Source of the DNA: Vibrio neonatus
Lineage (GTDB): Bacteria > Pseudomonadota > Gammaproteobacteria > Enterobacterales > Vibrionaceae
Reading direction: 5' to 3'
Length of the DNA: 64,000 bases
NCBI RefSeq assembly: GCF_024346975.1
Contig: NZ_AP024886.1
Span: forward strand, 806,001-870,000
The notes under the pieces are model-generated. The model was not told where the DNA came from, searched no databases, and saw nothing but the letters and a program-made list of their open reading frames with translations. Made by a program: the position numbers and the translations under genes. Shown piece after piece: positions 1-64,000 of this stretch (its first letter is position 1; each line of letters starts with the position of its first letter).

Positions 1-20
1 GCGAGCCTAAATAGGCTCGC
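1..20 (-). terminator. terminator-like hairpin after acetate kinase
   Basis: A perfect 8-bp inverted repeat with a 4-nt loop lies 29 bases past the acetate kinase stop codon. The window ends before any T tract on the minus strand could be seen, so termination is inferred from the hairpin alone. It suggests that ackA here is not directly followed by pta in one transcript. Confidence 0.5.
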
Positions 21-48
21 TTTCATTTATGCGGTAAGCAAAAGTAGA

Positions 49-1242
49 CTAGATACGTTCTACTGATTCTTTAGCAATAACAAACTCTTCGTTTGTTGGG
101 ATAACCAATACTTTAGCACCAAGAAGTGCAGACTCACCGATTTGACCAGCAGCGCCAAAGCGTGCCGCTTCGTTACCCGCTTTGTCTTCAGTGAAGCCTA
201 GTAGGCTTAGGTTCTCAAGGATTTCACGACGGATATCCAATGCGTTTTCACCGATACCACCAGTGAAGATAACAGCATCTAGAGCGTTAAGTGGTACTAG
301 GTAAGAAGCGATGTATTTCGCTACACGGTAAGTGAACACTTGGAATGCAAGAGTTGCACCTTCGTGACCTTCAGCCATTGCTTCTAGGATGCCACGAGCA
401 TCAGAAGTTAGACCAGACACACCTAGGAAACCAGATTTTTTGTATAGAGTTTCGAATACTTTCTCTTGAGTCCAACCTTTCTTAAGTAGGAACTCGATAA
501 CGCCTGGGTCAAGGTCACCACAACGAGTACCCATCATTAGGCCTGCTTGTGGAGTGAAGCCCATTGAAGTATCAACAGATTGACCGTTTGCAACTGCACA
601 TACTGATGCGCCGTTACCTAGGTGAACTGTGATGAAGTTGCTTTCTTCTACTGGTTTGCCAATCACTTTTGCAGCTTCGTGGCTAACAAAGTAGTGGCTA
701 GTTCCGTGGAAACCGTAACGACGGATACGGTATTCGTCGTATAGTTCGTGAGAGATAGAACCAGTAAATGCTTTCTTAGGCATTGTTTGGTGGAATGCAG
801 TATCAAATACAGCAAACTGAGGAAGAGAAGGATAAGCTTCCATTGCTGCTTTAATGCCTTTAGCGCCTGCTGGGTTGTGAAGAGGTGCTAGGTCTGAAAG
901 GCTTTCGATTTCTGCAAGTACAGCATCATCGATACGAACAGTGCTAGTGAATTTCTCACCACCATGAACGATACGGTGACCAACTGCAACGATAGTCTCT
1001 TTTAGACTTAACTCTTCCATCAACTTAACAATACGGTTGATAGCTTCTTGGTGGTGATTACCCGGTGCTGTGATAGCTTCTTGGGTTTTTTCACCGTTAA
1101 ATTTCCAGCCGATAGTCGCTTCTGGAAGGCCGAAACACTCACCTAGTCCGCTTACTAGTGCTTCACCAGATTCAGAATCGATAACAGCGAACTTCAGAGA
1201 AGAGCTGCCTGAATTGATAACGAGTACGTTCTTGTTTGACAT
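49..1242 (-). CDS. ackA: acetate kinase
   Basis: Cytosolic acetate kinase interconverts acetyl phosphate plus ADP with acetate plus ATP. The 397-residue length fits the family (E. coli AckA is 400). Visible motifs are the N-terminal phosphate-binding segment NSGSSSLKF (residues 10-18), the HRIVHGGEKF stretch, the catalytic FDTAFHQTMP loop, the GTRCGDLDPG segment with the conserved arginine, and the C-terminal NEEFVIAKE. An AGGA ribosome site lies about 8 nt before the ATG. The gene stands alone: an FNR-like box lies upstream and a hairpin follows the stop, and no pta is seen. Vibrios often carry a second ackA, and this could be that copy (inference). Confidence 0.96.
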   Translation of the reverse strand: MSNKNVLVINSGSSSLKFAVIDSESGEALVSGLGECFGLPEATIGWKFNGEKTQEAITAPGNHHQEAINRIVKLMEELSLKETIVAVGHRIVHGGEKFTSTVRIDDAVLAEIESLSDLAPLHNPAGAKGIKAAMEAYPSLPQFAVFDTAFHQTMPKKAFTGSISHELYDEYRIRRYGFHGTSHYFVSHEAAKVIGKPVEESNFITVHLGNGASVCAVANGQSVDTSMGFTPQAGLMMGTRCGDLDPGVIEFLLKKGWTQEKVFETLYKKSGFLGVSGLTSDARGILEAMAEGHEGATLAFQVFTYRVAKYIASYLVPLNALDAVIFTGGIGENALDIRREILENLSLLGFTEDKAGNEAARFGAAGQIGESALLGAKVLVIPTNEEFVIAKESVERI

Positions 1243-1355
1243 GAGTTAAATCCTAAAATTAGATGAGGGGCATTCAATCTTTAGTAATGATTATCAAATA
1301 ATTTGAAAAATATTCAAATTTTTTTTAACCGAATAGTCATACAAAATAAGATACT

Positions 1356-1369
1356 TTGATCTAGATCAT
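1356..1369 (-). promoter_or_regulatory. FNR-like box upstream of ackA
   Basis: TTGAT-CTAG-ATCAT matches the FNR consensus TTGAT-N4-ATCAA at 9 of 10 positions. It is centred about 120 bp before the ackA start codon, and a GACTAT/ACTATT -10-like hexamer lies at a spacing compatible with class II activation. Anaerobic control of acetate kinase would be biologically sensible. The call rests on motif match and position only. Confidence 0.5.
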
Positions 1370-1559
1370 TCTGCAAATTTTTTTAGTGCTTAAATTTTTT
1401 ATAAAAATTAAAAGTTTAAAATCGTTTTTAGTGGTGTCATGGCTTTCAAGGCATTTGCCCTGCCCCATCAGCTGCAAAAAACCGCAATATCTTTGTCACT
1501 ATTACTCAGAATAAATCATACAAGTGTATCTAAATGCGTCGATATGTTTTGTTCAGGCG

Positions 1560-1591
1560 AAAAAAAACCGAGACACTTACGAGTCCCGGTT
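1560..1591 (-). terminator. rho-independent terminator of deaD
   Basis: On the minus strand a 9-bp GC-rich stem with one G-U pair and a 9-nt loop is followed by eight T residues, about 40 bases after the deaD stop. This is a textbook intrinsic terminator. Confidence 0.85.
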
Positions 1592-1629
1592 CTCAAATTT
1601 TATTACTCGCCTGTAATTACACGACAGTA

Positions 1630-3528
1630 TTACTCGCCAGAGTTGCGACGAGATTGACCACGGTCGCCACGAGGACCATTACCACGGTTTTCGCTGCCAC
1701 GGTTACGGTCGAAACGACGTTCGCCGTCACGGTTACCACGGTAGCCACCGCCTTCACGGTTACCACGATGACCTTCACCACCACGACGGTTACCACCGTC
1801 ACGACGAGGGCCACCATCGCGACGTGGACCACGAGACTCACGGAAGTCATCAAAGTCACACACTACAGCAGCGGTTTCTTTTTGACGAATACGCAGTTTA
1901 CGCAGTTTACCCGCAGTTTCAGAGTTCATTGCTTTTGGAAGCTGAACAAACGTATGGCCTTGAGCCAGTTTGATTGCACCAATAGAACCTTTAGTTAAAC
2001 CTAGTTCGTTTGCTAGAGCGCCAACGATGTCTTTAACTTGAACGCCTTGGTCACGACCCACTTGCAGTTGGTATGTATCCCAATCTTTGGTTTCGCCGCC
2101 GTAGCTACGACCGCCTTCACGACGACCATCGCGGCCACCGTCACGACCGCCTTCACGACGTTCAGTGCGACGTTTCTTATCGCGCTCGATAGCTGCGATC
2201 ATTGGGTCATCACCTACGTAGAATAAAGGACGTTTGCCTTGTTGACGACGTAGTAGGATTGCCGCAAGTGTTGCTGCGTCAATTTCTAAATCATTTTGTA
2301 GCGTTTCAACTAACTCAGCGAATTTCTCTACAGAGCTGTGTTCTTTATCAGCAGCAAGTTCAAGACCTAGCTTAGTTACACGAGCTGCTGCTACTTGGTC
2401 ACGCAATGGAAGTTGGATTTCTTCCATAGATGACTTAGTTACGCGCTCAATAGTGCGAAGCATACGCATTTGGTTAGTACGAACCAATAGGATCGCTTTA
2501 CCCTTACGTCCAGCACGGCCAGTACGACCAATACGGTGAATGTAAGACTCAACATCAAATGGAATGTCGTAGTTGAATACGTGAGTAATACGAGGCACAT
2601 CAAGACCACGAGCCACAACGTCAGTTGCCACTAGAATGTCGATTACGCCACGTTTAATGTTGTCTACAGTGCGCTCACGTTGAGACTGAGGAATGTCACC
2701 GTGTAGTGCAGAAACTTTAAAGCCACGGTCAGCAAGGTAGCCTGCAACGCGCTCAGTATCTTGGCGAGTACGTACGAATACGATAGACGCATCGGTTTCT
2801 TCAGTTTCAAGAAGACGAGTCATTGCTTCATCTTTCTCGATACCTTTAACAACCCAGAATTTTTGCTCTACTTTATCAACTGTGTGGTTTTTACCCGCAA
2901 CGTCAACAAACGCAGGATCACGCAAGAAGCGCTCAACAATTTTCTTAAGCATTGGAGGCATAGTTGCAGAGAACAGTACGCGTTGAGCCGTCGCTGGAGC
3001 GTGCTCAAGGATTGCAGTTACGTCTTCTACAAAGCCCATGTTTAGCATTTCGTCCGCTTCATCAAGAACGAAAGTTTTTACTTCGTCTAGGTGCAAACGG
3101 TCACGGTTAATCAAATCTTGAACACGGCCAGGAGTACCTACAACAATGTGAGTACCATTTTTAAGGGCGCGCATTTGATCAACGATAGAAGTACCACCGT
3201 AGATTTCAAGAACTTTAAGACCACGGATGTTGCGGCCAAGGTTTTTGATTTCAGCAGCTACCTGAATCGCTAGCTCACGTGTTGGAGCAAGGATGATTGC
3301 TTGAGGTTTACGCTGGTCTAGTTCCAATTTGTTAAGAAGAGGAAGAGAGAAAGCGGCTGTTTTACCAGTACCTGTTTGTGCTTTACCTAGTGCATCTTTA
3401 CCTTCAAGAAGGAAAGGAATTGACGCTGATTGAATTGGTGTTGGAGAAACAAAACCCATTTCATCAAGGGCAGAAAGGATTTGTTGGTTTAGTTCTAAAT
3501 CGCTGAATTTAATTTCAGATTCTTGCAT
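1630..3528 (-). CDS. deaD: DEAD-box ATP-dependent RNA helicase DeaD/CsdA
   Basis: Cold-shock RNA helicase that helps ribosome assembly and unwinds structured mRNA. In order it has a Q motif, Walker A AQTGTGKT, PTREL, DEAD box VLDEADEML, FSATMPP, ARGLDV and HRIGRTGRAGR in the two RecA domains. A DbpA-type RNA-binding domain follows (TYQLQVGRDQGVQVKDIVGA onward), then a basic RGG/GGR-rich tail of about 80 residues. The frame is open upstream to an ATG at 3558, but family similarity begins at MQESEIKFSDL (ATG at 3528). Both starts have a GGGA-type ribosome site, so the start is not settled. The tail's Gly/Arg codon repeats generate long meaningless Val/Thr-rich reading frames on the other strand. 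Confidence 0.95.
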   Translation of the reverse strand: MQESEIKFSDLELNQQILSALDEMGFVSPTPIQSASIPFLLEGKDALGKAQTGTGKTAAFSLPLLNKLELDQRKPQAIILAPTRELAIQVAAEIKNLGRNIRGLKVLEIYGGTSIVDQMRALKNGTHIVVGTPGRVQDLINRDRLHLDEVKTFVLDEADEMLNMGFVEDVTAILEHAPATAQRVLFSATMPPMLKKIVERFLRDPAFVDVAGKNHTVDKVEQKFWVVKGIEKDEAMTRLLETEETDASIVFVRTRQDTERVAGYLADRGFKVSALHGDIPQSQRERTVDNIKRGVIDILVATDVVARGLDVPRITHVFNYDIPFDVESYIHRIGRTGRAGRKGKAILLVRTNQMRMLRTIERVTKSSMEEIQLPLRDQVAAARVTKLGLELAADKEHSSVEKFAELVETLQNDLEIDAATLAAILLRRQQGKRPLFYVGDDPMIAAIERDKKRRTERREGGRDGGRDGRREGGRSYGGETKDWDTYQLQVGRDQGVQVKDIVGALANELGLTKGSIGAIKLAQGHTFVQLPKAMNSETAGKLRKLRIRQKETAAVVCDFDDFRESRGPRRDGGPRRDGGNRRGGEGHRGNREGGGYRGNRDGERRFDRNRGSENRGNGPRGDRGQSRRNSGE

Positions 3529-3839
3529 CGGGATCCCACTATAAGTCAGTGTGTTCATTAATACGGTCCCAGGTGCTCTCTAAATTCATACACCGATCCA
3601 GCAATACACACTAAATCCATTCGGAAGGAAAAGTATATAAAACGCATCAAGCCGCTAGGGACAAAATAAGGTGGCGAATTCTGCCCTAAAAATCAGACAA
3701 TTACAAGAAAATATTGAAATAGATCACAAATTCAAGCAAATCCGCCCCTCACACGTCTTCCAAAAGCAACATTAATCCCCTATTCTGACCTGTGCATTTT
3801 GTCAGCAAAGCCTTTTCAAACCCTTACTCGGCTTAACGA

Positions 3840-3977
3840 TTACTTCCTATATCCCTGCATATCTGAATGAGTGTATTTAACCAAGTTTTGGCGATCCTGC
3901 TGCGACATATTATCTGAGCCAGAATGAGCACAACCCGCTACAAAGCCTACGCATAACATAATTAATACTATTTTCAT
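3840..3977 (-). CDS. small predicted lipoprotein, 45 aa
   Basis: This short frame was read directly from the sequence. It starts MKIVLIMLCVGFVAGCAHSG, a compact signal peptide ending in the lipobox VAGC with the modified cysteine at residue 16. A 29-residue hydrophilic tail follows, rich in Gln, Asp and Ser (DNMSQQDRQNLVKY). A strong AGAGGAAG ribosome site lies about 7 nt before the ATG. Alanine follows the cysteine, which under E. coli sorting rules favours the outer membrane. No family is recognised. It lies alone between deaD and the divergent rnb. Lipobox plus ribosome site make it a likely real gene. Confidence 0.7.
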   Translation of the reverse strand: MKIVLIMLCVGFVAGCAHSGSDNMSQQDRQNLVKYTHSDMQGYRK

Positions 3978-4302
3978 GACGCTTCCTCTTCATCTGCTTT
4001 CACATAACTTTTGTTATGTTGTGTATGTTTACGCGCAAACTCAGAAAATGGATCGAATTTCATCGACTTTATAGGCCGCTCAGCGCAGATTCTCGGTGAA
4101 TTCAAAAACTTACACACTCTTTGTAAGCAGGTGCTCCCTATCACAGTCATAAATAGTTCAAAGTAACGTAACAAAAACACTTAAAACCAAGGCGCAATTT
4201 TCAAACAAAAAGCCTCGGTAAGTCGTTATTTTACAATCAAAAATTATAGCGAAATGTTCAAGTGTTTTATCAAGCTAAAGTAAGCTGTTAATTGCTAACG
4301 AT

Positions 4303-4311
4303 TGGTATTAT
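4303..4311 (+). promoter_or_regulatory. extended -10 promoter candidate for rnb
   Basis: TGGTATTAT fits an extended -10 element (TGnTATAAT-like), giving a leader of about 120 nt before the rnb ATG. No good -35 is visible. The rest of the gap from 3978 to 4437 is AT-rich and shows no gene. Confidence 0.35.
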
Positions 4312-4437
4312 ACATTTGTATCAAGAGTCGGTAAGATGGCGCGTAAATCACTGCCTTTCCTATCAACCTTGCCTAAGGGTTGCAATAATAAAGGCATAAA
4401 TTAGCCCCCACAATTGTCAAAGATTATAAAGTATTCA

Positions 4438-6435
4438 ATGTTTGCAGATAACCCGTTGCTTGCTCAACTAAAACAGCAAATTAAAGAAAAGATCCCTACT
4501 AAAGAAGGGACGATTAAAGCGACAGACAAAAAGTTTGGTTTTCTAGAAGTAGACAACAAAACCAGTTACTTCATTCCGCCTCCTTATATGAAGAAGTGCA
4601 TGCACGGCGATCGCGTTGTGGCATTAATTCGCACTGAAAACGACAAAGAACTGGCCGAGCCAGATCAACTTGTCGAACAAGCCGTGACCCGTTTTATTGG
4701 CCGAATCAAACTGTTTAAAGGACGCTTAAATGTTGTTCCAGATCAGCCACAGTTGCGCAATCTTTCTCTGAAAGCCAAAACGGCGAAAGGCCTCAAACAC
4801 GATATGTTCGCTGAAGGCGATTGGGTTGTTGCGCAGGTTATTCAACACCCTCTAAAAGGTGATGCAGGCTTCATGGTCGAAATCACCGAGAAAATCACCG
4901 ACGCCAATGACAAAATTGCACCTTGGTGGGTAACACTGGCAGAAAACGACCTGCCAAAAACCGAACCTGCTGGCATTGACCATTGGCAGTTGCATGACGA
5001 TGCCGATCTTATCCGAGAAGATCTTACCCATATTCCTTTTGTCACCATTGATGGTGAATCAACAAAAGATATGGACGATGCGCTGTACGCTCGTAAAACA
5101 GAAAATGGCCAGTTTGAACTGACTATCGCTATTGCTGATCCTACCGCGTACATCACGCCGGATGATGAGATGGACAAAGTGGCTCGTGAACGTGGATTTA
5201 CTATCTACTTGCCGGGTCGCAACATCCCAATGTTGCCTAGAGATTTAGCTGACAATCTTTGTTCGTTAATTCAAGACCAACAGCGACCTGCACTGTGCTG
5301 TACGGTAACCATAGATAGCGATGGCACCATACAAGATGATATTCGCTTCTTTGCCGCTAATATCCAATCTCACGCACGTCTTGCGTACAATCATGTTTCA
5401 GACTATTTAGAAACGGGCTCTTGCGAACACTGGACACCGAGCAGTGAAATCGCCACCGTCGTCAATGCGCTGGCGGATATGGCAAAAGCACGCAGTGAGT
5501 GGAGAGAAAGCAACGCGGTTATCTTCCCTGATCGCCCAGACTACCGTTTTGAACTAAGCGAAGATAACGACGTGATTGCGATTCATGCCGATATGCGCAG
5601 AACAGCAAATAAATTGGTTGAAGAAGCCATGATTACCGCCAACATCTGTGCCGGTCGTGTTCTTAGCCATAAATTAGGCATGGGCATCTTTAATACCCAT
5701 TCGGGTTTAAAAGAAGACAAAGTCAATAACGTTATCGACTTAGTGACTGAATACGGCGCACAAGACTTTGATGCACAAAACGTCACCACTCTTGAAGGCT
5801 TCACCGCGCTACGTCGTTGGTTGAACAATCAACCGACCCAGTATTTAGACAATCGCATCCGCAAACACCAAAGCTATGGCGAAATGGGTAACACCCCTGC
5901 TCCACACTTTGCAATGGGATTAGATATCTACGCTACTTGGACATCACCGATTCGTAAATACAGCGATATGGTCAACCATCGCCTGCTTAAAGCGATCATT
6001 CTAGATAAAGCGTCAGTACAAACCCCTGATGACGAAGTGGGTGACGAATTGGCTTTGCATCGTAAACATCACCGAATGGCGGAACGTAAAGTCAGTGATT
6101 GGCTGTACGCTCGTACTCTGAAGAAAGACGTTGCAGCGCAAACTAAATTTAAAGCCGAGATTTTTGATATTGGCCGTGGCGGTATGCGCGTACGTTTAAT
6201 TGAAAACGGCGCGGCGGCATTTGTGCCAAACTCTTTGATTATGGATAACAAAGAGCGCATCGAATCGAGCACTGAGCAAGGCACAATTTCTATCGATAAA
6301 GAGCAAGTGTATAAACTCAGCGATACCGTTGAAATAGTCCTAACGGATGTTGATATCGAGAAACGTAATATAGTGGGTAAACCTACTGACGTTTTTGCAG
6401 ATCTTCCTGCTGAAGAAGATCAAAAGCAAGATTAG
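4438..6435 (+). CDS. rnb: exoribonuclease II
   Basis: RNase II degrades single-stranded RNA 3' to 5' and releases nucleoside monophosphates. The protein begins [14 protein letters not shown], nearly the same as E. coli Rnb ([14 protein letters not shown]), so I chose the ATG at 4438 over an in-frame TTG eight codons upstream. It has N-terminal cold-shock OB folds (FGFLEVD, KSYFIPPP-like), the RNB catalytic domain with the metal-binding motif [16 protein letters not shown], the [18 protein letters not shown] motif, and a C-terminal S1 domain ([19 protein letters not shown]). The length of 665 residues compares with 644 in E. coli. Monocistronic, followed by a strong terminator. Confidence 0.96.
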
Positions 6436-6463
6436 ACACAAACGTTAAGCTTTAAAATGACCA

Positions 6464-6500
6464 CCCTGCAGAATGCTGATAAAGCTCTGCAGGGTTTTTT
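6464..6500 (+). terminator. rho-independent terminator of rnb
   Basis: CCCTGCAGA and TCTGCAGGG form a perfect 9-bp stem around a 13-nt loop, followed by six T residues, 29 bases after the rnb stop. Confidence 0.9.
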
Positions 6501-6599
6501 ATTCTTTTTAGAATGTACATAGCAAAATCTACACAATCATTGCTTCACTTAACTGAGCAGTTAGATAAGATAATAACACTCACTTAAAAAGGCTTTCTT

Positions 6600-7475
6600 G
6601 TGTCGCCGTTAGTATACTTATCGCTGTCTCACCTACCTTCTGCACAGCAGCATGACTCGTTGGCAATGCCACTGGCATTTGTGCGTGTGCACAACGGCAC
6701 GACAACGCCTCATATCAAAGACGCACCACCAGCGGCAAACTCTATTCAACTACACTGTTGCCTAACTAAAGATCTCAGTCACTTTTTATCCTCAAATAGG
6801 CAAAAGGATGTAGCAATAGACGCTGTGCTATTGGAATTTGCCAGCTTAGAAGCATTTCTTGAGTCTCCTTATTTACTAGAGCACGATTCATCTCAATATC
6901 TGCAATTAGAAGATAATGAAAAACAGGGCCCTGACATAAAGCCCAGTGCACTTGCTAGGATGGAAACATCAATTGAATGTGATGTACTGGAACAACAATT
7001 GTTTGATGCTTTAGTGACTTGCGCACAAAGCTCTGATTATCTAGCACAAGTGCAATGTGGGTTATTAAACAGTTTTTTGCTGCAAGTTGCGCACCGCAAT
7101 CCCAGAGTTATCGACACTATAAAAGAGGCAACAGGGACTTACCTTTCAGAAAGTGCCCGTTTTTCCGAAAAAGTGTCCTTCTTTCTTGATATGAGATTGG
7201 ATAAAGAGATAAGCCTGCCTATGCTTGCACAACACTTGAAGCTTTCTATTTCAAGCGTGAAACGAAAACTGGCCGATGAAGGACTCTCTTTTTCACAAAT
7301 GCTTAAACAGAAAAGAACTTACAAAGGTGCCACTATTTTACGCGCTGGGCGTACTAATATAAATGCTATAGCAAGCCTGTGCGGCTTCAATAGCGCCACC
7401 CAATTTACTAATGCCTTTAAAAGTGTTTATGGCTGTACGCCAAAAGTATTTCGTAAAGAGCGCAGAACACCATAA
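6600..7475 (+). CDS. AraC-family transcriptional regulator, YqhC-like role
   Basis: DNA-binding regulator of 291 residues with a C-terminal double helix-turn-helix of the AraC/HTH_18 type (LPMLAQHLKLSISSVKRKLA, then INAIASLCGFNSATQFTNAF and the typical YGCTPKVFRK ending). The N-terminal 190 residues have no recognised domain. It starts with GTG at 6600 behind an AAAAGG ribosome site. The next gene downstream, same strand, is a YqhD-type aldehyde reductase. In E. coli the AraC protein YqhC controls yqhD, so control of the neighbour by reactive aldehydes is a reasonable inference, not shown by the sequence. Confidence 0.82.
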   Translation: MSPLVYLSLSHLPSAQQHDSLAMPLAFVRVHNGTTTPHIKDAPPAANSIQLHCCLTKDLSHFLSSNRQKDVAIDAVLLEFASLEAFLESPYLLEHDSSQYLQLEDNEKQGPDIKPSALARMETSIECDVLEQQLFDALVTCAQSSDYLAQVQCGLLNSFLLQVAHRNPRVIDTIKEATGTYLSESARFSEKVSFFLDMRLDKEISLPMLAQHLKLSISSVKRKLADEGLSFSQMLKQKRTYKGATILRAGRTNINAIASLCGFNSATQFTNAFKSVYGCTPKVFRKERRTP

Positions 7476-7497
7476 CGATACGATCTCGACCCAGTAC

Positions 7498-7527
7498 CTA
7501 AGCAACTAAGTAACTAAGTAACTAAGC
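7498..7527 (+). repeat. short 8-bp tandem repeat
   Basis: Three to four copies of an AACTAAGT-like octamer lie in the 118-bp gap between the AraC gene and yqhD. It is non-coding. Spacing changes here could alter the yqhD leader. Confidence 0.6.
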
Positions 7528-7593
7528 AAATTCAAACATGGACGCTACCGACACCTTGCGCACATGACGACAGCAACGAAAAGGAACGATGAC

Positions 7594-8742
7594 ATGCAGT
7601 TTAGCTATTCAAATCCAACCAATATCTATTTTGGACAGTCTCAAATCGCCGCCATTACTCGCGCTATCCCAAGTGATAGCAAAGTATTGGTGATTTACGG
7701 TGGTGGCTCTATTAAAAAGAACGGCGTGTACGATCAAGTTGCCAACGCCCTATCTGATCACCAGTGGCAAGAATTTTCTGGCGTAGAGCCAAATCCTTCC
7801 GTCGAAACCTTAAACAAAGCCGTCGAAATTGCCAAAAAAGACAACATTACCTATTTACTGGCCGTGGGCGGCGGTTCGGTAATTGACGGCACTAAATACG
7901 TGGCCGCCGCTTCACATTATGAGGGTGACGGTTGGGATATTCTCACCGGCAAGCACAAAGTTAAAAGTGCTATTCCACTTGGCGCTGTATTAACACTTCC
8001 TGCAACCGGTTCTGAATCGAACAAAGGTGCAGTCGTCACCAGAAAATCCACTCAGGATAAATTGAGCTTCTTATCTCCTCATGTACAACCCAAATTTGCT
8101 GTCCTTGATCCTGATGCAATGAAAACACTGCCGCAACGTCAAATGATCAACGGTCTTGTGGATGCATGGGTACACGTGTGTGAGCAGTACATTACTAAAC
8201 CGGCTGAAGGTATGGTGCAAGATGGATTTGCGGAAGCGATTCTTAAAAACCTCAAAGCACTGGGTGAAGACTTTGCCAATCACGACAGCAATGCGTGGCG
8301 CGCCAATTTAATGTGGAATGCTAACCAAGCATTAAATGGTCTTATTGGCGCAGGTGTACCACAAGATTGGGCAACGCATATGATTGGGCATGAGCTTACC
8401 GCCTTGTACGGCGTTGATCATGCTCGCTCATTAGCTATCATCCAACCTTCATTGCTGCGCAATCAAATAGAGTTTAAACGTGCTAAGTTGGAGCAAATGG
8501 GACAAAACGTGTTTGGTCTAGCGCAAGGGGCCGATCTTGCTGAGCGCACTATCGACCAAATCGAGAGCTTTTATCTCAGCTTGCAGGTTGCCACGCAACT
8601 TACCGAACATGGCACAGATAAACCAGCGGCAGTGCAAGCCATCCTAAATCAATTGCAAGCCCATAACATGGTGACGTTAGGAGAAAATCAGTCCATTACG
8701 CTAAAAGAGGTTGAACAAATCTTACAAGGAGCGATTGCGTAA
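7594..8742 (+). CDS. yqhD: YqhD-type NADPH-dependent aldehyde reductase (iron-containing alcohol dehydrogenase)
   Basis: Cytosolic reductase that lowers toxic aldehydes (methylglyoxal, acrolein, furfural and similar) using NADPH. Motifs match YqhD throughout: YGGGSIKKNGVYDQV, LAVGGGSVIDGTKY for cofactor binding, LPATGSESNKGAVV, and the metal site built from the D-x3-H segment (LVDAWVHVCEQY), HMIGHELTALYGVDHA and nearby residues. The length of 382 compares with 387 in E. coli. The ATG at 7594 has an AAGGA ribosome site at 8 nt, which an in-frame ATG ten codons upstream lacks. An AraC regulator precedes it. Confidence 0.93.
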   Translation: MQFSYSNPTNIYFGQSQIAAITRAIPSDSKVLVIYGGGSIKKNGVYDQVANALSDHQWQEFSGVEPNPSVETLNKAVEIAKKDNITYLLAVGGGSVIDGTKYVAAASHYEGDGWDILTGKHKVKSAIPLGAVLTLPATGSESNKGAVVTRKSTQDKLSFLSPHVQPKFAVLDPDAMKTLPQRQMINGLVDAWVHVCEQYITKPAEGMVQDGFAEAILKNLKALGEDFANHDSNAWRANLMWNANQALNGLIGAGVPQDWATHMIGHELTALYGVDHARSLAIIQPSLLRNQIEFKRAKLEQMGQNVFGLAQGADLAERTIDQIESFYLSLQVATQLTEHGTDKPAAVQAILNQLQAHNMVTLGENQSITLKEVEQILQGAIA

Positions 8743-9760
8743 ACTGAGCGCTTTCTTCTTTCATTAAGCACTCTGTTATTAAGAACGTTTTCATTCAGTG
8801 CTTTTTCATCAAGTGCTTTCGATGAGAACCGAGATACTGAGGAGACAAACACGTCTCCTCAGATTAATGATTTAAGAGAAACTAACGCCTTTAAAGACGT
8901 CATTTAAAAGCGATAATAAGAAAACGCCCCCTGTCAAGGCTATATACCTAACAGTAAATGCCGCCAAAAGTTATGAAGCACGTCACAGTTTCAAATAAAA
9001 CCTTTAAGCTAACTGCACATAATTATCTTTTAGTTACTTAACCATTAGACATAAAAGTTAATAAATCACAGTAATAACACCAAACACAAAACATACACAC
9101 AACATTCCAATCAAAGCAAATAACAATAAAATACAAAATAACACAATAAATGTATTTTAATTAATATAATGCCTTGTTAGATAAATAGTGATACTAGAAA
9201 TAAATATGTAATTCATATGTAGATTAAACTCAACCTAAACGAAAGAAAAATACGCATTTAACTGAAATAATTAATCATAATAGAAAATATTTTACCTTAC
9301 GAACCGAATAATATTCATAAGCTGAATTTGTCACTTAAAAAAGCGTTCAATATTTACTCAACTAACAAGAAAAGTGACAGCTCACACAGAAAAACAACTG
9401 CAAGCCTTTGTTTTTAAAGAACTTAAAAAGCCAGCCTTCACCTATGCTGAGGCTATTTTTCTGCGAGCAATAAATTGAAGTACTGTAAATCAATGATATA
9501 AGAGTGTAGATTAATTAATTAATAGAAAATTAATGCTTAAATATTAATCCATAATAGCATTTTGCACATACGCCACAGCGTGCATAAAAATCGGTTAACT
9601 TTTGTAAAATTTTGGATTAATAAACATAAATTATCGGCATAAATGCATATATAAATAGCGCCATTTTTCCGCATTACTTGATCTTTTGGTCTATTGCCTT
9701 TATTTTCGAGCCTTGCTTTCGTCTCTTCATTGAGACTTAAAAATAAGGAAACTCGCAAAC
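8743..9760. other. 1-kb AT-rich intergenic region with one perfect hairpin
   Basis: No credible gene is seen. At 8837-8862 lies a perfect 10-bp stem (CTGAGGAGAC / GTCTCCTCAG) with a 6-nt loop and no T tract, 95 bases after yqhD. From about 8940 to 9540 the DNA is strongly AT-rich with no long open frame. The last 200 bases presumably hold the promoter of the amino acid importer. No clustered DnaA boxes or iterons were found. Confidence 0.6.
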
Positions 9761-10498
9761 ATGAAAAAGATTTCAATTACATTTGCAATGCTTCTGGCTG
9801 CTCTGACAACCACTACAGCATTTGCAAAAGACAAAGTTTATAAGATCGCGACTGATGCAGCTTACGCTCCTTTCTCGTTCAAAATCGATGGCGCATATAC
9901 TGGTATTGATGTTGAAGTACTAGACGCTATTGCAAAAATCGAAGGCTTCGAATACCAACTAAGCCCAATGAACTTCAATGGCATTATCCCAGGCGTAGTA
10001 TCTGGTCAACTTGATGGTGCTATTGCTGGTATGACAATCACAGAGAAACGCGCTAAGGTTTTAGACTTCTCTGAAGGTTACTACGAATCAGGTGTTATCC
10101 CTGTCGTGACAGTAGACAGCAAAATTGCTTCAGTTTCTGACTTCAAAAACAAACGTTTTGCAGTTAAGAAAGGCACAACTTCTGCGGATTGGGCAAGTGC
10201 TAACCGTAAAGACCTAGATGCAAGCATCCGTTACTTTGACGATTCTGCTTCTATGTTCCAAGAAGTAATGAACGGCAACGCTGACATCGCTTTCGAAGAC
10301 TACCCTGTTATCGCTTACAAAATTTCTCTAGATAAAACTCCAACTCTAAAACTTGTTGGCGAGAAATTAACAACAGCTAAATTCGGTTTTGGTGTTAAGA
10401 AAGGCCAAAACGCTGAGCTTCTTCAGAAGTTCAATGAAGGTCTAGCAAAAATCAAAGCAAACGGTACTTACGAGAAAATTCTTAGCAAATACCAATAA
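9761..10498 (+). CDS. polar amino acid ABC transporter, periplasmic binding protein
   Basis: Solute-binding protein of family 3 (GlnH/HisJ/ArtJ type), 245 residues. The signal peptide MKKISITFAMLLAALTTTTA-FA is cut near residue 22. The mature protein shows the family pattern ATDAAYAPFSF, GIDVEVLDAI, GQLDGAIAGMTITEKRAKVLDFSEGYY and a C-terminal KFNEGLAKIKANGTYEKILSKY. It binds a polar amino acid in the periplasm. Exact specificity (glutamine, arginine, cystine) cannot be read from the sequence. First gene of a binding protein-permease-ATPase set, separated from the permease by 176 bases and a strong hairpin. Confidence 0.93.
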   Translation: MKKISITFAMLLAALTTTTAFAKDKVYKIATDAAYAPFSFKIDGAYTGIDVEVLDAIAKIEGFEYQLSPMNFNGIIPGVVSGQLDGAIAGMTITEKRAKVLDFSEGYYESGVIPVVTVDSKIASVSDFKNKRFAVKKGTTSADWASANRKDLDASIRYFDDSASMFQEVMNGNADIAFEDYPVIAYKISLDKTPTLKLVGEKLTTAKFGFGVKKGQNAELLQKFNEGLAKIKANGTYEKILSKYQ

Positions 10499-10558
10499 TA
10501 TCTAGTTTAAAAACAAGATGTTAATAACACTGCTTTAAAATAAAAATATTTACTCAGG

Positions 10559-10590
10559 AAGGAGTTTATTGCATAAACTCCTTCTTTCTT
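10559..10590 (+). terminator. intra-operon hairpin between binding protein and permease
   Basis: AAGGAGTTTA and TAAACTCCTT form a perfect 10-bp stem with a 5-nt loop, followed by a pyrimidine-rich CTTTCTTTTC. Such partial terminators or 3' stabilisers usually make the binding protein more abundant than the membrane parts. Confidence 0.65.
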
Positions 10591-10674
10591 TTCTAAATAA
10601 CCTCTTAGATGAGCGCCTTATTTTGAGGTCAACATCTTTGCGACGAGGTTAAGTAGTTTTAAAAGGAAATTCGT

Positions 10675-11322
10675 ATGTTTGAGCTATTCATGGATAGCCT
10701 ACCTGCCTTTATCGAAGGGATGAAAATCACCCTGATCATAACGGTATGTTCGCTGTTCTTGGCAACTGGCATTGGTCTAGTATTAGGCCTTATTAATATT
10801 GGCAAAAACAAGTTTTTACGCGCGATTGCTAAAGTCTATATCGATATAGTCCGTGGTACACCTCTTATCGTTCAAGCCTTCTTCTTATACTTTGGCATGA
10901 CAGGTTACCTTGGCTTTCATATGACAGCTGAAGTTGCAGGTACCATTGTTATCAGTATTAACGCTGGTGCTTACATGGCTGAAATCTTCCGTGGCGGTAT
11001 TCAAGCTATTGATAAAGGTCAAATGGAAGCAGCGCGTAGCCTTGGTCTATCATCGACACAAGCAATGCTGAAAGTAGTACTTCCACAAGCATTCCGTCAC
11101 ATGATCCCGGCAATTTTGAACCAGTTCATTATTTCACTAAAAGATACATCAATCCTTACCGTTATCGGTGTAAGTGAATTAACACAATCGGGTCAAATCA
11201 TCATTTCTTCAACGTACCGTTCGTTTGAAGTGTGGACAATGGTCGGCATTTTGTATTTTGTTCTTATCTATATTTTGAGCACTATCTTTAGACAAATTGA
11301 GGCGCGTTTGAACAATGATTAA
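10675..11322 (+). CDS. polar amino acid ABC transporter, permease
   Basis: Inner-membrane permease of the HisM/GlnP type, 215 residues with about five membrane helices. It carries the EAA loop [22 protein letters not shown] that contacts the ATPase, and the family N-terminal helix [23 protein letters not shown]. An AAAAGGA ribosome site precedes the ATG. Its last 8 bases overlap the ATPase gene, so the two are translationally coupled. As only one permease gene is present, it would act as a homodimer. Confidence 0.93.
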
Positions 11323-12040
11323 GGTATCAAAACTAGTAAAAGCTTATGGCGATAACGTTGTTCTAAATGGTATCGACTTCAATGTTGGCGAAAATGAAGT
11401 AGTTTCTCTTATCGGTCCTTCAGGCTCTGGTAAGTCTACCCTACTTCGTTGTCTAAACGGTTTAGAAGAGCTCAATGGTGGTCACATCATTATTGATGGT
11501 GACGACTTAGCGAACAAAGATCTGGATATCAACAAGTTCCGTGAACATGTTGGCATGGTATTCCAATCTTTCAACTTGTTCCCGCACCTAACGGTAATGG
11601 AAAACATCACGCTCGCGCCATTAACACTGAAAAAAGCCAACAAAGCAGAAGCGCAAGCAACTGCGTTTGAACTGTTGGACAAAGTAGGTCTGCGTGACAA
11701 AGCGGATGCGTATCCGAAAAGCTTATCCGGTGGTCAAAAACAGCGTATTGCAATTGCACGCGCACTGGCAATGAACCCAGATATCTTGCTTTTTGATGAG
11801 CCTACTTCGGCACTTGATCCTGAGATGGTTGGTGAAGTTCTGCAAGTAATGCAAGATCTTGCCAACTCACACGGCATGACAATGGTTGTTGTAACCCACG
11901 AAATGGGCTTTGCTCGTGAAGTGTGTGACCGCGTAGTCTTCATGGCTGACGGAAAAATCGTAGAACAAGGTAAGCCTTGTGAAATCTTCGATAACCCGCA
12001 AAACGAACGTACTCAAGACTTCTTGTCTAAAGTTCTGTAA
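11315..12040 (+). CDS. polar amino acid ABC transporter, ATP-binding protein
   Basis: GlnQ/HisP-type ATPase of 241 residues. Walker [11 protein letters not shown]-loop [13 protein letters not shown], signature [15 protein letters not shown], Walker [14 protein letters not shown] and the switch histidine [13 protein letters not shown] are all intact. It powers the permease encoded just before it (8-bp overlap). A strong terminator follows, so the operon ends here. Confidence 0.95.
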
Positions 12041-12074
12041 GCATTTTGCTTTACCCGTTCTCCATCTAAAAGTT

Positions 12075-12107
12075 TGGGAGCTGATTTTAATCAGTTCCCA
12101 TTTTTTT
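12075..12107 (+). terminator. terminator of the amino acid importer operon
   Basis: An 11-bp stem with one G-U pair (TGGGAGCTGAT / ATCAGTTCCCA) and a 3-4 nt loop is followed by seven T residues, 35 bases after the ATPase stop. Confidence 0.88.
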
Positions 12108-12137
12108 ATCTGGAGCTAGCGACATGAATTTTGGACA

Positions 12138-12170
12138 ATAAAAAAGGACCTAAATAACATTTAGATCCTT
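12138..12170 (-). terminator. terminator of the S4-domain gene
   Basis: On the minus strand a 12-bp stem (AAGGATCTAAAT / ATTTAGGTCCTT, one wobble) with a 3-nt loop runs into a T-rich tract. It faces the importer terminator, as expected between convergent genes. Confidence 0.88.
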
Positions 12171-12219
12171 AATCAATCGTTCAGTTTACGACTTATCTTT
12201 TTCGCAATTATCGCCGAAA

Positions 12220-12684
12220 TTAAAAGAAGTTGATGGATTTACGCCCTGTTTTAGCGTTTTTATCACTGTCATCATCTTCATTGTTCTCTGCTACTTGAGT
12301 CTGCACTTTAGCGTCAGAGTGGTTGTCGGCAAAATGCTCTTCAACATATTCAGGCTCATCGTCATAACCTTGATCGCCAGCATCGTAATCCGTTGCCACC
12401 CCATCGTCTGCATAATCAGCTTCAACAACATCAGCAGGATCAACATAGATCACTAGGTAGAATTCTTCGTTAAATTGAACCAAATCACCGTCAACCAATT
12501 TACGACGTTTACGGGTTTCTATTTCGCCATTTACGGCAACATAGCCTTGGCTAATAGCTTGTTTCGCTTCACCGCCACCACTGACTGCATCGGCAATCTT
12601 TAGTACTTTGTAAAGTTCCACCGGTTGAGTTGACACCTCAACACCAATTGCTTCAATTTCAATTTCTTCTTCTAAGTGATCCAC
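12220..12684 (-). CDS. S4-domain RNA-binding protein with acidic tail (YbcJ-like)
   Basis: Residues about 18-80 form an S4 RNA-binding fold like E. coli YbcJ: VELYKVLKIADAVSGGGEAK, then GYVAVNGEIETRKRRKLVDG and a final strand. YbcJ is only 70 residues. This protein has 154, with an unusual C-terminal half rich in Asp, Glu and Tyr followed by a short basic end (GRKSINFF). Start is GTG at 12684 behind GGAAA. An ATG overlapping it is in another frame and stops at once. It probably binds structured RNA, but the target is unknown. Alone on its transcript. Confidence 0.8.
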   Translation of the reverse strand: MDHLEEEIEIEAIGVEVSTQPVELYKVLKIADAVSGGGEAKQAISQGYVAVNGEIETRKRRKLVDGDLVQFNEEFYLVIYVDPADVVEADYADDGVATDYDAGDQGYDDEPEYVEEHFADNHSDAKVQTQVAENNEDDDSDKNAKTGRKSINFF

Positions 12685-12740
12685 TGCATTTCCAACTTAA
12701 GTTTTCGAGCGATGCTCGTTAATTGGCGACATTCTAACTG

Positions 12741-13352
12741 CTATTGGAACTCAGGCATAGCACCAAGTTTATTGTGCCAAACTTGGATATGGGAGTATTG
12801 CTCATCAAGCTCCACTGAAAATGCGCCTTTCATTAGGTTAATAAACAAAAACCCAGTGATATCTGCAACTGACAGCTCGTCACCCGCAAGATAAGTCGAA
12901 TGGGCCAATCGGTTTTCTAGTTTCGTTAAAAAGGCAATCGCACGACCTTTTGACTCTTCGCCCCACTCGCTTACGCAATTTTCTCGGTCGGAATAAAAGC
13001 CTGTAATGTTTCTAAATGCCTGAAAACCAGCGATAAGTCCTTGAAACTCAACAATGCGGTGCCACATTTCAACTTGCGCACTCTGCACACCTGGCGCGCC
13101 AAATAGATTAGCCTGATTAGGCACAATATGATCAAAGTAACGACAAATTGCGACAGACTCACTGATGTAAGTACCATCGTCTAACTCCAATGCAGGCACT
13201 GTGCCGCTAGCGCTCTTTTGTTGGAACTCAGGAGTAATATTTTCACCACCCTTTAGATCCACTTGAACACGCTCAACCTCAGCCCCAATCAGCTTGAGAA
13301 AAATCGAAACACGTCTACAGCTTGGCGTTGCCGCCGACTCATACAATTTCAT
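12741..13352 (-). CDS. glutathione S-transferase family protein
   Basis: A 203-residue GST with an N-terminal thioredoxin-like domain (MKLYESAATPSCRRVSIFLK, SGTVPALELDDGTYISESVA, where the ES pair binds the glutathione glutamyl group) and an all-helical C-terminal domain with LAGDELSVADITGF. The frame stays open 34 codons upstream, but the ATG at 13352 has an AAGGA ribosome site and begins right at the first beta strand. It lies 86 bases after a coniferyl-type aldehyde dehydrogenase on the same strand, hinting at a joint detoxification role. Substrate unknown. Confidence 0.88.
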   Translation of the reverse strand: MKLYESAATPSCRRVSIFLKLIGAEVERVQVDLKGGENITPEFQQKSASGTVPALELDDGTYISESVAICRYFDHIVPNQANLFGAPGVQSAQVEMWHRIVEFQGLIAGFQAFRNITGFYSDRENCVSEWGEESKGRAIAFLTKLENRLAHSTYLAGDELSVADITGFLFINLMKGAFSVELDEQYSHIQVWHNKLGAMPEFQ

Positions 13353-13438
13353 TTCATATTTCCTTATTAAAATTTCGCTTTGCAGCGCTTTTGAATCAGC
13401 TCTATAAGGCATTGTGATTTTAGGCAATGTTCCATCAA

Positions 13439-14869
13439 TTACCTGACAAACCACTTCCTCATAACTGACAATACAAACTTACGATATTTCAAAATTAACC
13501 GAGCTCTGGGTAAATAGCTCGGCGTATACAACACTGTTTTAGCATGGCTAAAGGTTCTAAACCCTTCTTCACCATGATAACGCCCCATTCCCGAATGCCC
13601 TATCCCGCCAAACGGCGCATCTTCAGCCGCGACATGAAAAATGGTGTCGTTGACCGCCACTCCTCCAGAATGAGTATTTGCCAAAATATAGTCAACCGTC
13701 GGTTGTTCATTACTCATAACATATAGCGCTAAAGGCCGCTCATGGGCATTCACATACTCAATCGCTTCTTCAACTTTGTGATAGGTAATGATAGGTAAAA
13801 TAGGGCCAAAAATTTCTTCCTTCATCACCGCTAAATCATCGCTTGGATTAAAGATAAGATGGGGCAATAACTGGTTTGGTTCTGTGGTGCTATTACCGGC
13901 AGCGACTTCTATTACCCGTACGCCATCAGTCGCTTTAGCTTGCTCTATATATTGCTGTAAACGCTGGTATTGATGACTATTAATAATATGACTGAACTGG
14001 CTGAGATCTTTGGCAAAATAGCGATTAAAACGCTGGGCAAATAGCTCGGCAAATTCATCGGCTCTGTTTTGATCAATCAGTACATAATCTGGCGCAACGC
14101 AGATTTGTCCTGCGTTGACACATTTGCCAAACACAATTGAATCGATGATTTTGTCTAACTGCGCATCAGGCGCGATTATCACTGGCGATTTACCACCTAA
14201 TTCCAGCGTAACTGGCGTTAAATTTTTGGCTGCTGCTTGTGCGACCATGCGCCCAACCGATGTTGAACCGGTAAACAGCAAATGGTCAAAAGGTAACGCA
14301 CTAAAATTCGCGGCGATCGTCGCTCCGCCTTGTATCACCACCACTTCTTCATCTAAAACCGACAAGATGTTAGTGAGCACTTCATTGGTCGCAGGAGTAA
14401 ACTCGCTGAGCTTTAACATCACTTTATTTCCAGCAGCAATGGCAGTTGCTACCGGCGGTAGGCTCAGCATTACCGGGAAGTTCCACGGCGAAATCACTCC
14501 CACTACCCCAAGAGACTGATACTCAACTTTCACTTTTGAAGGAAACAGCATTAATCCTGCATGGCGCTTCGACGGTTTTGCCCATCGATTGAGGTTTTTT
14601 AAAGTGTATTTGATGTGATTGATGGTTGGAATAATATCAGACAGAACAGAATCAAACTCAGAGCGATTGCCAAAGTCTTTTGCCAGTGCCGAGACCAGTT
14701 GCGACTGCTGCTCTAATATTGATTGTTTGAGTAGTAATAAGCGCTGTTTTCGTTGCTCTAAACTTGGATTTGGTGCGTCTGCGTAACTCTTTTTTAAAGC
14801 GGTTAATTTCAAGTTTAAATCACCTGAGTCCCCTAAAGTGTCACTTGAAACCAAATTAAGTCGCGCCAT
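13439..14869 (-). CDS. coniferyl-aldehyde-dehydrogenase-type aldehyde dehydrogenase
   Basis: NAD(P)-dependent aldehyde dehydrogenase of 476 residues, closest in pattern to the CalB/coniferyl aldehyde dehydrogenase branch, which is shorter than classical ALDHs and ends in a hydrophobic-basic tail. Visible motifs are GVVGVISPWNFPVML, the LFTGSTSVGRMVAQAA cofactor loop, catalytic Glu in TLELGGKSP, catalytic Cys in NAGQICVAPDYV, and EEIFGPILPI. The C terminus (LPRARLILKYRKFVLSVMRKWF) may touch the membrane. It is upstream of the GST gene. True substrate is unknown; long-chain or aromatic aldehydes are possible. Confidence 0.9.
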   Translation of the reverse strand: MARLNLVSSDTLGDSGDLNLKLTALKKSYADAPNPSLEQRKQRLLLLKQSILEQQSQLVSALAKDFGNRSEFDSVLSDIIPTINHIKYTLKNLNRWAKPSKRHAGLMLFPSKVKVEYQSLGVVGVISPWNFPVMLSLPPVATAIAAGNKVMLKLSEFTPATNEVLTNILSVLDEEVVVIQGGATIAANFSALPFDHLLFTGSTSVGRMVAQAAAKNLTPVTLELGGKSPVIIAPDAQLDKIIDSIVFGKCVNAGQICVAPDYVLIDQNRADEFAELFAQRFNRYFAKDLSQFSHIINSHQYQRLQQYIEQAKATDGVRVIEVAAGNSTTEPNQLLPHLIFNPSDDLAVMKEEIFGPILPIITYHKVEEAIEYVNAHERPLALYVMSNEQPTVDYILANTHSGGVAVNDTIFHVAAEDAPFGGIGHSGMGRYHGEEGFRTFSHAKTVLYTPSYLPRARLILKYRKFVLSVMRKWFVR

Positions 14870-15057
14870 TACTGCCTCTCATTAAATCTTCAACCGTCAT
14901 CATGATTGTTGCTTGTGCAATCGATTGTAGGCGATGAGAAGCATTACACCTAACTCTGTTATCCAAAATTTTTACCCTTAGCAAAAACTTGCCTTAAATA
15001 GGTAACAATATGGGAGCAATTAGACATTTGTTGCTATCTGTTTTTTGTTCGACAATG

Positions 15058-15088
15058 AAAATTAAGCGTCACGGGCGCAACGCTTAAT
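15058..15088 (-). terminator. hairpin after the small membrane protein gene
   Basis: ATTAAGCGT and ACGCTTAAT form a perfect 9-bp stem with a GC-rich 10-nt loop just after the downstream stop. The T tract is short (four), so this is a moderate terminator. Confidence 0.55.
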
Positions 15089-15104
15089 TCTTAATTCTTA
15101 TTTA

Positions 15105-15383
15105 TTACATGATATTTCTACGACGAGCTTCTTTCTTATAGCTGGACTCGCGATAAAGCCAAAGCAACCCGTTCGCGACAATCATTAGCCCAGTAAACAA
15201 TACATAGTTCACCCACTGGCTCTTCACAAATGACGCAATACCCTGCTCACCGATAGAAGAATATTGAAAAGCGATACTAAACACTAAATAGAAAGCAAAA
15301 GAGCCAAGAGTGCTCTTAGAAAGCCAACTGAAGAAACCTTGCTCTCGTTTCTGATGCCAAATTTGAAACACTTTATCGTTCAT
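15105..15383 (-). CDS. small two-helix membrane protein, unknown function
   Basis: A 92-residue protein starting MNDKVFQIWHQKREQGFFSW. It has two hydrophobic segments (STLGSFAFYLVFSIAFQY and WVNYVLFTGLMIVANGLLWLY) and a basic C-terminal tail KKEARRRN, suggesting an inner-membrane hairpin with cytoplasmic ends. The frame opens 16 codons earlier, but the ATG at 15383 has an AGGT ribosome site at about 9 nt. No family is recognised and no operon partner is apparent. Confidence 0.7.
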   Translation of the reverse strand: MNDKVFQIWHQKREQGFFSWLSKSTLGSFAFYLVFSIAFQYSSIGEQGIASFVKSQWVNYVLFTGLMIVANGLLWLYRESSYKKEARRRNIM

Positions 15384-15431
15384 ATATTTACCTAACTTGA
15401 TTATTTCTGTACTTAATTCAGTGCGTGTCAC

Positions 15432-15769
15432 TTGTGTCGTTTCACACTAAATAAAGAAGCAAGCAACGCTTGCCATAATACTAAACCTTTTTACTATAAA
15501 CTCGAACCCCAACGAAGAACGGGTAATACAAAAAGCTTACGAAAATTTGCGATACGCACTAACAAAGGGCGACATTATCTCACGATGTGCGTCTAACTGA
15601 ATACACAAAGCTGACATTTGACGGATTTAACCTAACAAAACAGCTTTTGGTGGACGGAAAACCGTAAATTAGACTAACGAAGATCGTGAAGCATGAATCG
15701 CTAGTGACGAAAAAGCTTAGGTATGGAGAGCCTAAGTACGACCTAGCTTTCGCAACAAAAGTGATTACG
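15432..15769. other. intergenic, no gene seen
   Basis: No coding frame or RNA was recognised in this 338-base gap. It contains only the terminator at 15710-15736. Confidence 0.5.
15710..15736 (-). terminator. terminator of the DJ-1/PfpI gene
   Basis: A 6-bp stem (CTTAGG / CCTAAG) with a 9-nt loop is followed on the minus strand by CTTTTTC, 34 bases after the stop of the PfpI gene. Confidence 0.55.
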
Positions 15770-16342
15770 TTATTCTTGCCAGTTGTATTCCATTTGCTTG
15801 GCTACTGTCTTGGCAAACGATAGGCCGCAATGTTTTGATAGCAAATGTAAACTCATATCGATACCAGCCGAAATACCACCGGAAGTAGTAAATTTTCCAG
15901 ATGTGACCCAACGTTGATCTGTGATTACATTTAGATTTGGAAACTGCGAGATTAAATCCGGAATATCCTCCCAGTGTGTCGTCACTGTTTCTTCCTTAAT
16001 GACACCCGCTTCTGCAAGAAGAAATGCACCAGTACACACTGACACCACTTCATTTATATTTTTAGCTATAGAAGCAAGCCAACTTAAAATATGGGGTTTG
16101 CACATTTCATCGATATGAACGCCCCCGACTACAATGAATAAATCAATATTAGGGTGATCATATATGGTGTAGTCAGCCAATACTTTAAAACCGCCACGGG
16201 CAATAACAGGTTCAGAACTCTCAGCAACTAAAAACACATTTAAATGCTTAGCCCCTAACCTTTTCGCTGTACTAAACACTTCATATGGGCCCGAAAAATC
16301 AAGGACTTCTGCTTGGTCGTAAATATAAATACCTATGTTCAT
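15770..16342 (-). CDS. DJ-1/PfpI family protein (isonitrile hydratase-like)
   Basis: A 190-residue single-domain class I glutamine amidotransferase-like protein. It begins MNIGIYIYDQAEVLDFSGPY, has the nucleophile elbow VVSVCTGAFLLAEAGVI with the reactive cysteine, and a later TTHWED segment, all typical of the PfpI_2 branch that includes isonitrile hydratase and the sensor domain of GATase-AraC regulators. It has no DNA-binding domain. The ATG at 16342 has an excellent AAGGAGGG ribosome site. It is divergent from a TetR gene and may share its operator. A decayed second copy of part of this gene lies at 18483-18598. Confidence 0.87.
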   Translation of the reverse strand: MNIGIYIYDQAEVLDFSGPYEVFSTAKRLGAKHLNVFLVAESSEPVIARGGFKVLADYTIYDHPNIDLFIVVGGVHIDEMCKPHILSWLASIAKNINEVVSVCTGAFLLAEAGVIKEETVTTHWEDIPDLISQFPNLNVITDQRWVTSGKFTTSGGISAGIDMSLHLLSKHCGLSFAKTVAKQMEYNWQE

Positions 16343-16521
16343 CTTCCCTCCTTGGATAATGTTCAAAACACTAGCAAAACGCTTCGAATCCGTCACTTTT
16401 ACACATTGATACGAACCATAACGTACAACGAATCTCTATCCCCTATCGATAAGATAGTCGAGACCAGTATCAATGAAATCATCTATAAATATCATTGAGT
16501 CAATAGTCTATGGTTTGTCGA

Positions 16522-16575
16522 TTGACAAGGGTAGAACAAACGCTCTACTATAAAGGTAGAGCATTCATTCTACCC
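16522..16575 (+). promoter_or_regulatory. consensus promoter overlapped by a nested palindromic operator
   Basis: A perfect -35 TTGACA (16522-16527) and a TACTAT -10 (16546-16551) are 18 bases apart. Over the -10 and start site lies a nested inverted repeat: GGGTAGAA (16529-16536) pairs with TTCTACCC (16568-16575), and GCTCTAC (16542-16548) with GTAGAGC (16556-16562). The TetR gene starts immediately downstream, so autorepression is likely. Confidence 0.75.
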
Positions 16576-16588
16576 AATGAGATACATT

Positions 16589-17104
16589 ATGCTAAAAGAG
16601 CAAATCGCATCCAGCCTAGAGCGAGAATTTAGTGAGTTTGGTTTTGCCGAGCCCAGTGTCGCACAACTCAAAGTAGCTTGTGGTGTCAGCCTAAGAACTT
16701 TATACAAACACTACCCTTCAAAAGAAGAGATGATTGTAGGTGCTTTACAACACCGTCACCAACGTTACCTAGCGTTCTTATTGGCTGACGTTCCTGAGAC
16801 AGGTATTCACTCTCTAAAACATATTTTCACTAAGTTGGGTGTATGGATGAAAGAATATGCACCGCACGGCTGTATGTCTATGAATGCACTAGCAGCATTT
16901 CCTGAAAATGACTTCATTTACCAAGCAGTCAAATCCCATAAGAAAGACGTGCAAAGATTTCTAGGTGAACAAAGTGTACGCCCAGATTTATCAACACAGC
17001 TATTTTTGCTTCATGAAGGCGTGTCGAGTGCTTGGCCGGTTATTGGGGAGCAAGCTCTCGATGCCGCCCAACACACAATTATAAAATTATTATCTGAGAA
17101 CTAA
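16589..17104 (+). CDS. TetR family transcriptional regulator
   Basis: A 171-residue repressor with an N-terminal TetR helix-turn-helix (PSVAQLKVACGVSLRTLYKHYPSKEEMI) and a helical ligand domain. An upstream in-frame ATG at 16577 begins two bases after the operator palindrome. The ATG at 16589 leaves more leader and is preferred, though neither has a strong ribosome site. The next gene starts 2 bases after its stop, so it forms an operon with the oxidoreductase. The palindrome over its promoter suggests autorepression and possibly control of the divergent PfpI gene. Confidence 0.86.
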   Translation: MLKEQIASSLEREFSEFGFAEPSVAQLKVACGVSLRTLYKHYPSKEEMIVGALQHRHQRYLAFLLADVPETGIHSLKHIFTKLGVWMKEYAPHGCMSMNALAAFPENDFIYQAVKSHKKDVQRFLGEQSVRPDLSTQLFLLHEGVSSAWPVIGEQALDAAQHTIIKLLSEN

Positions 17105-17106
17105 TC

Positions 17107-18171
17107 ATGACAACAATACCAACCGCTATACCGGACACAATGAAAGCGATACTACTTAATGGTCATGGTGGACCTGATATGTTGGAATATCGCCAAGATA
17201 TTCCTGTCCCAACGCCAAAAGATCACGAGGTGTTGATTCGTGTATCAGCCGCTGCTGTAAACAACACCGATATTAACACCCGTATTGGTTGGTACTCGAA
17301 AAGTGACCACAGTAAAGACGATGCTAGTTGGGGTGGAAATGCATTAAATTTGCCCAGAATCCAAGGCGCTGATGTCTGTGGAGAGATCGTTGCGGTAGGC
17401 GATTGCGTTGATAACATTCGTATTGGAGAACGAGTGTTAGTTGAACCCTGTTTAAGTGACGTGAACGGTGAAAGTGTTTCCCCTGCATGGTATTTAGGTT
17501 CGGAGTGCGATGGTGGTTTTGCTGAGTATACCGTGGTGTCTGCAAAGCACGCTTATAAGATCGACTCAGATCTCACTGACATCGAACTGGCTTCTTTCCC
17601 ATGCTCCTACTCTACCGCAGAAAACCTGTTAACGCGCGCTCAAGTCGTTAAAGGTGATCGCGTCTTAATATCTGGAGCATCTGGAGGCGTGGGTTCTGCA
17701 GCCATTCAGCTTGCAAAAGCACGTGGCGCAACGGTTATAGCGATCACAAGTGCTAGTAAACATGATTTGGTATTAGGGCTTGGCGCAAATACTGTGGTTA
17801 ATCGAAATGAAAACCTCGGTGAGACTCTAGGCACAAACAGTGTAGATGTTGTTATTGATCTTGTGGCGGGTGAACAATGGCCTCAATTTTTTGACGTGTT
17901 GCGGCCTAAAGGTCGTTATGCCGTTTCCGGTGCAATCGGCGGAGCATTAGTTGAGCTTGATGTACGCACACTCTACTTAAAGGATTTAAGCTTCTTTGGT
18001 TGTACTGTTCTAGAACCGGAGGTTTTTTGCAACTTAGTGAGCCTCATTGAACAAGGTAAGATAAAACCACTCGTGGCCAAAACTTTTCCTCTTGAAGCAA
18101 TTTCACAAGCCCAGACTGAGTTTCAAGAGAAGAAACATGTCGGAAAAATAGTGCTGACAGTCACAGAATAA
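17107..18171 (+). CDS. quinone oxidoreductase-like medium-chain dehydrogenase
   Basis: A 354-residue medium-chain dehydrogenase/reductase. The N-terminal GroES-like domain (MKAILLNGHGGPDMLEYRQD) is followed by a Rossmann domain with the nucleotide motif ISGASGGVGSAAIQLAKARG. It lacks the usual zinc-binding cysteine cluster, which points to the quinone oxidoreductase/enone reductase branch using NADPH. It starts 2 bases after the TetR stop and so is likely induced when that repressor is released. The substrate is unknown, probably an electrophilic or quinone-like compound. Confidence 0.88.
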   Translation: MTTIPTAIPDTMKAILLNGHGGPDMLEYRQDIPVPTPKDHEVLIRVSAAAVNNTDINTRIGWYSKSDHSKDDASWGGNALNLPRIQGADVCGEIVAVGDCVDNIRIGERVLVEPCLSDVNGESVSPAWYLGSECDGGFAEYTVVSAKHAYKIDSDLTDIELASFPCSYSTAENLLTRAQVVKGDRVLISGASGGVGSAAIQLAKARGATVIAITSASKHDLVLGLGANTVVNRNENLGETLGTNSVDVVIDLVAGEQWPQFFDVLRPKGRYAVSGAIGGALVELDVRTLYLKDLSFFGCTVLEPEVFCNLVSLIEQGKIKPLVAKTFPLEAISQAQTEFQEKKHVGKIVLTVTE

Positions 18172-18482
18172 AAATAACTTGCTCAGCACTACATAAGTGC
18201 AAGTAAATCACATTCAAAAAATCAAGATACAAAGCCCAACGATGGTATGAAAGATGCTAAATGTTGGGTAGCGCCATGTTATTGATTATGGGCGTACTGC
18301 AATGTCTTAGTATAAAAACGCTTTGTTCTGGTAACAGGTTCTGGAATTCCGCAGCGTATTAGGTATTAAGTTAAAATTTTGAAGTATTGCCCAAATTAGC
18401 AGCCAACTTTCTTGTAAGTGGAGCAGCTAAGCTCAAAACTCCCTGTCAAAACCCCGTTAAACAAAGATACCAAGGCTACACA

Positions 18483-18598
18483 CAATAACGGGTTCAGAAC
18501 TCTCAACAACTAATAACACATTCAAATGCAGTCCCTTCGTCTTTTTGCTGTGCTAAAAACTGCAAATAAATCTAAGAAACCAAGGACATGTACTTAGC
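18483..18598 (-). pseudogene. remnant of a second PfpI-family gene
   Basis: About 115 bases align by eye with 16198-16314, inside the intact PfpI gene, at roughly three quarters identity. Minus-strand translation gives FAVFSTAKR in one frame and NVLLVVESSEPVI in another, matching YEVFSTAKR and NVFLVAESSEPVI of the intact protein. Frameshifts and stops separate them. It is a decayed fragment of a paralogue or a partial duplication. The rest of 18172-18480 contains no recognised gene. Confidence 0.75.
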
Positions 18599-18647
18599 CA
18601 TCTCATTACCTTTTAACTTTCTGACAAAGCAAAGCACGTTTATTTTT

Positions 18648-18709
18648 TATCGATCACTAAAAAATATATGACGTTTGCTATTGACAATGTTTAGCGATCA
18701 ATACAGAAT
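18648..18709 (+). promoter_or_regulatory. promoter with two TetR-type operator candidates upstream of the SDR gene
   Basis: TATCGATCACTA (18648-18659) and TAGCGATCAATA (18692-18703) flank a perfect -35 TTGACA at 18681-18686, with CAGAAT as a -10 candidate at 18704-18709. Both resemble TATCGATCGGTA at 24409-24420, before the second TetR gene, suggesting shared control. Confidence 0.5.
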
Positions 18710-18797
18710 GCGCGCATCCAATTCAGTAGCGAACACTACAGAATATTAATCAAACAAGTTCTCTTACTAAGATCGACAGAATATGCAGGAAATAACA

Positions 18798-19703
18798 ATG
18801 ACTAAAGAAACCGCAATCCAAACACGTAGCAACATGAAAACAGTCGTAATTACAGGCAGCAGCAGTGGCTTTGGTAAAATGGCAGCAAAACAATTTGCCG
18901 ATAAAGGACACAAAGTTTACGCCGCGATGCGCAACGCAGACGGCAAGAATCAAGCAGTGAAAAATGAACTAGAATCATACTCAGAAAACATTGTTGTAGT
19001 TGAGATGGACGTTCTTAGTGATGAGTCTGTAAACACAGCGATTGCACAAATCATGCAAAAAGAGAGTGCGATTGATGTACTGATCAACAACGCGGGCATC
19101 ATGCACATGGGTATAACTGAAGCATTCAGTGTTGAGCAAGCACAACAACTAATGGATACCAACTTCTACGGTGTTATCCGCTCAGTTCAAGCCGTTGCGC
19201 CACATATGCGTAAAGCAGGTAAAGGCCTAATCATCAATACGACCTCTGTTATTGGTCGCGTTTCATGGCCATTTACTGGCACCTACAGCGCAAGTAAAGC
19301 AGCGGTAGAAGCTTACTCTCAGAGCCTAAAATTTGAATTAGCTCCAAGTGGTATTGAGGTGGTAATTGTTGAGCCAGGCCCATCATCAACTAATTTGGGC
19401 GGCTCATTTAAACCAGAAGCACACACTCAAGTGGTCGCTGAAAACCCACAGCTTAAAGCCACCATCGACAACATGATTAACTCTGTTGGCCAAGGCTTAG
19501 AAGATCCAAAAACCGATCCGCAAAATGTGGTAGATGTGTATCTAAACTTGGTGGATATGGAACACGGCACACGCCCAACACGCACAGCGATTGGTCTGGT
19601 GAACAACGTGGATAAAATCAACGATTTCTTCCAACCACTTCAAGACCAAGTGATCTCAGATTTCCAACTCGATTTCATGCTAGAAACTAAAGTTAACGAC
19701 TAA
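18798..19703 (+). CDS. short-chain dehydrogenase/reductase
   Basis: A 301-residue classical SDR. The glycine-rich cofactor motif TGSSSGFGKMAAKQFA, the NNAG motif in DVLINNAGIMHMG, the catalytic serine (INTTSVIGRVS) and the YSASK active site (GTYSASKAAVEAYSQSLKFEL) are all present, followed by the VEPGP motif. Substrate is unknown. The ATG at 18798 has an AGGA ribosome site 8 nt away. An ATG at 18783 is also in frame but unsupported. A second SDR follows 41 bases later, probably in the same transcript. Its promoter carries sites like those of the TetR gene at 24320. Confidence 0.9.
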   Translation: MTKETAIQTRSNMKTVVITGSSSGFGKMAAKQFADKGHKVYAAMRNADGKNQAVKNELESYSENIVVVEMDVLSDESVNTAIAQIMQKESAIDVLINNAGIMHMGITEAFSVEQAQQLMDTNFYGVIRSVQAVAPHMRKAGKGLIINTTSVIGRVSWPFTGTYSASKAAVEAYSQSLKFELAPSGIEVVIVEPGPSSTNLGGSFKPEAHTQVVAENPQLKATIDNMINSVGQGLEDPKTDPQNVVDVYLNLVDMEHGTRPTRTAIGLVNNVDKINDFFQPLQDQVISDFQLDFMLETKVND

Positions 19704-19744
19704 TTACTTCGCTATCTCAACGTAATAAAACAAGGTAAAAGCTT

Positions 19745-20488
19745 ATGTCATTCAACATTTCAAATAAAGTTGTGTTCATCACTGGTGCAAACCGAGGTAT
19801 TGGTAAGTGTATTACTGAGCACTTTATTGATCAAGGCGCGAAGAAAGTGTACTTAGCAGTTCGCAATCCAAATTCAACTAAGGCTTTAGAAGAGCGATAC
19901 GGCGAAAAAGTAGAGACAATTCAAGTCGATATTACCGATGAAGCATCTATTCTGGAAGCGGCAAAAAAAGCAACGGACGTTGACGTTGTCATTAATAACG
20001 CAGGAATTATTTCAACAGTGGCTCCTCTGGACGACAATGCGCTCGATACCTTGAAAGAAGAGATGGAAGTAAATGTCTACGGACTAATGCGCGTTGCCAA
20101 AGCATTTGAAGCGGCCTTGATTGCCAATCAGGGTTCATTAGTGCAATTAAACTCAGTCGCTTCAATCAAAAACTATGTGAATATGACCACATACTGCACA
20201 TCAAAAGCGGCATCTTATTCTGTCACGCAAGGTTTGCGTGATCATTTTAAACCTCATAACGTTAGCGTTCTGAGTGTTCACCCTGGCGTGGTTGCAACCG
20301 ATATGGCGGATCTTACGGGTCTTAGTGATATCGCATCGTCACCACAAATCGTACCAATCGAAATTCTTTCTGCATTGGATAAAGGCGAGTTCCACGTATT
20401 TCCCGATGCCATTGCAAAACAAAGAGAAGCTGGATTTAAATCTTACGCCGACAACGTCATCATGAAAGACTTTGCAGAAGAACGATAA
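19745..20488 (+). CDS. short-chain dehydrogenase/reductase
   Basis: A 247-residue SDR with cofactor motif TGANRGIGKCITEHF, an acidic residue after the second strand region (VDITDEASI), NNAG (DVVINNAGIIST), the serine of LVQLNSVASIKNY and the active-site YCTSKAA. In the last of these the usual YSASK is YCTSK, which keeps Tyr and Lys. AAGG precedes the ATG. It is only distantly like the SDR before it, so the pair is not a recent duplication. Substrate unknown. Confidence 0.88.
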   Translation: MSFNISNKVVFITGANRGIGKCITEHFIDQGAKKVYLAVRNPNSTKALEERYGEKVETIQVDITDEASILEAAKKATDVDVVINNAGIISTVAPLDDNALDTLKEEMEVNVYGLMRVAKAFEAALIANQGSLVQLNSVASIKNYVNMTTYCTSKAASYSVTQGLRDHFKPHNVSVLSVHPGVVATDMADLTGLSDIASSPQIVPIEILSALDKGEFHVFPDAIAKQREAGFKSYADNVIMKDFAEER

Positions 20489-20516
20489 TAACGTATCTCT
20501 TGATTCATAAATTACC

Positions 20517-20562
20517 TTTTTAAGGGATATAGAAGCCAAATAGTTTCTATATCCCTTAAAAA
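20517..20562 (+). terminator. long bidirectional terminator after the SDR pair
   Basis: A perfect 18-bp stem (TTTTTAAGGGATATAGAA and its complement) around a 10-nt loop has T runs on both strands. It lies 28 bases after the second SDR stop and marks the end of this block. Confidence 0.85.
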
Positions 20563-20867
20563 TACAACCTATACCGCCATTAACCAAACCAAATATCATG
20601 AAAAAGGGCCTATTGGCGCATCGACAATACTAACTTTTAGACATGAACACATTATTATCAATAGCTCGTAATATATAAAAGTGCTATGCATACCTCGTAA
20701 ACACTTATGCATCTTTTTCATCTGCTAAATCGTCATATTTAACCTGTGTTTTTATTATAAAATGCATTTACAACAAGCACTTACAAGTGATATTTTGACG
20801 ACGTGACTTACAAGAAAGCAGGAGGTTATCCTGCTGCTAATTAATAAGCTGTTATGTATAAATGATA
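20563..20867. other. intergenic, possible cassette border
   Basis: No gene seen. A short hairpin (CAGGA / TCCTG) at about 20819-20834 and a GTTATG at 20852 precede the next gene. Its 3' end carries the complementary CATAACAAA. Confidence 0.4.
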
Positions 20868-21219
20868 ATGCCAGAATTCGAGCTAGGAACTTTTTCTATA
20901 GGAACGTTAATTGGGCTTTTACTCGGGGCTTATGTTGGCCATGCATTAGCTATTCGTAGAGGTAAAATACAGTCTAGGCACAATGCTGCCATAGAGCTTA
21001 AAAAGGCATTTAGCCGTTGCGCCTTACAAATAGAAAATGGCGAGAATCCAACAATTATGGTTTCCGCTGAATACCATAAGCAGCATGAAGCAGCTATGGA
21101 TTACTCAGCAACGCTCAATGGCAGAGCTTTAAAAAACTTTAATCGTGCGGTTAACGAATACACTGAGTGGTTTAAAGTGGTCTGTAATCGTACGGCTGCT
21201 CAAACTCTTTATGAAGAAG
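20868..21219 (+). pseudogene. small membrane-anchored protein gene, 5' part, split by IS3
   Basis: This frame starts MPEFELGTFSIGTLIGLLLG with one N-terminal membrane helix (GTLIGLLLGAYVGHALAI) and a cytoplasmic, helical, charged region. An ATG two codons upstream (20862) is equally possible. The reading frame is cut at 21219 by an IS3 insertion. Removing the element and one copy of the 3-bp target duplication AAG joins it in frame to 22458-22537, giving about 143 residues. No family is recognised. The whole gene was therefore intact until the insertion. Confidence 0.75.
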
Positions 21220-21286
21220 TGTAGTGGTTTAATGATCCCGGACACCCAATTAGGTGATAAAGTCACCACAATTAATGAGGTGTTCA

Positions 21287-22446
<1,160 letters not shown>

Positions 22447-22457
22447 CCACTACAAAG

Positions 22458-22537
22458 ATGATCCTGAGTATCTAAAAATAAAAAATAAAGACCCCTTGGC
22501 ACTAATCAATGGCATGCTTAAATATGCAAACACATAA
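22458..22537 (+). pseudogene. 3' part of the IS-split membrane-anchored protein gene
   Basis: After removing the IS and one AAG copy, the frame continues from residue 119 as DDPEYLKIKNKDPLALINGM and ends LKYANT then TAA. Its stop codon is part of TAACAAAC, the type of sequence found at the ends of integron cassettes, though a full attC site is not evident. Confidence 0.7.
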
Positions 22538-22634
22538 CAAACCCGCTTACCAAGACGTTATAAATCACTCAAGTTTCGTACCATAGAAAATTGGTGTTAT
22601 ACTCTGGTCATAACATCAGTTCGAGGTTAGAAAT

Positions 22635-22991
22635 GTGGATGAGATTGACGTCCTATTAAGTATGCATGGCGAACAAGTTCATCGCGATGACGGGTATTGG
22701 TGGAAAATTGAGGCTTGGACTGTTCCACCAACGAAAGAGCGACCTCACGGTATTCGTTATAATCTAACTTTACATAATAAGTTTAATAAACGTATTTTTG
22801 GGCATGATAACGCTCATGCTGTAAAACCACCGAAAGGTAAAAAATTCAGTGGTAAACGTTATGAATATGATCATTTGCACAAATCAGCAATTGATCAAGG
22901 GACACTTTATGAATTCTCGGATTGTTACACATTACTTCAGGATTTCTTTGAAGGTATAGATAGAACCATTGCTGCAATAGAAGGTAAATAA
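22635..22991 (+). CDS. DUF6516-like protein, toxin candidate of a two-gene module
   Basis: A 118-residue soluble protein. The features GYWWKIEAWTVPPTKERPHG, IRYNLTLHN and a histidine-containing FGHDNAHAV resemble the DUF6516 family, whose members usually sit directly before an HVO_A0114-type winged-helix protein in toxin/antitoxin-like pairs. The start is GTG at 22635 behind GAGG. An overlapping ATG is out of frame and stops quickly. The next gene starts one base after the stop codon. A TTATACT -10-like element lies about 40 bases upstream. Family naming is from memory of the pattern; toxicity is not shown. Confidence 0.65.
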   Translation: MDEIDVLLSMHGEQVHRDDGYWWKIEAWTVPPTKERPHGIRYNLTLHNKFNKRIFGHDNAHAVKPPKGKKFSGKRYEYDHLHKSAIDQGTLYEFSDCYTLLQDFFEGIDRTIAAIEGK

Positions 22992-22992
22992 T

Positions 22993-23394
22993 ATGAAAGC
23001 AAGAATCGGAATTATGTCTGAAAAGCTCATTCGTATGAGGTTGCTGGCTATGGCGCAAGGCAAGTACACACCTCAAAAGAATGAACCTAAGGTTTGGTAT
23101 ACATCAATTAACGCGATCTCACAGATTCTTTGTCCGGAGAATATCGAGTTATTACGTTTAATGGACTCGGAACGACCTGAAAGTTTGACTCAATTATCAG
23201 AATTAACCGGTCGTGCGAAGTCAAATCTTTCCAATACATTGAAGACATTAAGTGAAAAAGGTTTCGTGCGTTTAGAACAAGGTAGCGGTAAATCAGTAAA
23301 ACCGGTTGCTCTATTTACAGACTTTGAAATTGTTACAAACTCTGAACTTGAACATTACTTATTACAGTTATCAATAGGTCAATCTGCAGCCTGA
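22993..23394 (+). CDS. HVO_A0114-like winged-helix DNA-binding protein, antitoxin candidate
   Basis: A 133-residue protein with a MarR/ArsR-like winged helix: NIELLRLMDSERPESLTQLS, then ELTGRAKSNLSNTLKTLSEKGFVRLEQG with the recognition helix and wing. It follows the DUF6516-like gene by a single base, with an AAGGTAA ribosome site inside the end of that gene. Known pairs of this layout are thought to work as toxin plus autoregulating antitoxin. Here that is inferred from order and fold only. Confidence 0.72.
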   Translation: MKARIGIMSEKLIRMRLLAMAQGKYTPQKNEPKVWYTSINAISQILCPENIELLRLMDSERPESLTQLSELTGRAKSNLSNTLKTLSEKGFVRLEQGSGKSVKPVALFTDFEIVTNSELEHYLLQLSIGQSAA

Positions 23395-23408
23395 TTTATA
23401 ACAAATAA

Positions 23409-23438
23409 GGATAGATGTCGCCCATCTGATATCTATCC
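23409..23438 (+). terminator. hairpin after the toxin/antitoxin-like pair
   Basis: GGATAGAT and ATCTATCC form a perfect 8-bp stem with a 14-nt loop, 15 bases after the stop. Weaker pairing extends outward (AACAA with TTGTT around a bulged base). There is no T tract, so it may be a decayed cassette end rather than a terminator. The rest of 23439-23644 shows no recognised gene. Confidence 0.45.
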
Positions 23439-23644
23439 TGGTTGTTGAACAAGCACAGCGCGACTTTATTATGTAAATTGTACGATAGATTTTTAAGTGG
23501 ACTTCACCTTGGCACTGCTCTTAAGGTAAGCGCAACAATCGGCATTTCGTAGCTTAGTGGTATGCCAACTTAACGTATTCACGATCAAACTTAATTGCCC
23601 ACCTACCCCATCATCAAGAACAACGTTATCTTGAATCATAAGAT

Positions 23645-23682
23645 ACAAAAAAGGGGGTAAACCCACTATGGACACCCCGCTT
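23645..23682 (-). terminator. terminator of the second TetR gene
   Basis: On the minus strand a GGGGT / ACCCC stem is followed by CTTTTTTG, 36 bases after the TetR stop. The stem is short with a long loop, but the T tract is clear. Confidence 0.6.
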
Positions 23683-23717
23683 TTTCGTATAGTGCTTATA
23701 CAGCTTGTTAGCCTGTG

Positions 23718-24320
23718 CTACTGACCGCTGCGAGTCGGTATCGTATTGAGCGCATAGTCCATGACTGATTCTGCAACCTGTTGTGACTCTCCCGCGCGAA
23801 CCTGAGTAGAGAGGCCATAAACAACTGATAACAAGTATTTTGCTTGCAGTTCTGCGGTCGCAGACTCAGTGATTACACCCTCAGATTCAATCAAGGTTGT
23901 GAGCAACTTTTTGGTTTTCAATCCAAATTGTTTAATGTACACCGTGGCTTCCTCAGGAAAGGCAACACTGTCAGACTCATTCACGCTTTTTACTAATAAG
24001 CATCCTAACGGAGTATCAGCATCCGAAAACTTTTGAATCAGCTCATAGAAACACGCTCGTAGTTTTTCTATAAAATGTGCATCAGAGGGTTCAGTGATAT
24101 GGCGATAACACGGCTCACTGTATTGTTTGATGTAATGTGCAACCACTTCTTTGAATAGCTGCTCTTTATTGCCAAAAGCGGCATATAAGCTAGGCGTATT
24201 GATGCCAAGTTCTGAGGTTAGATTCGCAACAGATGTAGCGGCATAACCGTTGTTCCAAAATATGCGCATTGCCTTATCGAGTGCTATATCTCTGTCAAAT
24301 GATCTCTTTCTTCCGGCCAT
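23718..24320 (-). CDS. TetR/AcrR family transcriptional regulator
   Basis: A 200-residue repressor. It begins MAGRKRSFDRDIALDKAMRI, has the HTH YAATSVANLTSELGINTPSLYAAFGNKEQLF, and a C-terminal helical domain like the TetR_C group seen next to oxidoreductase and hydrolase genes. Its own upstream region contains the near-palindrome TATCGATCGGTA at 24409. Two similar sites lie at the promoter of the SDR gene at 18798, which it may also control. Divergent from it is a decayed haloalkane-dehalogenase-like gene, its probable former target. Confidence 0.9.
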   Translation of the reverse strand: MAGRKRSFDRDIALDKAMRIFWNNGYAATSVANLTSELGINTPSLYAAFGNKEQLFKEVVAHYIKQYSEPCYRHITEPSDAHFIEKLRACFYELIQKFSDADTPLGCLLVKSVNESDSVAFPEEATVYIKQFGLKTKKLLTTLIESEGVITESATAELQAKYLLSVVYGLSTQVRAGESQQVAESVMDYALNTIPTRSGQ

Positions 24321-24408
24321 TGCCTATGGTGCTCCTACCTAAAATAGCGTACTGATACATATTTTGTAGCATTCACTAAAAAATGTCAATTTCATTGTCG
24401 ACTTTACT

Positions 24409-24420
24409 TATCGATCGGTA
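24409..24420. promoter_or_regulatory. TetR-type operator candidate between the regulator and the dehalogenase remnant
   Basis: TATCGATCGGTA is palindromic at 10 of 12 positions and sits in the 126-bp divergent region. Matching sequences at 18648 and 18692 support its use as a repressor site. Confidence 0.5.
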
Positions 24421-24446
24421 CAGAATGTACTCATGAATTCCAACTG

Positions 24447-24641
24447 ATGCAAATGATGACGCCGTTAGATACGGCCTGTCTACTATCAAGTTCTGACCGA
24501 AACACTTGGGGAGGCGACAGCTTTATGGCGATAGAAATGGAGGATTCAGTACTAGGCGAACCGGCGATGATGGCGCTAAGAAATGTTATTAAAGGCTGTC
24601 CCGAGCAAATGAAAATAGCCGAAGCAGGACACGTTTGTTAG
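24447..24641 (+). pseudogene. remnant of a haloalkane-dehalogenase-like alpha/beta hydrolase
   Basis: The 64-residue frame contains NTWGGDSFMAIEMEDSVLGE and the ending GCPEQMKIAEAGH. These fit the C-terminal part of haloalkane dehalogenases, where the catalytic histidine lies in EAGHFVQE. Here the frame changes right after that histidine (GHVC then stop). The nucleophile half of the enzyme is missing. It is divergent from the TetR gene. A short in-frame start (ATGAATTCC) upstream ends at once, consistent with an internal deletion that joined the promoter to the gene's tail. Confidence 0.6.
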
Positions 24642-24686
24642 CACATGAGTGCCGTGATTCTTTTTAACCTTGTAATAGATATTAAG

Positions 24687-24717
24687 TTAGAAGCTCTGTT
24701 GTGAGCAGAGCTTCTAA
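24687..24717 (-). terminator. bidirectional terminator after aceA
   Basis: TTAGAAGCTCTG and CAGAGCTTCTAA form a perfect 12-bp stem with a 7-nt loop, 35 bases after the aceA stop. T tracts are poor on both sides, but the stem is strong. Confidence 0.7.
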
Positions 24718-24751
24718 TCTTTCGTTACATGTGCGTCATTATTTTTCGACA

Positions 24752-26350
24752 CTAAGCAAACTGATTCATGGTGTTGTTTTCACCCGATGCTTTCAGTGCT
24801 TGGTCACCAGAGAAGTATTCTTTGTGATCATCACCTATATTCGAGCCAGACATGTCTTGGTGTTTCACCGAAGCAAGCCCTTGACGGATCTCTTTACGTT
24901 GTACCCCTTTAACGTACGCTAACATGCCCATTTCACCGAAGTAATCTTTAGCTAGATTGTCCGTAGACAGTGCCGCTGTGTGATAAGTTGGCAGGGTGAT
25001 CAAGTGATGGAAGATACCTGCATCTCGGGCTGCGTCTTGTTGGAAGTTTTGGATTTTGATGTCCGCTTCTCTTGCCAACTCCGACTCGTCGTAGACGCTG
25101 TTCATCAGTTTTTCACGCTCATAAGCGGTCACATCCATGCCCTGCTCTTGCCACATATCAAACACTTGCTGGCGGAAGTTTAGCGTCCAGTTAAACGATG
25201 GGCTGTTGTTGTACACCAGTTTGGCATTCGGAATCACTTCCCGAATTCGGTTAACCATGCCTGCAATTTGTTGAACGTGCGGTTTTTCTGTTTCAATCCA
25301 TAATAGATCGGCGCCATTTTGTAGCGAGGTAATGCAATCTAACACTACGCGATCTTCGCCTGTATTGGGTTTAAAGCGCACTAGACCATTCGGTAGACGT
25401 GTTGGCTTGATGTACTTGTCGCCTTGCTTGATCACCATCTCACCACTGGCTAGCTCTTCAAGTTTAGTCACTTCTTCGCCATCAATGAATGAGTTGTACA
25501 CATCGGCAAGATCACCTTCGCTCTGACTCACAGGGATTTTCTGAGTTAAGCCTGCGCCAAGAGAATCTGTTCTGGCAACGATAACGCCATCATCTACACC
25601 AAGTTCCAAGAATGCATATCGAACTGCATTGATTTTCGCTAAAAAGTCTTCATGTGGAACCGTAACTTTGCCATCTTGGTGACCACATTGTTTGGCATCA
25701 GACACCTGATTTTCAATCTGAATACAACATGCACCAGCCTCAATCATTTTCTTCGCTAGCAAATAGGTTGCTTCTTCGTTACCGAAGCCTGCATCAATAT
25801 CCGCAATAATGGGCACAACATGAGTTTCAAAGTTATCGATTTGATTTTGCACTGACTGAGCCGTGACAGCGTCACCTTCTGCACGTGCTTTGTCGAGCGC
25901 TTTATAAAGGTGGTTAAGCTCGCGAGCATCAGCTTGCTTTAAAAAGGTATACAGCTCTTCGATTAGCATTGGCACTGAGGTTTTCTCGTGCATCGATTGA
26001 TCTGGCAGTGGACCTAGCTCAGAGCGCATGGCCGCCACCATCCAACCGGATAGGTATAAATAACGACCGCGAGTGGTCTCGAAATGCTTTTTCACTGAGA
26101 TCATTTTTTGTTGACCAATGAAGCCATGCCAGCAGCCCAAAGATTGGGTGTAATTAGCATTATTTTCATCGTAAGCTTGCATGTCTTCACGCATGATTTT
26201 GGCGGTAAAGCGTGCGATATCCAACCCACAGGTAAAGCGATTTTGTAGCCTCATGCGCGCGACATATTCAGGATTGATTGCCGCCCACGTTTGCCCTTGC
26301 TGCTCAATGGTGCCTTTTGCTGTCTCTATTACTGATTTGTAATTATCCAT
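24752..26350 (-). CDS. aceA: isocitrate lyase (long form)
   Basis: First enzyme of the glyoxylate shunt, cleaving isocitrate to glyoxylate and succinate. At 532 residues it is the long Pseudomonas/Vibrio form rather than the 434-residue E. coli type. Visible are the substrate segments ADIDAGFGNEEATYLLAKKM and QIENQVSDAKQCGHQDGKV with the catalytic KQCGH, and VARTDSLGA. An AGAGA ribosome site lies before the ATG. It follows malate synthase G by 39 bases and is surely co-transcribed with it. It would be needed for growth on acetate, fatty acids and probably alginate-derived C2 units. Confidence 0.96.
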   Translation of the reverse strand: MDNYKSVIETAKGTIEQQGQTWAAINPEYVARMRLQNRFTCGLDIARFTAKIMREDMQAYDENNANYTQSLGCWHGFIGQQKMISVKKHFETTRGRYLYLSGWMVAAMRSELGPLPDQSMHEKTSVPMLIEELYTFLKQADARELNHLYKALDKARAEGDAVTAQSVQNQIDNFETHVVPIIADIDAGFGNEEATYLLAKKMIEAGACCIQIENQVSDAKQCGHQDGKVTVPHEDFLAKINAVRYAFLELGVDDGVIVARTDSLGAGLTQKIPVSQSEGDLADVYNSFIDGEEVTKLEELASGEMVIKQGDKYIKPTRLPNGLVRFKPNTGEDRVVLDCITSLQNGADLLWIETEKPHVQQIAGMVNRIREVIPNAKLVYNNSPSFNWTLNFRQQVFDMWQEQGMDVTAYEREKLMNSVYDESELAREADIKIQNFQQDAARDAGIFHHLITLPTYHTAALSTDNLAKDYFGEMGMLAYVKGVQRKEIRQGLASVKHQDMSGSNIGDDHKEYFSGDQALKASGENNTMNQFA

Positions 26351-26389
26351 AATGGTTCTCTCCAGTTATTCAGTTGGCTGTGTGTTGAA

Positions 26390-28558
26390 TTATCGTTTTG
26401 CTTGTAGGCGGTACTCATGAAGTAGTGGTTCTGTGTAGCCATTTGGCTGCTCAGCACCTTGAAAAATTAAAGCTTTCGCACATTGAAATGCATAGCTAGT
26501 GTCTGTATTTGGCGTCATTGGTAAGTACCCCGGTGTACCTTGGTTTTGCGCATCGACGGTGGTCGCCATCTGCTCAAGCACATCGTTAACTTGATTTGAA
26601 GTACAAATGCCATGTTTTAACCAGTTAGCGATATGTTGACTGGAAATTCTTAAAGTCGCTCTGTCTTCCATTAACGCCGTGTTATTAATATCCGGCACTT
26701 TAGAACAGCCCACGCCCATCTCTATCCAGCGCACGACATAACCAAGAATGCCTTGAATGTTGTTCTCTAGCTCTCGAATCACGTCTTGTTCGGTTAGTTC
26801 GTTTTCTTGCGCCATAAGGGGAATGTTTAACATGCCACGCTGGTAGTCTTCGCTATTGGCAGACAAACGTTGCTGCTGCTGTTTTACGTCTATTTCCAAA
26901 TAGTGCAAAGCGTGCAAAGTGGCGGCCGTTGGTGATGGCACCCAAGCGGTAGTTGCGCCCGCTTCAAGGTGAGCAGTTTTTTGCTCCATCATTTGCGCCA
27001 TTTCATCAGGCATTGCCCACATGCCTTTACCAATTTGCGCTTTACCCGCAAACCCGGTATTTAAACCGGTAGAGACATTGTTTTTCTCGTAAGCGTCAAT
27101 CCAAGTTTGATGTTTAAGCTCTTGCTTAGGTAAGAATGGGCCGGCTTGCATGCTGGTATGAATTTCATCCCCAGTGCGGTCTAAAAAGCCAGTGTTGATA
27201 AAGAACACGCGTGATTTTGCAGCGCGAATACACTCTTTTAAGTTCAATGACGTACGACGCTCTTCATCCATAATGCCGATTTTGATGGTGTTTGGCTCAA
27301 GCCCCAACATGCGCTCAACGCGATCAAATAACTCACAAGAAAACGCCACTTCTTCTGGGCCGTGCATTTTTGGTTTTACGATATAAATGCTTCCAGTGCG
27401 GCTGTTTTTCATACGGCACTGCGAAGGATTTTTGATTTCGATAGCGCCTATCATGGCCGTTACTACCGCATCGATAATGCCTTCCGGCGCTTGCTCACCA
27501 TTGGCTAGGGTGATTAAGTCACTGGTCATCAAGTGCCCTACGTTGCGAATCAGCAGTAGCGAGCGACCGTGCAGGTTGTAATCTTCACCGCTGCGGCCGT
27601 TATAGCTTTTATCCCCTTCTAAGCGGCGGATTTGTGTTACGCCGTTTTTCTCAAAAGATGCACTCAATGAACCTGTCATCAAACCTAACCAATTACGATA
27701 GGCATCGATTTTGTCCTCGCCATCCACCGCGGCAATCGAGTCTTCCAAATCCATGATGGTGGAGATCGCTGATTCGATGTTGATATCATCAATGTGTGCT
27801 AAATCGTGCTTACCGATTTTCCCTTGACGGTTAATGATAATTTCAACGTGCAAGCCATTGTTTTTAAGTAGAATTGAGGTTGGCTCTCTTTCTGGATCAC
27901 TGGCACCTACAAACTGACATGGCTGTTTAAGTCCGGTGTGTGTCCCATCAGGGAAATGTGCGAGCAAGCTATTGAAATAGATGGTGTAGCTTTCCACATC
28001 GTGATGCGATCCTTGGTCTAACGTAAACACTCTGTCTAGAAAATCTTTAGCGTATGCAATCACGTGTTTGCCACGTGCAGGGTTGTATTTTTTGCCCGCT
28101 TTCATTCCTGGCTCTGTTTGTGCAATCACATCTGTGCCATACAGCGCATCGTATAAACTCCCCCAGCGCGCATTAGCAGCATTTAGTGCAAAGCGTGCGT
28201 TTTTAATAGGCACTACCAGTTGCGGGCCTGAGATGCTGGCAATTTCTTGGTCTACGTTGGTAGTTTCGATAGAAAAATCATCACCCTCAGGTTTTAAGTA
28301 ACCTATTTGAGTAAGAAAGTTTCGATATTGCTCAGCGTTAAACGAACGATGCTCGGCATGGAAAGTGTCGATTTGTTGTTGCATCTGCGTGCGAGTGTTT
28401 AGTAATGCTTGATTGATGGGCGTTAGCTCAGTCACCAGTTGTGTAAAATCATCCCAAAACTGTTCGACATTCAAACCCACAAGTGGCAGCACTTCAGTAT
28501 TAACAAATTGGCAAAAGCTTTGTTGTATCTGGCATTCCTTCGTCATTGGTAGATTCAT
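26390..28558 (-). CDS. glcB: malate synthase G
   Basis: Second enzyme of the glyoxylate shunt, joining glyoxylate and acetyl-CoA to malate. Its 722 residues match GlcB (723 in E. coli) rather than the shorter AceB. Seen are IMDLEDSIAAVDGEDK, the active-site GRSLLLIRNVGHLM, KMHGPEEVAF, GIMDEERRTSLNLKECI and the C-terminal CSKVPDIN. The frame is open further upstream, but the ATG at 28558 has a GAGGAA ribosome site at 8 nt. It comes first in the glcB-aceA operon and faces a divergent XRE regulator. Confidence 0.96.
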   Translation of the reverse strand: MNLPMTKECQIQQSFCQFVNTEVLPLVGLNVEQFWDDFTQLVTELTPINQALLNTRTQMQQQIDTFHAEHRSFNAEQYRNFLTQIGYLKPEGDDFSIETTNVDQEIASISGPQLVVPIKNARFALNAANARWGSLYDALYGTDVIAQTEPGMKAGKKYNPARGKHVIAYAKDFLDRVFTLDQGSHHDVESYTIYFNSLLAHFPDGTHTGLKQPCQFVGASDPEREPTSILLKNNGLHVEIIINRQGKIGKHDLAHIDDINIESAISTIMDLEDSIAAVDGEDKIDAYRNWLGLMTGSLSASFEKNGVTQIRRLEGDKSYNGRSGEDYNLHGRSLLLIRNVGHLMTSDLITLANGEQAPEGIIDAVVTAMIGAIEIKNPSQCRMKNSRTGSIYIVKPKMHGPEEVAFSCELFDRVERMLGLEPNTIKIGIMDEERRTSLNLKECIRAAKSRVFFINTGFLDRTGDEIHTSMQAGPFLPKQELKHQTWIDAYEKNNVSTGLNTGFAGKAQIGKGMWAMPDEMAQMMEQKTAHLEAGATTAWVPSPTAATLHALHYLEIDVKQQQQRLSANSEDYQRGMLNIPLMAQENELTEQDVIRELENNIQGILGYVVRWIEMGVGCSKVPDINNTALMEDRATLRISSQHIANWLKHGICTSNQVNDVLEQMATTVDAQNQGTPGYLPMTPNTDTSYAFQCAKALIFQGAEQPNGYTEPLLHEYRLQAKR

Positions 28559-28744
28559 GGCTCTATTCCTCGTGATCATTATTGAAGTGCTTTTTTCACT
28601 CAACGTTGTTTCTATAACTTCGCTTTGAAGCGCTTTTTTCGTGCTGCTGTTGCAAACTAAACATTCAATCTGTTACTGAAGTCGAATATTTACTCTACAC
28701 ATTTTTACTTTAACCAATGTTTCACTAAAATTTCACAATAGAAA

Positions 28745-28757
28745 TTACACAGTGTAA
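28745..28757 (+). promoter_or_regulatory. operator candidate between glcB and the XRE regulator
   Basis: TTACAC-A-GTGTAA is a perfect 6+1+6 palindrome ending 11 bases before the regulator start codon, in the 210-bp divergent region. Its place suggests that the regulator represses itself and perhaps glcB-aceA. Confidence 0.5.
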
Positions 28758-28768
28758 ATTTTACAAAA

Positions 28769-30319
28769 ATGAAGAGTAAAACCAGTTTGTTCAGACAGTC
28801 GCATTTTCTCGGTACGAAAATCCGTAATCTGCGTAAAAGAAACCACCTCACCCTTGAAGATCTTTCCTCACGGTGCGTCAAATTAAATCCAGAATCTGCC
28901 CCTTCGGTGTCGTATCTTTCGATGATAGAAAGAGGCAAACGTGTTCCGAGCGAGGACATGCTTGAAGTGGTGGCGGATGTGTTTCAAAAGCCAATAAATT
29001 GGTTTTTAGATGATGCTAACGAACAAAGTGAACTGGTTCCCGAAAAAGGCACGAGAGGCGGCGTAACAGGCATGGCGCTTGAGCCTAGCTTTTTGTTTTC
29101 TCATGAGATTTTACAAATTGCCATCCCAGAAATGTTAGCGCAAACAGGCACGACGGGGCGGCAATTTGCCCATCTATTGATTCGCGCACACCAAGAGCAC
29201 AATCAAAATCACTTTCCTGATTTAGAGCGCGCCGCTGAAGAAATTGGGCAAAAGAAAATGCCTCTATCTGTGGACGATCTTCTTGAAATCTGCACTGGTG
29301 TTGGACTTAACGTAAAGTGGTTTAAAGAACTGCCGCAAAGCGTGATTGAAGAGAGCGGCGACAAAAAGCAGCGAGTGGTTCGCTCCTATTTTGAAGCGCC
29401 CAACATTGTGCATGTAAATAGCATTTTGAAGAAAGATCCCATCCGCCTTAAATACGATCTAGCGGTAAATATTGGGCATAAAGTGCTCCACCAAGGGGAT
29501 GGAGAAAAGAGTAAGCTCATGTCTGATAGCAAGCCAAGCTACGGCGTAAGAGATGAAAATCAGCCTACCAGTTCCGCTGAATTGGACTCCACCAAAATTT
29601 TACACGCATGGCGCGACTTTGAATGTTCTTTCTTTGCCGGTGCATTGCTTTGCCCTAGAGTGCCTTTTCGCCAACTGCTTGATAGAAACGGCTACGACAT
29701 CAGCGTTTGCAAGCTCGCAGGCGTTTCCGAATCTATTGCAATGCGACGCATGACTGCGGTCTCACCCTACCCTCACTGGCATTATTTCGACGCTTATTAT
29801 CCGGGGACACTTAAAGCAGTGTATCGCGGAAATGGAATACCTCTGCCTTGGGGAAACATGAAGATGGTCGAAGATCCGTGTCAGCACTGGGCGGTTTTTC
29901 GCATGACCACTAAGGACACCGACTTTAATGTTAGCGTGGCGCAAATCTCCATTTTGATGCAAAACGATGTGCCGCATATTTATTGCTGTGAATCCGTTAA
30001 GGTCAAAGATTTTGCCGGCAACTCGCATGTATTATGCAGCGGCCTTGATTTAAACCCAGCCATCGCCGCACAAGGGTTTAACGCTATTGATGTTGCGCAA
30101 AGGCTTAAGCAATCTTGCATAGATAACGGCGGCACTGGGCCAATTCCGAAAGACATTAAAGAGTTGCTACTCACTGTGGGCAGAATTTTAAATATTAACT
30201 GGATTGAACGCGGCATAGATAACAGAGCAAGGCTCATCTGCTCAAGAGGCTCAGTCTGCCCTAGAGTGCCGCAATGCAAACGCCGTCAAAAAAAACCGAT
30301 TAAAGTCGTACAAGAATAA
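28769..30319 (+). CDS. XRE-family regulator with large effector domain (DUF3612/RamB-like)
   Basis: A 516-residue regulator. Residues about 12-75 form a Cro/CI helix-turn-helix (LGTKIRNLRKRNHLTLEDLS, SYLSMIERGKRVPSEDML). The long remainder resembles the DUF3612/short-chain-fatty-acid regulator group (RamB, PrpR-like), with several cysteine/histidine segments such as PHWHYFDAYYPG and a Cys-rich basic end. It is divergent from glcB-aceA. RamB controls these genes in Corynebacterium, so local control of the glyoxylate shunt is inferred. No ribosome site is seen before the ATG, so the mRNA may be leaderless. Confidence 0.8.
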   Translation: MKSKTSLFRQSHFLGTKIRNLRKRNHLTLEDLSSRCVKLNPESAPSVSYLSMIERGKRVPSEDMLEVVADVFQKPINWFLDDANEQSELVPEKGTRGGVTGMALEPSFLFSHEILQIAIPEMLAQTGTTGRQFAHLLIRAHQEHNQNHFPDLERAAEEIGQKKMPLSVDDLLEICTGVGLNVKWFKELPQSVIEESGDKKQRVVRSYFEAPNIVHVNSILKKDPIRLKYDLAVNIGHKVLHQGDGEKSKLMSDSKPSYGVRDENQPTSSAELDSTKILHAWRDFECSFFAGALLCPRVPFRQLLDRNGYDISVCKLAGVSESIAMRRMTAVSPYPHWHYFDAYYPGTLKAVYRGNGIPLPWGNMKMVEDPCQHWAVFRMTTKDTDFNVSVAQISILMQNDVPHIYCCESVKVKDFAGNSHVLCSGLDLNPAIAAQGFNAIDVAQRLKQSCIDNGGTGPIPKDIKELLLTVGRILNINWIERGIDNRARLICSRGSVCPRVPQCKRRQKKPIKVVQE

Positions 30320-30337
30320 ACTCAATCGGACAAAAAC

Positions 30338-30377
30338 AAAGAGGGTTGCCAAGTATAACTGGGCAACCCTCTTTTTT
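30338..30377 (+). terminator. bidirectional terminator between the XRE gene and thiE
   Basis: GAGGGTTGCC and GGCAACCCTC pair perfectly (extended by AAA/TTT) around an 11-nt loop, with a T-rich tract on the plus strand and A's on the other side. The genes converge here. Confidence 0.88.
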
Positions 30378-30425
30378 ATTTTTCGTGAATAGCTTATTTT
30401 ACGCCAGACTGCATTTTTATAGTGA

Positions 30426-31049
30426 CTAAGATACTGAGCGCATCTTTGACAATAACTGCTGACTCGCCAAAGTAGGATCGCTAGCCGCCGAAATGGCCGA
30501 CACAAGTGCGACACCATCAACACCTGTTTTTGCCACACTTTGGATATTGCTCTCATTAATGCCGCCAATAGCCACCAGCGGTTTGGTTGACGTTTCAACC
30601 GCGCTTTGTAGCCCTGCCAAGCCCCAGTGTTTAATGGTGTTGGTTTTAGTTGGCGTGGCAAAAATAGCGCTGACACCCAGATAATCAACAGGTAAAGACT
30701 GCGCTTCTAGCAGTTGCTGCTCGCTTTCCACCGATAAGCCCAACAACTTGTCTTTACCCAGTAAACGTCTGGCATATTCTACCGGCATATCAGACTGCCC
30801 CAAATGAACTCCGCAGGCATCAACCGCTAGTGCAACATCAACGCGATCATTGATAATAAGCGATACACCACTGCCTGCCATCACCTCTTTTACCGCGCGG
30901 GCACGCTCGATAAACGCACGCACATCGCCGTGTTTTTCACGAATTTGCACCATAGTGACGCCACCGGCAATAGCTTGCTTTACCACAGTGCACAGGGTGT
31001 CAAGATCTTGGTGATCGTCGGTCACAAAGTAGAGTTCATAAGGGTTCAT
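30426..31049 (-). CDS. thiE: thiamine phosphate synthase
   Basis: Joins hydroxymethylpyrimidine diphosphate (HMP-PP) and thiazole phosphate to thiamine phosphate. 207 residues. TIM-barrel motifs are TMVQIREKHGDVRAFIE, IINDRVDVALAVDACGVHLGQSDM, the YLGVSAIFATPTKTN loop, and phosphate-binding VAIGGINESNI and GVALVSAI. Last gene of the thiamine operon, 9 bases after thiM. Together with thiM, thiD and tenA it forms a salvage route, and no thiC or thiG is in this window. Confidence 0.95.
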   Translation of the reverse strand: MNPYELYFVTDDHQDLDTLCTVVKQAIAGGVTMVQIREKHGDVRAFIERARAVKEVMAGSGVSLIINDRVDVALAVDACGVHLGQSDMPVEYARRLLGKDKLLGLSVESEQQLLEAQSLPVDYLGVSAIFATPTKTNTIKHWGLAGLQSAVETSTKPLVAIGGINESNIQSVAKTGVDGVALVSAISAASDPTLASQQLLSKMRSVS

Positions 31050-31058
31050 GCTGCGTCC

Positions 31059-31850
31059 TTATACAATTTGCAGTTTTAAACGAGACAAAACCGTATCTGT
31101 GTCTAGCTGATACAAGGTATCTAACAAGTTCATTTGCAGTGAACCAGGACCGGCTGATTTCTCAGCGGCGATTTCACCTGCCACCCCTAAAATAGCGGTA
31201 GCGGCAACACCTGTCACTTCGCCAATGGCAGCAAATGCACCCGTGATCGCGGTGTGCGAACAGCCCATACCCGTTACATAAGGCATCATTTGATGACCAT
31301 TATCGAGCTTATAAGTGGCTTGCTTAGTCACGACATAATCACTCGCGCCAGAGATCACCACGTTTGCGCCATAGTGCTCAACGCAGAACTTGGCGGCGTT
31401 GACCGCAGAGTCGCTGCTATCCAGTGCATCCACACCTTTTGATTGCGCTTGTTCACCGGCCAAAGCAATGATTTCTGAGGCGTTACCACGGATAATCAAT
31501 TGGTCGGCTTGCTCGGCAATTTGACGCGACACTTCGGTGCGAAGCGTACTTGCGCCGCAACCGACAGGATCAAGAATGACCGTTTTACCGTTGATATTGG
31601 CTTGCTCTACTGCAAACAACATCCGTGGGATCCATACACTGTCTAGCGTACCAATATTGATCACTAAGCTGCCTGCAAAGCTCATCATTTCGGCCATTTC
31701 TTGCGCCGAATGCGCCATAATTGGCGAAGCACCAATAGACAACAAGGCGTTTGCGGTGTTGTTCATTACCACATAGTTGGTGATGTTTACCACTAGCGGT
31801 TTGCTGTCACGCAGAGTTTGTAAACTGGCTGCTATTTGATTTTTATCCAT
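31059..31850 (-). CDS. thiM: hydroxyethylthiazole kinase
   Basis: Phosphorylates the thiazole alcohol for thiamine salvage. 263 residues. Family patterns seen are [20 protein letters not shown] near the N terminus, [10 protein letters not shown], the RGNASEI segment, and the anion-hole/catalytic loop [16 protein letters not shown] with its conserved cysteine. It lies between tenA and thiE in the TPP-riboswitch operon. Confidence 0.95.
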
Positions 31851-31882
31851 TGTTTAATCACCTTATGTAATGGCGTTACAAC

Positions 31883-32548
31883 CTATTTGAGGACGTTGTA
31901 ACCTTGCTCCCAAAACGCAATTTCCATACGAGTGGCAGTTCTAAATATCTCTATAAGCTCTTTGCCACGAGCACTATCAAGCGCAATATCTTTGATAAGA
32001 TCATCAAGATTAGCGGTGCATTCTACCACTGATTGCTGAAAGTCTTGGTCCGAATACATTTCCAGCCAACTGCGATACGGATTGCCTTCTAGTTTGGTGC
32101 TCTCGCGACCAATCAAGTTCTTGCCAATCACTCCGTAACCGATGGCACAAGGCGCTAACGCTGTGTACAAATCCGTTAGATCGCCGGCGCTACCAGTATC
32201 CAGTACGTAGCGAGTGTAAGCGACCGTACCGAAATCTTCGGTTTCCGCTTCCATTTCTTGCTCACTGATGCCCCATTTCGCACAAAAATCCACATGATGA
32301 CCAATCTCGGCATCCAGCAGTGCATGCAAACTGGATAACGCACTGCGCATCTGAGTCAGATTTTTGGCTTTATAAATGGCGAGTGCATACGCTCTTGAGT
32401 ATTGGACTAAAAACAAAAAGTCTTGCTTTAAGTAGTGTAAAAACACTTCATGCTCAAGAGTGCCGTCAGCAAGCTGATGTACAAAATCATGCTCAATATA
32501 ACCTTGCCACTCTTGCTGACAAGCTTGAATTAGTTGCTCTGTATTCAT
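31883..32548 (-). CDS. tenA: thiaminase II / aminopyrimidine aminohydrolase
   Basis: TenA of 221 residues turns degraded thiamine (aminomethyl-HMP) back into HMP. Motifs are the substrate acid in FLHYLKQDFLFLVQYSRAYA, the EIGHHVDFC helix, catalytic-Cys region LAPCAIGYGVIGKNL, and the C-terminal EIAFWEQGYN with the conserved glutamate. Neighbouring importer genes would bring formyl-aminopyrimidine or HMP from outside, making a coherent salvage unit. Confidence 0.94.
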   Translation of the reverse strand: MNTEQLIQACQQEWQGYIEHDFVHQLADGTLEHEVFLHYLKQDFLFLVQYSRAYALAIYKAKNLTQMRSALSSLHALLDAEIGHHVDFCAKWGISEQEMEAETEDFGTVAYTRYVLDTGSAGDLTDLYTALAPCAIGYGVIGKNLIGRESTKLEGNPYRSWLEMYSDQDFQQSVVECTANLDDLIKDIALDSARGKELIEIFRTATRMEIAFWEQGYNVLK

Positions 32549-32557
32549 TGGACTGCC

Positions 32558-33529
32558 TTAGAAACTAGGTAGGTAGTTGGCACTGTTTGGCACGCTACCA
32601 ATAATTTTATTGTCAAACATAAACTGTGCGTAGTTGTCATAACGCTGGCGATCGACCGCTGCTGGACGCAGAGCAAATCGAGTTAAAGTATCTTCCCAAG
32701 CGCGGCGGTTAAGCTCGTTGTTTAAGGTATCTGGTTTGTACGCAACAAACTCTTTCCATGCTTGCTCTGGGTGATTAACAATATATTGTGTCGCCAGTTC
32801 GATTGCGTGGTTAAAACGTTTTAACGCATCTGCGTCATAGCTGTTGGCATTGGCGACGAAAACCAATTCATCATAAGCCGGTACGCCATGCTCTTCAGGG
32901 AAGAACGCTTTCGCTTTATAGCCTTCAATAGCCAATTGGTTGGTTTCAAAGTTTCTAAATCCGCCCCAAATAGCGTCTACTTTTCCAGAAGCTACCGACG
33001 ACGACAGCGCCCAACCTACGTTTACAATTTCAACGTCTGAGAATTTCAAACCTGCAGAGCGCAGCATAGTGCCGATGCTTGCCTCTTCGTTGCCAGCAAT
33101 GGCAATACCCACTTTTTTGCCTTTCAGATCTTTGAGTGAGTTAATTTTACCGTTGTCGATCACCATCATGGTATTGAGCGGCGTTGAAACCAAAGTACCG
33201 CTGCGAATCAAAGGCAGTCCTGCCGCGACATCAATGGTCAGTGTTGGCTGATAAGATACCGCAAGGTCAATTTTGTTCGCCGCCACCAATTTTGCTGGAA
33301 CGCTAGGATCAGCGGGCTCTTGAATATTCACTTTTAAGCCTTGCGCTTTAAACAAACCGCGCTCTTGGGCGATAACAATTGGTCCGTGATTTGGGTTCAC
33401 AAACCAGTCCAGCATTAACGTGAGCTCTTTGTCTTTGGCTTTTGCGCTATCACTGGCAAGTGATAATGGGCTAAATAAAACAGAAGTAGTTGCCAGTAAC
33501 GCAAGCAAAGTCGAGATAGATCGTTTCAT
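32558..33529 (-). CDS. thiY: ThiY-like pyrimidine-binding protein, second copy
   Basis: Periplasmic binding protein of the NMT1/THI5 type, 323 residues with signal peptide MKRSISTLLALLATTSVLFS and a SLASDSA cut region. It shares LTLMLDWFVNPNHGPIVIAQ, DLAVSYQPTLTIDVA, NVGWALSSSVASGKVDAIWGG and PEEHGVPAYDELVFVAN with the copy just upstream. The two are clear tandem paralogues, similar along their whole length, but this one differs in the signal peptide and at several ligand-side positions. It binds a thiamine pyrimidine precursor. Whether the two copies differ in ligand is unknown. Confidence 0.9.
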   Translation of the reverse strand: MKRSISTLLALLATTSVLFSPLSLASDSAKAKDKELTLMLDWFVNPNHGPIVIAQERGLFKAQGLKVNIQEPADPSVPAKLVAANKIDLAVSYQPTLTIDVAAGLPLIRSGTLVSTPLNTMMVIDNGKINSLKDLKGKKVGIAIAGNEEASIGTMLRSAGLKFSDVEIVNVGWALSSSVASGKVDAIWGGFRNFETNQLAIEGYKAKAFFPEEHGVPAYDELVFVANANSYDADALKRFNHAIELATQYIVNHPEQAWKEFVAYKPDTLNNELNRRAWEDTLTRFALRPAAVDRQRYDNYAQFMFDNKIIGSVPNSANYLPSF

Positions 33530-33563
33530 TAGGGTTCCTTTTCCTTGAAATAATTATTACGGG

Positions 33564-34517
33564 TTAAAAATCAATAAGATAGGTATTACTATCCGGGATC
33601 GTTTTTATAATATTAAGCTGTTGCATAAAGTGGCTGTAGTCGTCATAGCGCTGTTTATTCATCGCCGAAGGACGCAGTGCAAAGCGGGTTAAGGTATCTA
33701 ACCAAGCTCTATGGTTTAATTCGTTATCCAGAGTGTCAGGGTTGTAGGCCACAAACTCTTTCCATGCTTGCTCTGGATGATTGACAATGTATTGAGTGGC
33801 TAACTCAAGGGCTTTATTAAAGCGAGCAATAGCGTCTTTATCGTAGTGTTTCGCGTTGGCGACAAACATCAATTCATCGTAGGGTGGAATGCCGTGCTCT
33901 TCTGGGTAAAAGCTCTTGGATTTATACCCTTCAAGCTCTAACTGGTGCGATTCAAAGTTGCGCATTCCGCCCCAAATAGCATCAACGCGACCCGACGCTA
34001 ACGACGACGAAAGCGCCCATCCCACATTCACAATTTTAATGTCTGAGAAATCAACGCCGTCGTTTTTTAACATGCGGCCAATAATGGCTTCGTCAGAGCC
34101 AGAAACGGATACGCCGACGGTTTTTCCTTTTAGATCCGCTAGCGTATTAATTTTGCCGTTGTCTAATACCGTCAAGGTATTTAAAGGGGTGGCCAGTAAC
34201 GTGCCGCTCCACACCAAAGGTAAACCCGATGCTACATCAATCAAAAACGAGGGTTGATAGGAAATGGCCAGATCCACTTGGTTCGCCGCCACAAGCTTTG
34301 ATGGAACGCTCGGATCGGCTGGCTCTTGAATAGTGACTTTTAAGCCTTCTTTGGCAAACATACCCTTTTGCTGGGCAATCACAATTGGCCCATGATTGGG
34401 GTTTACAAACCAGTCCAGCATTAACGTCAGTTGTTTCTCTTTAGCAAAAACCGCATTGCTAAATAAAAGCGCAACGCTTGCTAATACTGCGCTGAATTTT
34501 GTTTTAAACGAGGTCAT
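33564..34517 (-). CDS. thiY: ThiY-like pyrimidine-binding protein, first copy
   Basis: Periplasmic binding protein of 317 residues with a signal peptide ending in SNAVFA. It has NMT1/THI5 motifs LTLMLDWFVNPNHGPIVIAQ, DLAISYQPSFLIDVASGLPL and NVGWALSSSLASGRVDAIWGG. ThiY proteins bind N-formyl-4-amino-5-aminomethyl-2-methylpyrimidine and pass it to ThiXZ. It follows the permease by 30 bases. A second, similar copy follows it directly. Confidence 0.92.
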   Translation of the reverse strand: MTSFKTKFSAVLASVALLFSNAVFAKEKQLTLMLDWFVNPNHGPIVIAQQKGMFAKEGLKVTIQEPADPSVPSKLVAANQVDLAISYQPSFLIDVASGLPLVWSGTLLATPLNTLTVLDNGKINTLADLKGKTVGVSVSGSDEAIIGRMLKNDGVDFSDIKIVNVGWALSSSLASGRVDAIWGGMRNFESHQLELEGYKSKSFYPEEHGIPPYDELMFVANAKHYDKDAIARFNKALELATQYIVNHPEQAWKEFVAYNPDTLDNELNHRAWLDTLTRFALRPSAMNKQRYDDYSHFMQQLNIIKTIPDSNTYLIDF

Positions 34518-34547
34518 GTCTCTTCCTTAATGACATAAATCCAACAG

Positions 34548-35342
34548 TTAATCGAACTGCCACGGGATAAATTTATTGAGTAATCGGTCGGTGATGAAAT
34601 ACAAGGTGACGGAGATCAGCGCCAAAATAAATAGCGCGGCAAACATCTCATCGATCATCATGCGAGCATTGGCTTGCAGCATTAAATAACCCAAACCGGC
34701 GCTAGAGCCTACCCATTCACCCACCACTGCGCCTATCGGTGCCACCACTACCGCAACACGGATGCCGGACGCTAATGCAGGCATTGCTGCAGGCAGTCTT
34801 ACTTGAGTCAGTTGTTGCCAGCGAGAGGCGCCCATAGTTTTGCTTAAATCAAGGTACCCTTTGGGCGTATTACGCAATCCATCGTAACAACAGGTAGTGA
34901 CTGGAAAAAAGATAATCAGCGCCGCCATCACCACTTTTGAGGCAATGCCATAGCCAAACCACAGCATCAAAATGGGTGCAATGGCAAATACAGGAATAGC
35001 TTGTGAGGCAATCAAAATAGGCAACAACCAACGGCGCAAAGGCTCAAACAACAACATTTGCAACGCAAACATCAGCCCCATACTTAACCCCAAAATCAAA
35101 CCTAAGATGATTTCTTGGGAAGTGATAATGGTGTGTTGCCACAACACATCACTGCGGGTGCCTAAGCGGTTAAATACCGCCACCGGCTCGGGCAAAATAA
35201 AGCTAGGTAAATCAAAAAACGTTACCACGGCTTGCCAAATGCCCAGCACCACTAAGCACGAAACCACTAAGCGAAATACCATAGATGAATTGGCTTTCAC
35301 GCGACTGGTTAAGCCTTGCTGAACCACGACAGGTTTACTCAC
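34548..35342 (-). CDS. thiX: ThiX-like ABC permease for thiamine pyrimidine precursor
   Basis: Inner-membrane permease of 264 residues of the SsuC/TauC/ThiX type, with about six helices and the EAA-like loop TMGASRWQQLTQVRLPAAMPAL. It starts MSKPVVVQQGLTSRVK and overlaps the ATPase gene by 8 bases. It forms the channel for the ligand of the two ThiY proteins. Confidence 0.92.
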   Translation of the reverse strand: MSKPVVVQQGLTSRVKANSSMVFRLVVSCLVVLGIWQAVVTFFDLPSFILPEPVAVFNRLGTRSDVLWQHTIITSQEIILGLILGLSMGLMFALQMLLFEPLRRWLLPILIASQAIPVFAIAPILMLWFGYGIASKVVMAALIIFFPVTTCCYDGLRNTPKGYLDLSKTMGASRWQQLTQVRLPAAMPALASGIRVAVVVAPIGAVVGEWVGSSAGLGYLMLQANARMMIDEMFAALFILALISVTLYFITDRLLNKFIPWQFD

Positions 35343-36138
35343 CTCGGCCTCCTAATTGCTCAATAATGCTTTGTTGCAGCTGCGCCATTTCCGCGCTAAT
35401 AAGACGAGGAGCATCCCCAACAGGGACGGCAACGGTTTCTACATTTTCAGAGGATTGCATCAGATAAATGCGGTCGCTCAAACGAAGCGCTTCTTGAGGG
35501 TCGTGGGTAATAAGCACCACGGTTTTTCCCGCTAACATTTCGCAGGCCAGATCTTGCAAGCGATAGCGCGTTACCGCATCTAGCGCCGAAAATGGTTCGT
35601 CCATCAGAACGATGGGCTTGTCTTGCATTAGTGTGCGCGCAAGGGCCACGCGCTGCTTCATGCCGCCGGATAGTTGCCTTGGGTACACCTGCTCTTGTCC
35701 AGACAAACCCAATTTATCTAGCAAAGCACTGGCTTGCTGTTTTCGTTGTGCCTGTTGTGGTTTGGTCAGTTTTGTAGAAGCGAATCGGTCACTAAAGCAG
35801 ACGTTATCTATCACCGTCAGCCACGGCATCAATAAGTCTTGTTGCGCCATATAAGCGATGGACTCTGACAACGGATTGGCAAAACTGCTGTGGATAGTAC
35901 CGCTCCAATGTACGCTGTCAGGTAACAATCCCGCCATAAGGCGCAACAGACTGGTTTTGCCACAGCCACTTTTTCCGAGCACACTGCTCCAACTGCTTTG
36001 TTGAAAGGTCAAATTGAGCTGGCTAAATAACGGAGCATCGGCATCAGCGAACTGCAAACTGCCATTATTAATCACTATGCCTTGTGCGTTCGATTCAACA
36101 ACCGGATGAACACCATCTTGAGAAGGATGACTTTGCAT
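35335..36138 (-). CDS. thiZ: ThiZ-like ABC ATPase for thiamine pyrimidine precursor
   Basis: ATPase of 267 residues with Walker A LGKSGCGKTSLLRLMAG, Q-loop MAQQDLLMPWLTV, signature LSGGMKQRVALARTL, Walker B PIVLMDEPFSALDAV and switch VLITHDPQEALRLSD. It is of the SsuB/TauB/ThiZ group. About 20 extra N-terminal residues precede the ABC domain. It lies between thiD (7-bp gap) and thiX (8-bp overlap). Confidence 0.93.
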   Translation of the reverse strand: MQSHPSQDGVHPVVESNAQGIVINNGSLQFADADAPLFSQLNLTFQQSSWSSVLGKSGCGKTSLLRLMAGLLPDSVHWSGTIHSSFANPLSESIAYMAQQDLLMPWLTVIDNVCFSDRFASTKLTKPQQAQRKQQASALLDKLGLSGQEQVYPRQLSGGMKQRVALARTLMQDKPIVLMDEPFSALDAVTRYRLQDLACEMLAGKTVVLITHDPQEALRLSDRIYLMQSSENVETVAVPVGDAPRLISAEMAQLQQSIIEQLGGRGE

Positions 36139-36145
36139 GAGTCGA

Positions 36146-36967
36146 TTACTTAGTGTTTAGTGCGTAGAAGTGATGTACAGGACCGTGTCCTTTACCAATA
36201 TGAAGTTCATCTGCATGCGCAATTGCGTTAGAAATATATTCTTTCCCTAACGAAACCGACTCAAGTAAGTCCCCTGTTTGCGCCAAGTACGAAGCGATCG
36301 CCGATGACAAAGTGCAGCCCGTACCGTGGGTGTTTTGTGTATTAATGCGCTCTACGGTAAAAGTGTCTACTTTATCTGCAGTAATGAGCAAATCAGTGCT
36401 GGTGGCTTCACTTTCTAAGTGACCGCCTTTTAGCAACACCGCTTTGCAATCTAACGCCCGCAGATCTTCTATCATCGCCTTCATCTGCAATTCAGTCGTC
36501 GGTAACTCTTGATTTAACAAGGTGGCCGCTTCGGGCAAATTAGGCGTGATCACATCAGCAAGTGGCAGTAACTTAGTCTTTAGAGTTGCAATGGCCGATT
36601 GTTGCAGCAACAAATCTCCGCTCGTCGCTACCATCACAGGATCAACTACCAAGTATTTAGGTTGGTATTGTTTTAGCTTTTTCACCACAGCTTCAATCAA
36701 CGCCGCTTCAGCTAACATACCCACTTTTACCGCAACCACGTCTAAATCGGTAAATACCGCATCCAGCTGTTGTTCAATAAACTCGGCAGAAATCGGCAAG
36801 ATACCACTCACACCTTGAGTGTTTTGCGCAGTTAACGCGGTAATCACCGAACAGGCGTAACTTCCTGTGGCAGAGATGGCTTTAATATCGGCTTGAATAC
36901 CTGCACCGCCACCACTGTCAGAGCCAGCAATAGTAAGGACAATAGGTGTTTTATTTGTTTGAGACAC
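36146..36967 (-). CDS. thiD: hydroxymethylpyrimidine (phosphate) kinase
   Basis: Phosphorylates HMP twice to HMP-PP. 273 residues. Motifs are TIAGSDSGGGAGIQADIKAI, GSYACSVITALTAQNTQGV, DPVMVATSGDLLL, TPNLPEAATLL, LLKGGHLES and the catalytic NTHGTGCTLSSAIA. Start is GTG at 36967, with AGGAAA about 10 nt before it. A nearby ATG is out of frame. First gene behind the TPP riboswitch. Confidence 0.94.
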   Translation of the reverse strand: MSQTNKTPIVLTIAGSDSGGGAGIQADIKAISATGSYACSVITALTAQNTQGVSGILPISAEFIEQQLDAVFTDLDVVAVKVGMLAEAALIEAVVKKLKQYQPKYLVVDPVMVATSGDLLLQQSAIATLKTKLLPLADVITPNLPEAATLLNQELPTTELQMKAMIEDLRALDCKAVLLKGGHLESEATSTDLLITADKVDTFTVERINTQNTHGTGCTLSSAIASYLAQTGDLLESVSLGKEYISNAIAHADELHIGKGHGPVHHFYALNTK

Positions 36968-36980
36968 GAAGACATTTCCT

Positions 36981-36999
36981 TTTCGTTAGACGAACGAAA
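36981..36999 (-). promoter_or_regulatory. hairpin just before the thiD ribosome site
   Basis: TTTCGTT and AACGAAA form a 7-bp stem with a 5-nt loop ending directly before AGGAAA. It is placed to act as part of the riboswitch expression platform controlling translation. No T tract follows, so transcription termination is less likely. Confidence 0.5.
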
Positions 37000-37049
37000 C
37001 CAATGCCTACTGCGCTAGAAAAGTTGAGATCTATAGCTAGAATGGCGAT

Positions 37050-37128
37050 TAGTTCCCTACGTCAGCACTAACTGAATCAGGTTCAACGGGTTCGCTATTG
37101 CGATCTCAGCCTATTGGCTCCCCGACTA
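37050..37128 (-). promoter_or_regulatory. TPP riboswitch (THI element)
   Basis: The minus strand carries the conserved THI-box parts in order: CGGGGAGCC, GGCTGAGATCG, then GAACCCGTTGAACCTGATTC, and GTTAGTGCTGACGTAGGGAA. It sits about 85 bases before the thiD start codon. It senses thiamine pyrophosphate and would switch off the eight-gene salvage operon when the cofactor is plentiful. Confidence 0.95.
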
Positions 37129-37632
37129 ATACGATGCAGCGATACTATCAGAGTCCCTATGGTGAGGGAACCAGAAAAGGAAGAAATTCAGAGCCTTGAC
37201 AGTAAATGCTAAATCTGGACATACCTTCGTATACTCAAACTCAACAGAAATAAAACAGATACCCACAAATACCACTAACCAATACACAAATAAAAAATGA
37301 TTGTCATTGATGAGTGAACGTTAGGTATATGGAGCAAACGTTGGTATTTTTCGCCGTGTTGCCAAGTGCGCACAACATCGACAAGTCAACACTTGCAGTA
37401 CCTTCTACTCCTTACATGAGATAATTGCTTAATATTTTAAGGAAAAAATTGCCTCAATATCACATTCACTACAACATGGTGAGCCTGATCACATATTCAG
37501 CAAACGAATAGAAGCTCTCTAGCAATAAAAAATACAATTTGTTACGGTTTCAGCATTAACACTTACATATATTAACAAAACAACAAATTTACCCCCTTAA
37601 ATATTAAGGATTTGCAGTATTTTTGTCCCAAC
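37129..37632. other. intergenic between the thi operon and the tad-like genes
   Basis: Holds the presumed thi operon promoter (minus strand, near 37140-37200) and, on the other side, a CRP-like site at 37478-37493. No gene is recognised. Confidence 0.45.
37478..37493 (+). promoter_or_regulatory. CRP-like site upstream of the tad-like genes
   Basis: GGTGA-N6-TCACA matches the CRP consensus TGTGA-N6-TCACA at 9 of 10 positions, about 150 bases before the tadE-like gene. It suggests cAMP control of the pilin-like cluster. Confidence 0.5.
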
Positions 37633-38148
37633 ATGGAAGTTTGGTGCATTTTGAAGTTATTACGGGTTTCCCCCTCTCTCACAAAACCGAGAAACAAACA
37701 AGCTGGCATCTCCCTTGTCGAGTTTTCTGTTGTTTTTAGCTTATTTTTCCTACTGTTGTTTACCATTGTCGATTTTGCTCTATTTGGCTACGTCAAACTC
37801 ACTATGCAACATGCGGTTCGTGAAGGGGCTCGTTACGCCATTACCGGTAGAACAGATTCCGATCCAGACCAAGACAATCCTTTGCGAGAAAACGCTGTCC
37901 TTACCGTCATTGAGCATTCATCCATTGGCATATTAGAAAAAGTGATGGATATCAAAGATATTCGCGTTGAAGACGTTGATGGGCACAGTGTGTCTGGTTT
38001 TGGCTCTCCAGGACAATTGGTGTCTATCCATCTCGACTGTGAGTGGCACAGTCTTAGCCCGCTCATTATCCCGATCCTGACTGATGGTACATATAAATTT
38101 ACCGTCAGTGCCACGATGAAAAACGAAGAATTTAACGAGCAAGTATAA
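37633..38148 (+). CDS. tadE: TadE-like pseudopilin
   Basis: A minor pseudopilin of the Flp/Tad pilus type. After a basic leader it has KQAGISLVEFSVVF followed by one long membrane helix (FLLLFTIVDFALFGYV) and the typical MQHAVREGARYAITG. The glutamate in VEF is the conserved +5 type residue of the pseudopilin signal. The rest is a periplasmic beta-rich domain. The start is uncertain: the ATG at 37633 and a TTG at 37612 are both in frame and neither has a well-placed ribosome site. Three similar genes follow one another here with almost no gaps. Confidence 0.8.
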   Translation: MEVWCILKLLRVSPSLTKPRNKQAGISLVEFSVVFSLFFLLLFTIVDFALFGYVKLTMQHAVREGARYAITGRTDSDPDQDNPLRENAVLTVIEHSSIGILEKVMDIKDIRVEDVDGHSVSGFGSPGQLVSIHLDCEWHSLSPLIIPILTDGTYKFTVSATMKNEEFNEQV

Positions 38149-38151
38149 AAC

Positions 38152-38769
38152 ATGCAGACACGATTCTTTAGAAAGCAAGCTGGATTAGCCGCCGTTGAAA
38201 TGACCTTAGTCACCCCTGTGCTGCTGTTGTTATTAATGACTATTTTTGAGTTCACGCTCATTCTACAAGCCAAGAATATTATGCTTAACCTGAGTCGAGA
38301 AGGTGCAAGCCTGATCTCGCGCGCCAGTAGCTACACCGTAGAAACAGTAATGGACATCATCGCCAACAGTGCGACCCCGCTGGATATGCCTCACGATGGC
38401 ACCATTATCATCAATCAAGTGTCTAGACGAGACAACGATGAAGGGGAATTTATTTACATCTCTAGACAAGTAAAGTGGATGGATTCGGCCATTTCTGCCA
38501 CCAGCGCGATATGGGCCAACTGCCCCTCGTGGAGTAACGTCAATATTGATGACGACAATGAGGATGATATTAAAGAATGTAACCTGCCCGATAATGACGC
38601 GCAGATAAAAATAGATAACTTCCCGACCGTCACCATCGATAACGCACAAACCTCAGTCATCCAAGATGGCGAGTCCACCTATATTGTCGAGGTGTACTAC
38701 CGCTATACCCCTATTTCTAGTTTTTTACTCAGCAATGATTTCATCATCAGTGAGCGTACGTACTTATAA
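38152..38769 (+). CDS. tadF: TadF-like pseudopilin
   Basis: A 205-residue relative of TadE/TadF: RKQAGLAAVEMTLVTPVLLL and a single helix, then ILQAKNIMLNLSREGASLIS and a periplasmic domain with an acidic Asn/Asp-rich loop. The ATG is 3 bases after the previous stop, and its own stop touches the next gene. It would be processed by a prepilin peptidase, and no such peptidase is in this window. Confidence 0.78.
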   Translation: MQTRFFRKQAGLAAVEMTLVTPVLLLLLMTIFEFTLILQAKNIMLNLSREGASLISRASSYTVETVMDIIANSATPLDMPHDGTIIINQVSRRDNDEGEFIYISRQVKWMDSAISATSAIWANCPSWSNVNIDDDNEDDIKECNLPDNDAQIKIDNFPTVTIDNAQTSVIQDGESTYIVEVYYRYTPISSFLLSNDFIISERTYL

Positions 38770-38783
38770 TGCAAGGAAGCAAA

Positions 38784-40199
38784 ATGTATAAGCGTTGGAT
38801 AAAGACCCCAACTAACCAGAAAGGCGCCATCTCGTTATTTATGGTAATCGCGCTTCCTTTTATGATAATTCTGGCGGCTTTCACCATAGACACTGGCCGT
38901 GCTTATATTGCAAAAACTAAATTATTTGCAGCGGTTGATGCTGCCGGAATTGCCGCCGCACGAGTGTCATCTTTGGGTGAAGATGCGGCGAAAAACGCCG
39001 CTCAGCGCTATTTTCAGGTCAATTTTCCTAGTGGTTATTTAGATACCTCAGCCTTTATAAAATCATGGAATTTTAGCGTCGATGAATGGGGAAAAGTCAC
39101 TATCGATCTCATTGGACAAGCCGATATGCCCACAATTTTAGCTAAGCTGGTAGGTATTGACACTTGGACACTTACCGCAGAATCCCAAACCACCCGTCGC
39201 ACCGTGGATATCTCTTTGATTGTGGACAACTCTAGCTCATTAAGTGGCGTGTTTGATACGGTCAAAACCCGCTCTAAAGAGTTCTTATCGCACTTTAACC
39301 CTGCCTATGACCGAGTTGCCGTAACCAAATATGGTTATGGCGCACAAACCGTAGTGCCATTTGATCCCGACGTTCGTCAGTACGATGCTAGCGCAGTAGA
39401 ACAAGCCATCGACGACATGACCTATGACTATAACTACACCAATACCGCAGAAGGTTTTTACAAAGGCTACGGTCAATTCAGTGTCACCGGGGCGGCGCTG
39501 CCTGCCAATTTAAAAGTCATCGTGCTGTTTACCGACGGCGCACCTAATACCTTTAGCGCCAATTTTGATATAGATGGCGTCGATAATTTTGCTTCTATTT
39601 CTACAACAGGGTCAGCGGCAAGAGGCTTATGGAGTGCCAGCGAAATGGCCACTCGTATTAGTTACAATATTTGGAGCAATTACCAACATAGATGGGTCAC
39701 CCAATATCCAAGTAACTACAACTCTGAAGAAATTTATCGTTATGTGAATATTTTATCCGATGACAGTTATGCCTCATTCTCTCTCCTAGGCGGCCCTAGA
39801 GCGGGCAACCAACCTTACAATGAAAATACGTACTCCAGCAGTTCTCATAAAACCGAGTTCCATAACTTAATTCGCGGTATATCACGGGATTTACCGGAAA
39901 AAATGGCGTATGCCGCGCGAGCCGATGACATTTATATTTTCACTTTAGGCCTTGGCAGTTCACTCACCTACTCGATGGACATCAACGGCAGTAACGTCGG
40001 CACCGGCGAAGATATGCTCTACCGAATGGCAAATGACACTCGGATGAGCAGTGCTAATGGCTATGATGCACAACTCTACCCGCAACTGCATTTTCAAGCC
40101 GATCAAACCCAAGGTCTGTATTGTTATGCGGAAGATGAGCGGGATCTTGGGCCGTGTTTTGACAAAATATTGGACTTTATTACTCGCCTGACTTTGTAA
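38784..40199 (+). CDS. tadG: TadG-like protein with von Willebrand factor A domain
   Basis: A 471-residue protein with an N-terminal membrane helix (KGAISLFMVIALPFMIILAA, then FTIDTGRAYIAKTKL, the TadG pattern) and a periplasmic vWA domain beginning DISLIVDNSSSLSG, where D-x-S-x-S supplies the metal site, plus VLFTDGAPNT. The ATG at 38784 has an AAGGAAG ribosome site. An ATG at 38769 overlaps the previous stop and is less likely. TadG-type proteins help anchor or assemble Flp pili. No secretion ATPase or secretin gene accompanies it here. Confidence 0.82.
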   Translation: MYKRWIKTPTNQKGAISLFMVIALPFMIILAAFTIDTGRAYIAKTKLFAAVDAAGIAAARVSSLGEDAAKNAAQRYFQVNFPSGYLDTSAFIKSWNFSVDEWGKVTIDLIGQADMPTILAKLVGIDTWTLTAESQTTRRTVDISLIVDNSSSLSGVFDTVKTRSKEFLSHFNPAYDRVAVTKYGYGAQTVVPFDPDVRQYDASAVEQAIDDMTYDYNYTNTAEGFYKGYGQFSVTGAALPANLKVIVLFTDGAPNTFSANFDIDGVDNFASISTTGSAARGLWSASEMATRISYNIWSNYQHRWVTQYPSNYNSEEIYRYVNILSDDSYASFSLLGGPRAGNQPYNENTYSSSSHKTEFHNLIRGISRDLPEKMAYAARADDIYIFTLGLGSSLTYSMDINGSNVGTGEDMLYRMANDTRMSSANGYDAQLYPQLHFQADQTQGLYCYAEDERDLGPCFDKILDFITRLTL

Positions 40200-40325
40200 T
40201 GCAGGAGCAGCACTGCAATTACGATTAATCAAACTAACTGCATATTATAAACTTATTGATTCTATTGCTTTTTTGCCATTGATTTTTTGCTACTCTTAAT
40301 CCTAAAAGGAATTGATGGCGACAGG

Positions 40326-41138
40326 ATGAGAATTACCGATCTAAATTCATTGAATGTGTTTTTAACTTTGATGCAAACACACTCAACACAACGCGCAGCC
40401 AAGAAGTTGGGGCGTTCTCAATCGTATATTTCAAAGGTACTGGCACAACTTCGCGAAGAGCTTGATGACCCCTTGTTCACGCGCAGTGCCGAAGGACTTT
40501 CTCCCACCTCTTACGCGTTAAGTATTCAACCCAAGTTGCATCGCGCCATTGAACAATTATCGCAATCATTAGAGCCCGAAACCTTTTGCCCCACCCATAT
40601 TGACCGCATTGTAATTCACGGCCTAGAGCCACTGTTAATTCAATTTGGTAAAGCTATCATTGAAACCATTCGCCAAGAAACTGACGCGATCATTGAAATC
40701 CGTAATTGGACAAAGTTATCTGAAGGGATGATCTTAGATGAAGAAGTCGATTTAGGGCTACACGTTTTAACCGATAAGCCTCAAAGCTTATATCAAAAAA
40801 AACTCTACACCAGTTCAGGCATAGTCACTGGCAATGAAGACGGCGAATACATTAAATATATTGCACCGGGTGTCAACGAATATGAAAACCGTTTTCAGAG
40901 AGTTTTACCTGACGTGGAAGCTACCATTTTTGTCGATAACCATATGTTAATGAATAATTTAATGGAAATGGCTTATACAATGCGCCTCGCCAGCTACAGC
41001 CAAAATACTGACCTTCCTGAACTTGGCATCGACATTGCCATCATCCAAAAAACCTCTAAGAGAAAGTCACCTAAAAATCTATGGCTGGAAAAACTCATCA
41101 CGCGCTGTGTTCGAGAGCAGAATAACAATGGTAAGTAA
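40326..41138 (+). CDS. LysR-family transcriptional regulator
   Basis: A 270-residue LysR-type regulator with a clear HTH (FLTLMQTHSTQRAAKKLGRSQ, SYISKVLAQLREELDDPLFTRSAEGLSPT) and a shorter, divergent effector domain. The only ATG in the right place is at 40326, with AAGGA 15 nt away and AGG adjacent, so translation may be weak. It follows the tad-like genes by 126 bases on the same strand, but a link is not shown. Target unknown. The 285 bases after it hold no recognised gene. Confidence 0.85.
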   Translation: MRITDLNSLNVFLTLMQTHSTQRAAKKLGRSQSYISKVLAQLREELDDPLFTRSAEGLSPTSYALSIQPKLHRAIEQLSQSLEPETFCPTHIDRIVIHGLEPLLIQFGKAIIETIRQETDAIIEIRNWTKLSEGMILDEEVDLGLHVLTDKPQSLYQKKLYTSSGIVTGNEDGEYIKYIAPGVNEYENRFQRVLPDVEATIFVDNHMLMNNLMEMAYTMRLASYSQNTDLPELGIDIAIIQKTSKRKSPKNLWLEKLITRCVREQNNNGK

Positions 41139-41423
41139 TGAAGAATGCTAAATAATGCAGCTTAAAAATAGTGATATGTAACACGTTACAAAATTCATTG
41201 GCAGTGATGATGGTCTAATAGTTTCAGAATTCAACTCATGGGCTTCTACCAGAACTGATGGATCGCTAAACGAGTTATTGCGATTTTCAATGTTGCAGTT
41301 CTTCTTGCTACAACATACTAAAGGATAGCTAACGCCTACTTAAACTATAAGTGACGTGTACAATATTTAAGTGCTAGCTAGTTCGGCACGCGCCCACTCT
41401 CGCAACTCAGATTTAAAGCGTGA

Positions 41424-42464
41424 TTATGTAACAACCTTTTCTCGGATTCTATTCAGTGAATCAGTTACATGGTCAGGGTAATTACCCGTAAAATACTCAA
41501 ATATTAATGGATTGCCAGTGTAAAAATGAGAGCAAAACTCAACCCAGAAATCTACAGAAAACTCACCATTAAACTTAAATAATTTAATATTTTTTGCTTT
41601 AAGTGAGTTTAATGACTTACTGTCAAAGTTAAAGTCCATGTCAATTCTCTGATGGTATTCGTTGGGCAAGAAATGCTGAACAGCGCCGTCAAAATGTCTA
41701 AATGCTTTTTTATTAAGATCATATTCTGCATGAATATACCGGACAGGATGATAGGTTACACCATCTAGTTCAACTGTTACGTCTTCGTGTTTAAACTCTA
41801 AAGCCTGAAAGGTTCGAATATTACCTTTGCTACTCCATTTAACATCGAGAGAATAAGCATCGTTAAATATACTATTACTTAGCACTCTTTCTATATCAAG
41901 TGGTGGCCTTAATTTAGATATGCCGTCGGGAATGTTTTCTATATTTCTATCGAAAGGAGCTCCAAACCATGTGTCAGCCTCCATATAGAAAAATGATTCA
42001 GTATTGAGCCTAACGTTATCAAAATCTAGCGCAATATAAGCATCAATGTTGTCGTCCTCTACTCGCCAAAATAGCTCTACAAATAAAGGAGCCCAGTTGT
42101 TTAAAAGAAACATCCCTCTTCTAAAGTATGGGTGAACCATTACTACAAAGTCATTCAATCCAATATAACCCGCCATTTGGTTTGAGGACTGCAACTTATC
42201 TTTAATAAAATTCCAAGAGACTAGCCCATCTTTATCCACTGGTAAATCAGGGTATATATCTTTAAGAATGTTTTTCCGTCGCGCTACGACACCTATTGTT
42301 TGAATATAATCGAAATCATCTTTAAGGACTGATATGTTGTGCTGTTCACAGTATAGCGAAAACTCTTGTATTCTTTGTCTATGCCTATCCAACTCAAACT
42401 CTTTTTCTTTTTGGGGTTGCTGAGAATTCATTTCTTTTTGATAAATTTCCATATTGATTACCAC
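41424..42464 (-). CDS. hypothetical protein, 346 aa
   Basis: I do not recognise this protein. It is soluble and acidic-aromatic, with an N-terminal charged helix (KEFELDRHRQRIQEFSLYCE) and a beta-rich remainder containing HPYFRRGMFLLNNWAPLFVE, YIALDFDNVRL and FYMEADTWFGAPFDR. There are no membrane segments or signal peptide. The start could be the ATG at 42464, 42452 or 42431; none has a strong ribosome site. It has no operon partner, and the flanking gaps are gene-free. An accessory origin is plausible. Confidence 0.7.
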   Translation of the reverse strand: MVINMEIYQKEMNSQQPQKEKEFELDRHRQRIQEFSLYCEQHNISVLKDDFDYIQTIGVVARRKNILKDIYPDLPVDKDGLVSWNFIKDKLQSSNQMAGYIGLNDFVVMVHPYFRRGMFLLNNWAPLFVELFWRVEDDNIDAYIALDFDNVRLNTESFFYMEADTWFGAPFDRNIENIPDGISKLRPPLDIERVLSNSIFNDAYSLDVKWSSKGNIRTFQALEFKHEDVTVELDGVTYHPVRYIHAEYDLNKKAFRHFDGAVQHFLPNEYHQRIDMDFNFDSKSLNSLKAKNIKLFKFNGEFSVDFWVEFCSHFYTGNPLIFEYFTGNYPDHVTDSLNRIREKVVT

Positions 42465-42819
42465 ATAGCGACGGTGTACGCATAATCACAAAACATTTCT
42501 TATTAATCGACTTTCTCGTTTTCCTTCTAGCCTAACTTTCATTCAAACTACCATAAATCATTAAAAGATCATGCGTATACATCACATTTTCCAATCATCA
42601 TTTAGGTAAAAACGAGCCTGCATGCTATCACTTTCAACCATGCTCATTATCTTAAGTTAATGTTGCATTTAATCTGATATTAACAATCACTTACTCGATA
42701 TCTCATCGACCAAACGAGGTTGAATTCTAAACAAACTATCTCATTTTAAAACATAAACGAGATCGAACTATTAAACCAACAAGCACCTATCTGACTAGAA
42801 AAAGTATCTCGAAGCTTTA
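42465..42819. other. intergenic, no gene seen
   Basis: 355 AT-rich bases between the hypothetical gene and the acetyltransferase. No open frame, hairpin or promoter stood out. Confidence 0.5.
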
Positions 42820-43272
42820 CTATGCCTGTTCTACTTTCTGTGTGAAATGCTCAAAAGCCGTAATCTTTGAATAACCCTCAGAAATATATAGCTTTCTAGC
42901 CGTTTCATTATCAACAGCAGTTGCTAGTTTAACTGTTAGAGCATTTGTTTCTAAAGCATACCTTTTTACATGCTGTAATAGTGCTTTGCCCACCCCCTTT
43001 TTTCTTGCTGGTTCAGCAACAAATAGATCATTTAAATACCACATGCGCTTCATTGCGACTGAAGAAAAAGATGGATAAAGTTGAACAAAACCTAACAGTT
43101 TATCTTGATGATCGATTGCTAGGAAAATGACTGAATCTGAACAATTTATTCTTTCTTCAATAAAAGCTCTAGAACCAGATAAGTTAGGCTCTTGACCATA
43201 AAACTGACGATATAAATCAAATAGTTGAGCTATATCTTCAAAATAAGATTTATCTACTTTTTCTATTTTCAA
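42820..43272 (-). CDS. GNAT family N-acetyltransferase
   Basis: A 150-residue GNAT enzyme. The pattern MWYLNDLFVAEPARKKGVGKALL holds beta strand 4 and the acetyl-CoA-binding R/Q-x-x-G-x-G/A loop (RKKGVGKA), followed by KLATAVDNETARKLYISEGY. Starts with TTG at 43272, chosen because a perfect AAGGAG lies 7 nt before it. The frame upstream has no better start. Substrate unknown. Confidence 0.85.
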   Translation of the reverse strand: MKIEKVDKSYFEDIAQLFDLYRQFYGQEPNLSGSRAFIEERINCSDSVIFLAIDHQDKLLGFVQLYPSFSSVAMKRMWYLNDLFVAEPARKKGVGKALLQHVKRYALETNALTVKLATAVDNETARKLYISEGYSKITAFEHFTQKVEQA

Positions 43273-43684
43273 AATGACACTCCTTATCAATTTGTGAGGA
43301 AAAACTATTACGCTAAAACGACTAACAGCCGCTTTTCCTCTTACATAATGACGTCTTTCATTTACTAGTTCAACGCATAATCAATGACTTAGTCACTATG
43401 TAAAGTAATTAGATTGCTAAAATAAGCATGATTTTTAGATGAGTTGAATTCGGATAGTTTACTGTCTAGCAAACTCACCTTAATAAGGTTTGAATCGATA
43501 CTGTGGCAGATTTACAGCTTTTCCAAGATAAAATGTTGAGTCCACAACCGTGTAGGGCTAGAACATCACGTATAATAGAGCGTTTCCAGTTCTTATTTGA
43601 AATAGATTTATTGGAAGGATTAAACTTTTTTACGAACAAAAAAATGAAAGCCTGATAAGTCTCCTCATCAGGCTTTATCGTTCT
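43273..43684. other. intergenic flank of IS3 copy 2
   Basis: No gene recognised. A minus-strand frame covers 43475-43699 but crosses both a terminator and the IS end, so it is not believed. The stretch may be the truncated edge of a sequence lost when the insertion elements arrived. Confidence 0.45.
43647..43676 (-). terminator. intrinsic terminator beside IS3 copy 2
   Basis: AAAGCCTGAT and ATCAGGCTTT form a perfect 10-bp stem with a 10-nt loop. On the minus strand it is followed by CA and seven T residues. The gene it served is not visible and may have been displaced by the IS. Confidence 0.75.
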
Positions 43685-43692
43685 TGTAGTGG

Positions 43693-44852
<1,160 letters not shown>

Positions 44853-44919
44853 TGAACACCTCATTAATTGTGGTGACTTTATCACCTAATTGGGTGTCCG
44901 GGATCATTAAACCACTACA

Positions 44920-46224
44920 GAGACTGTCCTAAATTCTGTGTAATTGCCTAAACTAAGCCTTAAAGGCTAAGGATAGGCAATATGAATAAGAAAGAACTTG
45001 AAGCTTTCGCTAAGGAAGCTGCTAAAGGAATTAAAACTCCTGAAGACTTAACTGAGTTCAGCCAAATGCTGAAGAAAATAACGGTTGAGGCTGCTCTCAA
45101 TGCAGAGATGGATGCGCACCTTGGCTACGAAAAACATAAGCCCTCTAAGTCTAATAATTACCGCAATGGCAAGAGCAGTAAACGCGTAAAAACCGAAGAT
45201 GGAGAGTTTGAACTTGATACTCCTCGGGATCGCCTTGGCTCGTTTGAACCTAAACTGGTCAAAAAACACCAATCACGATTTACCTCTATGGATGACAAAA
45301 TCTTGTGGCTCTATGCCCAAGGAATGAGTACTCGCGATATCGTCAATGCTTTCGATGAATGGTATGGCGCAGATATATCACCTAGCCTCGTATCACGAGT
45401 GACAAATGCGGTAATAGAAGAAATAGTTGAGTGGCAATCTAGGCCACTTGACGCCATTTATCCCATCGTTTATCTCGATTGTATTGTGGTCAAGATCCGC
45501 CAAGACAAACGTATTATCAATAAGTCGGTCTTCCTCGCTCTAGGTATTAACACTGATGGTCAGAAAGAACTCATGGGCATGTGGATAGCAGAAAACGAGG
45601 GCGCTAAATTTTGGTTGAGTGTTTTAACTGAGCTCAATCAACGTGGTGTTGAAGACATTCTTATTGCTTGTGTGGATGGATTAAAGGGGTTTCCCGATGC
45701 CATCAACACGGTTTTCCCCCAAACGCATATTCAGCTGTGTATCGTCCATATGGTACGAAACTCATTAAAGTATGTGTCATGGAAAGATTATAAGGCCGTC
45801 ACAGCTGACCTAAAGCGTGTGTATCGCTCAGCTACAGAAGATGAGGCTTTACTTGAGCTAGAGCGCTTTGGCGAAGCCTGGGATAGTCAATATCCACAAA
45901 TCTCCAAGTCCTGGCGCAATCATTGGCAGAACCTCAACACGCTGTTCAACTACCCTGAAGATATTCGTAGAGCTATCTACACAACTAATGCTATTGAATC
46001 TCTCAACAGCGTGATACGTAAAGCACTAAAAAAACGAAAGATCTTCCCAAACGATGAGGCTGCAACAAAAATGGTATACCTAGCGATCAAAGACGCCAGC
46101 AAGAAATGGACGATGCCCATTCAAAACTGGCGTCAGGCTATGAGTCGGTTTATTATCGAGTTCGAGGAACGTCTCGAAAAGCACATTAACTAAATGGCAA
46201 TTACACAGAATCTGTTACAGCCTC
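44920..46224 (+). mobile_element. IS256-family insertion sequence (1305 bp)
   Basis: Imperfect 29-bp terminal inverted repeats: GAGACTGTCCTAAATTCTGT at the left, continuing GTAATTGCC, and its complement at 46196-46224, matching at 24 of 29 positions. It carries one transposase gene. The expected 8-9 bp target duplication cannot be seen because IS3 copy 2 occupies the left flank. Confidence 0.88.
44982..46193 (+). CDS. IS256-family transposase (mutator type)
   Basis: A 403-residue DDE transposase. It begins MNKKELEAFAKEAAKGIKTP and has the hallmark ALNAEMDAHLGYEKH, DTPRDR, the first Asp in PIVYLDCIVVKI, the second in ACVDGLKGFPDAI, the CIVHMVRNSLKYVSWKDYK motif, and the Glu in TNAIESLNSVIRKA. 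It appears complete. A decayed relative of its C-terminal half lies at about 59435-59944. Confidence 0.95.
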   Translation: MNKKELEAFAKEAAKGIKTPEDLTEFSQMLKKITVEAALNAEMDAHLGYEKHKPSKSNNYRNGKSSKRVKTEDGEFELDTPRDRLGSFEPKLVKKHQSRFTSMDDKILWLYAQGMSTRDIVNAFDEWYGADISPSLVSRVTNAVIEEIVEWQSRPLDAIYPIVYLDCIVVKIRQDKRIINKSVFLALGINTDGQKELMGMWIAENEGAKFWLSVLTELNQRGVEDILIACVDGLKGFPDAINTVFPQTHIQLCIVHMVRNSLKYVSWKDYKAVTADLKRVYRSATEDEALLELERFGEAWDSQYPQISKSWRNHWQNLNTLFNYPEDIRRAIYTTNAIESLNSVIRKALKKRKIFPNDEAATKMVYLAIKDASKKWTMPIQNWRQAMSRFIIEFEERLEKHIN

Positions 46225-46297
46225 CATAAAAACAGCAATATAGATATGAATGACTGTATAAATATACTTTGCACAAAAAATAGAACTAGGTGCATAT

Positions 46298-47476
46298 GTG
46301 ACTACTATAACTCAAAATCTAACCGCGTCTAACGTCGCGAATAAAACAACTACCCGACTTGCTTCAATAGATGTCATGCGTGGTATCGTCATGCTTATTA
46401 TGTTGTTGGATCACGTCCGTGAACGTTTCTATTATCACCGACCCGTTGCCGATCCAATGTCTTTAACTGAAACTGAACCGGAATTGTTTTTTACCAGACT
46501 GCTTGCCCACCTGTGCGCGCCTTTATTTGTATTTCTTACTGGGTTGTCTGCTTGGTTGTATGCAAATCCAAACAACGGCATCAAAAGAGATCCAAGCGCA
46601 TTTCTTTTAAAGCGTGGGCTATTTCTGATCTTTATCGAAGTTACGCTCATTAATTTATCTTGGTTTGGTAAGTATGAAACACTTTATCTACAGGTAATTT
46701 GGGCGATTGGGCTTAGTATGATCGCACTCGCATTGCTGTGTAAGTTGCCGCGAAACATGATTGCAGGTCTTGGGCTACTCATTGTGTTCGGGCACAATCT
46801 TCTTACACCAATTAACTTTGCACCGGGTGAGTTTGGATACATATTCTGGACCATCTTGCATGATGCAGGGTTCTTAGTCAGTGAAGGTGCACTAAAGATC
46901 AAGCTTTCTTACCCTGTCTTGCCTTGGATAGGAGTGATCTTACTCGGTTATGCAGTAGGCCCAATTTTTGGCAAAACGTATGATGCTAAAACTCGTCGCG
47001 CAATATTGATTAAACTCGGCGCCTCAAGCTTAGGCTTATTGATGATACTGCGTGGATTCAATATTTATGGAGAAACATTAGATTGGCAGGCTCAATCAAC
47101 TTTCATACTAACAATTATGGACTTCTTTAACTTCAGCAAGTATCCACCGTCATTGCATTATATTTTAATGACATTAGGGCTAGGTATGATTCTTTTGCCG
47201 TGCTTTGAAAAAATAAACAATAGTGTAACCCGCGCATTACAAACCTTTGGTTCAGCACCTATGTTTTTCTACATATTGCACCTGTACGTATTACTGTTTG
47301 GCTATCGCCTGATGCTCAATACCTATGGGTCAAACTATGGTGATTTATTTGCTTTACCAAGTGTTGATTATATTTGGTTGACTACTATTTTGCTCGCCAC
47401 CGCTCTCTACTTGCCAGTAAAAACGTTTGCCAATTATAAACATAACTCACAAAAAGCATGGCTTAAGTATTTGTAA
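46298..47476 (+). CDS. DUF1624/HGSNAT-like membrane acyltransferase
   Basis: Polytopic inner-membrane protein of 392 residues with about ten helices. The N-terminal RLASIDVMRGIVMLIMLLDH and the following FTRLLAHLCAPLFVFLTGLSAWLY are the signature of the DUF1624/heparan-alpha-glucosaminide acetyltransferase group, which includes the conserved histidine in LLDHVRE. The start is GTG at 46298 with AGG 8 nt upstream. An overlapping ATG is out of frame. The reaction is unknown; an acyl transfer to a sugar or envelope component is a family-based guess. It precedes the alginate genes but points toward them from the other strand. Confidence 0.82.
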   Translation: MTTITQNLTASNVANKTTTRLASIDVMRGIVMLIMLLDHVRERFYYHRPVADPMSLTETEPELFFTRLLAHLCAPLFVFLTGLSAWLYANPNNGIKRDPSAFLLKRGLFLIFIEVTLINLSWFGKYETLYLQVIWAIGLSMIALALLCKLPRNMIAGLGLLIVFGHNLLTPINFAPGEFGYIFWTILHDAGFLVSEGALKIKLSYPVLPWIGVILLGYAVGPIFGKTYDAKTRRAILIKLGASSLGLLMILRGFNIYGETLDWQAQSTFILTIMDFFNFSKYPPSLHYILMTLGLGMILLPCFEKINNSVTRALQTFGSAPMFFYILHLYVLLFGYRLMLNTYGSNYGDLFALPSVDYIWLTTILLATALYLPVKTFANYKHNSQKAWLKYL

Positions 47477-47491
47477 TTAAAGATAAAGATT

Positions 47492-47522
47492 AAAAAAGGC
47501 GAGCACTGCTCGCCTTTGTTTT
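47492..47522. terminator. bidirectional terminator between the acyltransferase and PL6 genes
   Basis: AAAGGCGAGC-ACT-GCTCGCCTTT forms a perfect 10-bp GC-rich stem with a 3-nt loop, T's on the plus strand and A's (T's on the minus strand) on the other. It serves both convergent genes. Confidence 0.9.
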
Positions 47523-47547
47523 ACCTAACCATCTACGTTGTTATATT

Positions 47548-49116
47548 TTATTTGATTACGTAGTCTGGGCCTGCAACATCTGCTGTAATGATCTTAAGCT
47601 TAGAAGCGTCAGCGCCTGCATTTTCAGCTGTTTCAAAACCATTCACATGAGTAATCTTCGGTAACTTATTAGAGTAGTCAGAAATAAGCTCAGCTTCAGT
47701 CACTGCACCAACATACACTTCATCCGCATAAGTTGCGCCGACTAGTGGGAAATCTTTAGTTGCTCTAACCGCAACAAACTCTGGGTTTTTAGAGTTATCA
47801 ATCAAGTTATGCTTGAAATGAACGTCTACGCCACCAAAGATATTAGACACTTCCTTGTTATTAAATAGGCTTACGCGGTGTGTTTGGTTGCCGTACACAA
47901 TGCCCCACTCTGTATCAACCAAGGTATTGTTTTCTATTGTAATATTTTTTGGAGTCCACTGTTTATTCAGCTCTTTACCCTTAACCGATTGGTCAAGTTT
48001 CTCGCCGTTTTTAACATCAATAATACCCGTATTAATCACGATACCGCCACGCAGATCGGCATTACCTTCAATCAAACCATCACGTCCGCGAGTATTGGCA
48101 ATGTAGTTATTACGGATCACATGATCTTCATCATAAATACGCATACCACCAGTCAACAGCTTTTTATTGCCCAAAATCACGTTGTCTTCAACAATGTTAG
48201 CTTTACCGTGGCGAAGAGAGATCAAAGAGCTGCTTTCAAAAATGGTATTGCCACCGATAACGTTGCCACCTGATTTAATAGAGATAAGCTCACGCTCACC
48301 GTCCATACTGATCAATAGGTTATCTACAAACTGGCTATTTGAAGGCCACTGTGACGATTTTGAATCACCGATACGAATGGCTTCCCAGCTGTTGCCGTTG
48401 TAACGAATCGCTTCTTTAATATCAAACTCATTAAATTGGTTTGGTTTTTGGTCAAGGAAGATGTTGTGCTTAATAATATGATTATCTGGCGTGTCATCTT
48501 TTTGCACACCGATTAAAGTGCCGCGTTTCTGCTTGCCTTCAAAACGGTTGTTGATGACTTGACCATCTTTACCCCACAAAGAAACCCATAGGTACTTCGG
48601 GTATTCAGAGCGACGAGCATCAGGCTCATAAGTGTAATCGTCATTAAAGTAGTAGAATGTCGAATTTTTCAGTACATTGCGATCGCCCATCATGCGAACG
48701 CCACCAAAACGCTCGTTTGGACCACCTTCAGTAAATACCAAGCCATCTAAGGTAATATCATTGCCCTTTAGCTCAAACTGAACAAGACCCGTTACCCAAG
48801 CCGTGCCTGCTTTTCTTGCTTTAATGGTAACATTGTTGGCTTCGATGGTTAGTTGACCCAGGTTACGATATTTGCCTGCTTCAATCTCGATGATATCGCC
48901 GTCTTTAGCATTAAGAAGTTTAGTGCGAAGTGCATCAACTTCCCCTTTATACGCATCTTCTACCGATGCACGCTCAACCACGTTCAAGCGTGGGCTGTCT
49001 AAAAGCATTGAACGATCAACTTGCGCTAAAGTGTTGGATTCAGTTTTGGTGTCACTAAATAGACTACAGCCCGATAATGTCAGCGCAGCGGCCAGTGCGA
49101 TTGCTGTTTTTTTCAT
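47548..49116 (-). CDS. PL6-family alginate lyase, lipoprotein (chondroitinase-B-like fold)
   Basis: Exported polysaccharide lyase of 522 residues. The signal MKKTAIALAAALTLSGCSLF ends in the lipobox LSGC; serine follows the cysteine, which favours the outer membrane. The body is a parallel beta-helix of the PL6 chondroitinase-B/AlyGC family, with the catalytic lysine and arginine visible in ELISIKSGGN and SLISLRHGK, and VRMMGDRN and GMRIYDEDH turns. PL6 enzymes cut alginate, often poly-M or MG blocks, by beta-elimination. The frame opens 18 codons earlier, but the ATG at 49116 has an AAGGGA ribosome site. It follows an oligoalginate-type symporter on the same strand. Confidence 0.9.
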   Translation of the reverse strand: MKKTAIALAAALTLSGCSLFSDTKTESNTLAQVDRSMLLDSPRLNVVERASVEDAYKGEVDALRTKLLNAKDGDIIEIEAGKYRNLGQLTIEANNVTIKARKAGTAWVTGLVQFELKGNDITLDGLVFTEGGPNERFGGVRMMGDRNVLKNSTFYYFNDDYTYEPDARRSEYPKYLWVSLWGKDGQVINNRFEGKQKRGTLIGVQKDDTPDNHIIKHNIFLDQKPNQFNEFDIKEAIRYNGNSWEAIRIGDSKSSQWPSNSQFVDNLLISMDGERELISIKSGGNVIGGNTIFESSSLISLRHGKANIVEDNVILGNKKLLTGGMRIYDEDHVIRNNYIANTRGRDGLIEGNADLRGGIVINTGIIDVKNGEKLDQSVKGKELNKQWTPKNITIENNTLVDTEWGIVYGNQTHRVSLFNNKEVSNIFGGVDVHFKHNLIDNSKNPEFVAVRATKDFPLVGATYADEVYVGAVTEAELISDYSNKLPKITHVNGFETAENAGADASKLKIITADVAGPDYVIK

Positions 49117-49151
49117 TTTTGTCCCTTCTATAAACTTAAGAATTGCAAAGC

Positions 49152-49178
49152 AAAAAAATGCGGGCACCAAGCCCGCAT
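49152..49178 (-). terminator. terminator between the symporter and PL6 lyase
   Basis: ATGCGGGC-TTGGT-GCCCGCAT then seven T residues on the minus strand, 22 bases after the symporter stop. Only about 35 bases remain before the PL6 start codon, so the lyase is probably expressed by readthrough or from a promoter inside the symporter gene. Confidence 0.85.
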
Positions 49179-49199
49179 CAATTAAAAAGTCGTTATTGA

Positions 49200-50975
49200 T
49201 TATTCTGCAGTTTGTTCACGCAGTTCTTCAACTGTGTCATCAACAGCTTTAACCAGTAGCAAACCAACACCTAGAACAATCGCGCCACACAATACGAAGA
49301 TGAAGCGGCCCCATAGTGGGTTAGGTAGCAAGAACATTAGCATTACACCAACACCAGCTACTGCGATAAGAGTACCAAGCATACGACGTTGCTTGTTATC
49401 CAGTACTTTCTGCTCGTTAGATTCTGCAACTAGTGGTGTGTCTAAGTTTTCGAAGAACTTATCAACATCAGCTTGACGCTCAGCAGATAGTGGCTTGTAG
49501 AACAACGTCGTTAGACAGAAGAAGCCAGCAGTAAATACAAGGTGACCAATTAGACCAATTGCAACTTTAAGATCAGACCACTCACGACCTGTTAGCGGCT
49601 CAAGGTTGAACCAGTTTGCAACCATTTCTGCATTGATTACGAAACCAACGTAGTAAGAAACAACCGCACCAACCACTAGAGTTCCCCAACCTGCCCAGTC
49701 AGGAGTCTTCTTAATGAAGAAACCACAGAATGCTGGAATAGTCATCGGGAAGCCAATTAGCGCACCTACATACATCATGGTGTCAAATAGGCTCAAACCT
49801 TTCAGAGAGTTGATGAACAGTGCAACTAGAATGATTGCGATACCAAAGAAGGTAGAAGTTAGCTTAGAAACTACTACAAGCTCTTTTTCAGTCGCGTTTG
49901 GACGACAGATTGGTTCGTAGAAGTTCTTAACAAAAATACCCGAGTTACGGTTTAGACCTGAATCCATTGAAGACATAGTTGCAGCAAACATTGCAGCAAT
50001 CAGTAGACCAACCATACCCGCTGGCATGAAGGTTTCAACGAAATATAGGTAAGCAAAGTCGCCCGCTTTAGAACCTGCTTCTGGGTAGATAGCCGCTAGA
50101 TCAACACCTTGACCGGCAATAAACCAAGAAGGCATGAACCAAATAGCTGGCCCCATAGTCATTAGAACACACGCAAGCAATGCGGCTTTTTTCGCGTTCT
50201 TAGAATCTTTTGCAGCTAGGTAACGGTATGAGTTAAGCATGTTGTTCGTAATAGAGAACTGCTTAACGAAAATGAAGAACGCCCAAATGCCGAAGATGCT
50301 TAAGTAGTTTAGGTTGTTACCTGAAACGAATGATGCGCCGTTATCTGTTGGGAAGTTTGCAACGATTTCGCCAACGCCACCACCTTGAATGATAGCAACA
50401 ACAGCACAAGTTACTGTTACAGCCATGATGATAACCATCTGCATAAAGTCAGATGCGATTACCGCCCAAGAGCCGCCAGTCACAGACATCACTAGTACTA
50501 CAAGACCCGTTAGGATAATGGTCGTAGTCATGTCAAAACCGAAGATACCAGATGCAATAATTGCTAGACCATTTAGCCAGATACCCGCAGAAATAACACT
50601 GTTTGGCATGCCAGACCAAGTAAATACTTGCTCGTTGAAGCTACCAAAACGCATGCGAATCGCTTGAATTACCGTTACAACACGTAGCTGACGGAATTTC
50701 GGAGCGAAATACAAGTAGTTCATTAAGTAACCAAATGCATTGGCAAGGAAGATGACTGCTACTGCAAAACCATCTGCGTACGCTTTACCAGCCGCACCGG
50801 TAAATGTCCAAGCACTAAACTGAGTCATAAACGCTGTTGCGCCTACCATCCACCAAAGCATGCTGCCGCCGCCTCGGAAGTAATCACTTGTTGTGCTTGT
50901 AAATGTTCTGAACATCCAACCTATTGCAATTAAGAATAGGAAATAGACGCCAACAATAGTTGTATTGAGATCCAT
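49200..50975 (-). CDS. SSS-family sodium/oligoalginate symporter (ToaA-like), copy 1
   Basis: Inner-membrane sodium:solute symporter of 591 residues and about 14 helices. It begins MDLNTTIVGVYFLFLIAIGW and carries SSS hallmarks such as FRGGGSMLWWMVGATAFMTQ, VMSVTGGSWAVIASDFMQM and MFAATMSSMDSGLNRNSGIF. Its pattern and its place beside a PL6 lyase match the ToaA/ToaB transporters described in Vibrio splendidus alginate loci. It would import unsaturated alginate oligomers or DEH-type products. A TTGTACTACAA site lies 66 bases upstream. It is strikingly like copy 2 at 52228. Confidence 0.9.
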   Translation of the reverse strand: MDLNTTIVGVYFLFLIAIGWMFRTFTSTTSDYFRGGGSMLWWMVGATAFMTQFSAWTFTGAAGKAYADGFAVAVIFLANAFGYLMNYLYFAPKFRQLRVVTVIQAIRMRFGSFNEQVFTWSGMPNSVISAGIWLNGLAIIASGIFGFDMTTTIILTGLVVLVMSVTGGSWAVIASDFMQMVIIMAVTVTCAVVAIIQGGGVGEIVANFPTDNGASFVSGNNLNYLSIFGIWAFFIFVKQFSITNNMLNSYRYLAAKDSKNAKKAALLACVLMTMGPAIWFMPSWFIAGQGVDLAAIYPEAGSKAGDFAYLYFVETFMPAGMVGLLIAAMFAATMSSMDSGLNRNSGIFVKNFYEPICRPNATEKELVVVSKLTSTFFGIAIILVALFINSLKGLSLFDTMMYVGALIGFPMTIPAFCGFFIKKTPDWAGWGTLVVGAVVSYYVGFVINAEMVANWFNLEPLTGREWSDLKVAIGLIGHLVFTAGFFCLTTLFYKPLSAERQADVDKFFENLDTPLVAESNEQKVLDNKQRRMLGTLIAVAGVGVMLMFLLPNPLWGRFIFVLCGAIVLGVGLLLVKAVDDTVEELREQTAE

Positions 50976-51040
50976 CGTTAAACCTTTTGGGATTGCTGTT
51001 TAATAAAATTTAGAAAAGTTTAACGAGAACCAAGATTAAC

Positions 51041-51051
51041 TTGTACTACAA
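51041..51051 (-). promoter_or_regulatory. GntR/FadR-type operator candidate before symporter 1
   Basis: TTGTACTACAA fits the general FadR-subfamily pattern TnGTnnnACnA. It lies 66 bases before the start codon, matching the place of TTGTATTACAA before symporter 2. Confidence 0.55.
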
Positions 51052-51310
51052 TACGCTTTAATTGTGACAGGCACCTCGTGTTTCAATTATCTATAAATCA
51101 TACAAGTGATCTGGATCTAAGATTCAATATCGTGACAAATCCTTTTAAAATTAGCGCTGAAATATCTCGTTACATTTAAAAACAAGCGCTTACCGCTATA
51201 TATATTTTTAATTAATCATACCTATGGCCATCTATATTTGATTTTAAAATCCATTATCAATATATATTGTATTACTAATAACCATGAATTAAATGTAACG
51301 TAAACACATT

Positions 51311-52040
51311 GTTTTTAAGGACAGGCACCAATTCTATTCCGTAATACTATGCCACTGCATTAGTAATTTGTGACCGATGATTTAGGGACAGGCACTAATA
51401 ATGGTCTTGAATAAACACCAATAACCCAGTGCAGGAAAGCGGTCGAATAAAGCATTGTTTATGCTTATTTGTAACCGCCGTACTCCCCTACCCAGGTTAC
51501 AACAGGCCGAGTTCATAACAGCCAAAGAGGATGGCAGCTAATGTGATTGCTATTCCCAAAAGTTGGCACATTGCATTTAATGACACACCAATTTTCTTCT
51601 TTAATACCATGCTACTGATCTAGTAATTTGCGGCCGAAGATTTAAGGACAGGCACTAATAACACTTTGTTTATCCGTATTTGTAATCGCCATACTCCCCT
51701 AACCAGGTTACAACAGGCCGAGCTCATAACAACCACAGAGAGTGGCAACTAATGTGAATTCTATTTGCAACAGTTGGCACACTGCTCTTAAGGAAGCTTT
51801 TAAGGACACACACCAATTTTGTCGACCGGAGATTTAGGGACAGACACTAATAATGATCTCTAATAATGCACTCGAATAAACACAAATAAGTCAGTGCAAA
51901 AAAGTGCCCGAATAAAGCAATACTTATACGTATCGGCAATAGCCAAGCTCGCCACTCTACTTACAACGGGCCAAAGTCATAAATGCCGAAGAAGATGACG
52001 AGTATTGTGATTGCTGTTTGCAGCAGTTAGCGAAACATTC
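51311..52040. repeat. three degenerate tandem repeats with GGACAGGCAC-type motifs
   Basis: Units begin near 51312, 51576 and 51800, about 225-260 bases each. Each opens with TTTTAAGGACA[GC]GCACCAATT-like DNA, has a second TTTAGGGACAG[GA]CACTAATAA copy, then a shared GTTACAACAGGCCGAG block. Units 1 and 2 are much alike; unit 3 is more decayed. In unit 1, TTGTAACC (51469) and GGTTACAA (51495) form an inverted repeat. It is not part of any recognised gene. Similar GGACACACAC motifs recur at 58484 and 58615. Confidence 0.75.
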
Positions 52041-52168
52041 TATTGAACGCGTCATTTAACCACTTAAACATATTGGCTTTATAAGCAAAAACTAGAGTGC
52101 CGATAGACCTGAAGATAAAGCGCCACGCTGCAACTACAATAAATAGCTTTATGACACCAAATTTTGGC

Positions 52169-52198
52169 AAAAAAAATGCGGACATTTCTGTCCGCATT
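52169..52198 (-). terminator. terminator of symporter 2
   Basis: AATGCGGACA-GAAA-TGTCCGCATT then eight T residues on the minus strand, 30 bases after the stop. It is similar in sequence to the terminator after symporter 1. Confidence 0.92.
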
Positions 52199-52227
52199 CA
52201 TCAATTAATTTAGCTTAAGTGGGTTGA

Positions 52228-54006
52228 TTACTTAGCAACACTCTCTTCTAAAGAGTCTACTGAGCTATCAACAGCTTTAACAAGAAGCATACCAACGCCG
52301 CTAACAATTGTACCACATAGGATGAAGACTAGACGTCCCCACATTGGGTTGCTTAGTACAGCCATGAACATGATGAACACACCAGCAACTGCAATTAGTT
52401 TACCTAGCATTTGACGCTGTTTGTTATCAAGTTTTTGTTGAGCAACTGATTCTGCAACCAACGGTGTAGCAAGGTTTCCGAAGAATTTATCAACGTCTAC
52501 TTGACGCTCTTCAGAAAGAGGTTTGTAGAACAGAGTTGATAGGATGAAGAAACCACCAGTGAATACGATGTGACCGATTAGACCAATCGCAACTTTCACG
52601 TCAGACCATTCACGTTTAGTTAGCTCTTCTAGACCAAATGCGTGAGATACCATGTCAGCGTTGATAACGAAACCAACAACATAAGAAACGATACCACCAA
52701 CAATCAGAGTACCCCAACCAGCCCAGTCTGGAGTTTTCTTAATGAAGAAACCTAGGAATGCTGGAATAGTCATTGGGAAGCCGATTAGAGCACCAACGTA
52801 CATCATTGTATCGAACAAGCTCAACCCTTTCAGAGAGTTAATGAACTGTGCGATAAGGATGATTAGAATACCAAACACTGTTGAAGTGATTTTTGATACT
52901 GTAACCAACTCTTTCTCAGACGCTTGACCTTTACGAACTACTGTTTCGTAGAAGTTCTTAACGAAGATACCTGAGTTACGGTTTAGACCTGAGTCCATTG
53001 AAGACATTGTCGCTGCAAACATTGCTGCAACTAGAAGGCCTACCATACCTGCTGGCATGTATTCTTGTACAAAGTATAGGTACGCGAAGTCACCTGCTTT
53101 AGAACCTGCATCTGGGTAAGCAGCAGCTAGGTCTACACCTTGACCTGCAATGTACCAAGAAGGCATGAACCAGATGAATACACCACCAAGCATTAGCACA
53201 CACGCTAGAAGCGCTGCTTTCTTAGCATTCTTAGAGTCTTTTGCCGCTAGGTAACGGTATGAGTTAAGCATGTTGTTCGTAATAGAGAACTGCTTAACAA
53301 AGATGAAGAATGCCCAGATGCTGAAGATGCTTAGGTAGTTAAGGTTGTTACCTGCGATAAATGAACCAGAGTCGCCTACTGGGAAGTTATTAATTACTTC
53401 ACCAACACCGCCACCTTGAACAATCGCAACAACAGCACAAGTAATTGTTACCGCCATGATGATAACCATCTGCATAAAGTCAGATGCGATTACCGCCCAT
53501 GAACCACCAGTTACTGACATTGCTAGTACAACTAAACCTGTAATCCAGATTGTCATTGTCATATCAAAGCCGAAGATACCTGATGCAATAATTGCTAGTG
53601 CGTTTAACCAAACACCTGCAGATACAACACTGTTAGGCATTGAAGACCAAGTAAATACTTGTTCGTTCGTAGCACCGAAACGCATACGAATTGCTTCAAT
53701 TACCGTAACAACACGTAGCTGACGGAATTTAGGAGCGAAATACGCAAAGTTCATGAAGTAACCGAATGCGTTCGCTAAAAAGATTACCGCAACAGCAAAA
53801 CCATCGTTATATGCTTTACCTGCCGCGCCTGTGAATGTCCATGCTGAAAACTGAGTCATAAACGCAGTCGCACCAACCATCCACCAAAGCATGTTACCGC
53901 CCCCACGAAAATAATCGCTTGTGGTACTTGTAAATGTTCTAAACATCCAACCTATTGCAATTAAGAATAGGAAGTAAATGCCAACAATCGTAGTATTGAG
54001 ATCCAT
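52228..54006 (-). CDS. SSS-family sodium/oligoalginate symporter (ToaA-like), copy 2
   Basis: A 592-residue paralogue of copy 1, matching it through nearly its whole length. It begins MDLNTTIVGIYFLFLIAIGW and shows the same MFAATMSSMDSGLNRNSGIF and VKQFSITNNMLNSYRYLAAK segments. Differences cluster in the loops and the C-terminal 100 residues. It would also import alginate oligomers; whether the two differ in substrate length or type is unknown. It has its own terminator and a TTGTATTACAA site 68 bases upstream, so it is a single-gene unit. Confidence 0.9.
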   Translation of the reverse strand: MDLNTTIVGIYFLFLIAIGWMFRTFTSTTSDYFRGGGNMLWWMVGATAFMTQFSAWTFTGAAGKAYNDGFAVAVIFLANAFGYFMNFAYFAPKFRQLRVVTVIEAIRMRFGATNEQVFTWSSMPNSVVSAGVWLNALAIIASGIFGFDMTMTIWITGLVVLAMSVTGGSWAVIASDFMQMVIIMAVTITCAVVAIVQGGGVGEVINNFPVGDSGSFIAGNNLNYLSIFSIWAFFIFVKQFSITNNMLNSYRYLAAKDSKNAKKAALLACVLMLGGVFIWFMPSWYIAGQGVDLAAAYPDAGSKAGDFAYLYFVQEYMPAGMVGLLVAAMFAATMSSMDSGLNRNSGIFVKNFYETVVRKGQASEKELVTVSKITSTVFGILIILIAQFINSLKGLSLFDTMMYVGALIGFPMTIPAFLGFFIKKTPDWAGWGTLIVGGIVSYVVGFVINADMVSHAFGLEELTKREWSDVKVAIGLIGHIVFTGGFFILSTLFYKPLSEERQVDVDKFFGNLATPLVAESVAQQKLDNKQRQMLGKLIAVAGVFIMFMAVLSNPMWGRLVFILCGTIVSGVGMLLVKAVDSSVDSLEESVAK

Positions 54007-54073
54007 TGCATTACCTTATAACTGTAAATAATTATTTCAAATCCAGTACAGTTTAATCCTTAACTTAAATCTT

Positions 54074-54084
54074 TTGTATTACAA
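54074..54084 (-). promoter_or_regulatory. GntR/FadR-type operator candidate before symporter 2
   Basis: A perfect palindrome TTGTATTACAA, 68 bases before the start codon, the same place as the site before symporter 1. Confidence 0.6.
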
Positions 54085-54482
54085 TACTTCATAAATGTGA
54101 CGCATGACGCAAGACTTTTTATAGGTTAAATCATACAAATATTCCTTCCTCTATTGACCTGCTTGTAATATAGACAACAACAGCTCTTGATCACCTTTTA
54201 AATAGCCAAATGGAGGCCGTAAATAGGCACTGCAGCCCTCTTAGCACCTGATACTTAATGTATTTTTTTGTAAGAAAGCTCAGTTCAGTTAAATGTAAGT
54301 GTCGTAACAAGCATTAACAATTGTAGGACTAAACAAATTTAATAAAGGTACTTATAATTAATTGGATTATCAGATTTGTTTTCTTATTTGATTTACGTAT
54401 AAGAGGCCTAAGCTGCCACAAAAAATACAATTAATAGGCAGAACTTGGATGGCATTGGCGACTAAACCAGTGAAGTTTTGTC
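54085..54482. other. intergenic, no gene seen
   Basis: About 400 AT-rich bases between the symporter 2 promoter region and the candidate small RNA. No frame or structure was recognised. Confidence 0.45.
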
Positions 54483-54716
54483 AAAAAAAAACCCATAGGC
54501 AAGTGCAAGCCTATGGGTTAAATCGGTGGTGTACCGAGCCTAAACACTAGAAGGGTATGCTTAGGCTATTCATAATAATTATGGAGCTTTACTAACAAGA
54601 GCCGGCTTAGGTTTAAGCCCACCCTATTTAGTATTCGTTTTTAAAGTCCTAGCTTGAAGAAACTTGACCTTGTAAAAACAGACAGTTAACAGGCGATATG
54701 TAGCCTGTTGCTGTCC
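54483..54716 (-). ncRNA. candidate structured small RNA, about 230 nt
   Basis: No gene lies upstream of a very strong terminator at 54483-54519 (11-bp stem AACCCATAGGC / GCCTATGGGTT, then nine T). Reading back, a TATAAT -10 (54722-54727) and TTGCTT -35 (54746-54751) with 18-bp spacing predict a start near 54715. The transcript would fold into a 5' hairpin (AACAGGC / GCCTGTT, extended by GACAG / CTGTC), then GGCTTA-AACC-TAAGCC, then AGCCTAA / TTAGGCT, then the terminator. It has no convincing coding frame. It resembles no RNA family I know. A TTGTATTACAA site lies inside the promoter. Confidence 0.55.
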
Positions 54717-54721
54717 GATAA

Positions 54722-54751
54722 ATTATATTGTATTACAAATAGCAAAAGCAA
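54722..54751 (-). promoter_or_regulatory. sigma70-type promoter with embedded operator for the candidate RNA
   Basis: TTGCTT (-35), 18 bases, then a perfect TATAAT (-10) on the minus strand. The palindrome TTGTATTACAA occupies 54728-54738, within the spacer, where a bound repressor would block the polymerase. Confidence 0.55.
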
Positions 54752-55165
54752 GTTATATTCACAATAAAGATCCAAAAAATAGACAATTACACGACTTTTT
54801 CACTTAAATCGTTGCAAAGAAAGCTACGCATATAATAAGACGAGTGTTAAATCGTAAGAACAAACATCAGACAAGAACTGTTATTGACGCCATTAATGAG
54901 AATACATCTTAATTGCAATAATGGTATCTACCTCTGTATTGGAAATCCCCCATCAACCTTATGTTAAGCCACCCTTTTTCCCGTACCTCTATATCGCATG
55001 AGATACTCCTAGATATTTCGCTATATCAATCACTGTTATAAGTGTTCAGAGATAGCGTGGGAGTAAGCTAAGAACGCTAGGCGATTAAAGTGTTACCTTC
55101 ATATAATCACAAATGCAACCAGTCGAAGCTGAAATTGATTTTATTTCTTTCGCTAAAATATAGTT
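54752..55165. other. intergenic, no gene seen
   Basis: About 410 bases between the candidate RNA promoter and the terminator of the 607-residue lipoprotein gene. No gene or structure recognised. Confidence 0.45.
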
Positions 55166-55196
55166 AAAAAAAAGGCCGACAATTTATGTCGACCTT
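55166..55196 (-). terminator. terminator of kdgM-lipoprotein module 1
   Basis: A 10-bp stem (AAGGTCGACA / TGTCGGCCTT, one wobble) with a 5-nt loop is followed by eight T residues on the minus strand, 24 bases after the stop. Confidence 0.9.
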
Positions 55197-55219
55197 ATTA
55201 TTTATGCAGTCAGATAGAT

Positions 55220-57043
55220 TTAGAACAAATCTGATGCTACGTTGTCAAAATAACTATAAGTACCCGCAGTGCCATTATCACCTACATACATAACAAATGT
55301 AGTTGGAGCCAGTCCATCATCAAATTCTGCTTTCAAATCACCCGGAATCACTTCACCGTTAACAGTTAGTGTGATGTCATCGCCAGACCACGCAATAGTA
55401 ACATCAACCCATGTATCTTGTTCATACTCAGCAACATCTTGCTGAGAAGCATTTTCATCTCTAAATTTCACATCACTAGCTCCAAAAACTATTTCTGTGA
55501 AACGTTTTGATGAGGAAGCACCTTTATCTGTGCCTAAAAATAAATATGATGATTTAACATAGCCATCAGACGGGATATAAACAGATGCTGAAACAGAACC
55601 ACTTTCCGCTGCACCATTTTTAAACTCTTTTGATACTAGAGGTTTCGTACCCTTAATTTCAGGGTCAGAATCTGCAACTAGCGCGCTGTTATCTTCAAGA
55701 TATAGAGATTTTCCATTAGAGTCTGTTGGGTCAACTCTAACTTCAGCAAATGTAGTTGTACCATCAACATTTGTTGCAGTGTAACCGTTCAGACCGTCAA
55801 TTTGAGCACCAATGTCGTATGATTCAAAATCATCTGCAATAACAACTTCTTCAGAACCACCGTCGTCCTCAGAGCCACCATCATCTTCAGAACCACCATC
55901 GTCCTCTGAACCGCCATCATCTGCAGCGCCAGATTGGTTTTGAACTGTTGCTTCATTCGAGTTGCTGTTATAAGGGTCAGCTGACAGGTTGTGGCCATCT
56001 GCATAGCTATCAAAGTTGTCTTCAAATACTAGCTCTTCTGTGTCACCTTCAATGTTGTAAACCTTGAAGTTGTCAGCAAGCAGTTCGAAGTGAGTCGTAT
56101 TGCTGTTGTCGCCCATCTTAATTGCGATAACTTGTACTGCTGCATTTTCCATCGCGTAGTCAAATGGACCGTACGAAGTACCGTTGATGTTGAAAGAGTA
56201 CTGGTTGTTTTCGCCCCACTCTAGTTCAACTTCAAGTTTTTCACCTAGAGTGTAGGTACCAATTGAGTCAGAAAGCTGAGGTTTACCATCAACAACAGTA
56301 TTTGAACGGTAGAATACTTCACCATCATTCAGAACTAACTCACCGTATAAGTTAGAGTTACTAGTACCCGTGCCGTATAAGCTAATGTACGCATTGTTAC
56401 CATTGGTATCTTCAGCTTCAGTAGTGTCTTCATGCTTTTGGTAAGTCAAATCAATGGTAATTTTACCTTGAGCAATTGAATCAACCAATGCACCCGTTGA
56501 GCCATCAGATAATTTCAGACGAAGTTCACCTGTATCGTCAGTCTTAGTATCGATGATCTGAACAACATTGTTAAAGCCAGCATCAGCATTTGCTTTTTCT
56601 ACTGCTGCTTTAATGTCAGCATTATCAATTTGGTTTGTACCTGATAGGTCACCAAAAGCGCCAGTGCTTACAACTAGCGCACCGTCAGTCAAAGTATAAG
56701 AACCATCAACTTCAGTTGAGGTACCATCGTGGTAATAAGTAAATGTAATATCACCATCAGATTCAGTGTACGGAGTTACTGTGATTTTGTACTCACCTGG
56801 AGTTGCATCATCATCGTAATAAGTTTGATTAGTGCCATCAAACACATAAATATTAGGTAGGTCTACAGATTGTGTTGAAGAAGATGTACCTGCTAATTCC
56901 CAGTAAGCTCCAGACAAAGCTGAGCTAGGTGGTGTTACAGTCCCGCCACCTGAAGAGCTTTCTTCAGAACCAACATCGAAATCACAACCGAACAAAAGTC
57001 CGGTAGACAGTGCTACTGCAATCGCTGACTTAGAAACTTTCAT
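55220..57043 (-). CDS. large lipoprotein with paired beta-sandwich-like domains, module 1
   Basis: A 607-residue lipoprotein of unknown function. The signal MKVSKSAIAVALSTGLLFGC puts the modified cysteine at residue 20, followed by DFDVG. Then come a unique domain (about 45-155), a beta-rich domain with TGELRLKLSDG and ELEWGENNQYSFNINGTSYG that resembles concanavalin/LamG-type glycan-binding folds, a linker of four GGSEDD units, and a second such domain (VIADDFESYDIGAQ, VDVTIAWSGDDITLTVNGE). It ends SYFDNVASDLF. It lies 96 bases after a KdgM porin. Glycan binding near the porin is a guess. No lyase catalytic residues are recognised. Confidence 0.75.
   Translation of the reverse strand: MKVSKSAIAVALSTGLLFGCDFDVGSEESSSGGGTVTPPSSALSGAYWELAGTSSSTQSVDLPNIYVFDGTNQTYYDDDATPGEYKITVTPYTESDGDITFTYYHDGTSTEVDGSYTLTDGALVVSTGAFGDLSGTNQIDNADIKAAVEKANADAGFNNVVQIIDTKTDDTGELRLKLSDGSTGALVDSIAQGKITIDLTYQKHEDTTEAEDTNGNNAYISLYGTGTSNSNLYGELVLNDGEVFYRSNTVVDGKPQLSDSIGTYTLGEKLEVELEWGENNQYSFNINGTSYGPFDYAMENAAVQVIAIKMGDNSNTTHFELLADNFKVYNIEGDTEELVFEDNFDSYADGHNLSADPYNSNSNEATVQNQSGAADDGGSEDDGGSEDDGGSEDDGGSEEVVIADDFESYDIGAQIDGLNGYTATNVDGTTTFAEVRVDPTDSNGKSLYLEDNSALVADSDPEIKGTKPLVSKEFKNGAAESGSVSASVYIPSDGYVKSSYLFLGTDKGASSSKRFTEIVFGASDVKFRDENASQQDVAEYEQDTWVDVTIAWSGDDITLTVNGEVIPGDLKAEFDDGLAPTTFVMYVGDNGTAGTYSYFDNVASDLF
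55848..55923 (-). repeat. 18-bp in-frame tandem repeat coding GGSEDD
   Basis: Four near-identical 18-bp units encode the acidic, flexible linker between two domains of the lipoprotein. Slippage would change linker length by six residues without breaking the frame. Confidence 0.8.
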
Positions 57044-57078
57044 ATTATCTCTCTTTATATTTCACTGTTTGTTATGTA

Positions 57079-57112
57079 GGTGAGCGTCATCTATTTTTTA
57101 TGAGCACTCACC
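57079..57112 (-). terminator. hairpin between kdgM and the lipoprotein gene, module 1
   Basis: GGTGAG / CTCACC with inner pairing (ATGA / TCAT) around an AT loop lies in the 96-base gap. There is no T tract after it. It probably lowers or stabilises parts of the transcript rather than ending it. Module 2 has a hairpin at the same place. Confidence 0.5.
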
Positions 57113-57139
57113 CCATTTTGGATGTTATTTTATTTATTT

Positions 57140-57901
57140 TTAGAAGTCGTATTTCAGGCCTAGACGAGTTCTTGCCTGACGGTCACCAGAAGTTGAACCG
57201 TAGTCAACTGTCCAGAATTCTGCGTAAGGAGTAAAGTTGCCCACTTTGTAACCAACGATTAGACCGAAATCCCATTCCCAATCTTCATTGTTTGCTAGAC
57301 GCTCGTTGTCATGGCTCTTGGTGTAGTTACCTTCATAGCTCAAACGTAGGTTTTTCAAGCTGTCTACTGGAATCTTGTAAGAGCCAGTAAGTGTGATTTT
57401 ACTTTTCTGAGTTGTTTTACCAGAAACGTCAGTTGAACCGCCGCCTGCAAGAGAAATAGTTTGGCCGTCGTTTGTGTACTCACGGAACTCATGACGGTAA
57501 CGAAGTGCAGTTGTTAGGCCGAAGTCAGCTTTGTAACCAACGCGGAACTGAGGTTTATAAGTTGTTCTGCCGTTACCAAATGTAATTGGCATACCAGGTT
57601 GTAGGTACCATTGTTTAGTCAATGCATAGCGAACACCCCAATCAAATTCTGAATCGCCACGCTCTACGTGACTCCAAAATGCTTGATGACCATTCTCATC
57701 TGCTTCACTTTGGAACTTTTGCTCAACACTAAAGTACAATTTCGTCTTATCTGCTACATTCACAGACTCACCAATTTTGATTCGGTGTGCGAAATCTTCG
57801 TCTTTATGTTTGTATTCGCCACGGTAGTTCAGTGATCCTGCACTTACCGCACCAGTGAACAGTGTTGCTACTACAACTAAAGCAATTTTATTTTTATTCA
57901 T
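57140..57901 (-). CDS. kdgM: KdgM-family oligouronate porin, module 1
   Basis: Outer-membrane beta-barrel of 253 residues. A signal peptide (MNKNKIALVVVATLFTGAVSA) is followed by alternating strands including SLNYRGEYKHKDEDFAHRIK, RGDSEFDWGVRY, QPGMPITFGNGRTTYKPQFR and RYRHEFREY, ending in the terminal phenylalanine (RLGLKYDF) used by the barrel assembly machinery. KdgM porins admit acidic oligosaccharides; in alginate loci of Vibrio they admit oligoalginate. An ATGTATGACAA site lies 41 bases upstream. It is first in a two-gene unit with the 607-residue lipoprotein. Confidence 0.92.
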   Translation of the reverse strand: MNKNKIALVVVATLFTGAVSAGSLNYRGEYKHKDEDFAHRIKIGESVNVADKTKLYFSVEQKFQSEADENGHQAFWSHVERGDSEFDWGVRYALTKQWYLQPGMPITFGNGRTTYKPQFRVGYKADFGLTTALRYRHEFREYTNDGQTISLAGGGSTDVSGKTTQKSKITLTGSYKIPVDSLKNLRLSYEGNYTKSHDNERLANNEDWEWDFGLIVGYKVGNFTPYAEFWTVDYGSTSGDRQARTRLGLKYDF

Positions 57902-57941
57902 GATGAGATTTACCTTTTTTTATCCATCGACATTTGAATTA

Positions 57942-57952
57942 ATGTATGACAA
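57942..57952 (-). promoter_or_regulatory. operator candidate before kdgM of module 1
   Basis: ATGTATGACAA keeps the GTnnnAC core of the sites before the symporters. It lies 41 bases before the start codon, as in module 2. Confidence 0.5.
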
Positions 57953-58711
57953 TTAGTTTAGTGGAAGCCTCAGAGGCAAACTGTGATGTGAGTACAAAAA
58001 GTTAATTAGGCGCAATGTGCATACCAGAAGCGGGAGTCAGATCGCACATTTACCATGGAATTTAGGTAGTCAACTTGCTTGTTTTATGAATTTTTGCTTA
58101 AATTTTCGGTTTTTATTTTTTTAGGTGCTGATTTTCACCGTTCATAGTTGTCTTATTAAAGACGGGGCTGGTACAAGGTCTCACTGGATCGTTTAATTAT
58201 TATGCGGTTATTAAGGTGGTGTAGATTTAAGAAAAAGAATACTGAGATACCAAACCACGCAGCACACCTCAAAAAAGTTCACATACAGAGCCCCTATTAT
58301 AATGTGAACTACCTGATACGAACCTATTGACACTCCCCTATCCTCGTTTCCAACCAAGCATTTTCAATTACTCATTACATTCTTACGAGCAAAGATCTGT
58401 TCATATTGGATTGGTACTACAGCTATTAGTATTTCTTCGTAGAATGGCAAATATATAGATAGTGCTTAAAAGATTTTTTAAGGACACACACCGATTCTTA
58501 GATCGTTATAATAAGTGTTAGAACCTTAGTAGTACTATTTCCTCATACTCAACGTCTTCTATATAGCCTCAAGATAGCGAGTCAGATTCAATTCCGTATC
58601 ATCTGAATTTTTGGGGACACACACTCAATAGCAGTAACAAAAGGATATAAACCTAAACGGACTGAACTACTATCCGAAATTAGATAAAGGCAATTTGGAG
58701 GGATAAGTTGA
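57953..58711. other. intergenic with GGACACACAC motifs
   Basis: No gene seen. Two copies of the repeat-family core (TTTTTTAAGGACACACACCGA near 58480 and GGGGACACACACTCAA near 58614) occur here, as at 51.3-51.9 kb. The last 60 bases border the decayed IS481 transposase. Confidence 0.5.
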
Positions 58712-59314
58712 GATGAAGAACAAGTTGCAACCCTTGAACGTAAGAAGCGTGATGATGAAGCTTGTGGTAAGATAGAAACTGCATACCCTGGTTATCTAGG
58801 TTCTCAAGACACTTTCTATGTCGGGAACTTGAAATGTGTTGGTCGCATTTATCAACATACCTTCGTTGATACCTACATCAAAGTCGCTTTCGCTGGGTTG
58901 TACACAACCAAAACACACATTACGGCTTCAGACATGTTGAATGACAAAGTTCTACCGTTCTTTGAGGCTAAAGAACTACCAATGCTTCGAATCTTAACTG
59001 ATCGTGGGACGGAATACTGTGGACGTGTCGACCGGCATGACTACCAACTCTATCTTGCAATTAATGATATCGACCACACCAAAACTAAAGCTATGTCACC
59101 ACAAACTAATGGCATCTGTGAGCGCTTCCACAAGACCATATTGAATGAGTTTTATCAAGTGACTTTTAGAAAGAAACTGTATAGCGCAATGGACGAATTA
59201 AAGTAAGATCTGGACGAATGGATGGACTACTACAACAATCAACGTACTCATCAAGGAAAAATGTGCTGTGACAGAACACCGATAGATACATTAGAGGATG
59301 GGAAAACCATCTGA
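58712..59314 (+). pseudogene. decayed IS481-family transposase
   Basis: Translation gives VATLERKKRDDEACGKIETA, then GSQDTFYVGNLKCVGRIYQH, the rve core with LTDRGTEYCG, SPQTNGICERFHKTILNEFY and the ending DYYNNQRTHQGKMCC, all typical of IS481 transposases. The N-terminal helix-turn-helix part is missing (a stop directly precedes the frame) and a TAA at 59204-59206 interrupts the frame before DLDEWMDYYN. It is a relic and cannot make a working enzyme. Confidence 0.85.
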
Positions 59315-59434
59315 CAGGCACCAAGTAAAAAGTGGGTAACTGTCAGATCAGGTCTAAATTAGTACAATTTAGCCCTGAACCTAGACTCTTCAGGATCATT
59401 TAGGTTCGTATGAATCCAAGCTAGTAAAAAACAC

Positions 59435-59944
59435 CAGTTATGATTTAACTCTATAAATAACACACAGTCTCATGGACCTATGCTCAACTTAAAATGGCTG
59501 TAGATCGATTACAGTAGTTCAGAGCGTGTATGCCTTCCAGTATACAAAAGATGTGGCTTTCCTCTAATTGGGTCACTTTTATATAGCCTTGGACAGTCAA
59601 TATCCAATCCACATCCATATCCATTTAGGTTCGGGTGCAATCACTGGCATAACTTCAATACACTCTTAACTACCCAGAAGATATCAGCGAAACGATCTAC
59701 ATAATCAATGCTATTGAATCTCTCAATAGAGAATACATAAAGCACCAAAAAAGAGGAAGATCTTCCCGAACGATGGGAGCCTAGCAAAAATGGTACATCT
59801 AGTGATAAAAAATGCCAGCAAGAATTTGACGATGCCTATTCAAAACAGGCATCAGGTTATGAGTTGGTTTGTTATCGAGTTCGAAGTACATCTCAAAAAG
59901 CACATTAGCTAAATGGCAATTACACAGAATCTATTGCAACCTCG
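59435..59944 (+). pseudogene. decayed IS256-family transposase, C-terminal half
   Basis: The DNA follows the C-terminal half of the transposase at 44982-46193 base by base, with many substitutions and small indels (for example the block coding AIESLN and the final GAGTTCGA...AAGCACATTA). The right terminal repeat GGCAATTACACAGAATCT survives and ends at 59944. No left end is found. It is an old copy of a relative of the intact IS256. Confidence 0.82.
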
Positions 59945-59979
59945 TTAAAGCCTCAGTTTGGTACCCTTATACTAGATCA

Positions 59980-60007
59980 AAGGTCTAGCCATCAGGCTAG
60001 ACCTTTA
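59980..60007 (-). terminator. hairpin after kdgM-lipoprotein module 2
   Basis: AAAGGTCTAGCC and GGCTAGACCTTT form a perfect 12-bp stem with a 4-nt loop, about 60 bases after the stop. There is no long T tract on either side, so strength is uncertain. Confidence 0.65.
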
Positions 60008-60065
60008 CAAGGAATCTAAGACTATCTAATAGACCAGACTTTTTTATTGACTATATCGTTAATAT

Positions 60066-61523
60066 CTAAAACAAGTCGGACTTCAAGTTGTCAAAGTATG
60101 CAGTATTTGCATTGCCAGACTTATCACCAGTGTATAGCGTTAACTGTGTTGGAATATTTGCTGCACCTAGACCTGTAGTTGACTGTTTGATGCCTGACTT
60201 CACAACCTTACCGTTCAACGATACTGAGAATGTACCATCCTGAGTCCAAGATAGATTTACTGTGTACCATGTATCAGGAGTAATATCAGCGATTTTAATA
60301 TCGGTATCGCCTGCTTCATATTCAAGCTTTTTGTTAGTTTGTTTAAGCTCAAAATATCTATCTGCATTGTCTTTACCTACACCAACATTGATGTATGTAG
60401 ATTTAACATTTGCTGAAGAAAAGTAAGCATCAATAGAGACAGAACCACTTGGGGCTGCAGCTTTAAACTCTCGAGTAGCAAACGGTTTAGTAGTAGTACT
60501 TTCATCTTTTAACATCAACGAATTAATACCACCATTCGCAACAACTTTACTAACTTCAGCGGTTGTTGTTCCGCTAGCATCTGCAACAATATTATTTGTT
60601 TTCCAAGCAGTAGATGCTTTGCTAATTAGTGTGCCTACTGTATAGCTTTCGAAGTCATCAGTAAGTGTAGCTGTAGTAGAACCAGCATTCGCTCCATCTG
60701 TAGCGCCTGTATCAGTATTACCTTCACCGATTACAACAGCTTCATTTGTATGATCATTGTAAGGATTACTAGTTAAACTATCTCCGACTAAATGACTTTC
60801 AAAATTATCTTCAAAAACCGTCTCTTCGCCAAGACTATCAATGCCAATCACTTTTACATTATCAATCAACAATTTATAAGGCGTCGTATTAGAAGTATCA
60901 CCTAGCTTGAATGAAACAACCTGAACAGGTTTGGTAACAGGACTATTTATAGCAGCCCCAACCTGAGTACCATCAATTGAAACAAAATATTGACCGTCAC
61001 CCCACTCAAGCGCAACTTCATGTTTTTTATTAACATCAAAGTGCCCGATGGCATTTGACATTTCTAGTTTACCGTTGTCATCTTTGTTATCAGTACGAAG
61101 TTGAACATCGCCCTTTTCGTTAAGAATTAATTCACCAACCAAAAAGTCGTTACTAGTTCCGCCAGCACTATAGAGAGAAATATATGCATAGTTACCTTTA
61201 CCGTCGTCAGGTGCATTTTCTTCTACCGCATAAGTTAAATCTACAGTTACTTTACCTTTTGCAACTTCTTTAACAGACGCCTGCATTGCATTTTCAGAAA
61301 GTTTAAGGCGAAGCTCACCTTTTGCACTTGTCGATGTATCCGTAATTTGAGCCAGTTTATTAGAAACTGAACTACCAGTATCAGGAACTACAACACTACC
61401 CGCATTTCCTGTACTACCGTTACCTGCAGCAGGAGTGCTGCTTTGTGGGCCAACATCGAAATCACAACCAAATAACAATACACTTGATACCGCTACAGCG
61501 ATAACTGATTTAGAAATTTTCAT
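60066..61523 (-). CDS. large lipoprotein with paired beta-sandwich-like domains, module 2
   Basis: A 485-residue paralogue of the 607-residue lipoprotein. The signal MKISKSVIAVAVSSVLLFGC and the following DFDVGP match almost exactly. It lacks the first extra domain and the GGSEDD linker, which is replaced by a Gly/Ala/Thr stretch. It keeps both beta-rich domains (KGELRLKLSENA, EVALEWGDGQYFVSIDGTQV; LTDDFESYTVGT, TVNLSWTQDGTFSVSLNGKV) and the ending AYFDNLKSDLF. Function unknown, probably sugar-chain binding. It follows the module 2 porin by 80 bases. Confidence 0.75.
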   Translation of the reverse strand: MKISKSVIAVAVSSVLLFGCDFDVGPQSSTPAAGNGSTGNAGSVVVPDTGSSVSNKLAQITDTSTSAKGELRLKLSENAMQASVKEVAKGKVTVDLTYAVEENAPDDGKGNYAYISLYSAGGTSNDFLVGELILNEKGDVQLRTDNKDDNGKLEMSNAIGHFDVNKKHEVALEWGDGQYFVSIDGTQVGAAINSPVTKPVQVVSFKLGDTSNTTPYKLLIDNVKVIGIDSLGEETVFEDNFESHLVGDSLTSNPYNDHTNEAVVIGEGNTDTGATDGANAGSTTATLTDDFESYTVGTLISKASTAWKTNNIVADASGTTTAEVSKVVANGGINSLMLKDESTTTKPFATREFKAAAPSGSVSIDAYFSSANVKSTYINVGVGKDNADRYFELKQTNKKLEYEAGDTDIKIADITPDTWYTVNLSWTQDGTFSVSLNGKVVKSGIKQSTTGLGAANIPTQLTLYTGDKSGNANTAYFDNLKSDLF

Positions 61524-61554
61524 AGTATCTCTCTTATATTCTGTTAGCTACGTG

Positions 61555-61582
61555 CTGAAGGAGCAGAGCCCCGCTCCTTCAG
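61555..61582 (-). terminator. hairpin between kdgM and the lipoprotein gene, module 2
   Basis: CTGAAGGAGC and GCTCCTTCAG form a perfect 10-bp stem with an 8-nt loop, 21 bases after the porin stop. There is no T tract. Its place matches the hairpin of module 1, though the sequences differ. Confidence 0.65.
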
Positions 61583-61603
61583 TAGATATAATTCATATTT
61601 ACG

Positions 61604-62359
61604 TTAGAACTTGTATTTCAAACCAAGGCGAGTTCTTAGCTGACGAGTATCAGTTTTAGTACCTGTTTTACCCTTCACATCCCAAAGTTCGATGTATGGT
61701 TGGAAGTTTTCAACTTGGTAGCCAATGATCACACCAGCATCCCAACCCCAGTTTTTACCGTTTTCAATACGGATGTTGTCGTAGTTGTGGTTGTAGTTAG
61801 CTTCATAGCTCAATTTCAAGTTTTTCAAACTTTTTTGAGGCAACTTGTATGAACCCGTTAAAGTAATTTTACCTTGTTGTATTGTTTTGCCTGCACGTTC
61901 GATTTTTTGACCATCAACGTCAGTTGTTGTGCCTGCTTCGCTTGTATATGTTTGGAATTCGTGACGGTAACGAATAGCTGTAGTCAAACCAAAGTCAGCT
62001 TTGTAACCAACACGGAATTGAGGTTTATACGTTGTTTTCTCTGTTGAGAACGTAATTGGCATACCTGGTTGTACGTACCAGTTTTTATTAAGTTTGTATT
62101 GCACACCCCAATCGAACTCTGAATCGCCGCGTTCTACTTCGTTCCAGAAATCTGATTTGTCATTACTATTCCATTTTTGTTCAACACTAAAGTAGACCTT
62201 AGCTTGGTCTGAAGCTTTTACTGAAGACCCGAGTTTGATGCGATGTTGGTATTCATCTGAGTTGTGTTTGTATTCTGCGCGATAATCAATTTGGCCTGCA
62301 CATGCAGAGCCAGCAAAAATAGTAGCTACAACAGCTAGAGCAATTTTAGATTTAGTCAT
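61604..62359 (-). CDS. kdgM: KdgM-family oligouronate porin, module 2
   Basis: Outer-membrane porin of 251 residues, paralogous to the module 1 porin: signal MTKSKIALAVVATIFAGSACA, then QIDYRAEYKHNSDEYQHRIK, ERGDSEFDWGVQYKL, QPGMPITFSTEKTTYKPQFR and RYRHEFQTY, ending RLGLKYKF with the terminal phenylalanine. It would let oligoalginate enter the periplasm. An ATGTATGACAA site lies 41 bases upstream, the same distance as in module 1. Confidence 0.92.
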   Translation of the reverse strand: MTKSKIALAVVATIFAGSACAGQIDYRAEYKHNSDEYQHRIKLGSSVKASDQAKVYFSVEQKWNSNDKSDFWNEVERGDSEFDWGVQYKLNKNWYVQPGMPITFSTEKTTYKPQFRVGYKADFGLTTAIRYRHEFQTYTSEAGTTTDVDGQKIERAGKTIQQGKITLTGSYKLPQKSLKNLKLSYEANYNHNYDNIRIENGKNWGWDAGVIIGYQVENFQPYIELWDVKGKTGTKTDTRQLRTRLGLKYKF

Positions 62360-62399
62360 GAAGAATTTACCTTTATATCCGTTTGGGTATTGAACTTAA

Positions 62400-62410
62400 T
62401 GTATGACAAA
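62400..62410 (-). promoter_or_regulatory. operator candidate before kdgM of module 2
   Basis: ATGTATGACAA, identical to the site before the module 1 porin and at the same distance (41 bases) from the start codon. Confidence 0.5.
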
Positions 62411-63680
62411 TAGATTACGGTAACACTTAGTTACAAACTGTGACGGATGTAGGATTTTTTACTTTGATAATTAAGTCCACGGAACTTGGTGGAGAATTTG
62501 TACTCACCCTTTAAATTTACTGAAAAGCAACAAATAAAAGAATTAAATGCCACGAAAACACCAAATAGCGACACAAAATCCGCTCATAGACGCCAATTTA
62601 AGTGCATAATAAAAATATGCCAGATATTTCATATTGGCGATACAGGTCACACTTTTTGATTTCACTGGATAAAAAACATATCTAACCAGCATTTAATTTG
62701 TAATAAAGCATTACAAAAACACCAGTGGCATTATGAAATTACACGCATAAATAATACTATTATTGATCATTAAACAGACTGATAACTCTGTTAAATACTA
62801 CTTAATGACAAGGATACCCTTTCCTTTCTTATCTATATTGGTTAGACATTTGATCTGAGATCCACTTTCTTCAAGGAAGAAATACACATCATTCTCAAGA
62901 TGGAAAAGACAACAGGAAATATGAAGACTAAGGCTTAAGCGTTTCACTGTTTACGAGACGAGGCATGCATAACGCAAGGCGATAAATAGAAGGGAGAGTT
63001 CTCTACTTTCTTGTTGATAAAACTGCAATCAAAGCATTGGGCATCGGAGAATGAATTTACACAAAACAGCATGACAAAACCCAGAGTAGATCTATTCATT
63101 AGTTTACTGCAAAAAATATAACGCTTCTTATCTATAGGTGAATATTCAAGTTCAGTGCCATTGCTCTTAAAAAGGGGATTTAGGTCAGAAAACCAATAAT
63201 GATAAAACCATCATATCAACCTAATTTAATGCACATTATTGCTTAAGATTGAAATTCTATAAGGTTTAAAGAATGGTTTGTGACTTCATTGCAAGGGAAG
63301 TTCAATTAGACATTGCGGTAACATATAAAACCTTAAAAGGTTATCCCCTCTATATACTCTACCGAGATCAGTGAATCTATTTCTGATTCTATACTTTTAT
63401 AATTTCACCATTTTGTATTACTAATAAGTGTAAATACTTTAGATATGCAGCGAATAAAAACGGCTTTGAGTTTAAAATCAATGAGCTAAAAAATACCTAC
63501 CGTTAACTACATTTAATCACAACTCATTAAAAACAATAACTTACAAGCACCCTCATAATATGACATTAATTTTCAACAGCCTAAATTTGAGTCGAGTCAC
63601 AAAGCTGAGCACCTCAACTTTCATATGTATGACAATATGATTAGAATATTTATAAGTTTTTAGAATTAAGGTATATCAAT
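62411..63680. other. long intergenic region before the PL7 lyase
   Basis: About 1270 AT-rich bases with no recognised gene. It contains TTGTAAT-AAAGC-ATTACAA (62698-62716), a palindrome built from the same half-sites as the island's operators, and TTGTATTACTA at 63413-63423, which could serve the lyase gene. Confidence 0.5.
63413..63423 (+). promoter_or_regulatory. operator candidate upstream of the PL7 lyase
   Basis: TTGTATTACTA differs by one base from TTGTATTACAA. It lies 258 bases before the lyase start, farther than the other sites, so confidence is low. Confidence 0.35.
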
Positions 63681-64000
63681 ATGAAGAAGCTGGCCTACGC
63701 AGTTGCACCACTTTTTTTAGCAATGGCATTAGCAGGATGTGGAGGTTCTGACTCAAATTCTAGCAGTTCCGATAACAGTACTCCTGATATTGGCAATGGT
63801 AACGGCGGTTCTGATAACGGCGACAACGGCCAAGTTGAACAAAATGCAGGTTGGGACATTAATCAGTGGAAACTTACCCTACCTGTTAGTTATGCCTATT
63901 ATAAAGAGTTCCATGGTGAAGGTAATCTTAAAGATGATGACAGTGCTGCAGAACTAATTCCAGCCGATTGTAGTCACAAAAACGAACTCACAACTGACAC
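63681..64000 (+). CDS. PL7-type alginate lyase, lipoprotein (N-terminal part, cut by window end)
   Basis: The frame runs off the window after 106 codons. It starts MKKLAYAVAPLFLAMALAGC, a signal peptide with lipobox LAGC, followed by a Ser/Asn/Gly/Asp-rich linker. It then has WDINQWKLTLPVSYA, the opening beta strand of PL7 (alginate_lyase2) enzymes, and DCSHKNELTTD, which fits the start of the conserved R/K-x-E-L strand. It would be an outer-membrane-anchored or surface endolyase that begins alginate breakdown. No AAGGAGG-type site is seen, only AAGG 12 nt before the ATG. Confidence 0.8.
   Translation, partial: MKKLAYAVAPLFLAMALAGCGGSDSNSSSSDNSTPDIGNGNGGSDNGDNGQVEQNAGWDINQWKLTLPVSYAYYKEFHGEGNLKDDDSAAELIPADCSHKNELTTD

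Follow-up and report, generated by a model that had tools for sequence, protein, structure and literature searches.

Brown algae contain alginate as a major polysaccharide, and the marine bacteria able to degrade it include vibrios. One of the closest described systems is Vsr217 of V. tasmaniensis LGP32, a sugar-regulon-induced RNA from the malK 5' UTR with MalT as the activator, which acts in trans on central carbon metabolism (fbp) (PMC8265627). VcdRP of Vibrio cholerae, as presented in the consulted part of its source, is repressed by CRP, represses PTS messages, has a C-rich pairing stretch, conserved in its 3' part and placed before the terminator, and carries a small protein in the same RNA (PMC8672173). 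SgrS/SgrT of enteric bacteria is a sugar-linked small RNA with a coding part confined to a subset of species (see also PMC8672173). For alginate itself, the available text on Vibrio sp. C42 reports that growth on alginate raises expression of the alginate locus, its symporter and two of the three GntR genes included, and a word search of this main text returned no mention of sRNA, small RNA, promoter or EMSA (PMC13390454).

We analysed a stretch of 64,000 nucleotides from Vibrio neonatus (the window), in which positions 54715-54483 of the minus strand very probably encode a small regulatory RNA that seaweed-eating vibrios retain next to their alginate-uptake genes. By description, this RNA resembles Vsr217 in being a Vibrio small RNA linked to a carbohydrate-uptake gene; unlike Vsr217, as far as that RNA is covered in the sections consulted, it has a downstream gene with an operator-like site of its own and belongs to a locus for alginate. 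The likeness to VcdRP likewise goes by description and concerns the candidate pairing stretch ahead of the terminator and the small protein that Harveyi-type forms of the family seem to carry; unlike VcdRP as described there, the window RNA lacks a conserved frame, and its operator is another one. SgrS/SgrT differs from it in operator and locus, the sequences having been compared in the Rfam scan alone.

Promoter, terminator and fold of the candidate gene

The candidate gene extends on the minus strand from its promoter (54751-54722) to the end of its terminator (54483), giving a predicted RNA of about 232 nt (54715-54483) whose start is known by inference only, from the -10 element. The initial annotation had called the promoter near-consensus. 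This description suits the -10 element TATAAT (54727-54722), for which relatives have TATAAT or TATACT, but not the -35 element TTGCTT (54751-54746), which was also read from the sequence, is weak (three of six positions matching, with 18 nt spacing) and lies in a region (54751-54722) for which the promoter scanner made no call. The weak -35 element gains support because ACTTGCTTTT is exact in seven of ten aligned loci. The promoter spacer contains a perfect operator-like palindrome, TTGTAATACAA (54738-54728), which abuts the -10 element. The promoter-like sequence is conserved, and among relatives with listed frames the upstream neighbours differ.

The intrinsic terminator stem-loop at 54519-54490, with 11 pairs, UGCAC in the loop and a T tail to 54483, does stand where no gene ends: no listed frame of at least 60 codons stops there, and the frames at 52228-54006 and 55220-57043 end elsewhere. 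All 11 aligned forms carry at least seven T residues after the 11-pair stem. Terminator-like sites between 52000 and 57000 numbered seven, compared with 3.5 ± 2.1 in shuffles. Because the gene upstream of the candidate RNA (55220-57043) has its own terminator-like site at 55196-55172, the RNA is not the 3' end of that gene. The gene downstream (52228-54006, minus strand) encodes a sodium:solute symporter (SSF, PF00474).

The 239-nt stretch folded at -89.6 kcal/mol (z = -7.7), a value equalled by none of 200 shuffles. Read from its 5' end, the RNA begins with a variable domain of three imperfect hairpins (54715-54591), which differs in length and sequence between relatives, followed by a conserved stretch between hairpins, GCUCCAUAAUUAUUAUGAAUA (54587-54567), which is a candidate pairing region. 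Hairpin B (54566-54538; stem GCCUAAGC/GUUUAGGC) presents a CCCUUCU loop as a second candidate pairing region, and hairpin C (54536-54524; CGG-UACACCA-CCG), with three invariant pairs in 11 of 11 forms, precedes the terminator. Three further hairpins with perfect stems had initially been proposed; the stem at 54566-54538 is indeed perfect, but the 5' hairpins contain bulges or internal loops. The longest reading frame in the window RNA has 18 codons, single close relatives reach up to 37 codons, and no frame is common to all 11 close forms, in agreement with the earlier view that the stretch holds no convincing frame.

At the gathering threshold, no Rfam 15 family was found over the stretch, either in the window or in the loci of eleven relatives. 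The open-access full-text literature on how vibrios use alginate, on the regulators involved and on small RNAs of the genus gave no description among the matches listed, so that within these two resources the RNA is undescribed, as first stated. The best sub-threshold match, anti-hemB (RF02837), covered 54565-54483 including the terminator and scored 25.3 bits against a gathering value of 49.5; we rejected this identity as a chance resemblance of terminator hairpins. The RNA family appears new; a small RNA of a sugar regulon is of an already known kind. A relative of the window RNA may sit unnamed in an RNA-seq list of 250 candidate RNAs of V. tasmaniensis LGP32, which is mentioned in the consulted part of PMC8265627. 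The Rfam scan also placed a TPP riboswitch elsewhere in the window (37037-37134, minus strand; RF00059, 76.5 bits) and a manganese riboswitch in another locus (L080), 5 kb from the RNA stretch.

Conservation of the RNA and its wider family

A BLAST search with the stretch matched 10 of 227 Vibrio genomes, its own included, and an eleventh, divergent carrier (genome G058, locus L020) was found by inspecting symporter loci. Alignment of these close relatives revealed three zones, namely a conserved promoter, a variable 5' half and a nearly fixed 3' core of about 112 nt. The covariance model built on this core, R1, matched 11 of the 227 genomes at E ≤ 5.4e-17 and, at a limit of 0.1, 12 of the 227 as well as 6 of 247 sampled genomes of the family; the E-values of this model and of the second one described below are rough, both being home-made, and the counts for each cover genomes including those used to build it. 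Two R1 matches, in L056 (0.063) and L057 (0.0235), looked on reading like ordinary terminators and were not counted. Outside the genus, the 247-genome family sample yielded a sole match (0.0235), which was read as chance. Both genus scans ran with stricter filters, and absence from the remaining genomes is accordingly no proof. Seven of the eleven close-form carriers are V. halioticoli, V. ezurae, V. inusitatus, V. superstes, V. comitans, V. breoganii and Vibrio sp. UCD-FRSSP16_30, and the eleven are here called the Halioticoli group.

Absent covariation and poor conservation of the stems among relatives had been named beforehand as grounds for refuting the candidate, and the comparison did not refute it. 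In the R1 alignment, 98.7% of the paired cells were kept, and two-sided changes occurred in 11 of 22 pairs, compared with 2.5 ± 1.4 in shuffles, none of 500 being as high; these shuffles ignore phylogenetic relatedness, and the alignment had been adjusted to the structure, a step that biases the result in its favour. When partners were slid by 1-3 columns, 0 or 1 pairs with two-sided changes remained. Hairpin B contributed such changes in seven of eight pairs and the terminator in four of 11; hairpin C contributed none, being invariant and uninformative. The changes stem mainly from L010 and L020 and so represent few events, yet whole stems were rewritten in them. RNAalifold recovered the same three hairpins from the alignment, and 12 of its 25 pairs showed two-sided changes. 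While the stems changed, CUCCAUAA, CCCUUCU in loop B and UGCAC in the terminator loop stayed fixed, which is, at the sequence level, the pattern expected of an RNA that would work through particular sequences. If the stretch were a repeat, a structured DNA element or the debris of a terminator, with no RNA function, this could explain why the 5' half changes fast; such a reading is highly improbable given the compensatory changes, the invariant loop and inter-hairpin sequence, the conserved promoter directly upstream, and the presence of one copy in the genome.

Weak R1 matches in other clades occurred at the same place upstream of symporters. The transcript-like units found there share a TTGCTCC(C)AACTAT-like motif, one or two small hairpins and CAGG in the terminator loop, and most carry a TATTTGTAATACAwTA-like promoter. 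We built a second model, R2, from ten of these other-clade RNAs, none of them from the Halioticoli group, with sources including V. splendidus, V. crassostreae, V. tasmaniensis, V. fortis, V. aestuarianus, V. maerlii and Aliivibrio sifiae. R2 matched 46 of 227 genomes at E ≤ 0.01, none among the 11 R1 carriers; one of these matches, in G016 (8.8e-4; a genome without the symporter), is doubtful, yet is counted in the 46 and in the 57 carriers of either model. Applied to 58 loci (454 kb) chosen for holding a symporter, several of which are second copies of one genome, R2 gave 28 matches at E ≤ 1, of which 27 lay on the same strand upstream of the symporter. In its structure, seven of 17 pairs showed two-sided changes, and none of 500 shuffles scored as high.

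R2 recovered every Halioticoli locus given to it (L010, 9.2e-5; L020, 8.5e-4; others, 0.013-0.41), at the same coordinates as the R1-family RNAs; the independent evidence is this recovery of sequences outside its own build set. Because R2, built without the window's relatives, recovers them at the same coordinates, the two sets belong to one wider Vibrio/Aliivibrio family, and the window RNA is, judged by model and position, the local form of a family that occurs in numerous alginate-using Vibrio as well as in at least one Aliivibrio. Upstream of the core, TTGTANTACA was found in 30 of 30 R2-fetched loci with a relaxed pattern and in 28 of 30 with a strict one. A longer form, identified from its motif and its position, occurs in V. 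harveyi, V. jasicida and V. owensii, and R2 matched the long form of V. jasicida weakly (0.19).

Linkage to the alginate-type symporter and a shared palindrome

Genomes carrying the RNA were enriched in the symporter: a relative of it (E ≤ 1e-100) was present in 55 of 57 R1 or R2 carriers, compared with 123 of 227 genomes overall (Fisher test, P = 1e-15, uncorrected for phylogeny). All 11 R1 matches lay 438-1252 bp upstream of a symporter on the same strand, and at least 39 of 46 R2 matches were placed upstream of a symporter gene on the same strand, so that the two models together gave at least 50 of 57. Among the symporter matches listed, the distance from RNA to symporter ranged from 296 to 3280 bp over R1 and R2 matches, and seven of 57 model matches had no symporter within 5 kb. 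Judged by eye, a KdgM-porin-like frame stands near the RNA in G171, G057 and G017, accompanied in G057 by a GntR-like frame; the G163 match sits at the end of a contig, next to a porin-like frame, and the surroundings in G198 contain neither porin nor symporter. The other two of the seven are the G179 match and the doubtful one in G016.

Several individual loci deserve separate mention. G179 (L229, near position 4752) has a strong family match (8.4e-15) in a genome without an alginate-type symporter match, and this orphan copy is useful for learning what the RNA does outside alginate use. In the V. fortis group (L026-L029 and L067), the family member itself stands before the second symporter, and the first symporter is preceded by a different stretch that ends in a terminator and has a TTAGTAATACAATAAT-like promoter, perhaps one more, diverged copy. 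The second symporter of V. halioticoli (G064:C71:30083-31855) contains one in-frame TGA, either a sequencing error or the sign of a decaying copy.

The initial annotation had also pointed to one palindrome shared by the RNA promoter spacer and the symporter promoters, and the sequences bear this out. In the window, TTGTATTACAA/TTGTAATACAA occurs twice as an exact match, in the RNA promoter (see above) and at 54084-54074 (minus strand) before the neighbouring symporter gene, where 11 close loci (L015-L025) have it at the same place; a variant, TTGTAGTACAA (TTGTACTACAA), lies at 51051-51041 (minus strand) upstream of the second symporter (50975-49200, minus strand). With one mismatch allowed, the window contained six matches against 2.7 expected, and 9 of 100 shuffles had as many. 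The palindrome is not rare at this level, and its position and conservation therefore carry the weight. It aligned in the promoters of close relatives including L020, with L010 retaining only GTAATACAA. All three symporters found in the genome have TTGTANTACAA 61-67 bp before their start codons. Across the same genome, TTGTANTACAA occurred exactly at 16 sites, compared with nine for the reversed control, and 12 of the 16 (15 of which were fetched) stand at neither a symporter nor this RNA. In 78 named symporter loci, an exact site started 66-87 bp before the ATG in 62, a one-mismatch site was present in one, and the site was absent in 15. One exact palindrome (L205; G000:C2:664375-664385) lies on the second replicon about 109 bp upstream of a short-chain dehydrogenase frame, a possible further member of the regulon.

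FadR-type (GntR/FCD) operators have the consensus TNGTNNNACNA. By inspection, TTGTAATACAA fits this consensus and is a putative GntR/FCD operator. Two GntR/FCD genes are located at C2 875.7-877.8 kb, in the same island and 15-17 kb from the RNA. This island also contains two Hepar_II_III/alginate-lyase proteins, presumably PL17-like, together with a cupin, a PfkB kinase, an Eda-like frame, a KdgM porin and the third symporter; from context, the cupin would be KdgF-like and the kinase KdgK-like. Transposase and integrase-core genes at 43693-46193 and 58829-59206, beside and within the island, suggest rearrangement. The presence of an operator-like palindrome at the RNA and at all three symporter promoters supports, at the level of sequence, the earlier suggestion of co-regulation with alginate uptake, and the RNA is probably switched on together with the alginate-uptake genes.

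The same arrangement could arise if the RNA were a cis-acting leader, with transcription from its promoter stopping at the terminator and reading through into the symporter on a signal, as in an attenuator or riboswitch. The frequent same-strand position upstream of a symporter (at least 50 of 57 matches) would suit such a leader, and Vsr217, in the consulted part of PMC8265627, acts on malK in cis besides in trans. We nevertheless consider a leader quite unlikely, since the symporter has an operator-like palindrome of its own (exact in 62 of 78 named loci, see above) and the gap between RNA and symporter is 0.3-3.3 kb among the symporter matches listed. In V. splendidus (L121), moreover, a 203-codon frame on the opposite strand lies between the two, around some copies the 6-11 kb examined contains no symporter, and no riboswitch family in Rfam matches the stretch. 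The symporter's own operator-like site, the long gap, the intervening frame in L121 and the copies lacking a nearby symporter likewise led us to reject an RNA derived from a 5' UTR in the manner of Vsr217.

Small frames, candidate pairing regions and proposed function

In the longer forms, a hydrophobic frame of 42-45 aa lies between promoter and core in V. jasicida (L061), V. owensii (L065) and L035; it spans L037:603-740, with the same place in the other three, and L037 and L040 are identical to L061 and L065, respectively, in a 600-base comparison. Of the 38 codons aligned between L035 and L037, stop included, 18 differ synonymously and nine non-synonymously (raw counts). This excess of synonymous differences suggests that the Harveyi-type frame is translated, and some Harveyi-type forms seem, from these sequence comparisons, also to encode a small membrane protein. 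Vibrio sp. qd031 (L103) and V. sinaloensis (L084) have frames of similar size, and that of L085 is shorter; the L103 and L084 frames resemble the Harveyi-type frame little and share its position. These frames would agree with a dual-function RNA, in which some family members combine a membrane-protein part with a regulatory 3' domain and the window form keeps the RNA function only. We regard this as unlikely, for besides the lack of a frame common to the 11 close forms, no conserved ATG frame was found in the 30 R2 loci examined, the frame of V. harveyi NBRC 15634 (L086) has no ATG, and in L084 and L085 the sequence upstream of the frame showed no operator. Since it is absent as a shared frame from the 11 close and 30 R2 loci, the small frame was possibly gained elsewhere. 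The window's form has no conserved small frame of the VcdRP or SgrS/SgrT kind. A more far-reaching proposal, conceivable and still doubtful, is a family of alginate-dedicated RNAs, the window RNA being one branch, with a constant 3' pairing domain to which a small single-span membrane protein was added or lost from clade to clade. Such a family would be a counterpart of SgrS/SgrT co-induced with the symporter through GntR, the RNA rewiring carbon flow and the protein, in those forms that have it, acting on the transporter.

We judge it reasonably probable that the window encodes a stand-alone, alginate-induced, base-pairing small RNA of the Vibrio alginate-utilization locus. Its sequence displays a promoter with a putative palindromic operator, compensated stems, invariant CUCCAUAA and CCCUUCU, a terminator and linkage to the symporter. 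CUCCAUAA is invariant in the 11 close forms, and UUGCUCCCAACUAU is present in most of the wider family. The CAUAA of the CUCCAUAA stretch is predicted to be mostly open in eight of 11 close forms; in the window RNA and two near relatives it is predicted to close a weak 5-pair AU hairpin, with AAGCUC open. The CCCUUCU loop of hairpin B occurs in all 11 close forms, each time with a predicted openness of ≥0.99, and is not kept in the Splendidus type. Because half of the CUCCAUAA stretch is predicted to be weakly paired in the window RNA and CCCUUCU is not kept in the wider family, no pairing region is both exposed here and common to all. With its U-tailed terminator and an invariant, predicted-open CCCUUCU loop within a conserved structure, the window form has features of Hfq-type sRNAs.

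Searches for targets gave no candidate that withstood comparison. The anti-seed complement of the conserved stretch, allowing up to two mismatches, had 33 sites in the RNA's own genome, compared with 36 for the reversed-pattern control; among 30 fetched sites, few were near starts and none had further support, including one that begins 15 nt before the ATG of a frame we take to be NrdR-like. Exact 12-mers in 21 and 13 genomes gave 14 and four matches, and the shared flanks consisted of five own-antisense sites only. In six genomes, 22 anti-seed sites were found before an ATG, four of them being the RNA's own antisense, and none of the 22 was a convincing conserved match to a start or ribosome site. 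Three of the sites share AAGGCCTCG and were rejected because their frames have only five codons; two that share AAGTTCG precede frames of 58 codons, but these also begin 10 codons upstream, and they were likewise set aside. Four short pieces of the RNA tested against 19 island start regions reached a best z of -2.0 (100 simple shuffles each; the PL6 start was set 3 nt late). An 8-bp match between the CCCUUCU loop and the ribosome site of the PL6 lyase is lost in most relatives, and whole-core duplexes with genes in 12 loci were discarded, unrealistic loops having been allowed. As every target search was negative, the base-pairing target and the sign of regulation remain proposals.

For a stand-alone base-pairing RNA, we propose the following course, whose first step is suggested by the sequence only. 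A GntR/FCD regulator of the island would keep the promoter shut by sitting on the spacer TTGTANTACAA. By analogy with described systems, alginate breakdown products would release the repressor, and the RNA and the symporter would rise together. The RNA, with its U-tailed terminator, would probably be held by Hfq, and its CCCUUCU loop and/or GCUCC(C)A may pair with the ribosome-binding sites of other messages and bring their translation down. In this way, the RNA could tune central or competing carbon metabolism to alginate feeding, much as Vsr217 does for maltose.

Among the open-access literature matches listed, none concerned a regulatory RNA in the alginate pathway. An RNA family tied to alginate uptake offers a concrete, testable post-transcriptional layer for this pathway, together with a covariance model that can be applied to other genomes, and it bears on the engineering of vibrios for seaweed biorefining. 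The forms with and without the small protein provide a natural series on the origin or decay of dual-function RNAs.
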